A stretch of DNA of 64,000 nucleotides, taken from contig NZ_CP090370.1 of assembly GCF_021431965.1 (NCBI RefSeq), positions 2,604,001-2,668,000 of the forward strand, written 5' to 3'. The position numbers and the translations under genes are program-made. Below are positions 1-64,000 of the stretch, one piece after another (position 1 is the first letter of the stretch; each line of letters begins with the position of its first letter). Source of the stretch: Erythrobacter sp. SDW2 (GTDB lineage: Bacteria > Pseudomonadota > Alphaproteobacteria > Sphingomonadales > Sphingomonadaceae). The notes beneath the pieces are model-generated. The model did no database searches and was not told where the DNA came from. It worked only from the letters and a program-made list of their open reading frames with translations.

Positions 1-644
1 TCGTCGACGGTGTGCATCTCGGTGCCTTCAGGAGTCTCGATCTCGACCGGCACGATCTCGTTCGCAAAGGCACCCGAATTGGTCGCGGCAATGGCCTTCT
101 GGTGGCTCGAGAAACCGAAGCGGTCGAGATCCTCCTTGGAGAAGTCGTGCTTGCGCGCGATCATCTCCGCACCCATGAACTGGCTGAAGTTGATGCCGGG
201 GAATTTCTCCTCCAGCCCTTTCGCCTTGCTCAGCAGGCCTTCCTTCATGTGCAACGTGACGTTCGAGCCCATCGGCACGCGGCTCATGCTTTCCACGCCG
301 CTGGCGATCACCACGTCCTGTGTTCCGCTCATCACTGCCTGGGCAGCGAACTGGATCGCCTGCTGCGACGAACCGCACTGACGATCGATCGTCACCGCCG
401 GAGTCGACTGCGGGAGGTTCTTCGAGGCGAGGACTGCCATGCGGCCAATCTGCAGGGCCTGTTCGCCAGCCTGGCTGACGCAGCCGGTAATGACGTCATC
501 GATGGCCTTGGGATCGATCCCGGTCCGTTCGACCAGCGCATCGAGCGACCTGGCGAGCAGGTCGACCGGGTGAACGCCGGCAAGGCGCCCTCCGCGGCGG
601 CCCCCGGCCGTGCGCACGGCGTCGACGATATAGGCGGCGGTCAT
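1..644 (-). CDS. Acetyl-CoA C-acyltransferase (thiolase), 3' end outside the window
   Basis: This is the N-terminal 214 residues or so of a thiolase, which condenses or cleaves acyl-CoA in beta-oxidation or acetoacetyl-CoA formation. The start ATG is at 642-644, preceded by a GGAGAG-like ribosome binding site. The nucleophilic cysteine lies in the signature DRQCGSSQQA at about residue 90, and GVESMSRVPMG follows, both typical of type I/II thiolases. The C-terminal catalytic Cys/His half runs off the left edge, so the substrate class (FadA versus PhaA/AtoB) cannot be settled. The gene is divergent from the oxygenase operon at 778, and the 133 bp between them must hold both promoters. It is an ordinary member of its family. 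Confidence 0.92.
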   Translation of the reverse strand, partial: MTAAYIVDAVRTAGGRRGGRLAGVHPVDLLARSLDALVERTGIDPKAIDDVITGCVSQAGEQALQIGRMAVLASKNLPQSTPAVTIDRQCGSSQQAIQFAAQAVMSGTQDVVIASGVESMSRVPMGSNVTLHMKEGLLSKAKGLEEKFPGINFSQFMGAEMIARKHDFSKEDLDRFGFSSHQKAIAATNSGAFANEIVPVEIETPEGTEMHTVD

Positions 645-777
645 CGAGTCTCTCCTCAAACGTTTCGATTTGCCACTGGCCTAGGGTCGCCTTACGTTTG
701 CGTCAACTGGCATTGTCGCCTGCAATCGGCCAGCGGTTGCCAAGCTGGAGGCCATCGGAATAAAGCGTGGCAGGATC

Positions 778-1521
778 ATGACCAAGAAACTGTTCGAGAT
801 AAACCCGGAACTCGACCGGGCGGAACTGGCGGCCCGGTTCAAGCGCGATACGCGGGTGCAGGTGCACGACTTCCTGACGCGCGAGACGGCCGAGGAAATC
901 CGCATGATCCTGCAGAAGGCGACCCCCTGGGGCCTGGCCATGCAGGCCGACGGCAGCGAATTCAAGGGCGCACAGCAGGTCCTCCCGCGCGACATGGGCA
1001 CGCCTGACGGGCAGCGACGCGCGCAGGCGCTCGGCGCGGCGACCGATGCGGCGGCGGGACGCGGCGATTACGCCTTCCGCTATGCCCAATACCCGATCCT
1101 GCAGGCGATCCAGGAAGGCTGGGCCCCCGGCAGCCCGCACGAGCTGATCCTCGAATACATCAACGCGCCCGAATTCATCCAGCTGGCGCGCGACATCACC
1201 GGTTTCCAGGATCTGGTGAAGGCCGACGGGCAGGCCACCCTGTTCGCCAAGGCGCAGTTCCTCGGCCTGCATATCGACAGCCACGTCGCCGAGGGGTGGA
1301 AAGTCGCCTATGTGATGAACTTCACCATCGACGGCTGGAAGCCCGACTGGGGCGGCTACCTCCAGTTCTTCGATGACAAGGGCAATATCACTCAAGGCTT
1401 CCTGCCGCGCTTCAACACGCTCAACATGCTGCTCGTTCCGCAGCCGCATTCGGTCAGCATGGTCGCACCCTTCGCGCCGCTGGGCCGCTATGCCATCACC
1501 GGCTGGCTGCGGGATCGGTGA
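778..1521 (+). CDS. 2OG-Fe(II) oxygenase (prolyl hydroxylase-like)
   Basis: A 247-residue single-domain 2-oxoglutarate/Fe(II)-dependent oxygenase. The jelly-roll core shows the facial triad H165-x-D167 (in LHIDSH) and distal H224 (in QPHSV). R237 in GRYAITGW is placed to bind the 2-oxoglutarate carboxylate. The protein has no signal peptide and should be cytosolic. The region ending YAITGWLRD resembles prolyl-4-hydroxylase-like bacterial proteins, but the substrate is unknown. It is the first gene of an operon whose next gene starts inside its stop codon (GTGA overlap at 1518-1521). That gene carries a second oxygenase domain, so the two enzymes are probably made in fixed ratio. The iron-enzyme assignment is firm; hydroxylation of a protein or peptide is an inference. 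Confidence 0.85.
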   Translation: MTKKLFEINPELDRAELAARFKRDTRVQVHDFLTRETAEEIRMILQKATPWGLAMQADGSEFKGAQQVLPRDMGTPDGQRRAQALGAATDAAAGRGDYAFRYAQYPILQAIQEGWAPGSPHELILEYINAPEFIQLARDITGFQDLVKADGQATLFAKAQFLGLHIDSHVAEGWKVAYVMNFTIDGWKPDWGGYLQFFDDKGNITQGFLPRFNTLNMLLVPQPHSVSMVAPFAPLGRYAITGWLRDR

Positions 1522-3206
1522 GCAAGACGCCGCCGGAAAGCTGGCATGCGCGGGCCGTTGCTTTAGAGCGCGGCGGTGATCCGGCAGGAGCCAAGTCGCT
1601 GCTCGAACAGGCTTTGGCAGAGCATCCGGGCCATGCCGAGCTGCTCAACAGTGCAGGCAACCTTGCGATGCGCCGGGGCGAACAGCTGGAGGCCGCAAGT
1701 CTTTTCCAAGCAGCTCTGGCGGCAAAGCCCGGGTCACTCGACTTCGCGCTCAACCTTGCGATTGCGCTGACAGGGGCGGGCCGTGCCGGGGATGCGGTCC
1801 GGGTGCTGGTGCCGTTCGAGGATCTGGGCGCACAACAGCCGCGCTATTGCTCGGCGCGGGCGGCGGCAGAGCGCGCCGCGGGCCGACCGGGGGCGGCGGC
1901 GCGTTGGTATGATGTCTGCCTCCGGCTCGACCCCAACCACCAGCGCGCCCTGCACGGTCGGGCGCGGACGGCCATCGAACGCGGTGAGCCGGGGGCGTTG
2001 GCGCGGGTCGATGCGGCGCTTGCCGCCAATCCTGCCGAGGCCGACCTGTGGCTGGCGCGGGCGCAGGCTCTGGACGTGGCAGGCGACGCGGCAGGCGCTC
2101 GGGAGATTGCCGAGCAATTGGTCGAGCAGGCCCCGCAATGGCTCGAGGGGCTGCGGTTTCTTGCCCAGTTGCGCCATGCGGCAGGGGAGAAGAATTGGGC
2201 CTCGCATTATGCCATGGCGGCACAAAAGGTGCCGCGCGACGCGACTATCGCGGCAGACCATATAGCCGTGCTGGCCGGTCTCGATTTCGCGGCCGAGGCG
2301 GCGGAGGTTGCCGCGGCGGCACAGGCGCGCTTCCCGGCGATGGAGCAGTTCGCCTTGCTGGAAGCGGTCAACGCCGGGTTCGCCGGGGACGATGCGCGGG
2401 CCGAAGCCATCTTTGCCGACCTCTCGGTTCAGGGAGCCGACCGATGGCTACAGGAGGCGCGCCATCGGATCAGGCAAGGTGATGCAGAGAGCGCACTTGC
2501 GGCGCTCGACAAAGCGCTCTCGGAGCGTCCGTGGGACATCGCGGCCTGGGCGCTGCGCGGCATCGGCTGGCGCATGGCTGGCGATGACAGGGCCGCGTGG
2601 TTGCACGAACAGGAGGGGCTCGTCTCCCTGCTCCCGCTGTCCGACGCGGATGCGATCCTGCCCCCAGCCATCGAGCGACTGCATACGTTGCACGACCGCT
2701 CGCCGATGCCGCTGGGGCAGTCTCTGCGTGGTGGATCACAGACGCGGGGTATCCTGTTCCACCGGCTCGAACCCGAATTCGCCCGGCTCCAGCAAGCAAT
2801 TCTCCGGACGGTGGAGGACTACCGTGGCCGGTTGCCGGGTGCGGATTCGAGCCATCCCCTGCTGCGCCATCGGGAAGCGTCGTGGCAAATGCTCGGCTCG
2901 TGGTCGGTTCGCCTGCACGGCGGTGGTGACCATCACGCAGCGCATATCCATCCGCAGGGAATTCTCAGTTCGGCATGCTACCTGATCCTGCCTGAGGGAC
3001 GTGGCGCCCGTGACGGGGCGCTGGAGATTGGTCGCCCTGCCCCGGACCTGCGGGTCGATCTCGGTCCTGTCCGCGTGATTGAGCCGCAGGTCGGCCATTT
3101 GGCGCTGTTCCCCAGCACGCTCTACCACGGCACCACGCCTTTCGGGGAAGGCCGACGAATGACAGTTGCGTTCGATGTCGTCACGGGCAATGATGCCCAT
3201 GCATGA
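1518..3206 (+). CDS. TPR protein with C-terminal putative 2OG-Fe(II) oxygenase domain
   Basis: A 562-residue protein. Roughly residues 1-390 are tandem tetratricopeptide-like helical repeats rich in Ala, with pairs such as HPGHAELLNSAGNLAMRRG. Residues about 425-555 form a domain like the putative 2OG-Fe(II) oxygenase family (Pfam PF13759 type). Its candidate ligands are H476-x-H478 in AHIHPQG, a distal H537 in STLYHGTTPF, and an RR pair at 546-547 before MTVAFDV. The HxH in place of HxD is usual for this family as I recall it. The GTG start overlaps the upstream stop and gives translational coupling. The TPR part is a plausible docking surface for the protein or peptide substrate. The domain call is good, the reaction unknown. 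Confidence 0.82.
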   Translation: MSKTPPESWHARAVALERGGDPAGAKSLLEQALAEHPGHAELLNSAGNLAMRRGEQLEAASLFQAALAAKPGSLDFALNLAIALTGAGRAGDAVRVLVPFEDLGAQQPRYCSARAAAERAAGRPGAAARWYDVCLRLDPNHQRALHGRARTAIERGEPGALARVDAALAANPAEADLWLARAQALDVAGDAAGAREIAEQLVEQAPQWLEGLRFLAQLRHAAGEKNWASHYAMAAQKVPRDATIAADHIAVLAGLDFAAEAAEVAAAAQARFPAMEQFALLEAVNAGFAGDDARAEAIFADLSVQGADRWLQEARHRIRQGDAESALAALDKALSERPWDIAAWALRGIGWRMAGDDRAAWLHEQEGLVSLLPLSDADAILPPAIERLHTLHDRSPMPLGQSLRGGSQTRGILFHRLEPEFARLQQAILRTVEDYRGRLPGADSSHPLLRHREASWQMLGSWSVRLHGGGDHHAAHIHPQGILSSACYLILPEGRGARDGALEIGRPAPDLRVDLGPVRVIEPQVGHLALFPSTLYHGTTPFGEGRRMTVAFDVVTGNDAHA

Positions 3207-4123
3207 CAGTTGCTGACGAGAAGGCCTGGGGGGACTTCTGGTCGCAGCAGCGGGGGCAAGGGAGCGGGGGCTGTCTTCCCGAAGGCTGGCGCGGCATCGA
3301 GGCATCCCAACGCGCGGCATGGCGGGCATTTGTTCGCCACTTGCCTAGTCGAGTTCGCCTGCTCGATCTAGCCACTGGCGATGGTCGCGTGATGTGCTGG
3401 CTCCGGGAGGAGCTCCCGAACCTCCATGCAATCGGGATCGATATTGCGCCGCAACTCCCGCCTGCGCCAGCGGGGACACAAATCCGGGCCGGTGTATCGA
3501 TGGAACAACTTCCATTCGAAGACGCCAGCTACGATGCCGTCGTGAGTCAATTCGGGTTCGAGTACGGTGATATCGCCAAGGTCGCCAACGAAATTGCCCG
3601 TGTGCTCGCTCCGGACGGAGTCGTCGGCCTCCTGACCCATCGGATCGACGGCCCGATCATGGTCCACAACCGCGAACGGCAGCGGCAGATTGGCTGGATC
3701 TTCGAGCGGAAAAACCTGTTCGCGCTGGCGCACGAAACATTGGCCGCACGGGGCCGAGCCTTTGCAGCGACGCCAATGGCCATTGCCCAGATTGTAGAGG
3801 AAGGCAGCTGGCGGTTCGGCCCACAGTCGGCGGCTTGGGAGATAGCTGAGGCGGTTCGGCGCACCTTGGTCATGCAGGCCGACATTCGGACTGAGGAAAT
3901 CGCAGTCTTGCTGCGCCAGATCGAGGCGCTGGCCACCAATGAGTTAGAACGGATCTCATCGTTAGAACGGGCCTGCAAGACAACAGAGGACACTGCCGCC
4001 TTTGACGCGGCACTGGCCGCTGCGGGACTTCAGGCTGAAACCGTCGAAGTTCTGCATGACCACGCGAGCCAAAGGCCCTGCGCCGACTTTCGCATTCTTC
4101 GCCTTGCCAACCAGTCAAGCTGA
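3203..4123 (+). CDS. Class I SAM-dependent methyltransferase
   Basis: A 306-residue protein with a Rossmann methyltransferase fold. Motif I is LLDLATGDGRV at residues 53-63, an acidic post-I strand IGIDIAP follows, and a motif IV-like stretch SYDAVVSQFGFEYGD precedes ARVLAPDGVVGLL. This layout is that of Methyltransf_11/25-type small-molecule or peptide methyltransferases. The C-terminal 150 residues are helical and of no family I recognise. The ATG lies in an ATGA overlap with the preceding TPR-oxygenase stop, making this the third coupled gene of the operon. It is convergent with the TonB-dependent receptor at 4216. The substrate is unknown; co-expression with two oxygenases suggests that all three act on one target. 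Confidence 0.85.
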   Translation: MTVADEKAWGDFWSQQRGQGSGGCLPEGWRGIEASQRAAWRAFVRHLPSRVRLLDLATGDGRVMCWLREELPNLHAIGIDIAPQLPPAPAGTQIRAGVSMEQLPFEDASYDAVVSQFGFEYGDIAKVANEIARVLAPDGVVGLLTHRIDGPIMVHNRERQRQIGWIFERKNLFALAHETLAARGRAFAATPMAIAQIVEEGSWRFGPQSAAWEIAEAVRRTLVMQADIRTEEIAVLLRQIEALATNELERISSLERACKTTEDTAAFDAALAAAGLQAETVEVLHDHASQRPCADFRILRLANQSS

Positions 4124-4156
4124 CGGGGCGGGAATACCCATACCCTTTGCACAACG

Positions 4157-4191
4157 AAAAAGGGCGGCGGAGCCGAAGCTCCACCGCCCGA
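4157..4191 (-). terminator. Intrinsic terminator of the 4216-7038 receptor gene
   Basis: A 12-bp stem GGGCGGCGGAGC / GCTCCACCGCCC with one mismatch and a CGAA loop lies 25 bp beyond the receptor stop. The flanking A-run at 4157-4161 gives a U-tract on the minus-strand transcript. It could also slow transcription from the convergent operon ending at 4123. Confidence 0.85.
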
Positions 4192-4215
4192 TTTCTGTTT
4201 CGCGTGACGCGCTTC

Positions 4216-7038
4216 TTAGAACTTGAAGCCCACCGAAGCGAAGAAGTCACGACCGAGCAGGTCGTAGGTGCTCGGGTAGGTGTTGGCCTGCTCCTGGTTG
4301 TCACCAAGCTGGACAGTGCCTTCTTCGAACAGGTTGTTGACGCCGACTGCCAGGGTCACCTTCTCGTTCACGTCGAACGAGAAGGTCAGGTCGATCACGT
4401 CGTATGCCGGGATACGCTCGACGACGAAGTCGGTGCTATCGTCGTCATCGCGAACCGAGCTGAGGTGACGCCAGCGGATCGAGGTGGTCAGCGGACCGTC
4501 GATGAACGAGGCGCGGCTCGTCCACTTGTACGACGCGGTCGGTTCACCACAGATCAGACCGAAGCGGCCTGCGCACTCGTCAGGAACTGCACCCGGGAAC
4601 GCCTCGAACAGGTTGCTCTCGGTCCAGGTGCCGAGGAAGCTGAGGTCGAGGGTCTGTTCACCGGTGTCGGTGAGCAGCGAGAACGGCAGCGTCGTCGAGT
4701 AGTTGACCTGAAGGTCAACACCCGAGGTCGAAAGCGTTGCGATGTTCTGGCCACCCAGTGCCGGCGGATTCGCAGTGGTGATCGAGCCACCAGCGTTACG
4801 GATCGGACCACCACCGAAGAACGGGGCGCAAACGTTGGCGTTCTGGTCCTGCACCTGGATGAAGCACAGGTCGAACGACTGCTGCAGCGAGACCGTCGTG
4901 ATGAAATCTTCGATCTTGATGTCGAAGTAGTCAGCAGTGATGGTCAGGCCCGGCAGGAACGACGGCTGCAGAACGACACCGGCAGTCCAGCTGTCCGAGG
5001 TTTCTTCCTGCAGGTTCGGGTTGCCGCCGAAGAGCGCCGGGATCTGCGTGTTACCGAGCTGGAGCGCCAGGCCGGTACCCAGGTTCGCCGCCGGCACGCC
5101 GTTGGCAAGACACAGGTTACGCAGGTTGCCGGCCGGAACCGCAGCGGCGGTGCCGCACGGATCGGTCGCACCCGGGAAGCCGATGGCGGTACCGCCGAAC
5201 AGTTCGCCCACGTTCGGAGCGCGAACCGCACGCTGATACTGACCGCGCAGGGTCACTCCATCGACGGGAGCGAACTCGACGCCAGCAGCGTAGGTCCACA
5301 CACCGCCAACCGCATCGAGCGAGTAGTCGGAGTAACGGCCTGCACCGTTGACCTCGAGGCGGAGGCCCGAGTCGGTTTCGAGGATCGGGATGTTCAGCTC
5401 GCCGAACAGCTCGGTCACGCTGTACGCACCTTCGGTCGCGTCACCGGCGTTGAAGCCGATCACGTCACCCGACGAAAGGGCCGTATCAGGGATGAACTGC
5501 GAAGCAACGCGGCGGTATTCGACACCGACTGCGAAGCCGACATCGTCAGCACCCATACCGAGGTTGCCGACGAAGCCCGACAGGGCAGCGTTGGCGACTT
5601 CGAGGGTCGAGATATCGCCGTTCTGCGCCTGGATCGAGATGGCATCGACCATTTCCGGCGTCAGCGAGTTCAGACCGAAGACGTTGATCGGGTCAGCCGA
5701 TCCATCGAGGCCAGCCTGGAAGGCCGAGCGCGAGATGTTGCCCTTCTGGACGTTGGCGTTACGGGTACGCGCATACATGTAGTAGGCGTCGTAGTTCAGC
5801 CAATCGGTGATGCCGCCACGGACACCGCCGAGAACGCGGAATGCGTTACGCTCGTCGAGCGTGTTACGCGGACCGGTTTCAGTGGTGCGCTTCTGGAGGA
5901 AGAGGTCCAGGAAGCCGTCACCGGTGCCGGTGGTTTCGGTTGCATCGAGCTGGGCCAGCTGTGCATTTTCCGACGCACCGAGGAACGGAGCGATGGCGGC
6001 GAGGCTGACGTTGAACGTGCCGGTCACCGGAGTGGCGGCGAGTTCCTGCGCAACGCGGTTGTTGACGAACGAAACCTCCGTGTAGGCGGTGTGGCCGTCG
6101 GAGAATTCGTAGTCGGCATAACCGCCGATCAGGTAACGTTCCTGCGGGATCTGCAGGTAGTTGACCGGAGCGAAGTTGTAGAGATCACCGGCACGCGGAC
6201 GGAAATCACCCGGGACATTGTCGAAGACGACAGCGCGGTTGGCTGCGAAATCGGTACCCGCGCGGTTGCCGTCACCGAAGTAGCGGATCACGCCGTTCGG
6301 CAGGGTCGACGAACCGGCCGGGGTGAGGCCGTTCGCACCGTCACCGAGAGCGAAGGTCGAGAACTCGCGGTCGCCCTGGAAGATCGAGTCGCGCTTGTAG
6401 TACTCGGCGAAGACGGTCGCGCTACCGCGGCCATCGTCGAACGAGGTGCCGATCGCGCCGTAGATCTGGTAACGGGCGCCGTCACCTTCCTGGGTCAGCG
6501 AGTACTGGCCGCCGAGCTCGAGGCCTTCGACCTGCTTGAGGCGGAAGTTGACAACACCGGCGAGCGCGTCCGAACCGTAAACGGCCGACGCACCACCGGT
6601 CACCACATCGACGCTGTCGATGAGGAAGCTCGGGATGGTGTTGAGGTCGACGATCTGCGCAGTATCGTAGAACATCCAGCGACGGCCGTTGACCAGCACC
6701 ATGGTGCGGGTCGAGCCGAGGCCGCGCAGGTTCAGCGTCGAGGTACCGGTGCCCGGGTTGTTCGAAGCCGACGTGAAGCCGGGAACGACCTGCGGCAGGG
6801 TGTTGATGACGTTTTCGACGTTGACGGTGCCGGAGAGCTTGAACTCTTCGTCCTGCACGACCGCGATCGGAGCGGCGGTTTCTACGTTACGCTGCTGAAT
6901 GCGCGAACCGGTAACGACGATCAGGTCGCTTTCGGCGGCAGCGGCTTCTTCGTCCTGCGCATAGGCAGGAGTAGCGAACATCGCGCCGGCCATGACGGTC
7001 CCGGTAAGCAATGCTGCCTTGTTAAATCGGTTGGACAT
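4216..7038 (-). CDS. TonB-dependent outer-membrane receptor
   Basis: A 940-residue TonB-dependent receptor. The signal peptide ends near ATPAYAQ at residue 28. The plug domain begins with the TonB-box-like DLIVVTGSRI and contains LNLRGLGSTRTMVLVNGRR and GGASAVYGSDALAGVVNF. A 22-strand barrel ends in the outer-membrane C-terminal phenylalanine (ASVGFKF). The ATG at 7038 has an AAGGGG site about 8 bases upstream. It resembles the receptor class expanded in sphingomonads and Caulobacter that imports oligosaccharides, peptides or plant compounds rather than siderophores, but the sequence does not reveal the ligand. A short perfect hairpin lies in its leader (7057-7077). A strong terminator follows. 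Confidence 0.95.
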   Translation of the reverse strand: MSNRFNKAALLTGTVMAGAMFATPAYAQDEEAAAAESDLIVVTGSRIQQRNVETAAPIAVVQDEEFKLSGTVNVENVINTLPQVVPGFTSASNNPGTGTSTLNLRGLGSTRTMVLVNGRRWMFYDTAQIVDLNTIPSFLIDSVDVVTGGASAVYGSDALAGVVNFRLKQVEGLELGGQYSLTQEGDGARYQIYGAIGTSFDDGRGSATVFAEYYKRDSIFQGDREFSTFALGDGANGLTPAGSSTLPNGVIRYFGDGNRAGTDFAANRAVVFDNVPGDFRPRAGDLYNFAPVNYLQIPQERYLIGGYADYEFSDGHTAYTEVSFVNNRVAQELAATPVTGTFNVSLAAIAPFLGASENAQLAQLDATETTGTGDGFLDLFLQKRTTETGPRNTLDERNAFRVLGGVRGGITDWLNYDAYYMYARTRNANVQKGNISRSAFQAGLDGSADPINVFGLNSLTPEMVDAISIQAQNGDISTLEVANAALSGFVGNLGMGADDVGFAVGVEYRRVASQFIPDTALSSGDVIGFNAGDATEGAYSVTELFGELNIPILETDSGLRLEVNGAGRYSDYSLDAVGGVWTYAAGVEFAPVDGVTLRGQYQRAVRAPNVGELFGGTAIGFPGATDPCGTAAAVPAGNLRNLCLANGVPAANLGTGLALQLGNTQIPALFGGNPNLQEETSDSWTAGVVLQPSFLPGLTITADYFDIKIEDFITTVSLQQSFDLCFIQVQDQNANVCAPFFGGGPIRNAGGSITTANPPALGGQNIATLSTSGVDLQVNYSTTLPFSLLTDTGEQTLDLSFLGTWTESNLFEAFPGAVPDECAGRFGLICGEPTASYKWTSRASFIDGPLTTSIRWRHLSSVRDDDDSTDFVVERIPAYDVIDLTFSFDVNEKVTLAVGVNNLFEEGTVQLGDNQEQANTYPSTYDLLGRDFFASVGFKF

Positions 7039-7056
7039 TAGAATCCCCTTGATCCC

Positions 7057-7077
7057 GCGTGCCCACCTTGGGCACGC
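7057..7077 (-). promoter_or_regulatory. Perfect hairpin in the leader of the TonB receptor gene
   Basis: A 9-bp perfect stem (GCGTGCCCA / TGGGCACGC) with a 3-base loop sits 19 bases upstream of the receptor ATG, just before the AAGGGG ribosome binding site. A second small GTCC/GGAC hairpin lies at about 7090-7100. These could be an mRNA-stabilising or attenuating leader structure, or a dyad operator in DNA. Only the structure is seen; the function is not. Confidence 0.4.
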
Positions 7078-7269
7078 CTTGCACGGTTGGTCCTTCGGAC
7101 ACAGTTATCCGAATGATGCGCGTCTAGGACAGGGCCAAGGGTCGCTTCAATCGGGAAACGGCGGATTCCGGCGATGCGCGGCCATGTGTGACTTTGAAGT
7201 TACAGTTGGCGGAGCGGCCCGGATATGGCACTTCGGCCCTACTTTCATGCCCTCAGTTGCGGAGCCGAC

Positions 7270-7800
7270 ATGTCGCGCCACATCCCATTAGCCTTGCTTG
7301 CCGTACCCCTTGTTGCCCTGGCGGCGCCATTGGCGGCGCAAGAGCAAGTCGTGCCCAATGCCGAAGATACGATCGACGAGTTGAGGGCCTGCCGCGCGAT
7401 CGACGATGCCGATGCCCGGCTCGCCTGCTACGACCGTGAAGTGGGCAAGGTCATCACGGCAACCGAGGAAGGCACCTTGCAGGTGGTCGACAAGGCGGAT
7501 GTCGAAGAGACCAAGCGCGGCCTGTTCGGTTTCACCTTGCCCAAGATCAAGCTGTTCGGCGGCGACGATGGGGATGAGTTGACCGAGTTGGAGACCACCA
7601 TCACCAGCGTCCGCCGCGATGGCCGCGAGGCGTGGGTCTTCACCACCAAGGAAGGTTCGGTCTGGCGCATCGCCGAGACCAAACTGGGCTGGCGACCGCC
7701 GCAGGAAGGCCAGACGGTGGTGCTCAAGAAAGCCGCCATGGGCAGCTTCTTCATCCGCGTGAACGGTCAGATCGGGGTCAAGGGCAGGCGCATCGAGTAG
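7270..7800 (+). CDS. Secreted hypothetical protein
   Basis: A 176-residue protein starting at the ATG at 7270. A longer in-frame start at 7225 would place extra residues before an obvious signal peptide (SRHIPLALLAVPLVALAAPLAAQ), so the internal ATG is preferred. After cleavage the mature protein begins with an ELRACRAIDDADARLACYDREV segment containing two cysteines. This motif recurs in small periplasmic proteins of alphaproteobacteria. A beta-rich C-terminal half follows (ETTITSVRRDGREAWVFTTKEGSVWRI). No catalytic motif is visible. The gene is divergent from the TonB receptor and ends before a shared bidirectional terminator. The function is unknown. Confidence 0.7.
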   Translation: MSRHIPLALLAVPLVALAAPLAAQEQVVPNAEDTIDELRACRAIDDADARLACYDREVGKVITATEEGTLQVVDKADVEETKRGLFGFTLPKIKLFGGDDGDELTELETTITSVRRDGREAWVFTTKEGSVWRIAETKLGWRPPQEGQTVVLKKAAMGSFFIRVNGQIGVKGRRIE

Positions 7801-7830
7801 CACGGGCACCCGCCAAACGACGGGAAGCAA

Positions 7831-7870
7831 AAGGAAAGGGGCGGAACCGCAAAGGTCCCGCCCCTTCCTT
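7831..7870. terminator. Bidirectional terminator between convergent genes
   Basis: The stem GGAAAGGGGCGGAACC pairs with GGTCCCGCCCCTTCC around a GCAAA loop, with A-rich sequence on the left and T-rich on the right. It lies between the stop of the secreted protein gene (7800) and the stop of the S9 peptidase gene (7895), so it can serve both strands. Confidence 0.85.
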
Positions 7871-7894
7871 GTGCCACATCGCGTGTTGCCGCGA

Positions 7895-9904
7895 TCAGAG
7901 CCCGCCCGGCCCGCAGTCGTTGGCCAGATAGTCCAGCATCTTGGTGTAGAACGCCATCTGGTGTTCGTACATCAGCGTGGTGTAGAAGTGGTCTGCGCCC
8001 TTCAGCGTCAGGTACTGGATGTTGGTCTTGCCCGCCTTGTCGGCAGCATCCTTGAAGTCCTTCATGTGATAGTACAGCACGCGGCGATCGACGTCGCCGT
8101 GCACCATCAGCATCGGGATATTGGTCTTGGCGACATCGTTGTAGGGGTGGATACCTGTGGTTACCCCGCGGGTCTTGAACCAGTCGTCGAGCGCCTTGGG
8201 CGCATAGGCATCGACCACGTCGCGATACCACACGTCGGCGCGGGTCACTGCCGCCCCGGCGATGGTGCACTGGTAGATATTCGGATCCCGCTGCGCTGCG
8301 ACCACAGCAGCATAGCCGCCATAGGACCAGCCGAACATGGCGATCCGGTCTGGATCGACCAGCCCCCGCTCGACCAGGTAGAGCGCGCCGTCGTCCTTGT
8401 CGTCCTGCATGGCATAGCCGTGCTGGTCATAGGCGGCATCGAAGTGCTTCTTGCCCCAGCCGACCGTCTGGCGATAGCCCGGTTGCAGCACCATGTAGCC
8501 GGCATTGGCCAAGAGCTGGCCCCACTCGTCATAACCGATCACTTCGGGCACCGCCGGGCCGCCATGCGGCAGCACGATCAGCGGGAACGGCCCCTTGCCC
8601 TTGGGCTTGGTGACATAGGCCGGGATCATCATCCCGTCGCGCGCCGGGTAGCGGATGAACTCGACGTCGGAGAGCTGCTCGGGCTTGAGATAGGGGTTCT
8701 CGCTGCCGAGCTTGTAGATCTTGTCGTCCTTGACGTACCAGTAGGAACCAGGATCGCGCGGGCCGCTGTTGGTCACGATCATCGAATTGCCGTCGAGCGA
8801 ACGGCTGGTGATGCGAACCTGCCACGCATTGGGGATCAGCTTGTTGAGATCGTCGTAGAGGGCTTTTTCCTCCTGGTCGAACCAGTGGTATTCCATCTTT
8901 TCGCCCGGATACACCGCCGCGACCAGCCGCTCGTCACCCGGGATCGAGCTCTGGATGATGCCCATCACATCGGCATTTTCTGCCTCGAACAGCTTGCGGG
9001 TGTATTCGCCGGTGTCGAAGTTGAATTCCCACAGCGCCGCCTTGTCGGCCCCGTCGCGGGCGTCGATCATGTAGCCGATATTCGGATTGTTGGGGTCGAA
9101 TCCGGCCAGACCCTGGAAGCCACCGAGCAGGCGATAGAGTTGCTGCGGATCATTCTGGTCGAGCACATCGCCGAACTGCTTCCACGAACCGTCACCGGGT
9201 TTGCGGTAATAGGTGCGGATCGTGCCGTCCGGCTCCTGTCCCTGGGCGTAGCGAGGATTCCCGTCGGCATCGAACGAGGCGGACGGCTGCTTGGTGGTGC
9301 CCTTCAGAACCAGCGTCCGAGCGCCGGTTTCAAGGTTGTAGCGATAGTACGAGCGCGGGCGGAACAGATCGAACGGGTCCACACCCGTCAGGTCGCTGTC
9401 TCCCCGGCCTGTTTGCACGAGCACGGTGTCCGGCTCTTTCGGCAGTGTGCTGACGATCGAGAAGTTGCCTTCGACCTGGTTGAATTTGTTCTTCTCCAGA
9501 TTGTAGGAATAGGTCGCGTAATTGCGGGAATCCTCCTCCTGCCGCTGGATCTTCTTGCGCTTCTGCTGCCAGGCAGTGCCGAAAATGTGGTTGTTGCTGA
9601 CCCAGCGTGCGCTGATCAGTTCCATCGGGTCGGCGTTGAGGCGGCGCAGCGGCTTCGACATGTCGGCCGTGGCGTAGATTTCGAGGATGTTCTCGCCCTC
9701 GCGGCTCTCGTTCTTGAGCACGAGGATATGCTTGCCATCGGGCGAGAGGCTCATCGCGGTAATGGAATCGCGCAGTGCCCAGACCTCGAGCGGAACGGTT
9801 GGCTGGTTTTCGGGCGCGGCCACCACGGCCACGGGAGCCAGGGCCGTGCCGAGCGTCATGGCGGCGCCGGCGAGGGCGAGGCTGGCAGTTCTGAAAATTT
9901 TCAT
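7895..9904 (-). CDS. S9 family prolyl oligopeptidase-type peptidase, secreted
   Basis: A 669-residue serine peptidase of the prolyl-oligopeptidase clan. The signal peptide ends around APVAVVAA at residue 29. An N-terminal beta-propeller-like region (WD/DPP-style repeats such as LSPDGKHILVL) spans about residues 40-380. A C-terminal alpha/beta hydrolase follows, with the nucleophile S527 in GWSYGGYAA, an Asp in HGDVDRRV and a His in GADHFYTT. Such enzymes release dipeptides or cleave short peptides in the periplasm. It lies between two TonB-dependent receptors, which fits a role in processing imported peptides. The hairpin at 9946-9988 precedes it. Confidence 0.92.
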   Translation of the reverse strand: MKIFRTASLALAGAAMTLGTALAPVAVVAAPENQPTVPLEVWALRDSITAMSLSPDGKHILVLKNESREGENILEIYATADMSKPLRRLNADPMELISARWVSNNHIFGTAWQQKRKKIQRQEEDSRNYATYSYNLEKNKFNQVEGNFSIVSTLPKEPDTVLVQTGRGDSDLTGVDPFDLFRPRSYYRYNLETGARTLVLKGTTKQPSASFDADGNPRYAQGQEPDGTIRTYYRKPGDGSWKQFGDVLDQNDPQQLYRLLGGFQGLAGFDPNNPNIGYMIDARDGADKAALWEFNFDTGEYTRKLFEAENADVMGIIQSSIPGDERLVAAVYPGEKMEYHWFDQEEKALYDDLNKLIPNAWQVRITSRSLDGNSMIVTNSGPRDPGSYWYVKDDKIYKLGSENPYLKPEQLSDVEFIRYPARDGMMIPAYVTKPKGKGPFPLIVLPHGGPAVPEVIGYDEWGQLLANAGYMVLQPGYRQTVGWGKKHFDAAYDQHGYAMQDDKDDGALYLVERGLVDPDRIAMFGWSYGGYAAVVAAQRDPNIYQCTIAGAAVTRADVWYRDVVDAYAPKALDDWFKTRGVTTGIHPYNDVAKTNIPMLMVHGDVDRRVLYYHMKDFKDAADKAGKTNIQYLTLKGADHFYTTLMYEHQMAFYTKMLDYLANDCGPGGL

Positions 9905-9945
9905 GGGGCGACTCTCTCAAACTTACCGATGGGGGAGATGTTACG

Positions 9946-9988
9946 AAAAGGGCGGCCCCGGCGCAATCGCACGGGGCCGCCCCTTTTT
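9946..9988 (-). terminator. Intrinsic terminator downstream of the second TonB receptor
   Basis: An 11-bp perfect stem GGGCGGCCCCG / CGGGGCCGCCC with an 11-base loop lies 22 bp past the receptor stop at 10011. AAAA flanks the left side (U-run on the minus transcript) and TTTTT the right side, so it could act in both directions. It also separates the receptor from the S9 peptidase gene. Confidence 0.88.
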
Positions 9989-10010
9989 AGTCAAAGCAAG
10001 ATGAACCCGC

Positions 10011-13000
10011 TTAGAACGACTTGCTGACGCTCATGAAGAACTCGCGTCCGTCGTAGTTGTAGCCGGCACCGATGGCGGTGTTGTTGATCGCCAGCACTTC
10101 GCTGCTGTCAACCAGCGGCGGAGCATTGTCGAACAGGTTGCTGACGCCGACCAGCAGGGTCCAAGTGTCCGCACGGTAGCGGAGCGAGACCGAATGCAGC
10201 CAGTAGGCATCGGCGAAACCGACGTCGCGGCAGAAGATGCCGTCGCCCGGGACACGGCCGTTCGGGACGAAGGCCCCGCCACCCGGGTTCGAACCCGAGC
10301 CGTTGCCGAGGCAGGTGTCGCCGGTAACGCCGGCCGGAAGGCCATCCGGACCGCGGCCGAAGGCATCGCTGAACGGATCGACACCGGTCGGATCCTGTGC
10401 GACCGGACCGGTATAGTCCACGGTGTAGGCCAGGCGGAACTTGTCAACCGACGCAGTGAACTGGGCGCTGCCAGTCCACTTCGGCAGGCTGAATTCGCCG
10501 GCGTCATCGTCGAAGGTTTCTTCGCCGAGATCGTCGATGAACAGGGTCGAACGCTCCATCAGGTGGTTGGCACGAATGCGCAGACCAAGCTCGACGTTCT
10601 CACCGAATGCGGTCACGTCGGTGCCGAAGAACGCATTGAAGTCCATCCCCTCTACCTTTTCACGGTTGAGGTTGATGAAGCCCGAGTTGACCCCCGAGAC
10701 CAGCAGGCGGGTCGACGGATCGGTGTCCACTTCGATGCGGTCGCAGAACGGGCTGCGCTGGCCATCGTCGCGGGTGTAGCAGTCGTTGACGATGAACTGG
10801 CTGCTCGGCTCGACGATCGAGTCCTTCAGCTTGATGCGGTAGTAGGTCATGCCCAGGTTCACGTCGATGCCGGCGAAGGTCTCTTCGAACGAGAAGCCCG
10901 CCGTCAGTGCCGTCGAGGTTTCCGGATCGATATCGAGGCTGCCGCCCGAAGTGATTTCCACGCTCGACAGGTTGTTGGTGTTGAGCCCTGCGGCATCGAT
11001 ACCCACGCGGGTCGGGTCACGACCTTCGCGGATACAGTTGGCGAGGATCGACGGATCGCGGGTGTCGTTCGCCGCCACGTAGGCGCCGGCAACGAAGGCC
11101 GCACCCGGAACCGCACAGGGGTCGGACAGGGTGAGGAAGCCGCTCTGGCCGAGCAGGAAGTTCTCACGCAGGTTCGGCGCGCGAAACGACGTACCGTAGG
11201 TGGCACGCAGCAGCAGCGGTTCGATCGGACGCCAGCCGATCTGGCCCGAGTAGGTGTAGTTGGTGCCGTAGAACTCTTCGTCGGTGATACGACCGGCGAG
11301 CTTGACATCGAGTTCCTGGATGCCGGGAACACCTGCGAGGATGGGCAGATCGAGTTCGCCGAAGACCTCCTTGATCTCCTTGTCGCCGATGGCGCCCTGG
11401 TCCGAGAAGAAGCTGATCAGCAGGCCGTTGGAAGCCACATCGTCGGGACGCGAATTGATCTCGTCGCGGCGATATTCGAGGCCGACCACCGCACCCGCGG
11501 TGCCGCCGGGCAGCTCAAACAGGTCGCCAGTAAGGAAGGCGTTGAAGGTGATCTGCTTGTAGACCGTGGTGAAAACACGCTCGCCGAAGACATAGTCACG
11601 CTCTGCCTGGGTAGCGAAATCACCGACAGCACCGGTCAGCACGCTCGGAGCGAACATGTTGACGGGCACACAACCGGCTGCATTCAGGTCCGGCGCGGCG
11701 AGGCTCGGGTTGGCGAGGCCACCACCGTTACAGACGCCGATCCACTGCGGATCGCCGAAGATGCCGAACACGTCGAGGTTGTTGTTGTAGTCGTCGGCGA
11801 TGCCGTCGCCATTGTTATCGACGATGCCGTCGCCGTCGTAGTCGGCCGTCGGGTCCAGACCGAGGGCGAGAGCAAGGCGGTCTTCACGGATACCGATGCG
11901 GCTCGAGACACCCTTGGCGCGGGAATAGACGAGCGAGGTATCGAAGGTCCAGCTCGGGCCGAAGATCGGCGCATCGCCGCGCATGCCCACAACCGCTCGG
12001 ATCTGTTCCTGCACAACGTCGATGTTGTTGCGATCGCCGCGGATCGAAACGATCGGTTGCACCGGCAACGGGAACCCCGTCGACAGCGGAATGAACGGAC
12101 GACCATCCTGTGCCTGAAGCGCGTTGTCGGTCGCGCGGCAGTCGACACCGTTGGGGTTGGTCAGGAAGTTACAGGGGTTGAACGGGTTGAGGTCCGGCAC
12201 GAACGGGAAGAGCTGCGCATTGAAGGTCTCTTCACCGGAAATTTCGGCGCGGCTGTAACCGAGTTCAAAGTACGGCGTCAGGTTGATGTCGCTGGGAATG
12301 GTGTACTCACCATAAGCCATCACGTTGATCAGTTCCTGGCGCGGAACAAAGACTTCGTTCTGATTCGAGCCGTTGGTGTTGACGTTCTGGAAATCGACAT
12401 CGCGAACGCCATCACCATTGGTGTCGAGGTCACGACCAAAGAAATTGTTCGAATCGCCGAAGTTGAACGGACGACCGGTGAACGGATCGTTCGGGAAGTT
12501 GGCGATGTTGCCATTGCCCGGGAAATAGACCGAACCGATGCGGGTGAACGGAATGAACACGCGGCCGCTGATGCCGCCCTGCTTACAGGCGCTTTCCTGC
12601 ACCGAGACACCCGGGGTGCGGTTACCGACGATGGCATTGTCGGCCAGGCCAATCGTCCGGATATTGCCTTCGGAGTCGATTTCGTAGTGGCGATCGCAAC
12701 CGCCAAAGAAATCGCGGTCCTTCAGGCGGATTTCGTCGCGCAGCGAATACTCCGCGCCGATGCCGAAGAAGCCGCGGTCGCTGTTGACGCCCCACGATGC
12801 GCCAAGAGTGTAGTCGTCACCGCCGCCCATCGGGTTGATGTTGCCGTTGGCCGACAGTTCGAGACCGTCGAAATCCTTCTTCATCACGACGTTGACCACA
12901 CCGGCAACGGCGTCCGAACCGTAAACCGAGGATGCACCGTCGAGCAGCAGGTCGAAGCGTTCGATCAGCGTGCCCGGCAGCAGGTTGATCGACGGGTTGG

Positions 13001-13481
13001 TCGGCGCACCTTCCACACCGGCCGGAGCCATGCGGCGGCCGTTGATGAGGATGAGGGTACGGTCGGCACCGAGGCCGCGCAGGTTGATGGTCTGCGAACC
13101 CGGGCCGTTGTCGAGCACGAAGCCCTGGAAAGTGGCGTCGATCTGCTGGCCGGCGGCCGCTTCCGAACGCTGGAGGATCTGCGACGGGTCGAACAGGCCG
13201 GCGTCGTTCTGTTCCTCGGTGGTGAGGATTTGCAGCGGCGAAATGCTGGAGAAGGTGTCGCGCTTGAGGCGCGAACCGGTCACGACGATCTGGCCGCCGC
13301 TCGAAGCAGGCGCGGCCTCTTCGGTGATGTCGCAGCCTTCCGGCAGGTTGCCGTTGGCGTCGGCGACACATTCTTCCTCAGCACCGGCATCCTGCGCAAA
13401 GGCGGGGGCCGAAACAGCAAGAGCGACCACGGAAGCGGAGACCGCGAGACCCTTGATCGAAGTGACGTGAAACTTTTTCAT
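10011..13481 (-). CDS. Large TonB-dependent receptor with calcium-loop-like insertions
   Basis: A 1156-residue receptor. The ATG at 13481 is chosen because GGAG lies 7 bases upstream and a signal peptide follows directly (KKFHVTSIKG through SAPAFAQ). In-frame extension to 13694 adds 71 residues that look non-coding. The mature N-terminus has two cysteines (ECVADANGNLPEGC). The plug shows IVVTGSRLKRDT, LRGLGADRTLILINGRRM and DGASSVYGSDAVAGVVNV. The barrel ends in FFMSVSKSF. Two barrel insertions carry Asp-rich DxDGDG repeats (residues about 353-361 and 547-564), like thrombospondin type 3 or dockerin calcium loops. The ligand is unknown; the size suggests a bulky substrate. Confidence 0.94.
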   Translation of the reverse strand: MKKFHVTSIKGLAVSASVVALAVSAPAFAQDAGAEEECVADANGNLPEGCDITEEAAPASSGGQIVVTGSRLKRDTFSSISPLQILTTEEQNDAGLFDPSQILQRSEAAAGQQIDATFQGFVLDNGPGSQTINLRGLGADRTLILINGRRMAPAGVEGAPTNPSINLLPGTLIERFDLLLDGASSVYGSDAVAGVVNVVMKKDFDGLELSANGNINPMGGGDDYTLGASWGVNSDRGFFGIGAEYSLRDEIRLKDRDFFGGCDRHYEIDSEGNIRTIGLADNAIVGNRTPGVSVQESACKQGGISGRVFIPFTRIGSVYFPGNGNIANFPNDPFTGRPFNFGDSNNFFGRDLDTNGDGVRDVDFQNVNTNGSNQNEVFVPRQELINVMAYGEYTIPSDINLTPYFELGYSRAEISGEETFNAQLFPFVPDLNPFNPCNFLTNPNGVDCRATDNALQAQDGRPFIPLSTGFPLPVQPIVSIRGDRNNIDVVQEQIRAVVGMRGDAPIFGPSWTFDTSLVYSRAKGVSSRIGIREDRLALALGLDPTADYDGDGIVDNNGDGIADDYNNNLDVFGIFGDPQWIGVCNGGGLANPSLAAPDLNAAGCVPVNMFAPSVLTGAVGDFATQAERDYVFGERVFTTVYKQITFNAFLTGDLFELPGGTAGAVVGLEYRRDEINSRPDDVASNGLLISFFSDQGAIGDKEIKEVFGELDLPILAGVPGIQELDVKLAGRITDEEFYGTNYTYSGQIGWRPIEPLLLRATYGTSFRAPNLRENFLLGQSGFLTLSDPCAVPGAAFVAGAYVAANDTRDPSILANCIREGRDPTRVGIDAAGLNTNNLSSVEITSGGSLDIDPETSTALTAGFSFEETFAGIDVNLGMTYYRIKLKDSIVEPSSQFIVNDCYTRDDGQRSPFCDRIEVDTDPSTRLLVSGVNSGFINLNREKVEGMDFNAFFGTDVTAFGENVELGLRIRANHLMERSTLFIDDLGEETFDDDAGEFSLPKWTGSAQFTASVDKFRLAYTVDYTGPVAQDPTGVDPFSDAFGRGPDGLPAGVTGDTCLGNGSGSNPGGGAFVPNGRVPGDGIFCRDVGFADAYWLHSVSLRYRADTWTLLVGVSNLFDNAPPLVDSSEVLAINNTAIGAGYNYDGREFFMSVSKSF

Positions 13482-13679
13482 GATTTCTCCAGTCGCGATT
13501 GCCGGTTCTGGAGGGCCCCTCGAACAGCCATAGGCGGAAGGCTTGCCCCCTTGGCACCCTTCCCGGCTGACCCGAACATGCTGGAACCCCCAGTTCCTGC
13601 GATTGCATACGTGTGCATCAGGGCAGGAAGTGCTGTCAAAGCGGTAGGGGCCACTTTGGTTCATTGTGCGGCAATGTTG

Positions 13680-13766
13680 TTGCGCATTTCCCACATTTTT
13701 TGCGCAGGGATGAAATCGGCCTAATTTTGTTGCGCGGAGGCAGCAGCAAGCGCAATCACGTTGCGC
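13680..13766. promoter_or_regulatory. Phased TTGCGC repeats in the receptor upstream gap
   Basis: The 382-bp gap 13482-13863, between the receptor start and the clpB stop, holds no credible gene. Within it the hexamer TTGCGC occurs on the plus strand at 13680, 13700, 13730 and 13761, with an inverted copy GCGCAA at 13750. The spacings of 20, 30 and 31 bp are close to whole helical turns, as expected for sites on one face of the DNA. This would suit a regulator controlling the receptor gene 200-280 bp downstream. No regulator gene is adjacent. The repeats are seen; the operator role is inferred. The rest of the gap shows nothing I can name. Confidence 0.4.
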
Positions 13767-13863
13767 CTGTTGCCGGAAGAGTTTGTTCGATTTGTTGCAA
13801 CGCAGCGAAGTCGGCCAGTTATCCGCGCGAATCTGTCGCGAATCTCCAAGCCCGTTTGCCGGA

Positions 13864-16443
<2,580 letters not shown>

Positions 16444-16534
16444 GTGTCCCTCACTGTGTTACCCGAGATATGTAATGTGGCATTTATGCAACACAAGCCT
16501 CGATGCCGGTCAAAAGCTCAGGTGTGTTACCCGC

Positions 16535-16562
16535 ATATAGGGGTATGCCCGCAGGCTGCGAG
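16535..16562 (-). promoter_or_regulatory. Candidate heat-shock (RpoH) promoter of clpB
   Basis: On the minus strand CTCG, 17 bases, then CCTATAT lie about 90 bases upstream of the clpB start. The alphaproteobacterial RpoH consensus is close to CTTG-N16-18-CYTATNT, so there is one mismatch in the -35 and a full match in the -10. clpB is a classic RpoH target. No transcript start is known here. Confidence 0.35.
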
Positions 16563-16615
16563 GGGGAAGGCGAAATTTTTGCGAGGCTATCCAGAAAGCC
16601 GGGCGCTTGCGCGCC

Positions 16616-17443
16616 TCAGTCCCACCAGAAATACCACCATTTCGAGGCACTCAGCGATGCCGCCAGATTGCTGATCGTCTCGACCCCCTGGTCGACGATA
16701 TCCTCGCAATAGGCATATTGCTCCCGCGCCAGGGCCATGGCTTCGCCCCGCCCTGTCGGAGAGCGCGACACGCGGATATTCATGCAGTCGCTGCTGATTC
16801 CGACGAGCTCTGCCCCGTAGCGCTCGTTCCACACTTTCAGCGCTGCGACATGGACTTCCGGGTGCGGATTGGCATTCCAGCCGCCCCAGGATAGGTACGC
16901 CGGCACTTCCCAGCCGTTTTGGGTGGGGAAGGTGGCGATAGAGACCCGCGCGAACGGCTGCCCGGTCAGGATGTCTGCGTGGACCGTCAAAGCGGGGCTT
17001 GCCGGCACCACGGTCGGCCACTCGCCCACTGGCTCCTGGTAGAATCCCTCGGCGACCTCTTCGGCATAGTCTTCGGGGTAGCTGGCCGCGTACTCCGCCT
17101 CCGCCTTGCGCCTCATTTCGAAGATGTGATCGGGGAAGGAGATCCCTGCAGCCTTGGCCAACGTTGTCTCGACCGGCGGCAATTCCTCGAGGCCAAGGAC
17201 TTCGGTGATCATCCCCAGCGCTTCATCGTCACCAAGGATCACCGGATAGCCGTCGCCATCGGCCCGCATCCGTTCCCACTGCGCCAGCGCTTGCTCGCCG
17301 CGCACGGCGATCAGAGGAAAGGGAAAGCCCGCTTTTTCCTCGATGGTTGCAGAGGTGGGTTCCTCGGCGGCGGCGCGCGACCCACCGAGCGCTGCCACAA
17401 GCGATCCGATCAACCCTTTCATCACAGTGCGCCTTTCGATCAT
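16616..17443 (-). CDS. DUF4253 domain protein with Tat-like signal peptide
   Basis: A 275-residue protein. The C-terminal 110 residues match DUF4253 as I know it: the block GWEVPAYLSWGGWNANP, then PEVHVAALKVWNERYGAEL, REQYAYCEDIVDQG, and the terminal WWYFWWD. The ATG at 17443 gives the N-terminus MIERRTVMKGLIGSLVAALG ending near SRAAA. It has a twin-arginine followed by a hydrophobic stretch, so Tat export is plausible. Reading frame continues upstream to 17812 but that part overlaps the neighbouring gene on the same strand in another frame and is rejected. The function of DUF4253 is not established; an exported version is unusual to my knowledge. It probably stands alone, 70 bp after the HerA-like gene. 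Confidence 0.82.
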   Translation of the reverse strand: MIERRTVMKGLIGSLVAALGGSRAAAEEPTSATIEEKAGFPFPLIAVRGEQALAQWERMRADGDGYPVILGDDEALGMITEVLGLEELPPVETTLAKAAGISFPDHIFEMRRKAEAEYAASYPEDYAEEVAEGFYQEPVGEWPTVVPASPALTVHADILTGQPFARVSIATFPTQNGWEVPAYLSWGGWNANPHPEVHVAALKVWNERYGAELVGISSDCMNIRVSRSPTGRGEAMALAREQYAYCEDIVDQGVETISNLAASLSASKWWYFWWD

Positions 17444-17513
17444 GGCGGTCTCATGGGCCTGTCCGGACTGGCCGGTCAACAACCTGGTGTGGCAGCAATA
17501 GATGAGGCGAAGA

Positions 17514-18941
17514 TTATTCGGCAGGGACGCTGTCCAGCGCCGGAACGGAAATGCTTCGCCCGCCGCCGAATTCCTCGCGCACAACGACCAGCCCCAGCCG
17601 TTCGAGATGTTCCAGCAGGCGGCGTATGCGGCCCGGCGAGCTGGTGCCATAGACGCGGGCGAGTTCTTCCTCGCCGGGTGCCGGATAACCTTCGGCCGCC
17701 GCCGCAGCGATGGCGAGATAGGGCGCGACAACATCGTCATCGACCCCCTCGCCCAACGCCAGTACGCGGGCCCGAATAGGCTCATCGAGCCGTTCCAGCC
17801 GGGCGCTGGCAATGGCGAAGCGGCGGCGGAACACCGTCATATCGAGCGGCACCCCGCCGATGCCCTCGGCCCGGCAGCGCACCATGAAAGTCTGATAGAG
17901 CTGGCTGGCAGGCTGGAAGGTGGCGCTGTCTTCCCGCGCCAAGGCGGCCAGCACCCGTTCGATTCTCTCGGCACGCTCGACGGTATCGGGCGCGGCGACT
18001 GCTGCCATAGGCGCGCTGGCCGGGACCAGTTCGGCGGGCCTGGGTGCCGGGTGTGGAGGCGGCGGGGCCTGCACCCGCACCTCGTCCGACAGGCGCTGGG
18101 TAAGCAGCGCTTCCATCCCTTCGCGCGGGGCATCGGGCAGCGGCATGAGCCCGTCGGCACGGGCCTTGTGCCCGGTCTGCACGGGACCGATCTTGACTGC
18201 CACCGGACGGCGGCTGATTGCAGGGCCGAGCGCAAGGAAATGGCCGCGCTCCAGATCGCGAATCCGCTCGGCCTGTCGCCGCTCCATGCCGAGCAGGTCG
18301 GCGGCGCGCTGCATGTCGATGTCGAGGAAGGTCCGCCCCATGAGGAAGTTCGAGGCTTCCGCCGCGACATTCTTGGCCAGCTTCGCCAGCCGCTGCGTCG
18401 CGACAATGCCTGCGAGCCCGCGCTTGCGACCGCGGCACATCAGATTGGTCATGGCCGAGAGCGTCATGCGGCGCGTGTCCTCGCCGATCTCGCCAGCCAC
18501 TGCAGGGGCAAACATCTGCGCTTCGTCGACCACCACCAGCGCCGGGAACCAGAACTCGCGCGGGGCATCGAACAGGGCATTGATGAACTGCGCGGCGCAG
18601 CGGATCTGCTGCTCCACCTCCAGCCCCTCAAGCGCGAGCACGACCGAGGCGCGGTGCTCTCGGCAGCGGCGGGCCAATGCCTCGATCTCGGGCGGCGAAT
18701 AGGCTGCGCCGTCGATCACGACGTGGTCGAACACCTCCGCGAGGCTGACGAAATCGCCTTCCGGGTCGATGACGACCTGCTGAACCATACCGGCGCTTTC
18801 CTCCAGCAGGCGGCGCAGCAGGTGCGACTTGCCCGAGCCGGAATTGCCCTGCACGAGCAGGCGGGTCGCGAGGAGTTCCTCGATATCGAAGCGCACCGGA
18901 TCGCCGCCGGGTTCGTTGCCTATGGTGATTTCGGATGCCAC
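17514..18941 (-). CDS. HerA-like DUF87 ATPase with C-terminal winged-helix region
   Basis: About 475 residues. The GTG at 18941 is preferred as start, although a TTG at 18977 is possible; neither has a good ribosome binding site. An N-terminal barrel-like strand set is followed by Walker A GNSGSGKS at about 32-39, Walker B PALVVVDEAQMF, and a sensor-like IVATQRLAKLAKN. This is the HerA/FtsK-superfamily pattern of DNA-pumping ATPases. After a Pro/Ala linker the last 150 residues look helical, with RIRRLLEHLERLGLVVV resembling a winged helix. No NurA nuclease gene is adjacent, so the usual end-resection pairing is not seen. A second, more distant DUF87 protein lies at 47170-48861. Confidence 0.78.
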   Translation of the reverse strand: MASEITIGNEPGGDPVRFDIEELLATRLLVQGNSGSGKSHLLRRLLEESAGMVQQVVIDPEGDFVSLAEVFDHVVIDGAAYSPPEIEALARRCREHRASVVLALEGLEVEQQIRCAAQFINALFDAPREFWFPALVVVDEAQMFAPAVAGEIGEDTRRMTLSAMTNLMCRGRKRGLAGIVATQRLAKLAKNVAAEASNFLMGRTFLDIDMQRAADLLGMERRQAERIRDLERGHFLALGPAISRRPVAVKIGPVQTGHKARADGLMPLPDAPREGMEALLTQRLSDEVRVQAPPPPHPAPRPAELVPASAPMAAVAAPDTVERAERIERVLAALAREDSATFQPASQLYQTFMVRCRAEGIGGVPLDMTVFRRRFAIASARLERLDEPIRARVLALGEGVDDDVVAPYLAIAAAAAEGYPAPGEEELARVYGTSSPGRIRRLLEHLERLGLVVVREEFGGGRSISVPALDSVPAE

Positions 18942-19071
18942 GATTCGCTGGCTAGCGCGGCGAGGGGGCGCACCCAAAGCCGGGCTAGCGACTTATCCCG
19001 ATTCGATTTGCCCCCTTCACCGCCGGCCCCCTGCCCGCTAGGCCGTACGACGACTGGAGAGGTTGGAATCG

Positions 19072-21324
19072 ATGAAGAAATGGCTCGTGCGCATCAGCGC
19101 AACCCTGGCGGCCCTGGTGCTGGTGGCGCTGGTGGGTCTGATGACATGGGAGCCATTCTTCGCGCGGACGGCGGAGACGTCACACAGCGGCAAGGCTTAT
19201 GCCGCCGACCTTGGCGGTAGCCAGCCCATTACCTACACCGCCGAAATCATCCGCGACGAATTCGGCGTCCCGCATATCCACGGCAAGACCGATGCCGATG
19301 TCGCTTACGGTGTTGCGATCGCACAGGCGGAGGACGATTTCTTCACCCTGCAGGATGTCGTGGCCATGGCGCGCGGCCGCTATGGCGCGATCGCGGGCGA
19401 GGAAGGCGCGCAGGTCGATTACGCCTATCACCTGCTCGACGCGCGCGGCACGGCGGAGCGGCATTACAGCAAGCTGCCTGCCGATACCCGGGCGCTGTTC
19501 GAAGCCTATGCCAGCGGCCTCAACGACTATGCCGCCACCCATCCTGGTGAGCTTAAGCTGGCCAGGCTGTTCCCGGTCAATGGCGAGGACATCGCCGCCG
19601 GTTTCGCGCTGCGCCAGCCGTTCTTCTTCGGGCTCGGCAACATCATCGGCAATCTTGTCTCCGGCAAGCCACTCGCGCCGGAATTCGGCCCGGACATTCC
19701 CGGCTATCCCCGCGCTGCAGAGGGTCAGTCCGGCTATGATCCTACAGGCAAGCAGGCCCGCGCCTTCCCCCTGCCTTGGGGCGAAGACGGCGCGCTGTCC
19801 GGCTCCAACGCTTTCGCCGTCACCCCGGCCAAATCCGGCGGACCGAGCGTGCTAATTTCCAACAGCCACCAGCCGCTCGAAGGCGGGGTCGCCTGGTACG
19901 AGCTGGTGGTCGAGAGCGACGAGGGCTGGCACTTCGCCGGGGCCAATTTCCCCGGCAGCCCTTTCCCCTTCCTCGGCCACAACCGCCATCTGGGCTGGAC
20001 CAACACCGTCAACCGTCCGGACATGACCGATGTCTACCGGCTGGAGGTCGATGCCACCGGCACCAAGTACAAACTCGACGGGAAATGGCTTAAGCTCGAG
20101 CAGAAAACCGTCACCCTGCCGGTCAAGATGGGTCCGGTGGTGCTGCCTATCCGCCAGACCATCTATCGCAGCCAGCATGGCCCGGTGATCAAGAACGACA
20201 AGGGCTATTTCGCCATCCGCTACGGCGGGATCGACCGCATCGACCAGCTCGATGCCTATTACCGGCTCAACAAGGCCAGGAACCTCGAGGAATGGCAGGC
20301 GCAGCTGGCGCGCATGGCGATCCCCAGCACCAATTTCATCTATGCCGACGAGGCGGGTAACATCGCCTATGTCTACAATGCGGCGATCCCCGACCGGGCA
20401 AAGGGCGAGAATTGGCGCGGTATTCTCAATGGCACCGACAGCAGCCTGATCTGGGACGGGCCAGTAGGCTACGAATGTCTGCCGAAGCTCATCAATCCGG
20501 CCTCGGGCTGGCTCTACAATTCCAACAACGAGCCGTGGACCGCTGCCGGTGCGGGCAGCGACCTCAAGGCGGCGGACTTCGCGCCCGAGCTCGGCATAGA
20601 GACCAAGCAGACGAACCGTTCGCGCCGCGCCTACCGGCTGCTGAGCGAGGCCGGCCTGCTCGACCGCGCCGCGCTGGAGCGGATCAAGTACGACACCGCC
20701 TATGCCCGCGAAGGCTATGTCGCGGATTTGTTGGCTGCGCTGGCGAAGCTCGATCTCCGCCAGGAGCCGGATCTCGCCAGGACGCGCGATCTGCTGCTGC
20801 AATGGGACTTCAACGCCGATGGCAAGGGCGCAGGCGACGCGCTGGCGCTGTTGATGATCAAGGACTTCATGTCCGCCGAATACCAGAACAAGGGCCTGCC
20901 CGACGCGGAGGAGAAGCTGCGCGCGGCGGCGGACCATTTGCAAAGCCATTTCGGCCGGCTCGATCCGCCGATGGGCGAGCTGCTCCGCCTGCGCCAAACG
21001 CCGGGTCCGTTCGCGGTCGACCTTCCGCTTGACGGCGGGTCGGACACGCTGCGCGCTTCGACCACATGGGATGTCGATCCCGACGGACGGCTGGCACTCA
21101 AACATGGTGACAGCTTCATCATGTGGGCCGAATGGTTGCCCGGCCAGCGCGTAACCTCGCGCTCGATCCAGCCCTTCGGCGCGGCGATCACCCGGCCGCA
21201 CAGCAAGCACTTCACCGACCAGTCTCGGCTGTTCGTCCGCAAGCAGTTGAAGCCGGTGTGGTTCTGGCGCGAGGATGTTCTGGCCAATGCCATATCCCGA
21301 AAGACCGTGACCAGCCGCCGCTGA
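19072..21324 (+). CDS. Penicillin acylase family Ntn-hydrolase (possible AHL acylase)
   Basis: A 750-residue enzyme starting at the ATG at 19072, which has GGAGAGG about 9 bases upstream. A TTG at 19063 is disfavoured. Residues about 6-23 form an N-terminal signal or anchor. The precursor is expected to self-cleave before S245 in SGSNAF, making that serine the N-terminal nucleophile. The segment upstream of S245 would be the alpha subunit and linker, and the rest the beta subunit. Other family landmarks are FPFLGHNRHLGWTNT and the later asparagine-containing YNSNNEPW. Members hydrolyse penicillins, acyl-homoserine lactones or other amides in the periplasm; the substrate cannot be told from sequence. 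It is followed by an M16 peptidase gene 52 bp away. Confidence 0.92.
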   Translation: MKKWLVRISATLAALVLVALVGLMTWEPFFARTAETSHSGKAYAADLGGSQPITYTAEIIRDEFGVPHIHGKTDADVAYGVAIAQAEDDFFTLQDVVAMARGRYGAIAGEEGAQVDYAYHLLDARGTAERHYSKLPADTRALFEAYASGLNDYAATHPGELKLARLFPVNGEDIAAGFALRQPFFFGLGNIIGNLVSGKPLAPEFGPDIPGYPRAAEGQSGYDPTGKQARAFPLPWGEDGALSGSNAFAVTPAKSGGPSVLISNSHQPLEGGVAWYELVVESDEGWHFAGANFPGSPFPFLGHNRHLGWTNTVNRPDMTDVYRLEVDATGTKYKLDGKWLKLEQKTVTLPVKMGPVVLPIRQTIYRSQHGPVIKNDKGYFAIRYGGIDRIDQLDAYYRLNKARNLEEWQAQLARMAIPSTNFIYADEAGNIAYVYNAAIPDRAKGENWRGILNGTDSSLIWDGPVGYECLPKLINPASGWLYNSNNEPWTAAGAGSDLKAADFAPELGIETKQTNRSRRAYRLLSEAGLLDRAALERIKYDTAYAREGYVADLLAALAKLDLRQEPDLARTRDLLLQWDFNADGKGAGDALALLMIKDFMSAEYQNKGLPDAEEKLRAAADHLQSHFGRLDPPMGELLRLRQTPGPFAVDLPLDGGSDTLRASTTWDVDPDGRLALKHGDSFIMWAEWLPGQRVTSRSIQPFGAAITRPHSKHFTDQSRLFVRKQLKPVWFWREDVLANAISRKTVTSRR

Positions 21325-21376
21325 CCGGTTAGACCACACCTATTCTTTGTCGCAGAAACCACTGACTGGAGAGATC

Positions 21377-24244
21377 ATGCTTCGTTTCGCTTCGACCAGC
21401 CTTACCGCACTTGCCACCGGACTAGCCCTCGCCGCGGCGACCCCCGCCCTGGCCGACCATCACGGGGAAAAGCCCGTGGCAGCAGAAGTCGCTGCCGAAA
21501 CCATCGCCCCGCTCCCGGAGCTGATCGACCAAGTCGAGATTCCCTACGAGAAGTTCCAGCTCGACAACGGCCTGACGGTAATCGTCCATGAAGACCGCAA
21601 GGCACCCATCGTCGGCGTAGCGGTGTGGTACAATGTCGGTTCCAAGGACGAACCCAAGGGCAAGACCGGCTTCGCGCACCTGTTCGAACACCTGATGTTC
21701 AACGGTTCGGAGAACGCCCAAGCGGACTATTTCCAGTACCTGCAGGAAATGGGCGCGACCGATTACAACGGCACCACCGATTTCGACCGCACGAACTATT
21801 TCCAGACTGTGCCGCGCGGCGCGCTCGAACGGGCACTGTGGCTGGAAAGCGACCGCATGGGCTATCTGCTCGGCGCAGTGACGCAGGAGAAGCTCGATAA
21901 CCAGCGCGGCGTCGTCCAGAACGAGAAGCGCCAGGGCGACAACCAGCCGGGCGGGCTGGTGTTCTACGAAATCCTCGAAACGCTGTTCCCCGAAGGCCAT
22001 CCCTATCGCCATTCGCCGATCGGCTCCATGGCCGACCTCGACAGCGCCTCGATGGAGGATGTCCGCAACTGGTTCATCGACAACTACGGACCCAACAACG
22101 CTACGCTGGTGCTGGCAGGCGATATCAATGCAGCCGAGGCGCGGCCGCTGGTCGAAAAATACTTCGGGCCGATCGCACGCGGTCCGGTCAACGAGCCGGC
22201 GCAGGCAGCCGTGCCAGAACTGGCCGAAGATGTCCGCAAGGTCATGAAGGACCAGGTTGCCGCGACCAATATCTCGCGCCTCTGGACCGCGCCCGGCCTC
22301 GACAGCCGTGACCTCGTCGCCCTGACCGTAGGTGCCAGCATACTTGGCGGGCTTTCCTCCAGCCGGCTCGACAACAAGCTGGTGCGTGACGAGAAGATCG
22401 CGGTCAGCGTTTCAGCGGGCAATTATTCGTGGCAGCGCATCGGCCTGATAGAAGTCGGTGCCACTGCAGCACCCGGGGTCGACACGGCGACGGTCGAAAC
22501 CCGCCTCAACGAAATCATCGCCGAGTTCATCGAGCAAGGCCCGACCGAGGACGAAGTGCGCCGCGCCGCGACGCAGGACGTCGCCGGGACCATCCGCGGG
22601 CTCGAGCAGGTCGGCGGCTTCGGCGGCAAGGCCGTGACCCTCGCCAGCGGGCAGGTCTATGTCGGCGATGCCGATTTCTACGCCAAGCAGCTGGAAATCC
22701 TCGCCACGCTGACGCCGGCTGAAGTCCAGGCGGCCATGAAAAAGTGGATGACGCGTCCGTCGATGACTCTGGTGCTCGAGCCGGGCGAACGTGATGCCGA
22801 GTATGAGGAAGCCGCTTCGGTCGCCGCCGATGGAGCAGAGGCAGCCCCGGCCGACAACACCGTGACGGTTTCGGTGGAACGCCCGGCCCCGCCGCTCGAG
22901 ACGCTGGCCGAGCTCGACTTCCCCGATGTAACCGAGACAACTCTCAGCAACGGGATGAAGGTTTATTACGCCCAGCGTGATGCAGTGCCGGTTACTCGCG
23001 TGGCCCTGTCGTTCAACGCCGGCTCGGCTGCCGATCCGGTCGACAAGCGCGGACTCGAAGGTCTCGCCATGAGCCTCTTTGACGAAGGCACCACCACCCG
23101 CAGCTCGCAAGACATCGCCGAGGAGCGCGAGCGACTGGGCGCGGTCATTTCGACTGGCGGCGGCGTCGACAGGTCGACCTTCACCCTGACCGCACTCAGC
23201 GCCAACCTCGCTCCGTCGCTGGACCTGATGGCTGACATCGTCCGCAATCCGGCCTTCGATGCGGATGAGCTGGAGCGGGTGCGGACCCAGACCATCACCG
23301 GCATCAAGCAACAGATGCGTTCGCCGCAAGGCATAGCCGCCATGACGCTGACCCCTCTGCTTTACGGTGCGAACAGCCCCTATGGCGACAGCGGCAGCGG
23401 CACGGTGGAGTCGGTCTCGTCGATCACCCGTGACGACCTGGTCGGCTTTACCACCCGCTGGATCCAGCCGGACAATGGCACGCTGTTCGTGGTCTCCGAT
23501 CTTGCGCTCGACCAGATCAAGCCGCAGCTGGACGAAGCCTTCGGCAAGTGGGCCGGCAACCGCATGGCCCGCGGCACCAAGGACTTCTCCACACTTGCCC
23601 CGGCACCCGAGGCGGCGCGCATCGTTCTGGTCAACCGCCCGAACTCGCCGCAAAGCTTTATCTATGGCGGGTTCCTGAGCGGGGTCGACCCCAAGGACGA
23701 GAACATCGTTGACCTGTTCAACGCCAACAACGCGCTGGGCGGCAACTTCCTCGCCCGGATGAACATGAACCTGCGCGAGACCAAGGGCTGGTCCTACGGC
23801 GTGCGCGGCGGCGTGTCGCAGCGCGAAGGGGCTGTGTCCTACATCGTATCGGCCCCGGTTCAGTCGGACCGGACCGGCGATTCGCTCAAGGAGCTGATCC
23901 GCGAGATCTCCGAATTCACCACCACCAACGGGGTGACCGAGGAAGAGCTGGTCCGCATCGTCAACAACGAAGTGTTCGAACTGCCGGGTTCCTATGAAAC
24001 CTCGGACGCAGTACTGGCTACGATGCAGAGCAACGTACTCTATGGCCGTCCGATGGACTATGCCGAAACGCTCGCCGACAAATATCGGGCGCAGACCGTG
24101 CAGAGCCTCGACGCCGCCGCGCGCGAAGCTATCGACGTTGGCCGCTTCACCTGGGTGATTGTTGGCGATGCCGCCAAGGTCCTGCCGCAGCTGGAAGGGA
24201 TCGACCTGCCGATCGAACAGGTCGAACTTCCGCCGGTTGAGTGA
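21377..24244 (+). CDS. M16 family zinc metallopeptidase, two-domain, secreted
   Basis: A 955-residue pitrilysin-type peptidase with the ATG at 21377 after a GGAGAG site. The signal peptide ends near ATPALADHH. The N-terminal M16 module carries the inverted zinc motif H101-x-x-E104-H105 in FAHLFEHLMFNGS, with the downstream Glu region LDNQRGVVQNEKRQ. The second M16 module begins near residue 510 (DFPDVTETTLSNGMKVYY). It lacks the HxxEH motif at the matching position (LAMSLFDEGT), so it is probably structural, as usual in these clam-shell enzymes. It degrades peptides in the periplasm. It likely forms a transcription unit with the acylase upstream and the small beta protein downstream. Confidence 0.95.
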   Translation: MLRFASTSLTALATGLALAAATPALADHHGEKPVAAEVAAETIAPLPELIDQVEIPYEKFQLDNGLTVIVHEDRKAPIVGVAVWYNVGSKDEPKGKTGFAHLFEHLMFNGSENAQADYFQYLQEMGATDYNGTTDFDRTNYFQTVPRGALERALWLESDRMGYLLGAVTQEKLDNQRGVVQNEKRQGDNQPGGLVFYEILETLFPEGHPYRHSPIGSMADLDSASMEDVRNWFIDNYGPNNATLVLAGDINAAEARPLVEKYFGPIARGPVNEPAQAAVPELAEDVRKVMKDQVAATNISRLWTAPGLDSRDLVALTVGASILGGLSSSRLDNKLVRDEKIAVSVSAGNYSWQRIGLIEVGATAAPGVDTATVETRLNEIIAEFIEQGPTEDEVRRAATQDVAGTIRGLEQVGGFGGKAVTLASGQVYVGDADFYAKQLEILATLTPAEVQAAMKKWMTRPSMTLVLEPGERDAEYEEAASVAADGAEAAPADNTVTVSVERPAPPLETLAELDFPDVTETTLSNGMKVYYAQRDAVPVTRVALSFNAGSAADPVDKRGLEGLAMSLFDEGTTTRSSQDIAEERERLGAVISTGGGVDRSTFTLTALSANLAPSLDLMADIVRNPAFDADELERVRTQTITGIKQQMRSPQGIAAMTLTPLLYGANSPYGDSGSGTVESVSSITRDDLVGFTTRWIQPDNGTLFVVSDLALDQIKPQLDEAFGKWAGNRMARGTKDFSTLAPAPEAARIVLVNRPNSPQSFIYGGFLSGVDPKDENIVDLFNANNALGGNFLARMNMNLRETKGWSYGVRGGVSQREGAVSYIVSAPVQSDRTGDSLKELIREISEFTTTNGVTEEELVRIVNNEVFELPGSYETSDAVLATMQSNVLYGRPMDYAETLADKYRAQTVQSLDAAAREAIDVGRFTWVIVGDAAKVLPQLEGIDLPIEQVELPPVE

Positions 24245-24335
24245 TCGCGACTAATTGACAATAATGTAAGTAACGGCGATGGCCCGGCAGACAATCCGTC
24301 AGGCCATCGCCTCACAACCCTAAGGGAGAATGCCA

Positions 24336-24635
24336 ATGTCCGTTTCCGGTACCTACAACACCACCGTCAACAGCCCGATGGGTCCGCAGAGCGGCACTCT
24401 CACGGTCGAAGACAAGGGCGACGGCACCTTCAGCGGCAAGATGGCCGGTGCCATGGGCGCAATGGATATCGACGGCGGCACGGTGGACGGCAACACGATC
24501 AAGTGGTCGATGAACATGACCGTGCCGATGCCGATGAAGCTCGATTGCGAAGCCACCATTGACGGCGACACGCTGACCGGTGCTGTCAACGCCGGCGCCT
24601 TCGGCTCGATGCCGCTGAGCGGAACGCGCGCCTAA
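24336..24635 (+). CDS. Small beta-rich protein of unknown function
   Basis: A 99-residue protein. The ATG at 24336 is chosen because GGAG is about 7 bases upstream; the ATG two codons earlier sits too close to it. The sequence alternates short strands and Gly turns (GTYNTTVNSPMGPQSGTLTVEDKGDG, then two further similar hairpins). It suggests a small beta-barrel or sandwich without signal peptide or catalytic motif. Similar stretches are familiar to me as unannotated domains in many proteobacteria, sometimes at the end of hydrolases, but no function is known to me. It follows the M16 peptidase by 91 bp and ends before a strong terminator. Confidence 0.75.
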   Translation: MSVSGTYNTTVNSPMGPQSGTLTVEDKGDGTFSGKMAGAMGAMDIDGGTVDGNTIKWSMNMTVPMPMKLDCEATIDGDTLTGAVNAGAFGSMPLSGTRA

Positions 24636-24658
24636 GATTTTCGCCCGTCCGGGCAAAC

Positions 24659-24697
24659 AAAAGGCCCCGCTGCAGCGATGCGGCGGGGCTTTTTTTG
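24659..24697 (+). terminator. Intrinsic terminator after the M16/beta-protein unit
   Basis: The stem GCCCCGC / GCGGGGC, extended by A-T pairs, is followed by a run of seven T on the plus strand. It closes the acylase-M16-beta protein unit and marks the edge of the lower-G+C patch that follows. Confidence 0.88.
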
Positions 24698-24716
24698 TGC
24701 TCACTGTGTCTCCAAC

Positions 24717-25316
24717 CTACTTTAGCGAGGCGGTATCCACCAACGTCAGGAAATCACCCACATTCTTGTCGTAGTAGTGGAGTCGTGGAGCGTCGAAGGT
24801 GATCATATAGAGCTTATCCGCAATGATCGACGCCCTCGCTTGCCCCTTCCGAGTAAGACCATCATTATCGGCGTACTCGTAGGTGAACGCCACGCCATCA
24901 TGGCCGAGAAACTTCGTCGGCTCGATAGAAGTCACCTGGAACGCGACCACGTTCTTGTAGGGCCGATATGTGCCCTCGAGGAGTTCAGGAATCTCGATTA
25001 GAAGTGTCTCTGCGGTAAATTTAGGCAGAGGTTCTCGCTTCTTGTTTCTTTCTTTGACCAAGGGTTTTCCGGGAAGGATTCCGCCATAGAAAGTGATATC
25101 GTTCAACTGCGGACCATCAAGCGTCCAGGTTTCGACATTCTTGCCGATGGACCCGCTGAGACGGTTCCACTTTCTGCTTGGCACAACAGTCAAGCCTGAC
25201 TTCGCAACAGCGACAGCCTGCCCTTCCTCAATTAATTTGTGCGCGAGCAGTGGCTGAGGCAGCGCGACCGCAAGCGCAGCCGAAACCAGCAGCGAACGGG
25301 CTAACGATCTCTTCAT
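24717..25316 (-). CDS. Secreted hypothetical protein in the low-G+C patch
   Basis: A 199-residue protein with a clear signal peptide (KRSLARSLLVSAALAVALP through LLAHK). The mature part is beta-rich and Lys/Tyr-rich, with no motif I recognise. It contains RKGQARASIIADKLYMITFDAPRLHYY, like proteins of the periplasm that sense or bind. Base composition is unlike the flanks: 27 of 60 bases in 25021-25080 are G or C, against 40 of 60 in 28021-28080. It is the last gene of a three-gene minus-strand group with the broken M48 protease (4 bp gap) and the secreted protein at 26517. The three were probably acquired together. The function is unknown. Confidence 0.72.
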   Translation of the reverse strand: MKRSLARSLLVSAALAVALPQPLLAHKLIEEGQAVAVAKSGLTVVPSRKWNRLSGSIGKNVETWTLDGPQLNDITFYGGILPGKPLVKERNKKREPLPKFTAETLLIEIPELLEGTYRPYKNVVAFQVTSIEPTKFLGHDGVAFTYEYADNDGLTRKGQARASIIADKLYMITFDAPRLHYYDKNVGDFLTLVDTASLK

Positions 25317-25320
25317 CTGC

Positions 25321-26511
25321 TTACTCTCCTGTTGGCAGCATTAGCCTGATCATTTTCGTGTCCGATGCCTCAGGCTCTAACTCCAAATAGCGTGTCAGCG
25401 CTGCTTGCCCTTCGCTTGTACGCCCAGTCTTAATAAGCGAAAGTCCAAGCCCCCGGTATGCACCAGCAAGCTCAGGGTCCTGCTCGATCGCTCCACTGTA
25501 GAAGTTGATGGCATTGACGAGATCACGCTGGGCACCACGGGCACGATAGAGTTCGCCTCGTGCGAATAAGAGCGGCGCGGTCCAACCATGCTCAGCGAGG
25601 TTGCCTAGGATGTATTCCGTAGCCCCGAAATCGTTGAGTTTAACCTGATCATCGAGAAATATTGGCAGCCACGGTGCAAGCATCTCGCGATAGCGTGCTT
25701 CTCCGTCGTCCCGAAGGTACCCTTCAGGGTCTGCAAACAAGGATAGGTAAGTGGCGCGCTCCGCGTTTGGCGGATGCGATGCAGCGAAAGCTATTGCCGT
25801 GAAATTCGGCTTCTTGAGACCGCGGACACTTGCAGAGGCTTCAGCTTCTCCGATGACATTCAGCCATACGCTGGAGGCGGCCTGCGGTCGAAGACCACTT
25901 TTGTTCAGGTAGCTGACCCCAAGGAGGTCGGCTTCGCGTTCCTGATCTCTACCATACCGGTAAATCTCACCGTAAACTGCAACTTCAAGTTCACGATAGC
26001 TTTGACGAACATCACGACTAGGCGCCATCGCAGCTAGAACAGAAGCCCACGCCAGAATATCCGTTCCGGTGCGCTTCTTCTTAAACTCATAAAGAGAATG
26101 CCTTTTCTCGAAGTGACCGAATTCATGCCCAAGAATTGCGCCAAGTTCTGCTTAGTTTCGGGTTCGAAGAAGCAATCCACTAAAGACTCGCATTGTCCCG
26201 TTGGGAGTCATGGAAGCATTGAAGATCGGCTCACGTATCAAGTAAATTCTAACCGAGCTGCAACGATCATCGCCGACCGTTTTGCACAGGACGCTTCGAA
26301 CGTACTCGGTTAGGGCCTCATCTCTGATAAGCATCGGTGACGCAGTGAGGACACGCTCTCGCTCGTCATCGCGACGCCATAAACCGACCTCATCAACACC
26401 GATGGGCTGATACACACCTTCATATGTTGGCGGCAGAGGCGGCTCTTCCGCCAAAACAGAAGAACTGAAAATACCAATCGCCGCAGCCGCGAGAAGGAGC
26501 TTTCGAACCAT
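25321..26511 (-). pseudogene. M48 family metalloprotease with TPR tail, interrupted by an in-frame TAA
   Basis: The frame is open from the ATG at 26511 to 26155, has a TAA at 26152-26154, then continues in the same frame to the stop at 25321. The first 119 residues have a signal peptide (VRKLLLAAAAIGIFSSSVLA) and end RVFSGLLLRTRN. Directly after the TAA come AELGAILGHEFGHFEKRH (the HExxH zinc motif) and later QEREADLLG (third zinc ligand). A TPR-like tail (GAYRGLGLSLIKTGRTSEGQ) follows. Family members usually read E at the stop position, so one G-to-T change explains it. No start codon lies between the TAA and the zinc motif, so an active protease needs readthrough or suppression. A sequencing error is the main alternative. 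Confidence 0.85.
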
Positions 26512-26516
26512 GGGCT

Positions 26517-27272
26517 CTATTTTTCCTCCTCGATATCGCTGCCGGGAAACTCTTCAAGCAACTGGCGGACGCGCTTCTGAGATCCTTCTTGATCGCGAAC
26601 GTCACCGCCCATTTGCCCATCAGCATTAAGCCACAAGATGTCGCCGGTTTTGAGGTCAACTAATCCGGCATAGCCCTTGTGCTCGCCCGAAGTCACAGCG
26701 ATACCCGCTCCAAGGATTGCCACAACCTGCAGAATCTTACGCCCCGTAGATCCGTACATATCCTTGTTGTAAATGAAGAGTGCATAGTCAGCCTGATCTG
26801 CACCAGGCAGATCGACAACGCTAGGTCCGAGCGACCAATCGAACACGCCTTCCTTGTTTTCGCGTTTCTTAGTTGGAAGCCGATTACCGATGAAGAACTG
26901 ATACTCTATGACGGCGTCGGCAATAGCAGCAAAGAGGGCCATATGCTCTTCAACGATTACGGCATCTTCCCCATAAACTTCCGGAGCCACAATGATCTCG
27001 TTCCCAAGCTTGGTCTGATACTCCAGCAGTGACGCTTCGATGTTCGCCTTGGCTTGCTCGGTCCATTCGGCATTGGGTTCGAATATCCCTCCAGTCGATT
27101 GTGCGCCTACGCTCACCTTTGGCCGGAATACGAGAATCTTCTTTCCGCTGTTCTCCTCAAGCACAAAGCCGTCGCGAGTAGCAGTGCGCTCTTGCGCCGT
27201 GACTGCCTGCGAATCGAAGGTAATAAAGAGAATCAGCGCCGTGAAAATCAAGCGCACAACACGAGCCATCAT
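26517..27272 (-). CDS. Secreted hypothetical protein, first gene of the low-G+C trio
   Basis: About 251 residues from the ATG at 27272, preceded by an A/G-rich site AAAGGGGGGG. In-frame sequence continues to a TTG at 27302 but adds nothing coherent. The signal peptide is MARVVRLIFTALILFITF followed by AVTAQ. The mature protein has ILVFRPKVSVGAQSTGG, then a helical stretch, then a hydrophobic GAGIAVTSGEHKGYAGLVDLKTGDILW. The overall plan (nucleotide-free alpha/beta with a final exposed strand) recalls CsgG/DUF799-type periplasmic lipoproteins, but there is no lipobox and this is a weak comparison. It ends 5 bp before the M48 gene. The function is unknown; it is probably co-expressed with the protease. 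Confidence 0.7.
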   Translation of the reverse strand: MMARVVRLIFTALILFITFDSQAVTAQERTATRDGFVLEENSGKKILVFRPKVSVGAQSTGGIFEPNAEWTEQAKANIEASLLEYQTKLGNEIIVAPEVYGEDAVIVEEHMALFAAIADAVIEYQFFIGNRLPTKKRENKEGVFDWSLGPSVVDLPGADQADYALFIYNKDMYGSTGRKILQVVAILGAGIAVTSGEHKGYAGLVDLKTGDILWLNADGQMGGDVRDQEGSQKRVRQLLEEFPGSDIEEEK

Positions 27273-27361
27273 GAATCGCCCCCCCTTTCTTAGCGAAGGC
27301 AATCTAGCTTAGTAAAAGCGTCGGGCAACAACGAACTTATTGTGTCCAGCGAAAAGCGAAC

Positions 27362-28855
27362 CTACCCCAGCTTGCCCTTCAAAATCTCGTTCACCACACC
27401 CGGATTGCCCTTGCCCTGCAGCGCTTTCATCGTCTGGCCGACGAAGAAGCCGAACAGCTTGTCCTTGCCGCTGCGGTATTCCTCGACCTTGTCGGCATTG
27501 GTGGCGAGGACTTCGTCGATCACTGCCTCGATCGCGCCGGTGTCGCTGAGCTGCTTGAGGCCTTCGGTCTCGGCAATTTCGGCCGGGGCGCGGCCGGTCT
27601 TGAGGACGATCTCGAAGATTTCCTTGGCCTGGCCGCCGCTGATCTCTCCCTTGTCCTGCATGGCGAGGATCGCGGCCTGGGCCTCGGCGGTGGCGTGAGC
27701 GGCATTGCCTTCATCGCCGAGCGCCTTGATCACCCCCGGCGCGACGGAGAGCGCCCAGTTGGCGACCGGTGTGGCAACCGCCGCTTCGGCCTTGCCGATG
27801 GCGCTGGCGGTGGCAGCCAGCAGCGTCTCGAAGCGGGCGTAGGTCTCGACCTCGGCGGTCAGTTCGCGGGCATTGTATTCGCTCAGCCCTAGTTCGCCGA
27901 CATAGCGCGCGCGCTTGGCATCGGGCAGCTCGGGCAGCGACGCACGGCATTCCTCGAGGAAGCTGTCGTCCAGTTCCAGCGGCAGCAGGTCCGGATCGGG
28001 GAAATAGCGATAATCATGCGCGTCTTCCTTGCTGCGCATGGTCCGCGTGGTGCCGGTGCCGGGATCGAACAGGCGGGTTTCCTGCTCCACTGCGCCGCCG
28101 CTTTCGATCAGGTCGACCTGGCGGTTGGCCTCGTATTCGATCACCTGCATGACGAAGCGGACCGAGTTGACGTTCTTGGTCTCGGTGCGGGTGCCGAATT
28201 CCTCGCCCGGGCGGCGGACCGAAACGTTGACGTCGGCCCGCATCGAGCCTTCTTCCATGTTGCCGTCGCACGAACCGACATAGCGCAGAATCGAACGCAG
28301 CTTGCGCACGTAAGCCCCGGCCTCGGCGGGCGAGCGCATGTCCGGCTTGGACACGATCTCCATCAAAGCCACGCCGCAGCGGTTCAAATCGACATAGGAC
28401 ATGGTCGGGTGCTGGTCGTGCATCAGCTTGCCCGCGTCCTGCTCGACATGGATGCGCTCGATGCCGATGACCTTGTCTTCGGGAATGCCGGCCTTTTCGT
28501 CGGCGTCGATGGTCAGCGCGCCCTCGCCCACCAGCGGGTGGTAGAGCTGGCTGATCTGGTAGCCCTGCGGCAAATCGGCATAGAAGTAGTTCTTGCGGTC
28601 GAACCGGCTCCACCGGTTGATCTGCGCCTCGATCGCCATGCCGGTGCGGACCGCCTGGCGGATGCACTCGCGGTTGGGCACGGGCAGCATCCCGGGCATG
28701 GCCGCATCGACGAGGCTGACTTGCGTATTGGGCTCCGCGCCAAAGGCCGTCGCCGCGCCGCTGAACAGCTTGGCGCTGGAGGTGACCTGGGCATGGACTT
28801 CGAGGCCGATCACGACCTCCCATTCGCCGGTTGCGCCCTGGATGCGGTAGCTCAC
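27362..28855 (-). CDS. gatB: Asp-tRNA(Asn)/Glu-tRNA(Gln) amidotransferase subunit B
   Basis: A 497-residue GatB, the kinase/tRNA-binding subunit that activates the misacylated tRNA before ammonia transfer. The N-terminal cradle domain has [35 protein letters not shown] and [15 protein letters not shown], all standard. The C-terminal YqeY-like tail domain ends [25 protein letters not shown]. The start is a GTG at 28855 with AGGAG nine bases upstream. It is the last gene of a minus-strand group with gatC, gatA and a flippase, the flippase lying between gatA and gatB. The organism therefore probably makes Gln-tRNA (and perhaps Asn-tRNA) by the indirect route. Confidence 0.97.
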
Positions 28856-28871
28856 GTCAAATCACTCCTGA

Positions 28872-30137
28872 TCACTTGTGGCCCGGTATGATCCGGCGGG
28901 CCGCGATATAGGCCCCCCCTTCGCGGATCACCACGCCCAAGGCAACAGAGATTGCCGTCCCCAGCATACCGTATTGCGGCACCAGCAGAAGGATGCACAG
29001 CACCGAGCTGAGCAGGCTGGCGATAGTCAACTGGCGGAAGATATCCTCGCGGTGGGCCATGGTCAGCATGATCCCTGAAGTCGCCGTATAGAGATTGAGC
29101 AACAGCGAGGATGCCATGATGGCCAAGGGTACCAACCCGGCCCGGAACTCCTCGCCAAGGAAACCGAGGATTGGCTGGCCCAGAGCCACCATCGCCACTG
29201 TGCCTGCACCGCCCATGAGGAGCAGGAACTGGCGGTCGGCCCGATATCGCTCCCATACCGCATGATATTCCTCGCGCGCCAGCATTTGTGCGTAGAGCGG
29301 GCTGACCGAGAAGGCGAAGGCGGAATAGACCAGCTGGAACGGCAGCAACAGCTGCACACAGACCCGGAACACCCCCATCGAAGCAGCATCGGTCCACAGG
29401 CCCAGCGCAGCGATTTCCGCCCAGTTTGTGAAGGCGATGATGAGCCCGGCAAGGCCCATGCTGTAGGCATCCGGAGCGCGCGACTGGAACGCCTCGGGCT
29501 CGCTAGCCGGCCACTGGCGCACGACCCGCCACAGCAAGGCAGCACCAAACAAGGCTGCCAGCGCGAGCGAGGCCATATAGGCATCGCCCAGCGGTTCGAA
29601 CTCCCGTGCCCAGCCCTCGCCCCAAAGCAGCACGAACAGGGCGAGCAATATCGCTGGTTGCAGCGTCAGCACGCCTTGCGCCATCCGCATATGCATCGCT
29701 CCGCGCAGGGCGGCGGCGGTCATTCGCAGCAGCGCGAAGGCCAGCACCGCCAATGGCAGGAACCATCCCGGCATGGGCGGAAAAGCGATTCCTTCCAGAT
29801 GGGGGCTTGCCAGCGCAGCGATGACCCCGGCAATGATAACACCCAGGGCAACCCGGCCACCATAATGCCGCAAAGCAGCGCGCGCCTGCCCGATCCGCTG
29901 CTGCGCCAGCTCGCCCGAGACAGCCCGCGTCAGGGCCTGATCATAGCCGAAAATCGCGGCGATCCCGGCGAACAGCACGGTCTGGCTGACGGCGGCGTAG
30001 TGGCCTGCCATGGTCGCCCCGAGCCCGCGCGCCAGCACCAGAATCGCCAGCATGGCAAAGCCCGCGCCGACCAGTTGCAGCGCCATGGCCTGCCGCTCCG
30101 GCGGCGCCAGCAACGCCGACAGGCGGCCTAGGCCCAC
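28872..30137 (-). CDS. Polysaccharide flippase-like membrane protein (MOP superfamily)
   Basis: About 421 residues with some 12 hydrophobic segments and the layout of Wzx/RfbX-type oligosaccharide flippases. Examples are [30 protein letters not shown] near the start and [24 protein letters not shown] at the end. The start is unsure. The GTG at 30137, 5 bases after GGAG and overlapping the gatA stop, fits best; a GTG at 30140 and a TTG at 30164 are possible. It would move lipid-linked glycans across the inner membrane, but no glycosyltransferase cluster is adjacent. Its place between gatA and gatB, coupled to gatA, is odd. Confidence 0.8.
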
Positions 30138-31612
30138 CACTTCTCCGGCCTCGCGCTGAAGCAATTGCGCTGTTCAATAGCGAGACCGGCGTTGAGCACG
30201 CCCTGCTCGTCGAACGGCTTGCCGACCAGTTGCAGACCCAGCGGCAGGCCGTCGCGGTTGAGACCGGCGGGTACGCTCATCGCGGGCAGGCCGGCGAGCG
30301 ACGCCGGAACGGCGAAGACGTCGTTCAAATACATCGCCAGCGGATCGGCCTGCATCTCGCCCAGCGCAAACGCGGCGTTGGGCGTGGTCGGGGCGAGGAT
30401 CAGGTCGCATTCGGCCCAGGCGCGCTCGAAATCGCGGGCCACCAGCGCGCGGACTTTCTGCGCCTGGTTGTAATAAGCGTCATAGAACCCTGCGCTCAGC
30501 ACATAGGTGCCGATCAGGATCCGGCGCTTGACCTCGTCGCCAAAGCCCTCGGCGCGGGTGGCGGCATACATGTCCTGCAAGCCCGCCCCCTCGGGCAGAT
30601 CGCGCAGGCCGTAGCGCACCCCGTCATAGCGGGCGAGGTTCGACGAAGCCTCCGCCGGGGCGATAATATAGTAAGCAGGCAGCGCGTATTTGGTGTGCGG
30701 CAGGCTGATATCGACGATCTCGGCCCCGGCGTCCTTGAGCCAGCGGGCGCCATTGTCCCAGCTGTCGAGGATGTCCTGCGGCGTGCCTTCCATGCGGTAC
30801 TCGCGCGGAATGCCGATTTTCTTGCCGCGCAGATCGGCGGAAAGGTTCGCTTCCCATTCGGGCACCGGCAAGTCGAGGCTGGTCGCGTCCTTGGGATCGA
30901 ACCCGGCCATCGCTTCCAGCATGATCGCGCAGTCCTGGACGCTGCGCGCCATCGGCCCGGCCTGGTCGAGGCTGCTGGCGAAGGCGACCACGCCCCAGCG
31001 GCTGCAGCGGCCATAGGTCGGCTTGATCCCGGTGGTGCCGGTGATCGCGGCGGGCTGGCGGATCGAGCCGCCGGTATCGGTTCCGGTCGCCGCCGGACAC
31101 AGGCGCGCGGCGATGGCAGCGCTGGAGCCGCCGGAAGAACCGCCCGGCGTGAGCGGCGCGTTGCTGCCCGGCTTCTTCCACGGGCTCAGCACATTGCCGA
31201 AATGGCTCGTCTCGTTGGACGAACCCATGGCAAACTGGTCCATGTTGAGCTTGCCCAGCATCCCCGCCCCGGCGCGCCACAGATTGGCGCTGACGGTCGA
31301 TTCATACTGCGGGACGAAGCCTTCGAGGATATGGCTGGCGGCGGTGGTCTGGACGCCTTCGGTGGCGAACAGGTCCTTCATCCCGATGGGCACGCCCGCC
31401 ATCTTGCCCAGTGGCTCGCCCCTGGCGCGCGCGGCATCGACCGCATCGGCGGCGGCGAGTGCCTTTTCCGGCGTGGTGACGATGAAGGCGTTGAGCTGGC
31501 TCCCAGCAGCGACCTGCGCATTGAACGCTTCCGCCACTTCGCGCGCGGTGAAGGTGCCTGCGGCAACCCCATCGCGGATCTCGGCCACGCCGAGTTCGGT
31601 AAGGTCAGTCAT
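30128..31612 (-). CDS. gatA: Asp-tRNA(Asn)/Glu-tRNA(Gln) amidotransferase subunit A
   Basis: A 494-residue GatA, the glutaminase subunit of the amidase signature family. The Ser-cisSer-Lys triad is visible as K79 in IGMKDLF, the serines of GGSSGGSS at 157-164, and S183 in TGGSIRQPA. It frees ammonia from glutamine for transfer to Glu-tRNA(Gln) or Asp-tRNA(Asn). The ATG is at 31612. It lies downstream of gatC, from which it is separated by a 78-bp inverted repeat, and its stop overlaps the start of the flippase gene. Length and motifs are normal. Confidence 0.97.
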
Positions 31613-31622
31613 AACAAATGTC

Positions 31623-31700
31623 CGTCATCCCAGCGAAAGCTGGGATCGCTATCGGTTTCGTGCTGTGTCGAGATAGATCCCAGCTTTCGCTGGGATGACG
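31623..31700. repeat. Perfect 25-bp inverted repeat (REP-like) between gatC and gatA
   Basis: The arms CGTCATCCCAGCGAAAGCTG...GATC (31623-31647) and its exact complement (31676-31700) flank a 28-base spacer. Each arm itself contains the palindrome CCCAGCGAAAGCTGGG, so the unit is nested. Elements of this kind are dispersed in sphingomonad intergenic DNA, to my knowledge. It lies in the mRNA between gatC and gatA and could form a strong cruciform or hairpin affecting relative expression. Confidence 0.9.
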
Positions 31701-31714
31701 CGTATGCCCGCACA

Positions 31715-32017
31715 TCACTCGATCACCTTGGGCACGCCGAAGAAGCCGTGCTCGGCGGCCGGCGCATTGGCCAGCACCTTGTCGCGCACTCCGCCGCCGG
31801 TCAGCGGGTCGGCATCGACCACATCGTCGCGCAGCCGCAGCGTGTTGGGGATGACCGCGGTCATCGGCTCGACTTCGCTGGTGTCGACCTCGCCGAGCTG
31901 CTCGACGAAGCCGAGGATCTTGTTCAATTCGGGCGCCATCCGCTCCAGCGCGGCGTCATCAAGCTTGATGCGCGCCAGCGAGGCGATCTTGGCCACGGTT
32001 GCCTTGTCGACGGACAT
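31715..32017 (-). CDS. gatC: Asp-tRNA(Asn)/Glu-tRNA(Gln) amidotransferase subunit C
   Basis: A 100-residue GatC, the small subunit that wraps around GatA and stabilises the complex with GatB. The start ATG at 32017 gives [20 protein letters not shown], the standard GatC N-terminus. The middle has [22 protein letters not shown] and the end [10 protein letters not shown]. Upstream in-frame sequence overlaps the FKBP gene and is not used. It is the first gat gene, 25 bp after the FKBP gene stop, so it may be co-transcribed with it. Confidence 0.95.
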
Positions 32018-32042
32018 GGGGTTTCTCGTCGCTAGAGGGTTG

Positions 32043-32618
32043 TCAGTTCGAAGGGGCTGCGGGTTCCTCGGCGGGCTGGTCGCCACCTTGCGCAGCCTGG
32101 GCCGCCTGCATGGCCTTTTCCAGCGCCGCCATCTTGGCGTCGGCATCGGCGCGGCTCATGAAATCGACCATCTCGACTTCGAACACCAGATCCGAATTGG
32201 CCGGGATCGCCGGGCTGGGCGAGGTTTCGCCATAGGCCAGCGCGGCCGGAATCTCGAGCTTGTACTTGCCGCCCTTTTCCATCTGCTGCAGACCCTGGAA
32301 GAAGCCTTCGATCTGCTGGCCCGGTTCGAGTAGCATCGGCGTACCGTCGGGGAAGATGCCCGGCGGGATCGGCAGCGGGCGCGAACGGTCGAATTCGGTG
32401 CCGTCGGGCAGCTTGCCGACATATTTGATGAAAACCACGTCGCCGATCTTGGGCGTGCCGCCCGTCCCTTCGGTGATAGTGTCGAGATCGATGCCCCTGG
32501 GCACTGCGGCAAAGGCGATACCGGCACCGATCAGTGCAGCGACGATAACGCCCAACCACAGCTTGGTCAGCGAGCCCTTGGCGATGGGCTGGATCGGAAC
32601 GCGGGTTACTTCGGTCAT
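32043..32618 (-). CDS. FKBP-type peptidyl-prolyl cis-trans isomerase, membrane-anchored
   Basis: A 191-residue protein. An N-terminal transmembrane anchor ([19 protein letters not shown], about residues 23-41) is followed by an FKBP domain. Hallmarks are [50 protein letters not shown] and [11 protein letters not shown]. It should fold proline-containing proteins on the periplasmic side. A charged Ala-rich tail ([21 protein letters not shown]) ends the protein. The ATG at 32618 has AGGA six bases upstream. It lies just before gatC on the same strand, and a terminator separates it from rpsU. Confidence 0.93.
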
Positions 32619-32656
32619 GGTTTATCCTGACTAATGCGCCAATCGCCGTAAAAGCG

Positions 32657-32689
32657 AAGGGCGCGGAAGATGTCTCTCCCGCGCCCTTT
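32657..32689 (-). terminator. Hairpin terminator downstream of rpsU
   Basis: A stem AAGGGCGCGG / CCGCGCCCTTT with a 12-base loop lies 55 bp past the rpsU stop. The U-run on the minus transcript is short, so termination may be partial. No other structure is visible between rpsU and the FKBP gene. Confidence 0.6.
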
Positions 32690-32743
32690 GGCGTAAGCCC
32701 GCCGCCACTTCAAGCGGGGCGAAGCAAAGAAATGCGATACAGC

Positions 32744-32950
32744 TTACTTGATGCCGTCGCGTTCCATCCGCTTGCGCTCCATCTTGCGGGCGCGGCGGAC
32801 GGCAGCGGCCTTTTCACGGGCACGCTTCTCGCTCGGCTTTTCGAAGTGGCGACGCAGCTTCATTTCGCGATACACCCCCTCGCGCTGCAGCTTCTTCTTG
32901 AGCGCGCGGAGAGCCTGGTCGACATTGTTATCGCGAACCATGATTTGCAT
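32744..32950 (-). CDS. rpsU: 30S ribosomal protein S21
   Basis: A 68-residue S21 with the standard alphaproteobacterial sequence: [40 protein letters not shown] and a basic tail [15 protein letters not shown]. It binds the 30S platform near the 16S 3' end and helps initiation. The ATG at 32950 matches the family N-terminus; an in-frame GTG at 32962 next to GAGG is an alternative giving four extra residues. It is a single-gene unit ending at a hairpin terminator. Confidence 0.96.
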
Positions 32951-33187
32951 AAAACTCGTCACCTCGTGTCAATGGGGAGAGCCCGCGCCTGATGGCGGGA
33001 TACACCGCAAATTTCCAATTAGAATCACGCCGAATCCGCCAAGCGGTCGGCCACTACGAGCGCGCCCCTACACAAATCGCCCTGTCAAGGCAAGCGCACG
33101 GATGTGGCTTTGCGGCAACGCGCCATTCGGGCGAGACGGAAAACTTGCCGCTTGGCGAGCATGGGGCGCAGCGTCTAAGGCCACCCG

Positions 33188-33598
33188 GTGAGCACGATCC
33201 CCCCTCTCTATGCCAGCCTCAACGTCGCCCTCGGCGGCGCGATCGGGGCTGTCCTTCGCTATCAGACCGGCCGCTGGATGACGGGCTGGATGGGCGCGCA
33301 GGCAATGACGATCTTCCCCTGGGCGACGCTGGCGGTCAATGCCGCGGGTAGCCTGCTGATGGGATTGCTGGCCGGCTGGTTGGTCAAGACCTCGCCGGCA
33401 GGCAGCGAGCAGATGCGACTGCTGATCGGCACGGGCATCCTCGGTGGGTTCACCACCTTCAGCGCCTTCAGTCTCGAACTGGCCATGCTGATCGAGCGGG
33501 GACAGTTCGCGATTGCCGGGCTCTACGCGATACTATCGGTCTCGCTCGGCGTGACCGGGCTCATATTCGGCCTCACGGTGTGGCGGATGGTCGGATGA
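33188..33598 (+). CDS. crcB: Fluoride-specific channel Fluc/CrcB
   Basis: A 136-residue membrane protein with four helices. The family landmarks are GGAIGAVLRYQTGRW, WATLAVNAAGSLLMG (pore asparagine) and GGFTTFSAFSLE. It forms an antiparallel dimer that expels cytosolic fluoride. The start is a GTG at 33188. No fluoride riboswitch is recognisable in the 237 bp upstream. Its stop lies in an ATGA overlap with the pseudouridine synthase gene, opening a six-gene coupled run. Confidence 0.95.
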   Translation: MSTIPPLYASLNVALGGAIGAVLRYQTGRWMTGWMGAQAMTIFPWATLAVNAAGSLLMGLLAGWLVKTSPAGSEQMRLLIGTGILGGFTTFSAFSLELAMLIERGQFAIAGLYAILSVSLGVTGLIFGLTVWRMVG

Positions 33599-34773
33599 CC
33601 AGCGCGAGCCCTGATACCGTTCGCCAGTTCACTGTCGGCGAGGACGACGCCGGCGTGCGCGTAGACCGATGGTTCAAGCGCCACCTGCCGCAGATCGGCT
33701 TCGGTACCGTCAGTCGCTGGGCCCGCACGGGCCAGTTGCGGGTCGACGGCAAGCGCGTGCGGCCCGAGGACCGGCTCGAACCGGGCCAGGTGCTGCGCAT
33801 CCCGCCGGGCGGCGAGGATGCCGAGCGCAAGGCTGGCCCTGCCCGCCGCGCACTGACTGCCGAACAAGTGGCCGAAGCCCGCGCCATGGTCATCAAGCAG
33901 ACCAAGAGCGCCATCGTCCTCAACAAGCCGCCCGGCCTCGCGACGCAGGGCGGGACCAAGACCAACCGCCATGTCGACGGGCTGCTCGATGCCTTTGTGG
34001 AAGGCGACGAGCCGCGCCCGCGCCTCGTCCACCGGCTCGACAAGGACACTTCCGGCGTCCTGCTGGTCGCCCGCACCCCGGGCAGCGCGGCGTCCTATTC
34101 CAAGCGTTTCTCTGGCCGCTCGGCCAAGAAAGTCTACTGGGCGCTGGTCGTGGGCGTGCCCGAAGTCCACGAAGGCGAGATCGACGCCCCGCTCGCCAAG
34201 CAGCCCGGCACCGGCGGCGAGAAGATGCATGTCGATCACGAGAACGGCCAGCCGGCCAAGACCCGCTACCGCGTGGTCGAACGCGCCGGCAACCGGGCTG
34301 CCTGGGTCGAACTGGAGCCGATGACCGGCCGCACCCACCAACTGCGCGTGCATATGGCCGCGATGGGCAATCCCATCGTCGGCGACGGCAAGTATGGCGG
34401 GCAGGACGCGTTCCTGACCGGCAGCATCAGCCGCAAGATGCATCTCCACGCCCGCCGCCTGCTGATTGCCCAGCCGGAGGGCGGAAAACTCGACGTCACC
34501 GCCGAACTGCCGACGCATTTCGCCGAATCGATGGAGCAGCTCGGCTTCGATCCGTCGCTGAGCAAGGCCAGGCCGCTGCGCGAGGATGTGACCGAGCGTA
34601 CCCCGGCCGAAAAGAAACTCGCCGCCAAGCGCCACTTCAAGCAGGCCCGCAAGGAAGCCCGCGCCCCGCGGCGTTCCCGCGGCGGCGATGCACCGAAGCA
34701 GAAGCTCGGCAAAAAGAGCGTCGGCAAACCCTCTGTCGCGAAGAAGGGCGGGAAGCCGAAGGGCAAGCGCTGA
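33595..34773 (+). CDS. RluA-family 23S rRNA pseudouridine synthase (RluC-like)
   Basis: 392 residues from the ATG at 33595 in the ATGA overlap with crcB. An N-terminal S4 RNA-binding domain (VRVDRWFKRHLPQIGFGTVSRW) is followed by the catalytic domain with D149 in HRLDKDTSG and RTHQLRVHMA. It isomerises uridines in 23S rRNA. The C-terminal 60 residues are a Lys/Arg-rich low-complexity tail (GKKSVGKPSVAKKGGKPKGKR), probably extra RNA contact. The RluC-type site specificity (955/2504/2580) is inferred. A second family member lies at 63221. Confidence 0.9.
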   Translation: MTSASPDTVRQFTVGEDDAGVRVDRWFKRHLPQIGFGTVSRWARTGQLRVDGKRVRPEDRLEPGQVLRIPPGGEDAERKAGPARRALTAEQVAEARAMVIKQTKSAIVLNKPPGLATQGGTKTNRHVDGLLDAFVEGDEPRPRLVHRLDKDTSGVLLVARTPGSAASYSKRFSGRSAKKVYWALVVGVPEVHEGEIDAPLAKQPGTGGEKMHVDHENGQPAKTRYRVVERAGNRAAWVELEPMTGRTHQLRVHMAAMGNPIVGDGKYGGQDAFLTGSISRKMHLHARRLLIAQPEGGKLDVTAELPTHFAESMEQLGFDPSLSKARPLREDVTERTPAEKKLAAKRHFKQARKEARAPRRSRGGDAPKQKLGKKSVGKPSVAKKGGKPKGKR

Positions 34774-35372
34774 TGCATCCCAACCCGCTGTTCCGGAGCG
34801 ATGACAGGCAATGGCTCGGCGCGCTGATCGACCGGGTCGGCTTCGGCATGGTGTTCCTGACCACGCCTGACGGCCCTCGCGTCGCGCATATGCCGCTGCT
34901 GCGGTGCGGCGAGGACCGGCTGCGCTTCCACCTTGCGCGCAGCAATGCGCTCACCCGCCACCTTGATGGCGCCAAGGCGCTGGTGGTGGTCAACGGACCC
35001 GACGGATACATCAGCCCGCGCTGGTACGATGACCGCGCCACCGTACCGACATGGGATTACGTTGCGCTGGAGCTGGAAGGCCGGATCCGTCAGCTCGCCT
35101 ATGATGAGCTGGAAGGACTGCTCTACCGTTCGATCGAGGAGAACGAGAATCGCCTCGATGGCGAACCATGGACCGCCGATGAGACGCCGCAGCAGTTGTG
35201 GGACAAGCTTGCTGGCGCCATCACAGGCTTTGAACTGGCGATCGAACAATGGCGCCCGACGCTCAAGCTGTCGCAGAAGAAGACCGTGCCGGAACGCGAG
35301 CGGATCGCCGCACAGTTGGCCGCAAACGGCAATGAGCCGCTTGCTGCCATGATGCGCGAGGTCCGGTCATGA
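34773..35372 (+). CDS. PaiB-like FMN-binding protein
   Basis: 199 residues of the FMN-binding negative transcriptional regulator (PaiB) family. Landmarks are HPNPLFRSDDR at the start, HMPLL, ARSNALTRHL, PDGYISPRWYDD and TWDYVALELEG. These form the split-barrel flavin fold. Bacillus PaiB is linked to protease and sporulation control; in proteobacteria the role is unclear and it may be a flavin enzyme rather than a regulator. The ATG overlaps the preceding stop by one base (TGATG), and the next gene starts in an ATGA overlap. Confidence 0.88.
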   Translation: MHPNPLFRSDDRQWLGALIDRVGFGMVFLTTPDGPRVAHMPLLRCGEDRLRFHLARSNALTRHLDGAKALVVVNGPDGYISPRWYDDRATVPTWDYVALELEGRIRQLAYDELEGLLYRSIEENENRLDGEPWTADETPQQLWDKLAGAITGFELAIEQWRPTLKLSQKKTVPERERIAAQLAANGNEPLAAMMREVRS

Positions 35373-36019
35373 AGCTGGCGGTATTCGATTGCGACGGCAC
35401 GCTGGTCGACGGGCAGGCCCCGGTGTGTGATGCGATGGAGGCGGCCTTTGCCGCCGCGGGGCTCCCCGCTCCGGACCGGCACGATGTGCGCCATATTGTC
35501 GGGCTCAGCCTGCCGGTGGCCATCCGCCAGCTGGCCTTCGATGCCAGCGATGAGCAAGTCGCGCATGCGGTCGAAGCCTACAAGACCGGCTTTCGTACCG
35601 CACGCGAGCAAGGCATGGTGGCAGAACCCCTGTTCGACGGGATCGTGCCGTTGCTCGACCGGTTGCAGGGGGCCGGCTGGGCCCTTGCCGTAGCAACGGG
35701 CAAGTCCAATCGCGGGCTCAACCTGTGCCTGACCGAACATGGCCTGATCGACCGTTTCGCAAGCCTGCAAGGCGCGGATTTCCATCCGTCGAAGCCGCAT
35801 CCCGCGATGTTGCAGATCGCGATGCAGGAGGCTCTCGCCGAACCTGCGCACACGGTCATGATCGGCGACACGGTCTATGACATCGAGATGGGTATTGCCG
35901 CGGGCACCCGCGCCATCGGCGTTGCCTGGGGCTATCACCCGGTCGAGGCGCTGCTGGATGCCGGGGCCGAAGCGGTGGCGCAAACACCGGAAGAATTGGG
36001 AGACATGCTCGATGGATGA
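35369..36019 (+). CDS. HAD-superfamily phosphatase (phosphoglycolate phosphatase-like)
   Basis: 216 residues of HAD subfamily IA. Motif I is FDCDGTLVDG with nucleophile D7 and acid D9. The helical cap covers about residues 15-85. Motif II is AVATGKSNRG, motif III has K in HPSKPHPAM, and motif IV is MIGDTVYDIEMG. Such enzymes hydrolyse small phosphomonoesters, often 2-phosphoglycolate, but the substrate is not defined here. It is coupled to both neighbours. The small membrane protein gene starts inside its 3' end (8-base overlap). Confidence 0.9.
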   Translation: MKLAVFDCDGTLVDGQAPVCDAMEAAFAAAGLPAPDRHDVRHIVGLSLPVAIRQLAFDASDEQVAHAVEAYKTGFRTAREQGMVAEPLFDGIVPLLDRLQGAGWALAVATGKSNRGLNLCLTEHGLIDRFASLQGADFHPSKPHPAMLQIAMQEALAEPAHTVMIGDTVYDIEMGIAAGTRAIGVAWGYHPVEALLDAGAEAVAQTPEELGDMLDG

Positions 36020-36227
36020 GCGCGAAGCACTCGCCCGCAAACGCTTCTTCATGTTGCAGATGATCCGGCTGAGCGGTGCATTCCTTGCCCTGCTGGGCGC
36101 AATCATCATTTCCGGCCGTCTGATCGATATCCCAGAGCTCGGCTATGTCCTGCTGGTGATCGGCGCGCTCGACCTGTTCCTCGTCCCCAACATGATTTCG
36201 CGCAGCTGGCGCAGCAAGGACCGATGA
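36012..36227 (+). CDS. Small two-helix membrane protein
   Basis: 71 residues, starting at the ATG at 36012 inside the end of the HAD gene. The charged N-terminus DEREALARKRFF is followed by two hydrophobic helices (residues about 16-36 and 42-60) and a basic tail SRSWRSKDR. The basic ends suggest both termini face the cytoplasm. No family name is known to me. Its coupling on both sides (8-base overlap upstream, ATGA with the ATP12 gene downstream) supports a real gene and hints at a link with F1 assembly. Confidence 0.75.
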   Translation: MDEREALARKRFFMLQMIRLSGAFLALLGAIIISGRLIDIPELGYVLLVIGALDLFLVPNMISRSWRSKDR

Positions 36228-36919
36228 AGCGTTTCTGGAAAGAGGTGACTGTCGAGCAGGTAGGCGACGGGTGGCAGGGCGCGCTCGACGGGCGGCGGCT
36301 CAAGACGCAGGGCAATCGCCCGCAGGTCGTGCCAAGCCGCGCCCTGGCCGAACTGCTGGCGGGCGAATGGGCCGCGCAGGGCGAGGACGTCGATCCCGCC
36401 GGCTTCGCCCACCGCGACATGGCCGATTACGCCATCGACATGATTGCCAGCGGCGAGGACGACATCGTCGCCAAGTTGCTCGGCTTCATGGAAACCGACA
36501 CGCTGTGCTACCGCGCCGATCCCGACGAGCCGCTCTATCGCCGCCAACTGGAAGTGTGGGAGCCGTTGGTGACGGCATTCGAAGTGCGCGAAGGCGTCAA
36601 GGTCGAGCGCGCCAGCGGTATCCTGCACCGCCCGCAACCGGCCGGAACGCTCGCCGCTCTCAAGGACAGGCTGGAAACCCTCGATCCGCTGGTGATCGCG
36701 GCGCTGTTCAGCCTGACCTCGCTCAGCGCCTCGCTGATCGTGGGGCTGGCGGCGCTGGAGGATGATGCCGATCCGGAAACGCTATGGAACGCCGCCAATC
36801 TCGAGGAAGACTGGCAGATCGAACTATGGGGCGCGGATGAAGAAGCCATGGCCCTGCGCCAACGCCGGCTCGGTGAGTTCACCCGGACAATGGCGTTTGC
36901 GCGGGCGGCGAGGGGGTGA
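36224..36919 (+). CDS. ATP12-family F1-ATPase assembly chaperone
   Basis: 231 residues matching the ATP12 family: KRFWKEVTVEQVGDGWQGALDGRRLKT at the start, DMADYAIDMIASGEDDIVAKLLGFMETDTLCYRA in the middle, and VIAALFSLTSLSASLIVGLAAL near the end. In mitochondria ATP12 holds the alpha subunit of F1 before assembly. Alphaproteobacteria carry the ancestral form. The ATG at 36224 is in an ATGA overlap with the small membrane protein gene. It is the last gene of the run; no clear terminator follows. Confidence 0.95.
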   Translation: MKRFWKEVTVEQVGDGWQGALDGRRLKTQGNRPQVVPSRALAELLAGEWAAQGEDVDPAGFAHRDMADYAIDMIASGEDDIVAKLLGFMETDTLCYRADPDEPLYRRQLEVWEPLVTAFEVREGVKVERASGILHRPQPAGTLAALKDRLETLDPLVIAALFSLTSLSASLIVGLAALEDDADPETLWNAANLEEDWQIELWGADEEAMALRQRRLGEFTRTMAFARAARG

Positions 36920-37000
36920 GCCCGGGGGCCGGATTTGGGGGAGTCCGGACGCCCATTCGAACGACTGACATGAGGGTGGTTTCCTGCCGTCGGCGAGTAT

Positions 37001-37447
37001 ATGTCCGATGGCATGACCAGCCAAGCCCAACTCCCTGCTTTCGAAGTTGAAACGCTGGGCGAAAGCAGCGGCCATTGTGGTTGTTGTGGAAATGAAAGCC
37101 GCCGTGTCTGGGGTATGGTTCATCATCAAGGCGGCCCCACCGTGGCCGCATACTGGATGCACTGGACAGCCGGGCATCTTAGCGAACCGGGAGCCAATCT
37201 CGACCTTGTTATCGGTAAATGGGGCGATGGCACGGATGCACACGACCGGGTCGGCGTCGCATTGGTGCATCGCCAACTGGAAGACGGCACTCCCTCCTTC
37301 ATGGTCGTCGATGCGGACGACAGGTTCAGCAATGTAGATTTGGCTTCCACAGCCTTGAAGCGACGCGATGTGATAAACACGCATTTAGCCGAGCAGGTGT
37401 TTTCAGTCGTGGACGCGATCTACCTGCAAGGCAGCCGCTTCTTTTGA
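37001..37447 (+). CDS. Hypothetical protein with an N-terminal HCGCC motif
   Basis: 148 residues, no signal peptide. The N-terminal third has GHCGCCGNESRRVWGMVHHQGG, a cysteine/histidine cluster that could hold a metal. WMHWTAGHLSEPGANLDLVIGKWGDGT and a beta-rich C-terminal half follow. I recall similar unannotated proteins in actinobacteria and rhizobia, without a known role. The ATG at 37001 has no strong ribosome binding site. The gene stands alone between ATP12 and the convergent lipoprotein gene. The HCGCC cluster is the only functional hint. Confidence 0.68.
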   Translation: MSDGMTSQAQLPAFEVETLGESSGHCGCCGNESRRVWGMVHHQGGPTVAAYWMHWTAGHLSEPGANLDLVIGKWGDGTDAHDRVGVALVHRQLEDGTPSFMVVDADDRFSNVDLASTALKRRDVINTHLAEQVFSVVDAIYLQGSRFF

Positions 37448-37524
37448 GTTGGCCCATGTCCGGAGTGGGGTCGTTTGCGGACCAACCGCATTGCCCAACC
37501 GACACCGGACATTCCGCTCCCCGC

Positions 37525-38109
37525 CTACTCTCCCATCCAGTCGGCGACCTGTCCCGCCACGTCGTTCGCCGCGCGGTTGAGCGCTTCACCCACCGGGGCG
37601 GGTTCGGCGGCAATACCGGGTATGACGCTTTCGAACCGGCGGGTGGCGACCAGGCCCCCGGCATCGTCCCGGATCGCTTCGAAGCGAACGACGACCGACG
37701 CGCTACGCGCATCGTAGCCGAAATCGAGAATCCGTCCGCGCAGGCGCTGGTCGGTCTTGATGGTCGGGTCGAGCCCGTCGATCACGATCCGCCCGGTCTT
37801 GGCCGCGATCGTTTCCGAGAGCAGGCGGCGAAACAGGCGCGCCGGCTTTTCGACCCACATCGCGTCCTGCAGATAGGCGACATTGGCATCATCGACCTGT
37901 ACCGGCACCCGTGTGACGGCGATGCTGGCGGGCGCATCGGGTTCGACCACGGTCAGCGCATCCTTGCCGGTGCCGCTGGCCCCGCTGCCGGCCGGGGCCG
38001 CTGCATCGGCGGTCAGGGTGAGCAGAGTGGGCGGCGGTTCCGCCCCGCCGAGGCTGATGCAGCCGGTCAGCGCAAGGGCGGCGAAGGGTGCGAGAAGCAG
38101 GCGCATCAT
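37525..38109 (-). CDS. ABC-type transport auxiliary lipoprotein of the MCE system
   Basis: 194 residues with a lipoprotein signal peptide and lipobox LTGC (Cys at about residue 17). The mature domain matches the ABC_trans_aux family (PqiC/LptE-like fold): IAVTRVPVQVDDANVAYLQDAMWVEKPARLFRRLLSE and RGRILDFGYDARSASVVVRFEA. It should sit in the periplasmic leaflet of the outer membrane and receive or hand over lipids carried by the MlaD ring. Its ATG overlaps the mlaD stop, and it is the last gene of the operon. It stands where PqiC stands in the Pqi system. Confidence 0.88.
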   Translation of the reverse strand: MMRLLLAPFAALALTGCISLGGAEPPPTLLTLTADAAAPAGSGASGTGKDALTVVEPDAPASIAVTRVPVQVDDANVAYLQDAMWVEKPARLFRRLLSETIAAKTGRIVIDGLDPTIKTDQRLRGRILDFGYDARSASVVVRFEAIRDDAGGLVATRRFESVIPGIAAEPAPVGEALNRAANDVAGQVADWMGE

Positions 38110-39062
38110 TTCCCTTTCGGTTTGTAATCGGGCAGCGGCTGCGCGCCGAGCACGCCTGCGGCACCCTCGTTCTCGATCCGCTCGGTAACGACGCGCAGCG
38201 CCTTGCTGGTTTCGCGCAGCTCTTCCAGCGCCGCCTGCGCCGCGGGCAGGGTTTCCTCGTTGAAGGTGCGCGCGGCAGGCTGCGCGCTGTCGAGCGTCTT
38301 GCTGAGCGATTGCAGGGCCGTGCTGGCCGAAGCGAGCGTGGCGCGAAGTTCCTTTGCCAGCGCGCCGCCTTCCTGGTTGATCACCGCATCGGTCGAGTTG
38401 GTGACCTTCTCGAACGCGTCGAGCGTCTCGCCCGCTTCGCGCAGGGTGTTTTCCATTTCGCGGATCGTGCCAGCGAGCTGTGGCGAAGCAGCGGCCAGAT
38501 CGGCGCTGACCTTGTTGGTGTTCTGCAGAATCCCGGCCAGCGCGGCCTGGTTTTCGTCGGACATGACCAGCGTAAGGCGCTCAGTCAAGGTTGCCAGCCG
38601 TTCGAGCAGCAGCGGCGCATTGGCGACCAGCTCACCCAGCCCTCCGCGGCCCGGCGGGATGACCGGCTTGCCTTCGGGGCAAGCGGTCGTCTCGCACGTG
38701 ATCTTGGGGGCATCCTTGCGCGCCCCGTCGAGCATGATGGCGGAAACCCCGGTAAAGCTGGCCTGGATCGTCGCCGTCGTTCCGACCAGCACCGGAACAT
38801 CCTCGCGCACCTTGATCCGCACACGCACGAATTCGGGATCGGCCTCGGCCAGCTCGATCTCGGTTACCTGGCCGACCGGCACGCCGGTGTAGGTGACCTC
38901 CGACCCCTTGGCGAGGCCGGAGACCGACTGCTTGAAGAAGATGTCGTATTCCTGGCTCGCCCGTTCGCCCCAGCCCGCCAGCCAGACGATGAAGCCCGCC
39001 AGCAGCGCCAGCAGCAACAGAGTAACCGCCCCGACCCAGATGTGATTTGCCCGCGTTTCCAT
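38106..39062 (-). CDS. MlaD-family MCE substrate-binding protein
   Basis: 318 residues. An N-terminal transmembrane anchor (GAVTLLLLALLAGFIVWLAGW) is followed by one MCE domain at about residues 38-115 (YDIFFKQSVSGLAKGSEVTYTGVPVGQV). A long helical tail (about 150-300) resembles the tunnel-forming region of MlaD/LetB-like proteins. It forms a hexameric ring that carries phospholipids between MlaFE and the outer membrane. CETTACPEG holds a possible disulfide. The tail is longer than that of E. coli MlaD (183 residues). It is three bases from the mlaF stop. Confidence 0.92.
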   Translation of the reverse strand: METRANHIWVGAVTLLLLALLAGFIVWLAGWGERASQEYDIFFKQSVSGLAKGSEVTYTGVPVGQVTEIELAEADPEFVRVRIKVREDVPVLVGTTATIQASFTGVSAIMLDGARKDAPKITCETTACPEGKPVIPPGRGGLGELVANAPLLLERLATLTERLTLVMSDENQAALAGILQNTNKVSADLAAASPQLAGTIREMENTLREAGETLDAFEKVTNSTDAVINQEGGALAKELRATLASASTALQSLSKTLDSAQPAARTFNEETLPAAQAALEELRETSKALRVVTERIENEGAAGVLGAQPLPDYKPKGK

Positions 39063-39065
39063 CTG

Positions 39066-39947
39066 CTATCCCTTTGCGCCATCGGCAGGGGGATTGTCCA
39101 TGCCCTTGGCCGCCATTCCCTGTGCGCGCGACTGGCTCGCCTGCGCCGCGCGGCCGCGCGGGCCGTTGAAATATTCCTCGATCCACGGATGCCCGGTCTC
39201 GAGCAGTTCGGGGATGGTGCCGACCGCGACCACTTTCTTGTCTGCCAGCACCGCGACCCGGTCGCAGATTTCGTAGAGCGTATCGAGATCGTGGGTGATG
39301 AGGAACACCGTCAGGCCCAGCGCCTTCTTGAGCTCGCGAATCAGGTGATCGAATGCCGCCGCGCCGATCGGGTCGAGCCCCGCGGTCGGCTCGTCGAGGA
39401 ACAGCAGTTCGGGATCGAGCGCCAGCGCGCGGGCCAGCCCGGCGCGCTTCTTCATCCCGCCCGAAAGCTCGCTCGGAAACTTGGTCACGGCGCTTTCGGG
39501 CAGTCCGCTCATCAGCACCTTGAACCGGGCGATCTCGTCGAGCAGCCCGCTATCGATATCGGGAAAGAATTGTCGGAGCGGGACCTGCACATTTTCTCCA
39601 ACGGTCAGAGTCGAAAACAGTGCCCCGCCCTGGAACAGCACCCCCCAACGGCTGCGCACACCGAGATACTCGTCCGGCTCGGCCGCCGAGATCGACTTGC
39701 CGAACACCTGGATACGCCCGGCTTCGGGGAATTGGAGGCCGATGATGGAGCGCATCAGCACCGACTTGCCGGTGCCGGACCCGCCTACCACGCCCAGAAT
39801 CTCGCCGCGCCGCACCTTGAGATCGAGATCCTCGTGGACGGCGAATTCGCCGAACCGGTTGACCAGCCCCTCGACCACGATGGGAAATTCGCCGCGAAAG
39901 CGCTTCTGGGCCTGGGCCGCTTCCTCCGGAGAGATATCTTCGCTCAT
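39066..39947 (-). CDS. MlaF-family ABC transporter ATP-binding protein
   Basis: 293 residues from the ATG at 39947, in an ATGA overlap with mlaE. Walker A is GGSGTGKS, the signature motif LSGGMKKRAGLARALA, Walker B ELLFLDEPTAGLDP, and the switch His lies in FLITHDLDTL. It drives MlaE in retrograde or anterograde lipid transfer at the inner membrane. A 20-residue N-terminal extension (SEDISPEEAAQAQKRFRGEF) and a C-terminal tail of about 30 residues after WIEEYFNGPRG are beyond the core; the FNGPRGR region is the expected MlaB/STAS contact. Confidence 0.94.
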   Translation of the reverse strand: MSEDISPEEAAQAQKRFRGEFPIVVEGLVNRFGEFAVHEDLDLKVRRGEILGVVGGSGTGKSVLMRSIIGLQFPEAGRIQVFGKSISAAEPDEYLGVRSRWGVLFQGGALFSTLTVGENVQVPLRQFFPDIDSGLLDEIARFKVLMSGLPESAVTKFPSELSGGMKKRAGLARALALDPELLFLDEPTAGLDPIGAAAFDHLIRELKKALGLTVFLITHDLDTLYEICDRVAVLADKKVVAVGTIPELLETGHPWIEEYFNGPRGRAAQASQSRAQGMAAKGMDNPPADGAKG

Positions 39948-41056
39948 CCCCAACCGATCTCGGTGAAGAACACCGCAAAGAAGGCGTCGAGCACGATCAC
40001 CGCGAAGATCCCCGTCACCACCGCCATGGTCGTGCGCAGGCCGACTTCCTCGGAATTGCCCTTGACCTGCATCCCGTGATAGCAGCCCGCCAGCGCCACG
40101 ATCAGGCCGAACACGGGCGCTTTCACCAGCCCGACCCACAGGTCGTAGATCGGCACCACCTCCTGAATCCGTTGCAGGAACGTGGCAAAGGGAATGCCCA
40201 GCATCAGGTCGCCGACCACGGCGCCGCCAATGATGGCGACGATCGAACTGTAGAAGCCGAGCAGCACCATCATCAGCGTGCAGGCCAGCACCCGCGGGAT
40301 CACCAGTGCCTCGATCGGCGAAATGCCGATAGTGCGCATGGCGTCGATTTCCTCGGTCAGCTTCATCGTCCCGAGCTGTGCGGCAAAGGCGCTGCCCGAA
40401 CGGCCCGCCACCATGATCGCGGTCATCAGCACGCCCAGTTCGCGCAAGGTGATCCGGCCGACCAGGTTGATGGTCAGCGTTTCCGCCCCGAATTGCTGCA
40501 ATTGCACCGCCCCCTGCTGGGCGATGACGATGCCGATCAGGAAGCTCATCAGGCCGACTATCGGCAGGGCCGAGACGCCGACCAGTTCCATCTGCCGCAC
40601 CAGCGCCCGGCCGCGGAAGCGCGAGGGATGGCGCAGCAGGGTGGCGGAGGCGAGCAGGATCTGGCCGAGAAAACCGATCACCCCGACCATGCCCTGGCCG
40701 AACTCGATTACCAGCTCGCCGATGCGCTGGGGTACCCGCTGCCACAGGATGTCGCGCGGGGCGGCGACATCGTCGTGCAGCTCGGTCTGCTCGAGCGCTG
40801 CCAGCAGCCGCCCGGCCCGTTCGCTGGCTCCCGTCACTTCGGCATCACGGGCGTGCGACAGGCTGCTGGCCACATAGGCACCCACGGTGTCGATCTCGGT
40901 CACGCCCGACAGGTCGACCCTGTCATAGGGAGCGTCGAGGGCCCGCAGGTCCTGGTCGATCGACCCGATGGTCGCCACGACGTAAGGCCCCTTGAGCGCC
41001 AGCACCGTGGTGCCATCGCCTTGCTGTTGCAGCGTAAAACTCGGCAAATCCGACAT
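39944..41056 (-). CDS. STAS-MlaE fusion permease
   Basis: 370 residues. Residues 1-100 form a STAS domain (TVLALKGPYVVATIGSIDQDLRAL, then VDLSGVTEIDTVGAYVASSL), equivalent to the separate MlaB subunit. Residues about 115-370 form the MlaE permease with GVSALPIVGLMSFLIGIVIAQQG, the EIDAMRTIGISPIEALVIPRVLA motif and several transmembrane helices. With MlaF and MlaD it makes the lipid transporter. The fusion is common in alphaproteobacteria. No MlaC-like shuttle gene lies nearby. It starts the minus-strand operon, divergent from valS. Confidence 0.93.
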   Translation of the reverse strand: MSDLPSFTLQQQGDGTTVLALKGPYVVATIGSIDQDLRALDAPYDRVDLSGVTEIDTVGAYVASSLSHARDAEVTGASERAGRLLAALEQTELHDDVAAPRDILWQRVPQRIGELVIEFGQGMVGVIGFLGQILLASATLLRHPSRFRGRALVRQMELVGVSALPIVGLMSFLIGIVIAQQGAVQLQQFGAETLTINLVGRITLRELGVLMTAIMVAGRSGSAFAAQLGTMKLTEEIDAMRTIGISPIEALVIPRVLACTLMMVLLGFYSSIVAIIGGAVVGDLMLGIPFATFLQRIQEVVPIYDLWVGLVKAPVFGLIVALAGCYHGMQVKGNSEEVGLRTTMAVVTGIFAVIVLDAFFAVFFTEIGWG

Positions 41057-41154
41057 TGCGCCGAACTATGCGGACATTTGCCGGGCTTCACAAGCAGCTA
41101 TCGGCCTCGTTTTCGTTGCATTGCACAAATGCCGCTGGCAAGGCGCTATGCTTT

Positions 41155-41245
41155 GGCGGTGCCGGCCCGCTCCCCCACCCAGCCACCCGATAGCGTGACG
41201 GTCATCATACCGGGTGGCTGGGTGAGGGAGCGGGCCGGAGCCGCC
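41155..41245. repeat. 35-bp imperfect inverted repeat upstream of valS
   Basis: The arms 41155-41189 and 41211-41245 match in 32 of 35 positions in inverted orientation, with a 21-base loop. The core reads GGCCCGCTCCCCCACCCAGC on the left. It lies between divergent mlaE and valS and ends 24 bases before the valS ATG. If transcribed it would be an extremely stable hairpin in the valS leader. It is of a different sequence type from the element inside valS. Confidence 0.9.
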
Positions 41246-41269
41246 GGTGAGCGTTAGCGAACAGAGAAC

Positions 41270-44233
41270 ATGAGCACCGAACTCGACAAGACTTTTGACC
41301 CCGCCGCCATCGAGGCGAAGTGGTACCAGCATTGGGAGCAGAACGGCCTGTTCCGGCCCGCGCGCCCCGACGCGGAGCCCTTCACCATCGTCAACCCGCC
41401 GCCGAACGTCACCGGCAGCCTGCATATCGGCCACGCGCTCGACAACACGTTGCAGGACGTGGTGATCCGTTACGAGCGGCTGCGCGGCAAGGATGCGCTG
41501 TGGGTGGTCGGCACCGACCACGCCGGTATCGCGACACAGATGGTGGTCGAGCGCCAGCTTGAACAGCGGCAAGACAAACGCACCAATTATTCCCGCGAGG
41601 ATTTCATTGCCAAGGTGCGGGAGTGGAAAGAGGAGAGCGGCGGCACCATCACCCGCCAGCTGCGCCGCCTCGGCTGCTCGATGGACTGGTCCAGAGAGCA
41701 GTTCACCATGGACGAACACTTCACCAAGGCGGTGCTCAAGGTGTTCGTCGACCTCTACAACAAGGGACTGATCTACCGCGACAAGCGGCTGGTCAACTGG
41801 GACCCCAAGCTCAAGACCGCGATCAGCGATCTCGAGGTCGAGACGCAGACGATTTCCGGCGGCTTCTGGCACTTCAAATATCCGCTCGCCGATGGCTTCA
41901 CGACGGCAGAGGGCAAGGATTACCTCGTCGTCGCCACCACACGGCCCGAGACGATGCTGGCCGATATGGCCGTGGCGGTGCACCCGAGCGACGAGCGCTA
42001 CGCCAGCGTGGTGGGCAAGGAGATCATCCAGCCGATCACCGGCCGCCGCTTCAAGGTGGTGGCGGACGAGCACGCCGATCCGGAGCTCGGCAGCGGCTGC
42101 GTCAAGATCACCCCCGGGCATGACTTCAACGACTTCGAAGTCGGCAAGCGCGCCGGGATTGCGCCGGGCGAGATGCTCAACATGCTCGATGCCGAAGCGA
42201 ATGTCTGCCAGACTGCCGACGGGCTGGTGCCGGAGGAGTTCCTCGGCTTGCACCGCTTCAGGCGGGATGGTGTGGACGGCGCGCGCGAACTGGTGGTGGC
42301 GCGGATGAAGGAACTGGGCTTCCTCATCCCGCATGTGACCAAGGACAAGGAAGGCAACGAGGTCGAGCACGACGCCGAACCGCGCCAGATCGCGACGCCC
42401 TTCGGCGACCGCGGCGGCGTGGTGATCGAGCCGTGGCTGACCGACCAGTGGTACGTCAACGCCGCCGAGCTGGCGAAGAAGCCGATCGAAGCGGTGAAAT
42501 CCGGCGAAGTCGAGATCGTCCCCAAGACATGGGAGAAGACCTTCTTCAACTGGATGGAGAACATCCAGCCGTGGTGCGTGTCGCGCCAATTGTGGTGGGG
42601 GCATCGAATCCCGGCGTGGTTTGGACCTATTAAAGACGGCGAAACGACTAGATGGCATCACGAGGACACCAGCAAGAACAAGGTATTTGTCGCTGAGAAC
42701 CACGATGCCCTGATCGCGCAAGTGAAGGGCTATTACGGCGCTGAACGCGAGTTCGTCGAAGTTGATTCCTTGCTGGACATGTTCAACGCGCACTCCGGGG
42801 TGGCCTCCGAAGATTTCATGCGTGAGCATGGTGGCAAGATCCCGCTAGTGCGCGACCCAGACGTCCTCGACACCTGGTTCTCCTCCGCCCTGTGGCCCTT
42901 CGCCACGCTCGGCTGGCCGGAGCGGACCGACCTGCTCGAAAAGCACTATCCCAACGACCTGCTGATCAGCGGCTTCGACATCCTGTTCTTCTGGGATGCA
43001 CGGATGCTGATGGCGGGGTACTTCAACATGGGCCAGCGCCCGTGGAACAAGCTCTACCTCCACGGGCTCGTGCGCGCCGCCGATGGCCAGAAGATGTCCA
43101 AGTCCAAGGGCAATGTCGTCGATCCGCTCGGCCTGATCGACCAGTACGGAGCCGATGCGCTGCGCTTCTTTATGTGCGCGATGGAAAGCCAGGGCCGCGA
43201 TATCAAGATGGATGAGAAGCGGATCGAGGGATACCGCAACTTCGCCACCAAGCTGTGGAACGCGACCCGCTTCTGCCAGTCGAACGGGATTGGGGCGAGC
43301 ACCACTATTGCCGCGCCTGAGGCTAAGCTGGCGGTCAACCAGTGGATCATCGGCGAAGTCCAGCAGACGTTCGAAGCGCTCGACGCGGCGATGGCTGAGC
43401 TGCGCTTCGACGCGGCGGCGAACACGATCTATCACTTCGTGTGGGACCGGTTCTGCGACTGGTATCTCGAACTGATCAAGCCGGTCCTTTCTCCCCTCCC
43501 GCTTGCGGGAGGGGCTGGGGGTGGGCCAGAAACGAACGATGGTGGCTCCGCGCCCACCCCTAACCCCTCCCGCGAGCGGGAGGGGGAATGGTCTGCGCAG
43601 GAGGAAACCCGCGCCGTGGCCGGATGGGCGCTCGACCAGATCCTCGTCATGCTGCATCCCTTCATGCCCTTCATCACCGAAGAGCTGTGGCACGCACAGG
43701 GCGAGCGGCCCTACGAGCTGATCCTCGCCAAATGGCCAAATCCTCGCGCCAGCGTGTCGAAGGACGCGACCGACGCGATCGACTGGGTGATCGAGCTGAC
43801 CACCAATGTCCGCAGCGCCAGGAACGAACTCGGCATCGCCCCGGGTGCCAAGCTGGCGGCGTTCTGTCCTGCCCCTTCGGGCCTCGCCCGCAGCACCATC
43901 GAGCGCAGCGCGGCGGCGATCGAGCGGCTCGCCCGCCTGACCCCGGTGACCATGGGCGAAGCGCCCGCAGGCCCGGCGATGCAGGTGACGGCAGGCGAGG
44001 ATGTGTTCGTGATCCCGCTCGAAGGAATCATCGACATTGCCGCCGAAAAGGCCCGGCTGGAAAAGGCGCTTGCGACCTCGGAGAAGGAGGCAAAGTCGCT
44101 CGAAGGCCGCCTGTCGAACCCCGCCTTCGCCGAAAAGGCCAAGCCCGAAGCAGTCGAAAAGGCGCGCACCGATCTCGCCTACCACCAGGGCGAGGTCGAG
44201 CGCCTGACAGCGGCGCTGGCTCGGCTTGGGTAG
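41270..44233 (+). CDS. valS: Valyl-tRNA synthetase with a repeat-derived insertion
   Basis: 987 residues; E. coli ValS has 951. The class I signature HIGH is at 52-55 ([11 protein letters not shown]). The CP1 editing domain lies at about 190-330. KMSKS begins at K608. The DALR anticodon-binding domain and a C-terminal coiled coil ([24 protein letters not shown]) end the protein. Residues about 741-773 ([18 protein letters not shown] onward) are encoded by a palindromic repeat inserted between [11 protein letters not shown] and [12 protein letters not shown]. In other ValS proteins these sequences are joined by a short loop. The frame is kept throughout. The insertion sits at the surface junction before the anticodon domain, so activity is probably retained. 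The ATG is at 41270. Confidence 0.97.
43489..43588. repeat. Palindromic repeat element inserted in frame within valS
   Basis: The left arm 43489-43526 and right arm 43552-43588 are near-perfect inverted copies. Each has its own inner palindrome CCCCTCCCGC/GCGGGAGGGG followed by a GGGGTGGGC motif. This nested structure is that of an intergenic REP-type element. Such GGGAGGGG palindromes are common in sphingomonad intergenic DNA to my knowledge. Here it is translated as about 33 residues of ValS, rich in Pro, Gly, Ser and Arg. Confidence 0.9.
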
Positions 44234-44381
44234 GTTTCAAAGCTGCCTTCACGCGTCCAGTGTCAGCTTTCGGGCAAGGCAATCATGGTTTGGAATGCCG
44301 GGGTTGAGGGTGGGAAGTGAACTGCCCACCCACACACACGATAGTGATGGAAATCAAAAATCGGTCGAGCAAATATTGCGC

Positions 44382-45287
44382 TCAATTCCCCAACATGGCG
44401 CCGACCAGCCGGACCAAACCCCAGATCGGTAGTGCCAGCACGGCGACACCGATTAGCACGATATAGTTTTCGTTGATATCGCCGTTGCTGCCCGGCCTGC
44501 CTGCAAAGAAGATTGCCCAGGCCATCAGCCCGACGAAGAAGAACGGGAGGATAAGCAGTGTCATCAAAATCCGGAATGGCAACAGCAGCTTGTCGCGCGT
44601 CGTGCGTTGCGGGCGGCCGTGGCTGATCCGTTCGAACACGCCGTAACTGTCGAGATAGGCTGATATCGAAACGCCCTCGCCGGTTGCACGCCGCTTGGCT
44701 TGGTCGCGCGTCGGTTTGCTGTCGCTGAAATTGACAAGATTGAGCCCAGCCACTCCAAACGCATCGTCAATCGCGGTTTGTGCGAGACCATAGATTTCAC
44801 CTGCTGGATCGCTGTCGATCTCAAAGCCGATTTCCGGACGATAGACCACCTCAACCCTGCATTCGTCACCGGGCGCATCCTTCAAGGTGGTGCGCAGCCG
44901 CAGATAGTGCACCGTGCCATTCTCTGCGAGCACCGCCATTCCATATTCGTCATCGGTGTCTTCGGCGACAAGCACCCGCATGCCAAGCTGCTGCGAAAGC
45001 GAGACCGCCTCGTGCATCAGTTCAGCGCTGACCTCCTGCTTCCGCAGGTCGAGTTCGGGCAAGTCGCCTGCCAGCAGGCGCTCAATCGGGCTGATGTCAG
45101 CCCTATCGGTGATCGTCCGGTCGAGGAAATCGCTGAAATCGGGCCTGCGCCCCAACGGTTCGCTGTGTGCAGTCAGAAAATAGAGCCCGCTGCGGCTTTC
45201 ATGCCAGAGCTGATAGCCGTCTTTGACCCGCGCGAGGCCTTGCACGCTTGGCTCTTCATCCAGCACAACGTAATGCGACCGCCACAT
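44382..45287 (-). CDS. Hypothetical protein with C-terminal membrane helices
   Basis: 301 residues. Residues 1-220 are soluble, acidic and of no family I know (EVVYRPEIGFEIDSDPAGEIYGLAQ is representative). Residues about 232-300 hold two transmembrane segments (LPFRILMTLLILPFFFVGLMAWAIFF and YIVLIGVAVLALPIWGLVRLVG). No signal peptide is present, so the soluble part is probably cytoplasmic. The ATG is at 45287. It is divergent from the MtfA-type gene with 118 bp between starts. 148 bp without features separate it from valS. Confidence 0.68.
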   Translation of the reverse strand: MWRSHYVVLDEEPSVQGLARVKDGYQLWHESRSGLYFLTAHSEPLGRRPDFSDFLDRTITDRADISPIERLLAGDLPELDLRKQEVSAELMHEAVSLSQQLGMRVLVAEDTDDEYGMAVLAENGTVHYLRLRTTLKDAPGDECRVEVVYRPEIGFEIDSDPAGEIYGLAQTAIDDAFGVAGLNLVNFSDSKPTRDQAKRRATGEGVSISAYLDSYGVFERISHGRPQRTTRDKLLLPFRILMTLLILPFFFVGLMAWAIFFAGRPGSNGDINENYIVLIGVAVLALPIWGLVRLVGAMLGN

Positions 45288-45405
45288 CTTTCCAACATAT
45301 CCTCATGTGCAACGTCCGCAACGGGGCCGAAAGCGGAATGTCCGCATTCTGGATCACAAAGCCATCACACTACCAATCCGGCTTGGCCGTTCCTACTTCC
45401 CGAAC

Positions 45406-46221
45406 ATGTCGCCTTGGCTCGTTTTCTCCATTCCCCTGTTTATCGCGGCGGCATTGCTGTTCCGCCACGTATCGAAGCGGCAGAAGCGGAAGCGGCTCCT
45501 CGAAACACCGCTGACACCCGAACAACGCGCAATGGTCGAACGGCTGGTGCCGCTGGTCCGCCGATTGCCCCCACCCCTGCGGCTTTCGCTGGAGGGGAAA
45601 ATGAACCTGTTCATGGACCAGGTCACCGTCCGCGGCCAGAACGGCATCGAGGTCAGCGAGGCGATGCGGCTTTCCATTGCCGCGCAGGCGTGCCTGCTCG
45701 TCGTCAACAGCCCGGCATGGTACGATACGCTGCGCAATGTGCTGATCTACCCGTCGGCCTACCTGACCGGCCGCAGCACCCATGACGGCTATGTCGTGCA
45801 CGAGGGCAACCACGCCAATCTCGGCGAAAGCTGGGCGCGGGGGCCGGTGGTGCTGTCGTGGGACGATGCGCTGCACGGCGGGCTGGTGACCGATGACGGG
45901 CACAATGTGGTGATCCACGAATTCGCCCACCAGCTCGACGGCCTGTCCGGCCACACCGACGGCATTCCTGTCCTGCGCAAGGGCCAGGCCTATGCCGGGT
46001 GGGAGAAGGCCATGCTGGATGCCTTTCACGACCATGTCGAACGGCTAGAACGCGGCGAGCCGACGCTGATCGATCCCTATGGCGCGACCAATCACGAAGA
46101 GTTCTTCGCCGAAGCCATCGTCACTTTCTTCGAGAAACCCCGGGAGCTGCGGCGCGAAGAACCGGCCCTCTATGCCCAGCTCGCGCAATTGCTGGCACTC
46201 GACCCGGCGCAATGGGTGTGA
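45406..46221 (+). CDS. mtfA: M90 family zinc peptidase (MtfA-like)
   Basis: 271 residues from the ATG at 45406. In-frame sequence continues to 45307 but precedes the natural membrane N-terminus. An N-terminal helix (PWLVFSIPLFIAAALLFRHV) is followed by the MtfA domain: EVSEAMRLSIAAQACLLVVN, the zinc motif HEFAH at 171-175, and EEFFAEAIVTFFEKP with the third ligand region. In E. coli MtfA binds the repressor Mlc and cleaves peptides, affecting PTS sugar uptake; that partner is unlikely to apply here. The gene stands alone and is divergent from an unknown membrane protein gene. Confidence 0.92.
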   Translation: MSPWLVFSIPLFIAAALLFRHVSKRQKRKRLLETPLTPEQRAMVERLVPLVRRLPPPLRLSLEGKMNLFMDQVTVRGQNGIEVSEAMRLSIAAQACLLVVNSPAWYDTLRNVLIYPSAYLTGRSTHDGYVVHEGNHANLGESWARGPVVLSWDDALHGGLVTDDGHNVVIHEFAHQLDGLSGHTDGIPVLRKGQAYAGWEKAMLDAFHDHVERLERGEPTLIDPYGATNHEEFFAEAIVTFFEKPRELRREEPALYAQLAQLLALDPAQWV

Positions 46222-46433
46222 GGGGAAGACAGAGCGGCCTCGCAACCTGCGGAATTTCCTACACGCCGCGATTGTGCCATGGGGCTGGCCATGTTTCGCA
46301 ACGCCGCCTTCGCCCTTCAATCGGACCGCTCGATCACAGCGCCGATGTTTGATCGATTTGATTTGAACGCCTGGACAGTGGTCCAAGCGGTCCATGTGCC
46401 CTGTACGTACGACGAACCGAGGGGGGCACAGCC

Positions 46434-47168
46434 ATGCCGCTGACGCTCGCCACCGACGATAGCGGGGGGCCGGAGATCTTCGCTTCGGTTCAGGGCGAAG
46501 GTGCCTCTGCCGGTATGCCTGTCGCCTTCGTGCGGCTTAGCCGCTGCAATCTCGCCTGCATCTGGTGCGACACCGCCTACACCTGGCATTTCGAGGGCGA
46601 TAACCGCCCGCACCGGTCAGGCACGACCTTTGACCGCAAGGCCAACCAGGTGACGCTGGAAGCCGCCGACGTGGCGGAACGGATCATGGCCCTGCACCAG
46701 AACCGCCTCGTCATCACCGGCGGCGAGCCGTTGTTGCAGGCAGGCGCGCTGGCCGATCTGCTCGAACTGCTGCCCGACATGAGCGTAGAGATCGAGACCA
46801 ACGGCACCACCAAGGCTCCGCCCCGGCTCGATATCCGCATCGACCAGTACAATGTCAGCCCCAAGCTGGGCCATTCGGGCAATGCGCCGGAATTGGCGCT
46901 GATCGAGGAGCGGCTCGACGCCTATGCGCTCGACCCGCGCGCCTTCTTCAAATTCGTGATCGCCGACCCGGTCGATATCGACGAGGTGACCGAGCTCCAG
47001 CGGCTCCACGCCATCACCTCCTCACGCATCTTCCTGATGCCCGAAGGGACCGACAGCGCCGCCCTACGCAGCCGGATGGACTGGCTGGTGCCGCTCTGCC
47101 TCGACCATGGCTGGCGGCTGAGCGACCGGCTGCATATCCACCTGTTCGGCGATACGCGGGGAACTTAA
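46434..47168 (+). CDS. queE: 7-carboxy-7-deazaguanine synthase
   Basis: 244 residues of the radical SAM family. The cluster motif is C38-x3-C42-x2-C45 in SRCNLACIWCDTAYTW. An N-terminal FASVQGEG and the SAM-binding ITGGEPLLQ follow. It converts 6-carboxytetrahydropterin to the deazapurine ring of queuosine. No other que gene is in the window and I see no preQ1 riboswitch in the 212 bp upstream, which hold no gene. It is tail-to-tail with the HerA-like gene, with one base between the stops. Confidence 0.95.
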   Translation: MPLTLATDDSGGPEIFASVQGEGASAGMPVAFVRLSRCNLACIWCDTAYTWHFEGDNRPHRSGTTFDRKANQVTLEAADVAERIMALHQNRLVITGGEPLLQAGALADLLELLPDMSVEIETNGTTKAPPRLDIRIDQYNVSPKLGHSGNAPELALIEERLDAYALDPRAFFKFVIADPVDIDEVTELQRLHAITSSRIFLMPEGTDSAALRSRMDWLVPLCLDHGWRLSDRLHIHLFGDTRGT

Positions 47169-47169
47169 C

Positions 47170-48861
47170 TCAGCCTTGCGCGCGCCAGCGCTGGACCACG
47201 CGCAGGACAGATTCCTCTTCGCCCCCGCTGTGGTTCCACAGTTCGACGAAGCTCGGGTCTTCCGAAGCAGGGCGCTTCGATTCCTCGAGGTTGTCGAAGG
47301 AAACGCGGATCGGGATGGCTACACCCTCGCCGCAGACGATGCACTCGCGGTTGCGCAGCGCCGGGATCGAGTCGAGGAAACCGCGCGCACCTTCGGGCAT
47401 GGCCGCCTTGACGAAGGCCTGGTCGCGTTCGTTGTTGAGGCGCATCGAGATGATCGTGCCGCACTGCGACAGCACACCTTCGGCAAGGTCGGATGGCCGC
47501 TGGGTGATGAGGCCCAGGCTGATGCCGTACTTGCGCCCTTCCTTCGCAATGCGGCTGAGGATGTTGCCGACCGAGGAACCGTCGGCGTTCTTCTCGTTGG
47601 GCACGTAGCGGTGGGCTTCCTCGCAGACGAGGAGGATCGGCCGGGTCCGTTCCTCGCGCGCCCAGATGGCGTAGTCGAAGACGAGCCGACTGAGCACCGC
47701 GACAACCGTGCTGGTGATGTCCGACGGAACGCCGGAGACGTCGATGATGGCAATCGGCTTGCCGCTCGACGGCATGCGGAAGATCTTGGCGATGAAGTCC
47801 GCCATGGTGTCACCGACCAGCATGCCGGAGAACATGAACTGGTAGCGCGGATCGCCCTTCAGTTCCTCGAGCTTGGTCTTGAGGCGCATATAGGGGGCCG
47901 AGGTGTTGGCCTTGTCGAGCTTGCCCATCTCGTCGGCGATCGCCGCGCCGAGGTCGGACAGCAGGTAGGGGATCGGCGAATCGACCGTGATCTTGCCGAG
48001 CTGTTCCGCCAGCCGGTTCTTGCCCCTCGCCTTCAGCAGGCACTTGGCGAGGATCTCGGCGTCGGTCTCGCGGTCGTTACCGCTACTCGTCAGCAGGACT
48101 TCGCAATGCTCCTCGAAGTTCATCAGCCAGTACGGCATCTGCAGGTTCGAGACGTCGAGGATCATCCCGGTGTTCTTGAACGCAGCGGAATATTCGCCGT
48201 GCGGGTCGATCATCAGGATGTGGCCGTTGGGTGCCGCCTCGCAGATGCGGTGCAGGATCAGTGCCGCGCTGGTCGACTTGCCGGTACCGGTCGAACCGAG
48301 CAGCGCGAAGTGCTTGCCCAGCATGGCGTCGACGTAAAGCCCGGCACGGATGTCCTTGGTTGGATAGACAGTGCCGATCTGGATGTTGGAGCGGCCGTCG
48401 CTGGCATAGACCATCTTGAGGTCGGAAGTACTGGCCGGATAGATATAGGCGCCGGGGATCGGATAGCGGGTTACACCGCGCTTGAAGCTGTGGATGCGGC
48501 CCGTCAGCTTTTCCTCCTGACCTTCGCCAAGGAAGTCGATGTTGGCGAGGATGCTGCCGGCCTTGCGGTCCTGCTTCTGGTTGCGGACGCTGGCGAGCAG
48601 CCAGCTGTTGCCGACCCGGATCTTGATCTGGCTGCCGACCTGGCCGGCCAGCGCGATCGACGGATCTTCGTCCGCCATGCATTCGTTGAGCCGCTGCAGG
48701 TCGAGCGCGATCATCGAGCCGGAGCCGGCGATCTCCAGCACAACGCCGATCGGCCGCGCGGTGTTGTCGACCGCCCTGGCCGGCGGCTGCGAGACGCCTT
48801 GCGACGCCGAAGCTGCGGCAGGCGCTGCGGCGCCGAATTCCTGCTTGCCCATATCCGTCAT
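47170..48861 (-). CDS. HerA-type DUF87 helicase-like ATPase
   Basis: 563 residues from the ATG at 48861, with AGGG about 8 bases upstream. A GTG at 48888 is less likely. An N-terminal HAS-barrel (RPIGVVLEIAGSGSMIALD, about residues 30-120) precedes the ATPase core with Walker A GSTGTGKST and Walker B PILLVCEEAHRYVP. A long ITQRPSDLAEGVLSQCGT segment and an arginine-bearing SMRLNNERDQ follow. This is the full HerA architecture, which pumps DNA as a hexamer. The partner nuclease NurA is not adjacent; the neighbours are queE and an unrelated membrane pair. The role in this group of bacteria is unknown to me. Confidence 0.88.
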   Translation of the reverse strand: MTDMGKQEFGAAAPAAASASQGVSQPPARAVDNTARPIGVVLEIAGSGSMIALDLQRLNECMADEDPSIALAGQVGSQIKIRVGNSWLLASVRNQKQDRKAGSILANIDFLGEGQEEKLTGRIHSFKRGVTRYPIPGAYIYPASTSDLKMVYASDGRSNIQIGTVYPTKDIRAGLYVDAMLGKHFALLGSTGTGKSTSAALILHRICEAAPNGHILMIDPHGEYSAAFKNTGMILDVSNLQMPYWLMNFEEHCEVLLTSSGNDRETDAEILAKCLLKARGKNRLAEQLGKITVDSPIPYLLSDLGAAIADEMGKLDKANTSAPYMRLKTKLEELKGDPRYQFMFSGMLVGDTMADFIAKIFRMPSSGKPIAIIDVSGVPSDITSTVVAVLSRLVFDYAIWAREERTRPILLVCEEAHRYVPNEKNADGSSVGNILSRIAKEGRKYGISLGLITQRPSDLAEGVLSQCGTIISMRLNNERDQAFVKAAMPEGARGFLDSIPALRNRECIVCGEGVAIPIRVSFDNLEESKRPASEDPSFVELWNHSGGEEESVLRVVQRWRAQG

Positions 48862-48963
48862 CAGATTGACCCTGGTTCCCTCTTGCACAGTCGTGCGAGC
48901 GGCCTAGCCCTGTCTAGGTTAAGATCGCGTCAATCCTGTCAGGCCCATGGCGGCAAGGCGTGG

Positions 48964-49719
48964 TCAGATCATCGCGAACAGGCGTCCGGCCACCCATCCC
49001 ATACCGACCGAAAGGCTGATGGCGATGAGTCCGTAGAACAGCGACCAGTATTGCGCTGCTGCTTCGACGAAGCGTTCGAACCCGACCTTTTCGACTTCCA
49101 CCTCGGCAATAGCCGAAGCGACAACGCGGCCATCGCTGACGGCGAAGGTCTCTGCCGTGTAGGTTCCGACCTGCACATTGGAGGGCAGTGATATCCGCGC
49201 CTGGTAGAGCACGCCTTCCCGCAAGGTTACGCCATTGAAGTTCTGCTTGTAGAGACCCTGCCTTTGGCGCAGGTCGACCAAGCCGTCGCGGAACCGGGCC
49301 TGCTCTTCCGGATCGATCATGCCGCTGGGCGACAGCTGGATGAAGTCGGTCCCGAACTCGAAAATCGCCGCCGTACGGTCATCGACAATATCCTCGATCG
49401 GCCTGTTCGCAGCTACCGCAAAATACGACGGGGCCGACCGGAAATCGAGCGCATCGGCATTCATCCAGATGCCCCCGATCTGCTGCTTCTCGCGCAGGCG
49501 GATTTGTTGCGACGGGCCGCGCAGCACGACAATCACATCGTAGGGATTGTCCTCCCTGACGCCATCAGGTCCCAGCACGGCACCAAACAGCAACAGCGTG
49601 GTCCCGGTAAAGCCCTGCTGCAGTTCGATTTTGTGCTGCGAGACTTCCGGCACGAGCACGGGATCGCGCTGTGCGGAGAGAGCGAAGAACGCCAGCAGGA
49701 CCAGCGCCACCCGCCTCAC
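48964..49719 (-). CDS. TIGR02186 family membrane-associated protein
   Basis: 251 residues from a GTG at 49719 that overlaps the TSUP gene stop (GTGA). The signal peptide is RRVALVLLAFFALSA. The body is beta-rich (HKIELQQGFTGTTLLLFGAV, then DVIVVLRGPSQQIRLREKQQ and IWMNADALDFRSAPSYFAVAA), and one transmembrane helix lies at the C-terminus (YWSLFYGLIAISLSVGMGWVAGRLF). This matches the TIGR02186 family, which is regularly paired with TSUP permeases in alphaproteobacteria. The likely topology is a periplasmic domain held by a C-terminal anchor. The function is unproven. Confidence 0.8.
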   Translation of the reverse strand: MRRVALVLLAFFALSAQRDPVLVPEVSQHKIELQQGFTGTTLLLFGAVLGPDGVREDNPYDVIVVLRGPSQQIRLREKQQIGGIWMNADALDFRSAPSYFAVAANRPIEDIVDDRTAAIFEFGTDFIQLSPSGMIDPEEQARFRDGLVDLRQRQGLYKQNFNGVTLREGVLYQARISLPSNVQVGTYTAETFAVSDGRVVASAIAEVEVEKVGFERFVEAAAQYWSLFYGLIAISLSVGMGWVAGRLFAMI

Positions 49720-50630
49720 AATTCGGTCACCGAATAGATCTCGTCGGGCTGGACGCCCAAGCCGAACAGCATCCGCAGCGCGATCAGGATGACAATTGTC
49801 GCCAGCACCATCCGCAGCAGGTCCGGCCTTGCCTTGAGCGCGATCTTGGTACCGAACTGCGCCCCGATAACGGAACCGAGCAGCAGCAGGCCGGCAAGGA
49901 TCAGGTCCACCGCCTTGGTAGTCAGCGCGTGAGTCATGGTCGTCGCCATGGTGACGAAGAGGATGTTGAACAGCGAAGTGCCGACCACCACCCTTCCGCT
50001 CATGCCAAGAATGTAGAGCATCGCGGGCACCAGCATGAAGCCGCCGCCGACACCCATCAGCATGGTCAGGATGCCGACCAGGAAGCCCAGGATCAGCGGT
50101 GCCAGCGGCGAAATGTATAGCCCGGATGCATAAAAGCGCCACCGATAGGGCAGCGACGCCACCAGCGGATGGTGCCGCCGCTTGGCCGCAGGCGGCGGCG
50201 CGCCGCTTCGCTGGGCGCGCAATGCGTCAATCGACTCGCGCATCATCAGCGCGCCGATGGTGCCCAGCATCAGGACATAAAGGATATTGATGACGACATC
50301 GATCTGCCCGAGCAGCTGGAACAACCGGAACAGGCCCGCGCCGACCAGTGCGCCGAGCACGCCGCCTACGACCAGCACTCCACCCATGCGGTAATCGACC
50401 CCACCCGCCCGCTGGTGCGCGAGCACGCCGGAAACGCTGGCTCCGGTTACCTGGGTCGCAGCAGACGCCGCTGCCACCGTCGGAGGAATGCCATAGAAAA
50501 TCAGCAGTGGCGTGGTGAGGAAACCACCTCCGACACCGAACAGGCCGGAAAGGATTCCGGTCAGCATGCCAAGCCCGACGATCACCAGTCCGTTGACCGA
50601 AAGGTTTGCGATGGGGAGATAGACGTCCAT
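49716..50630 (-). CDS. TSUP (TauE/SafE) family permease
   Basis: 304 residues with about eight transmembrane helices in two homologous halves. Each half has the TSUP glycine motif: GILSGLFGVGGGFLTTPLLIFYGIPP and GILTMLMGVGGGFMLVPAMLYILGMS. The central cytosolic loop is basic (AAKRRHHP). The family exports sulfite, sulfoacetate, taurine and other sulfur anions. The substrate is not predictable here. It is coupled to the TIGR02186 gene. The ATG is at 50630. Confidence 0.92.
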   Translation of the reverse strand: MDVYLPIANLSVNGLVIVGLGMLTGILSGLFGVGGGFLTTPLLIFYGIPPTVAAASAATQVTGASVSGVLAHQRAGGVDYRMGGVLVVGGVLGALVGAGLFRLFQLLGQIDVVINILYVLMLGTIGALMMRESIDALRAQRSGAPPPAAKRRHHPLVASLPYRWRFYASGLYISPLAPLILGFLVGILTMLMGVGGGFMLVPAMLYILGMSGRVVVGTSLFNILFVTMATTMTHALTTKAVDLILAGLLLLGSVIGAQFGTKIALKARPDLLRMVLATIVILIALRMLFGLGVQPDEIYSVTEL

Positions 50631-50680
50631 GAGCGCATCTCCCGTAGCTTAGCGGGACACTCGATTAAAGCGGTACGGCG

Positions 50681-51778
50681 CTAGAATCCTCCAACAATCG
50701 TCACCGCTACGCCCGAGTCGGGCGCCGCATTGCCGGTGACCCTTGTTCGATAGTCGACCGAGAGGCGCAGCGGCACATCGCCGAGGTCGAATTCGAGGCT
50801 GGCCGTCGGCCCGACATCGAGCCGGGCAGCATCTTTCTGTGCCCCACCCCACACACCGGCGCCAAGCCGCAGCTCCGCACCCCCTACCTCCGCCACTTTC
50901 CGGTCGATCCTGACCTGCCCGTCGGCAAATGCGGTGGCATAGTCGCCCCCGATATAGCCGCCCTGCGCATAGGCCTCGACCCTGATGCGTTCCGAAAGCT
51001 GCCATGAGGGGAACTCTGTCACAGCCAAGACCACAGGCCGAACCAGCACCTTGCTTTGCGCATCCGTCACGCGCAATTCAGCCTGGAGGCTCAGGGGCAA
51101 GCTAGCGATCGGCCGCGCCCCAATGCCGATCCCGGCCTCCGATTCACCGCCGTCGATCAAGGCCTTGCTGACCCGGGCATAGGCGAAGGGCGCTCGGGGC
51201 GATTGCTCCGCCAGGCGGTAGCGGAGCGTTGTCCCCGCCTGGCTTCCGCCATAGCCGGAAAGCCGGCTGGTCGACGGCGAGCGGGCAAAGCCGCTCCCTT
51301 GACGCCAGAGAGCCCAACCGTCGACGCGCCATTTGCGGCTTTGCTCGGCAGTGCCTGGTGGGAGGTCGGTTGGCGATACGGTCTTCGTTGCAGACGGTGC
51401 GCCGACTGCCGATCGCGGCCGATTGACTGACCTGTCCGGCCGGGATGGCAATGTAATCATCGCATTCCAGTCCACATTTGACGGTGAGGACGCGGCGGCT
51501 GCCAGCGAACGCGCGGCTGGACGCGCCACAACGGGATTGAGCAAATCCCAAAAAACCCAATCGCGCCGCTTGGATAGGCGGGATGTAGAGGTTGGGTCGG
51601 CTTTTGGCATAGCCGCGGGCGCTTCGATTGAAGCAACCGGCACAGGCTGCGTTGTCGATTGGGACAGTGGCGCGGCGAAGGGCGAGCTCCATAGCAGAAC
51701 CCGTGCAACCAGCCAGCCGCCCAGCACCACACCCAGGACCACAAGCGGCTGCCCTCGCCGCACAAACAAGTTGTTCAA
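50681..51778 (-). CDS. Membrane-anchored protein with C-terminal NfrA/BcsC-like region
   Basis: 365 residues. A TTG at 51778 is taken as start: GGGAG is 7 bases upstream and the codon overlaps the glycosyltransferase stop (TTGA). One N-terminal helix (PLVVLGVVLGGWLVARVLLW) is followed by a Pro/Ser/Ala-rich linker to about residue 150. The remaining 210 residues are strand-rich (YAQGGYIGGDYATAFADGQVRIDR, GAGVWGGAQKD, SLEFDLGDVPLRLSVDYRTRV). The last part recalls the C-terminal domain of phage N4 adsorption protein A, without its TPR array. It probably acts with the coupled NfrB-like transferase in surface glycan secretion. Homology is weak by eye. Confidence 0.6.
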   Translation of the reverse strand: MNNLFVRRGQPLVVLGVVLGGWLVARVLLWSSPFAAPLSQSTTQPVPVASIEAPAAMPKADPTSTSRLSKRRDWVFWDLLNPVVARPAARSLAAAASSPSNVDWNAMITLPSRPDRSVNRPRSAVGAPSATKTVSPTDLPPGTAEQSRKWRVDGWALWRQGSGFARSPSTSRLSGYGGSQAGTTLRYRLAEQSPRAPFAYARVSKALIDGGESEAGIGIGARPIASLPLSLQAELRVTDAQSKVLVRPVVLAVTEFPSWQLSERIRVEAYAQGGYIGGDYATAFADGQVRIDRKVAEVGGAELRLGAGVWGGAQKDAARLDVGPTASLEFDLGDVPLRLSVDYRTRVTGNAAPDSGVAVTIVGGF

Positions 51779-53187
51779 GCAGCCACTCCCGCAAGTCCCG
51801 GTTGGGCCGGGTGGAGATGATGATCGGTCTTGTCCCAGCGGGGCCGCTTGCCGGCGAGACAGCGCAGATAGGCGACAAATGCGCGCCTGCCGGCCATGAT
51901 CGCGATGACATTTGCGAAAGGTATCCGCAGGATCGCCCGCAGCCCTTCAACCAGACCATACTCCCGCGCCGTAAATGCAAAACGGAACAGGGCACGCCAG
52001 ACCAAGCTCGCGAGATTCAGGACGACAAGCCACCACAACAGCGGCGAAAGCGTCATTTTGGGGCCGAGCCCGGCCACGCTCAATGCAAGGCTGAACCCGC
52101 TCAGTACGACTAGTACATAGGCTATCGCGAGCACGAGCGCGGCAAAGGGGCCGCGCCGGTCGCGCAGGCGCATCCAGCTTTCGACCGGCGACCGGCTCCA
52201 GCCCAGACGATCCCAGCCCTGGAAAGCGATGCCGTGGAGCCAGCGGGTCTTCTGCCGTACTGCAGCATCGATCCGGTCAGGGAAACAGGCCCGGGTCGCG
52301 ACCAGTCGGCCGTCGCTGTGGCGCACCCGCAGAAACCGCATTCGTCCGCCCATCCGTCCGATGGCAAGGCCGAGCTGGTAGTCTTCGGTAAGACTTTCCG
52401 GATCGAACGGAGATCCGTCCGACCTTTCGGCCGCCAGCCGGGCGAGCTGCGAACGCGAGATGGCGCAGCCGACACCCGCCGATGGCAAGCCTGCGCCCAG
52501 CGCGTCCCGAACCACCATACTCTTGCCATGGGCCTCGGCGAATTCCTCACAATAATGGCTCGCAATCCAGCGCGATCGGTCCAGAGCCTCGGGCAGGACC
52601 GGCAATTGGGCGAAGTCCGCGTGATCCATTGCGGCGTCGAGCAGGGCCAAGGCGGCAGGATCGACCATGTCCTCTGCATCTTGGAGCAAGATCATCCGCC
52701 ATGGCTCGCCTTGACGCATCTCGTCGTCTTCGACCGCGCGGTAGAGACGATTGAGGCAATCCGCCTTGGTCGTCGGCCCGGCAGCATCGTGGATAACCAG
52801 CTTCACCCTGGCATCCCCAGCCGCTGCATCAATGACCGCCATGATCGTAGGCGGATCATTGCGATAGCAGCCGACGTAGAGGGTCCAATCGGCATGTCCC
52901 CAGACTTTGAGGGCATGGGCAATCGTTGCGCCTATGACAGTTGCTTCCTGCCAGGCTGGAACAAGGATCGCGGCCTTGCCTTTTAAGGGTTTAGGGGGCT
53001 CCGATGCCTCGCTTGTCGGCTCCAATCGAAACGTCTCGACCCGGCCACGAAGTTTCAGCCACAGCCAAAGGCCATCAACCGCGAATTCGTCTATCGCACC
53101 AAGGAAGAAAAACAGGCTCGCAAAGAGCAGGAGCTCATGTTGAACGAGAAGCAGCCATTCGCCCGCGGTAAAGCCGGCAAGATACAC
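51775..53187 (-). CDS. NfrB-like membrane glycosyltransferase family 2
   Basis: 470 residues from a GTG at 53187 with AGGGGG five bases upstream. A transmembrane helix near residue 20 is followed by a GT-A domain with ILVPAWQEATVIG, the metal-binding DAED in LLQDAEDMVDP, the acceptor-site TED in SLTEDYQLGLA, and QKTRW. Further helices follow at about 345-440. This is the layout of E. coli NfrB, but the C-terminal MshEN c-di-GMP domain of NfrB is absent. It should extend or secrete a surface polymer. It starts the two-gene unit with the NfrA-like protein and is divergent from nhaA. Confidence 0.85.
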   Translation of the reverse strand: MYLAGFTAGEWLLLVQHELLLFASLFFFLGAIDEFAVDGLWLWLKLRGRVETFRLEPTSEASEPPKPLKGKAAILVPAWQEATVIGATIAHALKVWGHADWTLYVGCYRNDPPTIMAVIDAAAGDARVKLVIHDAAGPTTKADCLNRLYRAVEDDEMRQGEPWRMILLQDAEDMVDPAALALLDAAMDHADFAQLPVLPEALDRSRWIASHYCEEFAEAHGKSMVVRDALGAGLPSAGVGCAISRSQLARLAAERSDGSPFDPESLTEDYQLGLAIGRMGGRMRFLRVRHSDGRLVATRACFPDRIDAAVRQKTRWLHGIAFQGWDRLGWSRSPVESWMRLRDRRGPFAALVLAIAYVLVVLSGFSLALSVAGLGPKMTLSPLLWWLVVLNLASLVWRALFRFAFTAREYGLVEGLRAILRIPFANVIAIMAGRRAFVAYLRCLAGKRPRWDKTDHHLHPAQPGLAGVAA

Positions 53188-53274
53188 GAGTCCCCCTGAC
53201 TCTGCCCTCGTAAACCTGGTTAGCTGACCCTTTCGGCACTTGCAACGCGGGAAATATCAATCAAAAGGCGTCGC

Positions 53275-54498
53275 ATGACCGACCAGAAACCTTTGCCGAC
53301 CAAGATCCTTGCCCAGGCGTTCGCGCCGGTACGTGCTCTGTTCGTGGGCGATGCTTCCGCCGGGATCCTGCTGATACTCGTCGCGGCGGCAGCAATGGTG
53401 GCGGCAAATTCCGCCTTGGCCGAGACATATCACGGCTTGTTCCATGATTCTCTGGCGTGGACCCCGATCCCCAAGCTCGACACGCTTCATCTGTGGATCA
53501 ACGACGGCCTGATGGCGATCTTCTTCTTCGTAGTCGGGCTGGAAGTGAAGCGCGAGTGGATCGAAGGCCAACTTTCGAGCGCCGAGCAACGCCGGCTGCC
53601 AGTGATGGCGGCGGTTGCCGGTATGATCGTTCCGGCGGCCATCTACTATGCTTTCATCACGGGCGAAGGTGCGGACGAGTTGGTCCGCGGCTGGGCCATC
53701 CCGGCGGCGACCGACATCGCCTTTGCCATGGGTGTGCTGGGCTTGCTGGGCAACCGGGTCCCGGCCTCGCTGCGACTGTTCCTGCTGACCGTTGCCATTG
53801 TCGACGATATCGGTGCGGTGTTGGTCATCGCTTTCTTCTATACCGCCAATCTCAAGGTGATGTGGCTGGTCGCTGCCGCTGTGACCGTGGCGGTCATGTA
53901 TGGTCTCAACCGTGCCAAAGTTTCCGCCTACTGGCCCTACATACTGCTGGCGCTGGTGCTGTGGTACTTCGTTCTCAATTCCGGGGTCCACGCCACTATT
54001 GCAGGGGTGATGGCCGCGCTGACGATCCCCATGCGCGGCAAGGACAATGACACCATGCTCGAACATCTCGAACATGGCCTCGCACCGTGGAGTGCTTACC
54101 TGGTGGTGCCGGTGTTCGGTTTCGCAAACGCGGGGGTCGCCTTTGCCGGACTCGGCATGGAGGCCCTGCTCGATCCGCTGCCGCTGGCAATTGCTGCGGG
54201 CCTGTTCCTGGGCAAGCAGTTGGGCATATTCGGGATCGTGTTCGCAGCCGACAAGCTGGGTATCGCAAACCGGCCGGAGAATGCTAGCTGGCCGGAAATC
54301 TGGGGCGTTTCGATCCTGTGCGGGATCGGCTTCACCATGTCGCTGTTCGTCAGCGGGCTCGCCTTTACCGGCAACGATCTGCTGATCGAGGAGGCCAAGA
54401 TCGGCATCCTGCTCGGCTCGCTGATTTCGTCGGTGGTCGGCTACACGATCCTGCGGATGACGAGCACGCACCCGGAAGAGGACAGACTGCCGCGCTAG
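53275..54498 (+). CDS. nhaA: Na+/H+ antiporter NhaA
   Basis: 407 residues with the NhaA fold of 12 helices. The key aspartates are D177-D178 in AIVDDIGAVLVIAFFYT, matching D163-D164 of E. coli. The N-terminal DASAGILLILVAAAAMVAANS, PLPxx loops and FFVVGLEVKREWIEGQL are all present. It exchanges Na+ or Li+ for two H+ and is typical of marine or alkaline-tolerant bacteria. The ATG at 53275 follows AAAAGG. No lysR-type nhaR gene is nearby. Confidence 0.97.
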   Translation: MTDQKPLPTKILAQAFAPVRALFVGDASAGILLILVAAAAMVAANSALAETYHGLFHDSLAWTPIPKLDTLHLWINDGLMAIFFFVVGLEVKREWIEGQLSSAEQRRLPVMAAVAGMIVPAAIYYAFITGEGADELVRGWAIPAATDIAFAMGVLGLLGNRVPASLRLFLLTVAIVDDIGAVLVIAFFYTANLKVMWLVAAAVTVAVMYGLNRAKVSAYWPYILLALVLWYFVLNSGVHATIAGVMAALTIPMRGKDNDTMLEHLEHGLAPWSAYLVVPVFGFANAGVAFAGLGMEALLDPLPLAIAAGLFLGKQLGIFGIVFAADKLGIANRPENASWPEIWGVSILCGIGFTMSLFVSGLAFTGNDLLIEEAKIGILLGSLISSVVGYTILRMTSTHPEEDRLPR

Positions 54499-54513
54499 GC
54501 TGGAACCGGCAGC

Positions 54514-54948
54514 CTACCAGCTGCCGGTGTTCTCCATGCTCGCCCAGGGTTCCTGCGGCGGCAGATGGCCGTCTTGCAGCAGTTCGACCGATATCCCGTC
54601 AGGAGATCTGACGAAGGCCATATGGCCATCACGCGGCGGGCGGTTGATGGTGACGCCGGCATCCATCAGCCGCTGGCAGGTCTCGTAGATATTCTCGACG
54701 CGATAGGCCAGGTGGCCGAAATTGCGGCCGCCGGCATAGATTTCGCCCTCGCCGTCTTCAGGGGGCCAATTGTAGGTCAGTTCAACCTCGGCCACTCCCT
54801 CCTGCCCGGGCGCGGCAAGGAATATCAGCGTGAAGCGCCCCGCCTCGACATCGAAGCGCCGCACTTCCTCCAGTCCGATCAGTTCGAAAAAGGCGACCGT
54901 CGCATCGGGGTCACTGACGCGGATCATCGAGTGAAGGTACTTGACCAT
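54514..54948 (-). CDS. gloA: Lactoylglutathione lyase (glyoxalase I) of the VOC family
   Basis: 144 residues with two VOC half-domains. The metal ligands are recognisable as the His in KYLHSMIRV, the Glu in VAEVELTYN, the His in FGHLAYRV and the Glu in ISVELLQ. It converts the methylglyoxal-glutathione hemithioacetal to S-lactoylglutathione. The ATG is at 54948. It is convergent with nhaA, with 15 bp between the stops. Confidence 0.92.
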   Translation of the reverse strand: MVKYLHSMIRVSDPDATVAFFELIGLEEVRRFDVEAGRFTLIFLAAPGQEGVAEVELTYNWPPEDGEGEIYAGGRNFGHLAYRVENIYETCQRLMDAGVTINRPPRDGHMAFVRSPDGISVELLQDGHLPPQEPWASMENTGSW

Positions 54949-55000
54949 GGCGGAAACCCTTAAGAGCTGCCGCGATCCTAGGATTCCTTCCGGACAAATG

Positions 55001-55033
55001 AAAGGCCCGCCACGCAGGAGCGCGGCGAGCCTT
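55001..55033 (-). terminator. Terminator of the porin gene
   Basis: An imperfect stem AAAGGCCCGCCACGC / GCGCGGCGAGCCTT with a short loop lies 25 bp after the porin stop, with AAA on the left giving UUU on the minus transcript. Confidence 0.75.
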
Positions 55034-55057
55034 CCTGGTGTCCCCCTGCGGGAAAGA

Positions 55058-55954
55058 CTACATGCTGTAGCCGAGCGTAAAGAAAATGCCTGCGTCGGTG
55101 AAATCTTCGACGGCGGGACCCTCGGTGTCGACGTAGTTCACCCCGAGGCTCAGGCTGTCGGTGATCGCCCACGAAGCGCCGAGGCCCCAATCGAAGGAGT
55201 CGCCGTCGCCCGCGGTGGCGAAGACGCCATCGGTGTAACCGAGGTGCGCGGTCAGAGTGATCGGCGTATTGGGGATGCCCATCTCGAAATCGGTGTAGAT
55301 GAACAGGTTGTCATTGCCACCGAGCGAATCCTGGTCCCAGGCATAGGCCACACCCAGCGTTGCGCCGACCGGACCCAGCGTGGTGCCGATCGAGGCATAG
55401 GGCTCGAAGTAATCGGTGTCGACGCCGAGCAGGTTGGCCAACTCGTTCTCCGTTGGATAGATATAGTAGAGCAGGCCGACATCGACGGTCACCCCGTCGG
55501 AGACGTCGCCGCTCCAGCCCGCATAGACGTCCAGCTCGAGCTCACCATACGGACCACCGCCCGAGATCGTCGAGGCCCAGGTGCCGACATAGAAGCCGCT
55601 CGAGTGGGCCAGGTCGATACCGCCTTGCAGAGCCGGATCGCCGTCAGAGAAGGAGACGCCGCGGAAGCGGTAGTCCGACACCAGCGCAACATTGCCCGAC
55701 AGTTCGAACGCACTTGCGGCTTCATCCTCGCCCTGGGCGTTAATGGTGTCTTCTGCGGGAATTTGTGCAGCGCGCTGCAAGGGTGCCGTGACGAGGCTTG
55801 CCTCGTCGGTCACGGCTGCCTCTTCTGCAGTAATGCCGGCGGTATCGATGGCAACATTTTCGTCAGCCGCATCGTCTGCGGCGAACGCCGGGGTGGCAAT
55901 CAGGGCCGAACCGGCAAGAAAAGTAGCGGCGAGGCCGCGAAAGGACGTAAGCAT
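55058..55954 (-). CDS. TorF-family putative outer-membrane porin
   Basis: 298 residues from the ATG at 55954, with AAGGAAG seven bases upstream. The signal peptide ends ATPAFAADD. A 60-residue acidic, low-complexity linker (DDAADENVAIDTAGITAEEA) precedes the barrel, which begins ELSGNVALVSDYRFRGVSFSDGDPALQGGIDL. That is the hallmark of the TorF/Gcw_chp family. It ends in TLGYSM rather than F. The family is abundant in alphaproteobacteria; the solute is unknown. The 270 bp upstream to the divergent phosphatase gene contain no gene. Confidence 0.9.
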   Translation of the reverse strand: MLTSFRGLAATFLAGSALIATPAFAADDAADENVAIDTAGITAEEAAVTDEASLVTAPLQRAAQIPAEDTINAQGEDEAASAFELSGNVALVSDYRFRGVSFSDGDPALQGGIDLAHSSGFYVGTWASTISGGGPYGELELDVYAGWSGDVSDGVTVDVGLLYYIYPTENELANLLGVDTDYFEPYASIGTTLGPVGATLGVAYAWDQDSLGGNDNLFIYTDFEMGIPNTPITLTAHLGYTDGVFATAGDGDSFDWGLGASWAITDSLSLGVNYVDTEGPAVEDFTDAGIFFTLGYSM

Positions 55955-56224
55955 GACAAGCTTCCTTAGCTCTGGTGTGTCGCTTCGTCCCACCTGCGCA
56001 TCGAGCGGCTGCGGCTTTGCTGTCGCAATCTCGCCTCGATGAGACACAATGATGCACAGCCTTGCTGCAGCGCACAACAAAATTGTCGCTAAGCTGTAAA
56101 CTCTTGCACCACCGTTGCCATTCAGCATCACTTCACGGCGCTGGAGCCACGCTTGTCCGTTGCGATTGGGCCGTCCAATCCCTATGTCGCCAGCCGCAAT
56201 CCTGGAGTTGCAACCACCCCTGCC

Positions 56225-57028
56225 ATGCTGAAAACCCTTGCCAATCTGTTCCGGGCCAAGTCCGTCCAGGCTGCACCTGCAGTCCCGGATGGCACGCGCT
56301 TTTACGTCATTGGCGATATTCATGGTCGCAATGACCTGTTCGAAGCCCTGATCCTGGAGATCGAGGAGGAAGCCAAGAAGGCTGCTGAGCTGGACCTGCG
56401 GGTCGTGCTTTTGGGCGACCTCGTCGATCGCGGTCCTGAAAGCGCACTGGTCGTTGCCAATGCCCGCGCGTGGCGGGAGCGCCGGCAGGTGGATATCGTC
56501 GCCGGCAACCACGAACAGATGTTCCTCGAATCCTTCGACAGCACGCAGGTGCTGCGCCACTTCATCCGGCACGGCGGGCGGGAAACCATACTGTCCTATG
56601 GTGTCCCCGAAGCGCGCTACAACGAAGCGACCATCGAAGAGTTGCAGGACCTCATGCAAGAACGCGTGCCGCAGGAAGACCGCGATTTCCTCAGCAGCTT
56701 TGACGAAATGATAATCGCTGGCGACTATCTGTTCGTCCACGCCGGTATCAGGCCGGGGGTCGAACTTGAGGAACAATCGCGCGAGGACATGATGTGGATT
56801 CGCGAGCAGTTCCTCGATCACGAGGGCCACTATCCCTACCATGTGGTGCATGGGCACACGATCTTCGAAGAGGTCGATGCGCGCCCCAACCGCACAGGAA
56901 TCGACACCGGTGCCTATCGTAACGGACGGTTGACCGCACTTGTACTGGAAGGCACGTCGCGCCGGCTGATCCAGACGGTCGAGACGAACGGTGTCATAAC
57001 CGTCGAGAAGAAGGATAGAGTTGCATGA
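56225..57028 (+). CDS. PPP-family metallophosphatase
   Basis: 267 residues from the ATG at 56225. A TTG at 56153 is rejected because the upstream codons have no family sequence. The PPP motifs are complete: GDIHGR, VVLLGDLVDRGPES, VAGNHEQ, then LFVHAG and HGHT. It uses two metal ions to remove phosphate from Ser/Thr or small phosphoesters (PrpA or ApaH-like). Its stop overlaps the UDP-glucose dehydrogenase start (ATGA), so the two are coupled. Whether it acts on that enzyme is speculation. Confidence 0.92.
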   Translation: MLKTLANLFRAKSVQAAPAVPDGTRFYVIGDIHGRNDLFEALILEIEEEAKKAAELDLRVVLLGDLVDRGPESALVVANARAWRERRQVDIVAGNHEQMFLESFDSTQVLRHFIRHGGRETILSYGVPEARYNEATIEELQDLMQERVPQEDRDFLSSFDEMIIAGDYLFVHAGIRPGVELEEQSREDMMWIREQFLDHEGHYPYHVVHGHTIFEEVDARPNRTGIDTGAYRNGRLTALVLEGTSRRLIQTVETNGVITVEKKDRVA

Positions 57029-58335
57029 AGATCGCGATGGTCGGTTCTGGCTATGTCGGGCTCGTCTCGGGCGCCTGCTTTGCCGATTTCGGTCATGACG
57101 TGGTCTGCATCGACAAGGATCAGTCGAAGATCGACCGCCTGCACGACGGGATCATGCCGATTTACGAGCCCGGCCTCGACGCACTGGTCGTCAGCAACGT
57201 CAAGGCCGGCCGGCTGAGCTTCACCACCGACCTTGCCGAAGGCACCAAGGGCGCGGCCGCGATCTTTATCGCGGTCGGCACCCCCAGCCGCCGGGGCGAC
57301 GGCCACGCCGACCTGACCTTCGTCCACGAAGTCGCCCGGGAAGTCGGCGAAAGCCTCGCCAATGATGCGGTGATCGTGACCAAGTCGACGGTGCCTGTCG
57401 GCACCGGCGACGAAGTCGAGCGGATCATCCGGGAAAGCGGCACCAGGCATCGCTTCGCTGTCGTCTCCAACCCCGAGTTCCTGCGCGAAGGCGCCGCCAT
57501 CGGCGACTTCAAGCGCCCCGACCGGATCGTGATCGGGGCCGAGGACGATTTCGGCCGCGAGGTGATGAGCGAGGTGTACCGCCCTCTGTTCCTCAACCAG
57601 GCGCCCATCCTGTTCACCAGCCGCCGTTCGAGCGAGCTGATCAAATACGCCGCCAACGCCTTCCTCGCGACCAAAATCACCTTCATCAACGAGATGGCCG
57701 ACCTGTGCGAGAAAGTCGGTGCCAACGTCCAGGATGTCAGCCGCGGGATCGGCATGGACGGACGGATCGGTGCGAAGTTCCTCCATGCCGGGCCCGGCTA
57801 TGGCGGCAGTTGCTTCCCCAAGGACACGCTGGCCCTGCTCAAGACTGCAGAGGATTACGACAGCCCGGTCCGCATCGTCGAGGCGGTGGTCAAGGTCAAC
57901 GACAGCCGCAAGCGCGCGATGGGCCGCAAGGTGCTCGACGCGCTGGGCGGGATGGAGTCAGCGCGCGGCAAGAAGGTCGCGCTGCTCGGCCTGACCTTCA
58001 AGCCCAACACCGACGACATGCGCGACAGCCCGGCCATAGCGGTGGCGCAGACGCTGACCGATGCCGGAGTCGAGGTCGCCGCCTATGACCCTGAGGGGAT
58101 GGAACTGGCCAAGCCGCTGATGCCCGAAGTGACCATGGTGGAGGACCCCTACGCCGCCATCGAAGGCGCTGATGCGCTGGCCATCGTCACCGAATGGGAT
58201 GCCTTCCGCGCGCTCGATCTGAACCGGGTCAAGGACCTCGCCAAGGCTCCGGTGCTGGTGGACCTGCGCAATATATACCAGCCGGACGATGTCCGGGCGA
58301 AGGGCTTCACCTACATCAGCGTCGGGCGAGCTTAG
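57025..58335 (+). CDS. ugd: UDP-glucose 6-dehydrogenase
   Basis: 436 residues. The N-terminal NAD-binding fold has GSGYVGLVSGACFAD. The central domain has SRRSSELIKYAANAFLATKITFINE. The catalytic C263 lies in GPGYGGSCFPKDTL. It oxidises UDP-glucose to UDP-glucuronate for capsule, lipopolysaccharide or exopolysaccharide. The GTPSRRGDGHADLTF block is standard. It is coupled to the phosphatase gene upstream. Its stop overlaps tail to tail with the stop of the convergent membrane protein gene. A specific capsule cluster is not in the window. Confidence 0.97.
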   Translation: MKIAMVGSGYVGLVSGACFADFGHDVVCIDKDQSKIDRLHDGIMPIYEPGLDALVVSNVKAGRLSFTTDLAEGTKGAAAIFIAVGTPSRRGDGHADLTFVHEVAREVGESLANDAVIVTKSTVPVGTGDEVERIIRESGTRHRFAVVSNPEFLREGAAIGDFKRPDRIVIGAEDDFGREVMSEVYRPLFLNQAPILFTSRRSSELIKYAANAFLATKITFINEMADLCEKVGANVQDVSRGIGMDGRIGAKFLHAGPGYGGSCFPKDTLALLKTAEDYDSPVRIVEAVVKVNDSRKRAMGRKVLDALGGMESARGKKVALLGLTFKPNTDDMRDSPAIAVAQTLTDAGVEVAAYDPEGMELAKPLMPEVTMVEDPYAAIEGADALAIVTEWDAFRALDLNRVKDLAKAPVLVDLRNIYQPDDVRAKGFTYISVGRA

Positions 58336-58886
58336 CCGAACCAGCGACGACGGTTATCACGGTTGGCCAAGCCTCCAACTGTTGTCCCGATGACGAGTCC
58401 CGCGGCTCCCATGCAAGCCGCAGCTATCGCGCTCGCCTCTTGCCCACCAAGGAAATAGATCGCGAGCAATGCCCAACAGAGGACCAGCGCATACCATAAG
58501 TTCCCACGGCTGCGGCTAACCGCAGAGGCGGCAATTACTCCGCCAACGGCTACAAGACCCGCTGTGCGCAAGCTATCCTGCCCATCACCAATGCCACGGT
58601 AGACCAGCGAAGCGGTGACGTTGACGATGCTCGCCGCCGTCAGCCACGCTGCCAGCGCACTGAAAGCGATGCCAACGACCAGCCGCTCAGCCAGACTGAA
58701 ATCGCGCTCGAAGCGAACCATGATCCGCAAGATTGCCAAGAGCCCGACCAACGAAACAAGGATAATCACGGCGCTCACAGCCGTCAGATTGGCGAACTGG
58801 GTGCAGGTTACCCACGCCCCCTGTGCCGCAAGTGCCAGCGCGGCCCACCCGCCGATCTCCCAACCACTACGGACGGTGGGCGCCAT
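58332..58886 (-). CDS. Small polytopic membrane protein
   Basis: 184 residues from the ATG at 58886. Frame continues upstream to 58982 but that part lies inside rnpB, so the internal ATG is used. About five hydrophobic segments are seen (WEIGGWAALALAAQGAWV, AVSAVIILVSLVGLLAILRI, AFSALAAWLTAASIVNV and two more). No family is recognised. The stop codon overlaps that of ugd in TTAG. The start is only 17 bp from the 3' end of rnpB on the same strand, so it may be transcribed by readthrough. Confidence 0.7.
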   Translation of the reverse strand: MAPTVRSGWEIGGWAALALAAQGAWVTCTQFANLTAVSAVIILVSLVGLLAILRIMVRFERDFSLAERLVVGIAFSALAAWLTAASIVNVTASLVYRGIGDGQDSLRTAGLVAVGGVIAASAVSRSRGNLWYALVLCWALLAIYFLGGQEASAIAAACMGAAGLVIGTTVGGLANRDNRRRWFG

Positions 58887-58902
58887 GAACGAGGGAAAAC
58901 AG

Positions 58903-59315
58903 TGTGCCAGGGGGCCTGTAAGCCGGGTTCTGTCCTGCGACCGGTTTCGTTTCCGACCGGCGCCGCAGGGGCAGCCATTCATCTGGGCGGACGATTGCTC
59001 GTCGCGCTCTAGCAGCCAACCCGGACCTCTCGGAACGAAGCGTTCCTGCCTTTCAGCGCGAGGTCCCTATTTGGCCTTGCTCCGGGTGGGGTTTGCCATG
59101 CGGAGACTGTCACCAGCCCCCCGGTGCGCTTTTACCGCACCCTTTCACCCTTGCCTGTGCCCCGGACCTGATCCGGGGCCATCGGCGGTATACTCTCTGT
59201 GGCACTTTCCCTGACCCCGGATCGAGCCCGGGGCCGGCGGGCGTTACCCGCCACCCTTGCTTCGTGGAGCCCGGACTTTCCTCGCATACGCGCGGCTGCC
59301 CGGCCCCCTGGCACA
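58903..59315 (-). ncRNA. rnpB: RNase P RNA, type A
   Basis: About 413 nt on the minus strand. The ends form a perfect 14-bp P1 helix: TGTGCCAGGGGGCC at 59315-59302 pairs with GGCCCCCTGGCACA ending at 58903. The universally conserved parts are present: GAGGAAAGTCCGGGCTCC near the 5' end, CACAGAGAG, GGGTGAAAGGGTGCGGTAA, CGGAGCAAGGCCAAATAGGG, and GAATGGCTGCC towards the 3' end. It is the catalytic RNA that trims tRNA 5' leaders. TACTATAG just upstream on that strand is a possible -10. TTTT beyond P1 fits a terminator. The end positions are estimated from P1. Confidence 0.95.
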
Positions 59316-59359
59316 GCGGCTATAGTAGCGCCGGTCGCTGTAGGAAAGCTGAAGCTGCC

Positions 59360-61303
59360 TCAGGGCTCGACGATTTCGAACAGCGGATCCGGCTGGTCGA
59401 GCGCGCCGAACATCGCCGCCAGAGCCATCGGATTGCCCTCCAGCTTTGCCGCACCTGCCTGCACCAGCGCGGGCAATGCCACCTGCTGCGCGAGCAGGCG
59501 GTTGAAGTCCGTCCGGGCGATTGTCAGCGTCACCGCAGGCGCATCTGCCGTTCCGGCGCGCGGAAACATCACGCTCTTGCGCAGGTCGACCGCGATGGCT
59601 TCGCCGGTGTCGGTAAAGGCGAATTGCAGCACGGCCTCCTCGCCCCGCATCTTGGCCGGATTCAACCGGGTGGCGAGCGAGTTGAACAGATCGAGCGTGG
59701 GGATCGAGGCAATCAGTTCCGCAGAGGTGGTGGAAAGCACCTGCGCATCGCGCGGACTGCGCAAGTCTTCCGCCGCAGAGAGGTAGATATTGCGCCAGGT
59801 CCCGCCCTCGGCCTGGAAACCGAGCTGTTCGTAGGTCGAGGCCAGCCATGCCCGTGCATCGGCATTGGCCGGATCGGCAAAAACCAGCGTTTGCAGCAAG
59901 GTCGCTGTCCAGCGGTAGTCGCCTGCTTCGAACGCCACCTGTCCCTGTTCCAGCGCCTTGCCAGCTCCGCCCAGTGCAGCGATCCAGCGTTTGGCTTCTT
60001 CGACCTTGGGCAAGGCGTCGTAGTCTGCCGGGACAGCGTTCCACCACCCGAAGTAGCGTTGGTAGACCGCCTTCGAATTGTGCTTGAAGGTGCCGTAGTA
60101 CCCGCGTGTGCCAAAGTCGGCGGTGGCAAAGTCCGGTTCGCCGATCAGCTCCGCGATCTCGTCCATGGTGTAGCCCTGGTTCGCGAGCCGCAGCGTCTGG
60201 TCATGAGTAAAGCGATAGACGTCGCGCTGGTTGCGCAGCTTCTGCCGCACCTCTTCCTTGCCCCAGCTGGGCCAGTGGTGCGAGGCGAGCATGACATCGC
60301 TCTTGTCACCGAAGCGAACCAGGATTTCATCGATCTTGCGGCTCCACTGCAGGCTGTCACGTACCAGCGCCCCGCGCGGAGTGAGGATATTGTGGAAGTT
60401 GCGGGTCACGACCTCGGCGGTGTGGAGCGCGCGGAACTGCGGCAGGTAGAACACGAACTCGGACGGCGCCTCGGTGTGGCCGGTATCGACGAACTCGAAC
60501 ACCACCCCGTCGATCTCCAGCACCTCCCCCTCGCGCGACAGTTCGCGCGTCGGCGGCAGCAGGCCGATCGGTCCGGTGGCAAGCTTCGGTCCGAGCCCGA
60601 CTCCGATCACACCCTGCGGCCCGGTGGGCACCTTGTTGCCGAACTGGTACTGCGCCCGGCGGCCCATGGCAGCACCGGCCAGCACACTTTCACCGACAGT
60701 TTCGCCCATAAAGCCTGCGGGGGCAAATATCTGGACATCGCCCCTTTGCAGTGCCTCGCGGCTGGTCACACCCAGCACCCCGCCGAAGTGGTCTCCATGG
60801 CTATGGGTGTAGATCACTGCCACCACAGGCCGCTCGCCAAGCGTGCGATTGGCCAGCTCGAGCCCTGCCCTCGCCGTGGCGGGGGTCAGCAGCGGGTCGA
60901 TCACCACCCAGCCGGTCTTGCCGGAGATCAACGTCATCACAGAGATATCGTAGCCACGCAGCTGGTAGATCCCGGGGACGACTTCGAACAGGCCGTGGAT
61001 CGCCGTCAGCTCGCTCTGGCGCCAGAGCGAGGGATTGGCCGTGTCCGGCGCATCGGCATCGAGAAACTCGAATGCGTTGATGCTCCACGCCACAGTACCA
61101 TCGGGGTTGACGATATCTTGGTCCAGCTGCGCCAACAGCCCGCGCGTTGCATCCTCGAAATCGGCCCGGTCGTCGAGCGGGAGGCGTTCGCGCACTGCCT
61201 CGTTAGCTGCTGCCGTCTGCTCGGTTGCAGTTCCGACCGGCGGCGTATTGCCCAGCAACGCAAGCGCCAAGGTCAGCAAGGCTGCCGTTCCCGGTATCCG
61301 CAT
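59360..61303 (-). CDS. Alkyl/aryl-sulfatase of the MBL fold (SdsA1-like), secreted
   Basis: 647 residues from the ATG at 61303 after GGGAGG. The signal peptide ends near GTATEQ. The metallo-beta-lactamase zinc motif is H167-x-H169-x-D171-H172 in THSHGDHFGG. The further family marks are SGKTGWVVIDPLLT and MLASHHWPSWG. A helical dimerisation domain and a C-terminal SCP2-like domain (about 520-647) complete the SdsA1 architecture. It hydrolyses primary alkyl sulfates such as SDS to alcohol and sulfate. It stands alone between rnpB and the amidase gene. Confidence 0.93.
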   Translation of the reverse strand: MRIPGTAALLTLALALLGNTPPVGTATEQTAAANEAVRERLPLDDRADFEDATRGLLAQLDQDIVNPDGTVAWSINAFEFLDADAPDTANPSLWRQSELTAIHGLFEVVPGIYQLRGYDISVMTLISGKTGWVVIDPLLTPATARAGLELANRTLGERPVVAVIYTHSHGDHFGGVLGVTSREALQRGDVQIFAPAGFMGETVGESVLAGAAMGRRAQYQFGNKVPTGPQGVIGVGLGPKLATGPIGLLPPTRELSREGEVLEIDGVVFEFVDTGHTEAPSEFVFYLPQFRALHTAEVVTRNFHNILTPRGALVRDSLQWSRKIDEILVRFGDKSDVMLASHHWPSWGKEEVRQKLRNQRDVYRFTHDQTLRLANQGYTMDEIAELIGEPDFATADFGTRGYYGTFKHNSKAVYQRYFGWWNAVPADYDALPKVEEAKRWIAALGGAGKALEQGQVAFEAGDYRWTATLLQTLVFADPANADARAWLASTYEQLGFQAEGGTWRNIYLSAAEDLRSPRDAQVLSTTSAELIASIPTLDLFNSLATRLNPAKMRGEEAVLQFAFTDTGEAIAVDLRKSVMFPRAGTADAPAVTLTIARTDFNRLLAQQVALPALVQAGAAKLEGNPMALAAMFGALDQPDPLFEIVEP

Positions 61304-61335
61304 TGTATCCTCCCTGTTTGCCGCTTGTGGGGCGT

Positions 61336-62040
61336 CTAGCGTGTCATCCCCCGGTCGCGGTCCAGCAGCAACTGGAACAGAATTGCCCGCACCTGCCCGC
61401 AAATCTGCCCGTCGATGGTCTCGGGCCGCCAGCGGCGCTGGAACGCCTCGACCACCTTGTGCCCGTCGGTGATGTCGTAACCATAGCGCTCAAGCGCGAG
61501 GTAGAAGGCGGCATCGTTGTCGAAGGGATCGCCCTGCTCCAGCTTCTCCGGTCGCGGCAGACAGAGGTGATATTCGGCCAGGCGTTCCCATGGGAACAGC
61601 TCGCCCGGATCCGTCTTGCGCTGCGGCGCCACGTCGGAGTGGCCGACCACATTGGCGCGCGGGATGTCGTAACGCTGGATGATCGAATGCAGCAGCGGGA
61701 TCAGGGCGTCGATCTGCGCCTCGGCAAAGGGGCGATAACCGAGGCCGTGCCCGGGATGGTCAAGCTCGATCCCGATACTGGCCGAATTCACGTCGCGAAT
61801 CCCGCGCCAATAGGAAACTCCCGCGTGCCATGCCCGCTTGTCTTCGGGCACCAGCAGGGTGACTTCGCCCTCCTCGCTGATGACATAATGCGCGCTGACC
61901 CCTGCTTCGGGATCGCAAAGCCGGTCGAGCGCAGTTTCGACGGGCTTCATCTCGGTATAGTGCAGTACGACCATGTTGATCGGCAGCTTGCGATCATTGC
62001 AGTTCGGCGAAAGCCGCTCGCGATGCACCAGTTCGCCCAT
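61336..62040 (-). CDS. N-acetylmuramoyl-L-alanine amidase (Amidase_2, AmiD-like)
   Basis: 234 residues. Zinc ligands are H27 in VVLHYTE, H134 in VVGHSDVAP and D144 in KTDPG. The body has AHYVISEEGEVTLLVPEDKRAWHAG. A helical C-terminal part (about 155-234, LERYGYDITDGHKVVEAFQRRWRP) is the peptidoglycan-binding PG_binding-like tail of AmiD. No signal peptide is seen, so it may act in the cytosol on recycled muropeptides (AmpD-like) or be exported by another route. The ATG overlaps the chpT stop by one base. Confidence 0.93.
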   Translation of the reverse strand: MGELVHRERLSPNCNDRKLPINMVVLHYTEMKPVETALDRLCDPEAGVSAHYVISEEGEVTLLVPEDKRAWHAGVSYWRGIRDVNSASIGIELDHPGHGLGYRPFAEAQIDALIPLLHSIIQRYDIPRANVVGHSDVAPQRKTDPGELFPWERLAEYHLCLPRPEKLEQGDPFDNDAAFYLALERYGYDITDGHKVVEAFQRRWRPETIDGQICGQVRAILFQLLLDRDRGMTR

Positions 62041-62681
62041 CAGCCGGGAAGCACGGCGCCCAGCACGAGGGCATCCTCGCTGAGATGATACTGCAATTCG
62101 CCCTCGCAGTCATAGGCGAGGAGAGCCAACATATGCGCAGGTGCGGTGCGCCCGGACAGTCCCTCGGCGGGCAACTCGCCCTCCAGGGCCTGGCCGATAC
62201 TTTCATCGAATGCGACCTTCGGGCCACTGGCACGGACAACGATCTCGCTCGCCCCGTCGCGGCGTTCGGCCCCGATATCGAGCGTGCCCCCGCGCACCAG
62301 CGCGTCGAGCCCCATCTGGGCGAAATTGAGCAGCACCTTGACTGCCGGTTTGGGCAGGCTGTCCACCGCCAGCGCCCAGTTGATTTCTACGCGCCGCGCA
62401 TCGGCCGCCAGCGCCTCGATCAACGCCTTGGGCTCGGTCATGTCGATCCGCTCGCCAAAGCCGCCCGCAGCGCCATAGGCAAGCCGGAAGAACTTGAGCT
62501 TGTTGGCGCTGGTCCGCGCGCTCTGTTCGAGCAGTTCCATGCAGCGCTGGCGCATTTCCGGATCCTGCTCGTCCGCCATCAGCTCCAGCCCGTTGCTGAG
62601 CGCGCCGACCGGCGAAAGCAGGTCATGGCACAGCCGCGAACAGAGCTGGCTGGCGAGAGTTACGGCATCGGTTTCGTTCAT
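62040..62681 (-). CDS. chpT: Histidine phosphotransferase ChpT
   Basis: 213 residues. A DHp-like helix pair with H19 in SRLCHDLLSPVGALSNGLELM is followed by a degenerate CA-like domain that does not bind ATP (no N, G1 or G2 box). This is ChpT, which passes phosphate from CckA to CtrA and CpdR in the alphaproteobacterial cell cycle. It is coupled to the amidase gene downstream. I see no CtrA box (TTAA-N7-TTAA) in the upstream 127 bp. Confidence 0.93.
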   Translation of the reverse strand: MNETDAVTLASQLCSRLCHDLLSPVGALSNGLELMADEQDPEMRQRCMELLEQSARTSANKLKFFRLAYGAAGGFGERIDMTEPKALIEALAADARRVEINWALAVDSLPKPAVKVLLNFAQMGLDALVRGGTLDIGAERRDGASEIVVRASGPKVAFDESIGQALEGELPAEGLSGRTAPAHMLALLAYDCEGELQYHLSEDALVLGAVLPG

Positions 62682-62808
62682 ATAGACCTATCGTTTGGTG
62701 AACCATGTCACACATGTCACACTGTCCTAGAGCAAAAATGCGGCCCTGCCAGCCGCATGTGTCAAGGGTTGCGGCAGAGAGTGCCCGGACGCAGTTCATT
62801 GCCGCGAT

Positions 62809-63204
62809 CTAGCTTGCCGAGACGCGGTAGGAAAGCGGGACGAAACCTTCTGGCGCATCACGCCAGATCGTGACCGTGCCCGCCGCCACAATGGCCCAGA
62901 TGCTGCCATCGTGTGCGGCCTGCCGCCTGTCCGTGGGGGATGGTTCTGCATGGCCATTGGGATGCGAATGGTAGTAGCCGGCAACCCGCGGCCCGCCATG
63001 GCGTGCAGCGCGGTGCGCATCGATCAGAGCCTGCGGATCGATCTCGAAGTGGTTTTCGGGCTGGGGGTGGACATTATCTGCGGGAAGGAATGCGGTGATA
63101 CGCCCGTCCTTCCCCAACAGTATTCCGCAACACTCGCGCGGGTGGGCATCGGCAGCGTGGCCTAGAATGCCGGCAACAACCGCGCTTGAGACTTCTCGTA
63201 TCAT
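62809..63204 (-). CDS. JAMM/MPN+ metallopeptidase, M67 family
   Basis: 131 residues from the ATG at 63204. The full JAMM zinc motif is visible: E24 in ECCGILLG and H79-x-H81-x7-S89-x2-D92 in HSHPNGHAEPSPTD. These enzymes cleave the C-terminal tail of ubiquitin-like or sulfur-carrier proteins (Mec+ with CysO, or the deubiquitinating Rpn11 type). No ThiS, MoaD or E1-like partner is in the window. Its start is divergent and almost touching that of the rluD-like gene. Confidence 0.9.
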   Translation of the reverse strand: MIREVSSAVVAGILGHAADAHPRECCGILLGKDGRITAFLPADNVHPQPENHFEIDPQALIDAHRAARHGGPRVAGYYHSHPNGHAEPSPTDRRQAAHDGSIWAIVAAGTVTIWRDAPEGFVPLSYRVSAS

Positions 63205-63220
63205 GGCCCATGGCCCTAGC

Positions 63221-64000
63221 ATGCGTGACAACGAAGTCATCACCGGAACCCTCGCTGCGGCGGGCCGCGTCGACAAGCTACTGGCCGAAGCGACTGGCCT
63301 GTCGCGCGAGCGGGTCAAGGCGCTGATGGTGGAGGGCGCGGTGACCGTGGGCAAGTCGCTGGCCGCCAACCCTTCGGCGAAGATGCAGGCCGGGGCCCAC
63401 TTCGAGATCCGCCTGCCCCCACCCGAACCGCTTGCCGCCGAGCCGCAGGATATCCCGCTCGATGTGGTGTTCGAGGACGAGCATCTGGTCGTCGTCAACA
63501 AGCCGGCCGGGATGGTGGTCCATCCGGCAGCGGGCAATCCCGATGGCACGCTGGTCAATGCGCTGCTGTTCCACTGCCGGGGGCAACTTTCCGGCATCAA
63601 CGGCGTTGCCCGCCCCGGCATCGTTCACCGGATCGACAAGGATACTTCGGGCCTGCTGGTGGTGGCGAAGACCGACGCCGCTCACGAGGGCCTCGGCGCG
63701 CAGTTTGCGAAGCATTCGATCCACCGCCGATACCTGGCGGTCTGTGCGGGTCACCCTCATCCATCGGAAGGCACGATTGATGCCCGGCTTGGCCGCAGTG
63801 ATCGCGACCGCAAGAAAATGGCCGTACTCGCAAAGGATTCCTCGCGCGGCAAACACGCGGTTACGCGGTACAAGACGCTTAAGACGATGGCGGATTGCGC
63901 ATTGATCGAATGCCGGCTGGAAACCGGGCGCACCCACCAGGTCCGCGTTCACTGTCAGTCAATGGGCCATCCGCTAATCGGTGACCCTGTGTACGGCAGC
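63221..64000 (+). CDS. RluA-family pseudouridine synthase (RluD-like), 3' end outside the window
   Basis: The first 260 residues. An S4 domain (AGRVDKLLAEATGLSRERVKALMVEG) is followed by the catalytic domain with D139 in HRIDKDTSGLLV and RTHQVRVHCQSMGHPL. RluD modifies 23S rRNA positions 1911, 1915 and 1917 in helix 69; that specificity is inferred. The ATG at 63221 is used. An ATG at 63203 in the same frame would overlap the start of the divergent M67 gene. The C-terminus runs off the right edge. Confidence 0.9.
   Translation, partial: MRDNEVITGTLAAAGRVDKLLAEATGLSRERVKALMVEGAVTVGKSLAANPSAKMQAGAHFEIRLPPPEPLAAEPQDIPLDVVFEDEHLVVVNKPAGMVVHPAAGNPDGTLVNALLFHCRGQLSGINGVARPGIVHRIDKDTSGLLVVAKTDAAHEGLGAQFAKHSIHRRYLAVCAGHPHPSEGTIDARLGRSDRDRKKMAVLAKDSSRGKHAVTRYKTLKTMADCALIECRLETGRTHQVRVHCQSMGHPLIGDPVYGS

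Follow-up and report, generated by a model that had tools for sequence, protein, structure and literature searches.

The locus and the interrupted gene

The window is a stretch of 64,000 nucleotides from Erythrobacter sp. SDW2. It contains an M48/TPR gene that occupies the middle of three closely packed genes, with gaps of 5 and 4 nt (Table 1). In the assembly, this gene of 396 codons presents a premature TAA at codon 120. It shares its frame with the ATG at 26511 and the terminal stop, which is likewise TAA. Apart from it, the whole 396-codon frame shows no further stop or frameshift. A random open reading frame is not an issue for a conserved frame of this length with a single stop.

Table 1. 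Features of the operon and its flanks (positions in the window).
Feature	Positions	Strand	Remarks
Premature TAA, codon 120	26152..26154	-	Column is Glu in 83/83 relatives
M48 gene, 5' part	26155..26511	-	119 codons, with an apparent signal peptide and the initial half of the protease domain; catalytic residues absent
M48 gene, 3' part	25321..26151	-	HEFGH, EREAD, HPX4R plug motif, TPR tail; frame open as far as the terminal stop (25321-25323)
First possible re-initiation ORF past the premature stop	25321..26028	-	235 aa; without HExxH
Upstream operon gene	26517..27272	-	251 aa; secreted-looking, intact; no Pfam/NCBIfam family; 5 nt separate its stop from the M48 start
Downstream operon gene	24717..25316	-	199 aa; intact; no Pfam/NCBIfam family; start 4 nt past the M48 stop
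gatB	27362..28855	-	Conserved upstream neighbor of the operon
101-aa gene	24330..24635	+	Together with the adjoining M16 peptidase gene, defines the far flank in each of the four congeners

The premature TAA lies nine residues upstream of the first histidine of HEFGH. No ATG, GTG, or TTG is found in frame between them. The first in-frame start past the stop is the ATG at 26028, and it lies downstream of HEFGH. An active protease is therefore impossible without readthrough. The sequence-only reading had described an in-frame TAA right before the zinc motif of an M48 protease. It placed HEFGH, EREAD, and the TPR tail after the stop in one frame, and it saw no start between the stop and HEFGH. 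We found all of this to be correct. The signal peptide of the M48 product was judged by eye only.

Reading across the premature stop, the product matches PF01435 (Pfam M48) with 88.1 bits, and the 3' part alone reaches 62.7 bits (cut-off 20.3). Pfam also gives weak TPR matches in the 3' part. The motifs HEFGH, EREAD, and HPPNAER share one frame, all downstream of the stop, and correspond to the HExxH, the zinc glutamate, and the HPX4R plug. The plug and zinc-ligand motifs were defined for BepA (PMC7950410). Against the BepA equivalog model NF052400, the 3' part scored 26.4 bits (cut-off 570); the two halves were scored apart, and a score of 570 would hardly be within reach of the entire protein. 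The aligned sequence of the E. coli BepA structure has glutamate at the column of the premature stop. The predicted product of the gene is a periplasmic M48 metalloprotease that ends in a TPR tail and is laid out like BepA. For the 251-aa and 199-aa partner proteins, Pfam gave nothing reliable. Both partner genes are open frames with full-length relatives, in agreement with the earlier description of the flanking low-G+C genes as intact.

Conservation of the protease and of the operon

The species genome collection yielded 56 relatives, and the family search covered 397 genomes. Of these 397, 90 had a match, the window genome included. In the alignment of fetched relatives, all 83 sequences with a residue at the stop column have glutamate, so the previous description of this residue as usually Glu was an understatement. 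None of the 89 other matched genomes presents a stop at this codon, and none of the relatives in the family search has a split M48 gene. The other stops whose position was checked in relatives are located at the C-terminal end of the protein. One copy (G059) carries a TGA whose position in the protein was not placed.

The remainder of the gene is well preserved. All 33 near-invariant columns downstream of the stop are kept. In the close set, the window gene departs at 3 of 96 columns, and the other members average 1.8. In the tree, the window copy is sister to the copy of genome G118 (support 100/99). Its tip branch measures 0.30, compared with 0.36 in this sister, which indicates no acceleration. 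Per-gene trees, which left out G118, show the window tip as the longest in both M48 halves and in both partner genes alike, and the 3' half is not singled out.

The three genes are collinear on one strand in 80 of 80 loci where all of them were found. In G118 and several distant relatives, gatB is the immediate upstream neighbor of the trio; in many others, one to three kilobases separate gatB from the trio downstream of it. In the locus of G118, the closest relative, a DDE transposase (DUF772, DDE_Tnp_1; L061:138-1220) follows the M48 gene in place of the third operon gene. Some relatives of the 199-aa gene are apparently broken: the one at L071:2733-3277 has a frame change, and that of L039 has an in-frame stop close to its end. 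One locus (L006, RPSH01000003.1) is titled 'Bacillus sp. 2B10'. It carries the Sphingomonadales operon, groups with Sphingomonas panni in the tree, and is probably misnamed.

The GC3 of the trio (about 0.5-0.6) is far below that of its neighbors (0.80-0.86), despite a place after gatB that is common to distant relatives. The trio shows the same GC3 in the window genome (G000) and in G118, whereas gatB has 0.86-0.90. The low G+C suggested a foreign island. We rejected it: distant relatives also have the trio next to gatB, on its downstream side, and the G118 copy shares both this location and the low G+C. Re-acquisition of the trio at this place by a common ancestor, rather than retention, is possible. 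A viral or proviral origin was also discarded, as viral contigs hold no relative. Likewise, a backup paralogue was considered and rejected. Only two distant M48 genes (25-30% identity) are present elsewhere in the genome.

In the four other genomes of the genus, the trio is missing between gatB and the 101-aa/M16 genes, which are in place. No copy was found elsewhere in these four congeners, one of which is a draft with 73% completeness. Other genes occupy the interval from gatB to the 101-aa gene in the three congeners whose interval was listed. Gene content varies among congeners in the stretch 24636-27361, from gatB to the 101-aa/M16 genes; G001 and G003, for instance, carry a TrmL-like methyltransferase there, judged by eye. 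The operon is conserved over the order yet patchy near the window genome, and we read it as dispensable and in the course of being lost. Given its absence from four congeners, the window would show an early step of the same loss. The sequence-only reading had recognized neither this conserved operon of three genes, to which the protease belongs, nor its ongoing loss in the clade.

Origin of the stop codon

Three explanations had been offered from the sequence: a recent single-base pseudogene, a sequencing error, and readthrough of the stop. The best supported is the recent pseudogene. There is one lesion, and the operon is absent in four congeners. The conservation of the downstream columns, together with a tip branch no longer than that of G118, implies that the lesion is recent on the branch of the window. 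In a simulation, the open frame caps neutral divergence after the stop arose at roughly 3-11% per site; this is a weak limit, and the lower figure depends on an assumed indel rate. That no more decay is seen suits a very young lesion, but it would suit the lack of any lesion equally well.

The main rival is a single-base sequencing or consensus error, with an intact gene in the living strain. We regard this rival as unlikely, although less so than the others. Only one substitution separates the assembly from an intact gene whose near-invariant residues are all present. Moreover, both operon partners are open, and the half past the stop does not stand out in its tip branch. However, the assembly is a single contig of 2.92 Mb with 99.97% completeness, and the assembled gene is altered by a substitution rather than by a homopolymer indel. 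As a control for broken genes, we compared 80 kb of a congener (G001) with the window. Among 43 matched syntenic ORFs, two were flagged: the first overlaps the antisense strand of a small gene, and the second is in a poorly defined stretch beside larger ORFs. There is no convincing second broken gene, and so no sign of poor consensus; the consensus of the assembly looks clean.

The stop could also be read through, by a suppressor tRNA or by programmed or leaky decoding, and the protease made conditionally. The downstream frame is intact and keeps the conserved residues. Low-level translation of pseudogenes is reported in bacteria. Nevertheless, the stop is present in no relative, so it is not a conserved signal. 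The gene's own terminator is also TAA, and this codon is recognized by both release factors, RF1 and RF2. The genome has three genes of the RF-1 family, and two have the size of RF1/RF2, so candidates for both factors are available to read the stop. No tRNA with a UUA anticodon was found among 42 tRNAs or by pattern search. The list of 42 is incomplete (it lacks the expected Ile-GAT, Ala-TGC, and Leu-CAA), and the pattern search complements it. Three matches to the suppressor pattern were discarded: the Lys (TTT) and Leu (TAG) tRNAs account for two of them, and ARAGORN does not recognize the third as a tRNA. The RNA downstream of the stop folds no better than shuffled sequences (z -0.56), so a stimulatory structure is missing too. 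Readthrough is thus very improbable. The narrower proposal, in which some condition raises suppression of the stop to a useful level and a periplasmic protease becomes conditional on translation fidelity, is even harder to credit. The conditional secreted protease of the sequence-only reading is not sustained.

A different possibility is that the two halves are separate functional products: an exported fragment of 119 amino acids and one of 235 from the ATG at 26028, which is available in frame. However, the second product would lack both HExxH and a signal peptide, and the gene is split in none of the relatives. The break also interrupts the M48 domain itself, 9 residues ahead of the first zinc histidine, in a stretch that aligns gap-free to BepA. 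Therefore, neither half would be a complete domain, and we consider two functional products highly unlikely.

We conclude that a nonsense mutation has probably made this gene a pseudogene very recently, within a dispensable operon (probability of about 0.7). Intact orthologues without the stop, as described above, are what is expected of a nonsense pseudogene. The M48 gene would have been functional until a recent nonsense substitution, the only one, inactivated it. At most, the cell would produce the exported fragment of 119 residues, which has no catalytic residue and is presumably degraded. This loss may be tolerated because the operon appears dispensable in the genus. We infer that the DNA of the living strain carries the stop and that the fragment is useless.

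By itself, the case has little importance, as another very young pseudogene or a base error. It has a modest use as a snapshot of the loss of a conserved, uncharacterized Sphingomonadales operon (an unknown protein, an M48-TPR protease, and another unknown protein). It also advises caution: an isolated in-frame stop should not be taken for regulation.

Comparison with BepA and with young pseudogenes

The layout resembles BepA of E. coli (6AIT, 6SAR). Both have an M48 domain followed by TPR, with the HExxH, the zinc glutamate, and the HPX4R plug. BepA has a glutamate nine residues before HExxH, the site where the window gene has its stop. Compared with BepA, the TPR tail of the window protein is shorter. 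In addition, the window gene is broken and belongs to a Sphingomonadales operon with two unknown proteins.

The removal of young pseudogenes has been described in Salmonella (Kuo & Ochman 2010, PMC2916853). Like an ordinary young nonsense pseudogene in bacteria, the window gene has a single inactivating change, the rest is intact, and the gene is absent from sister genomes. By this comparison, it shows nothing distinctive.
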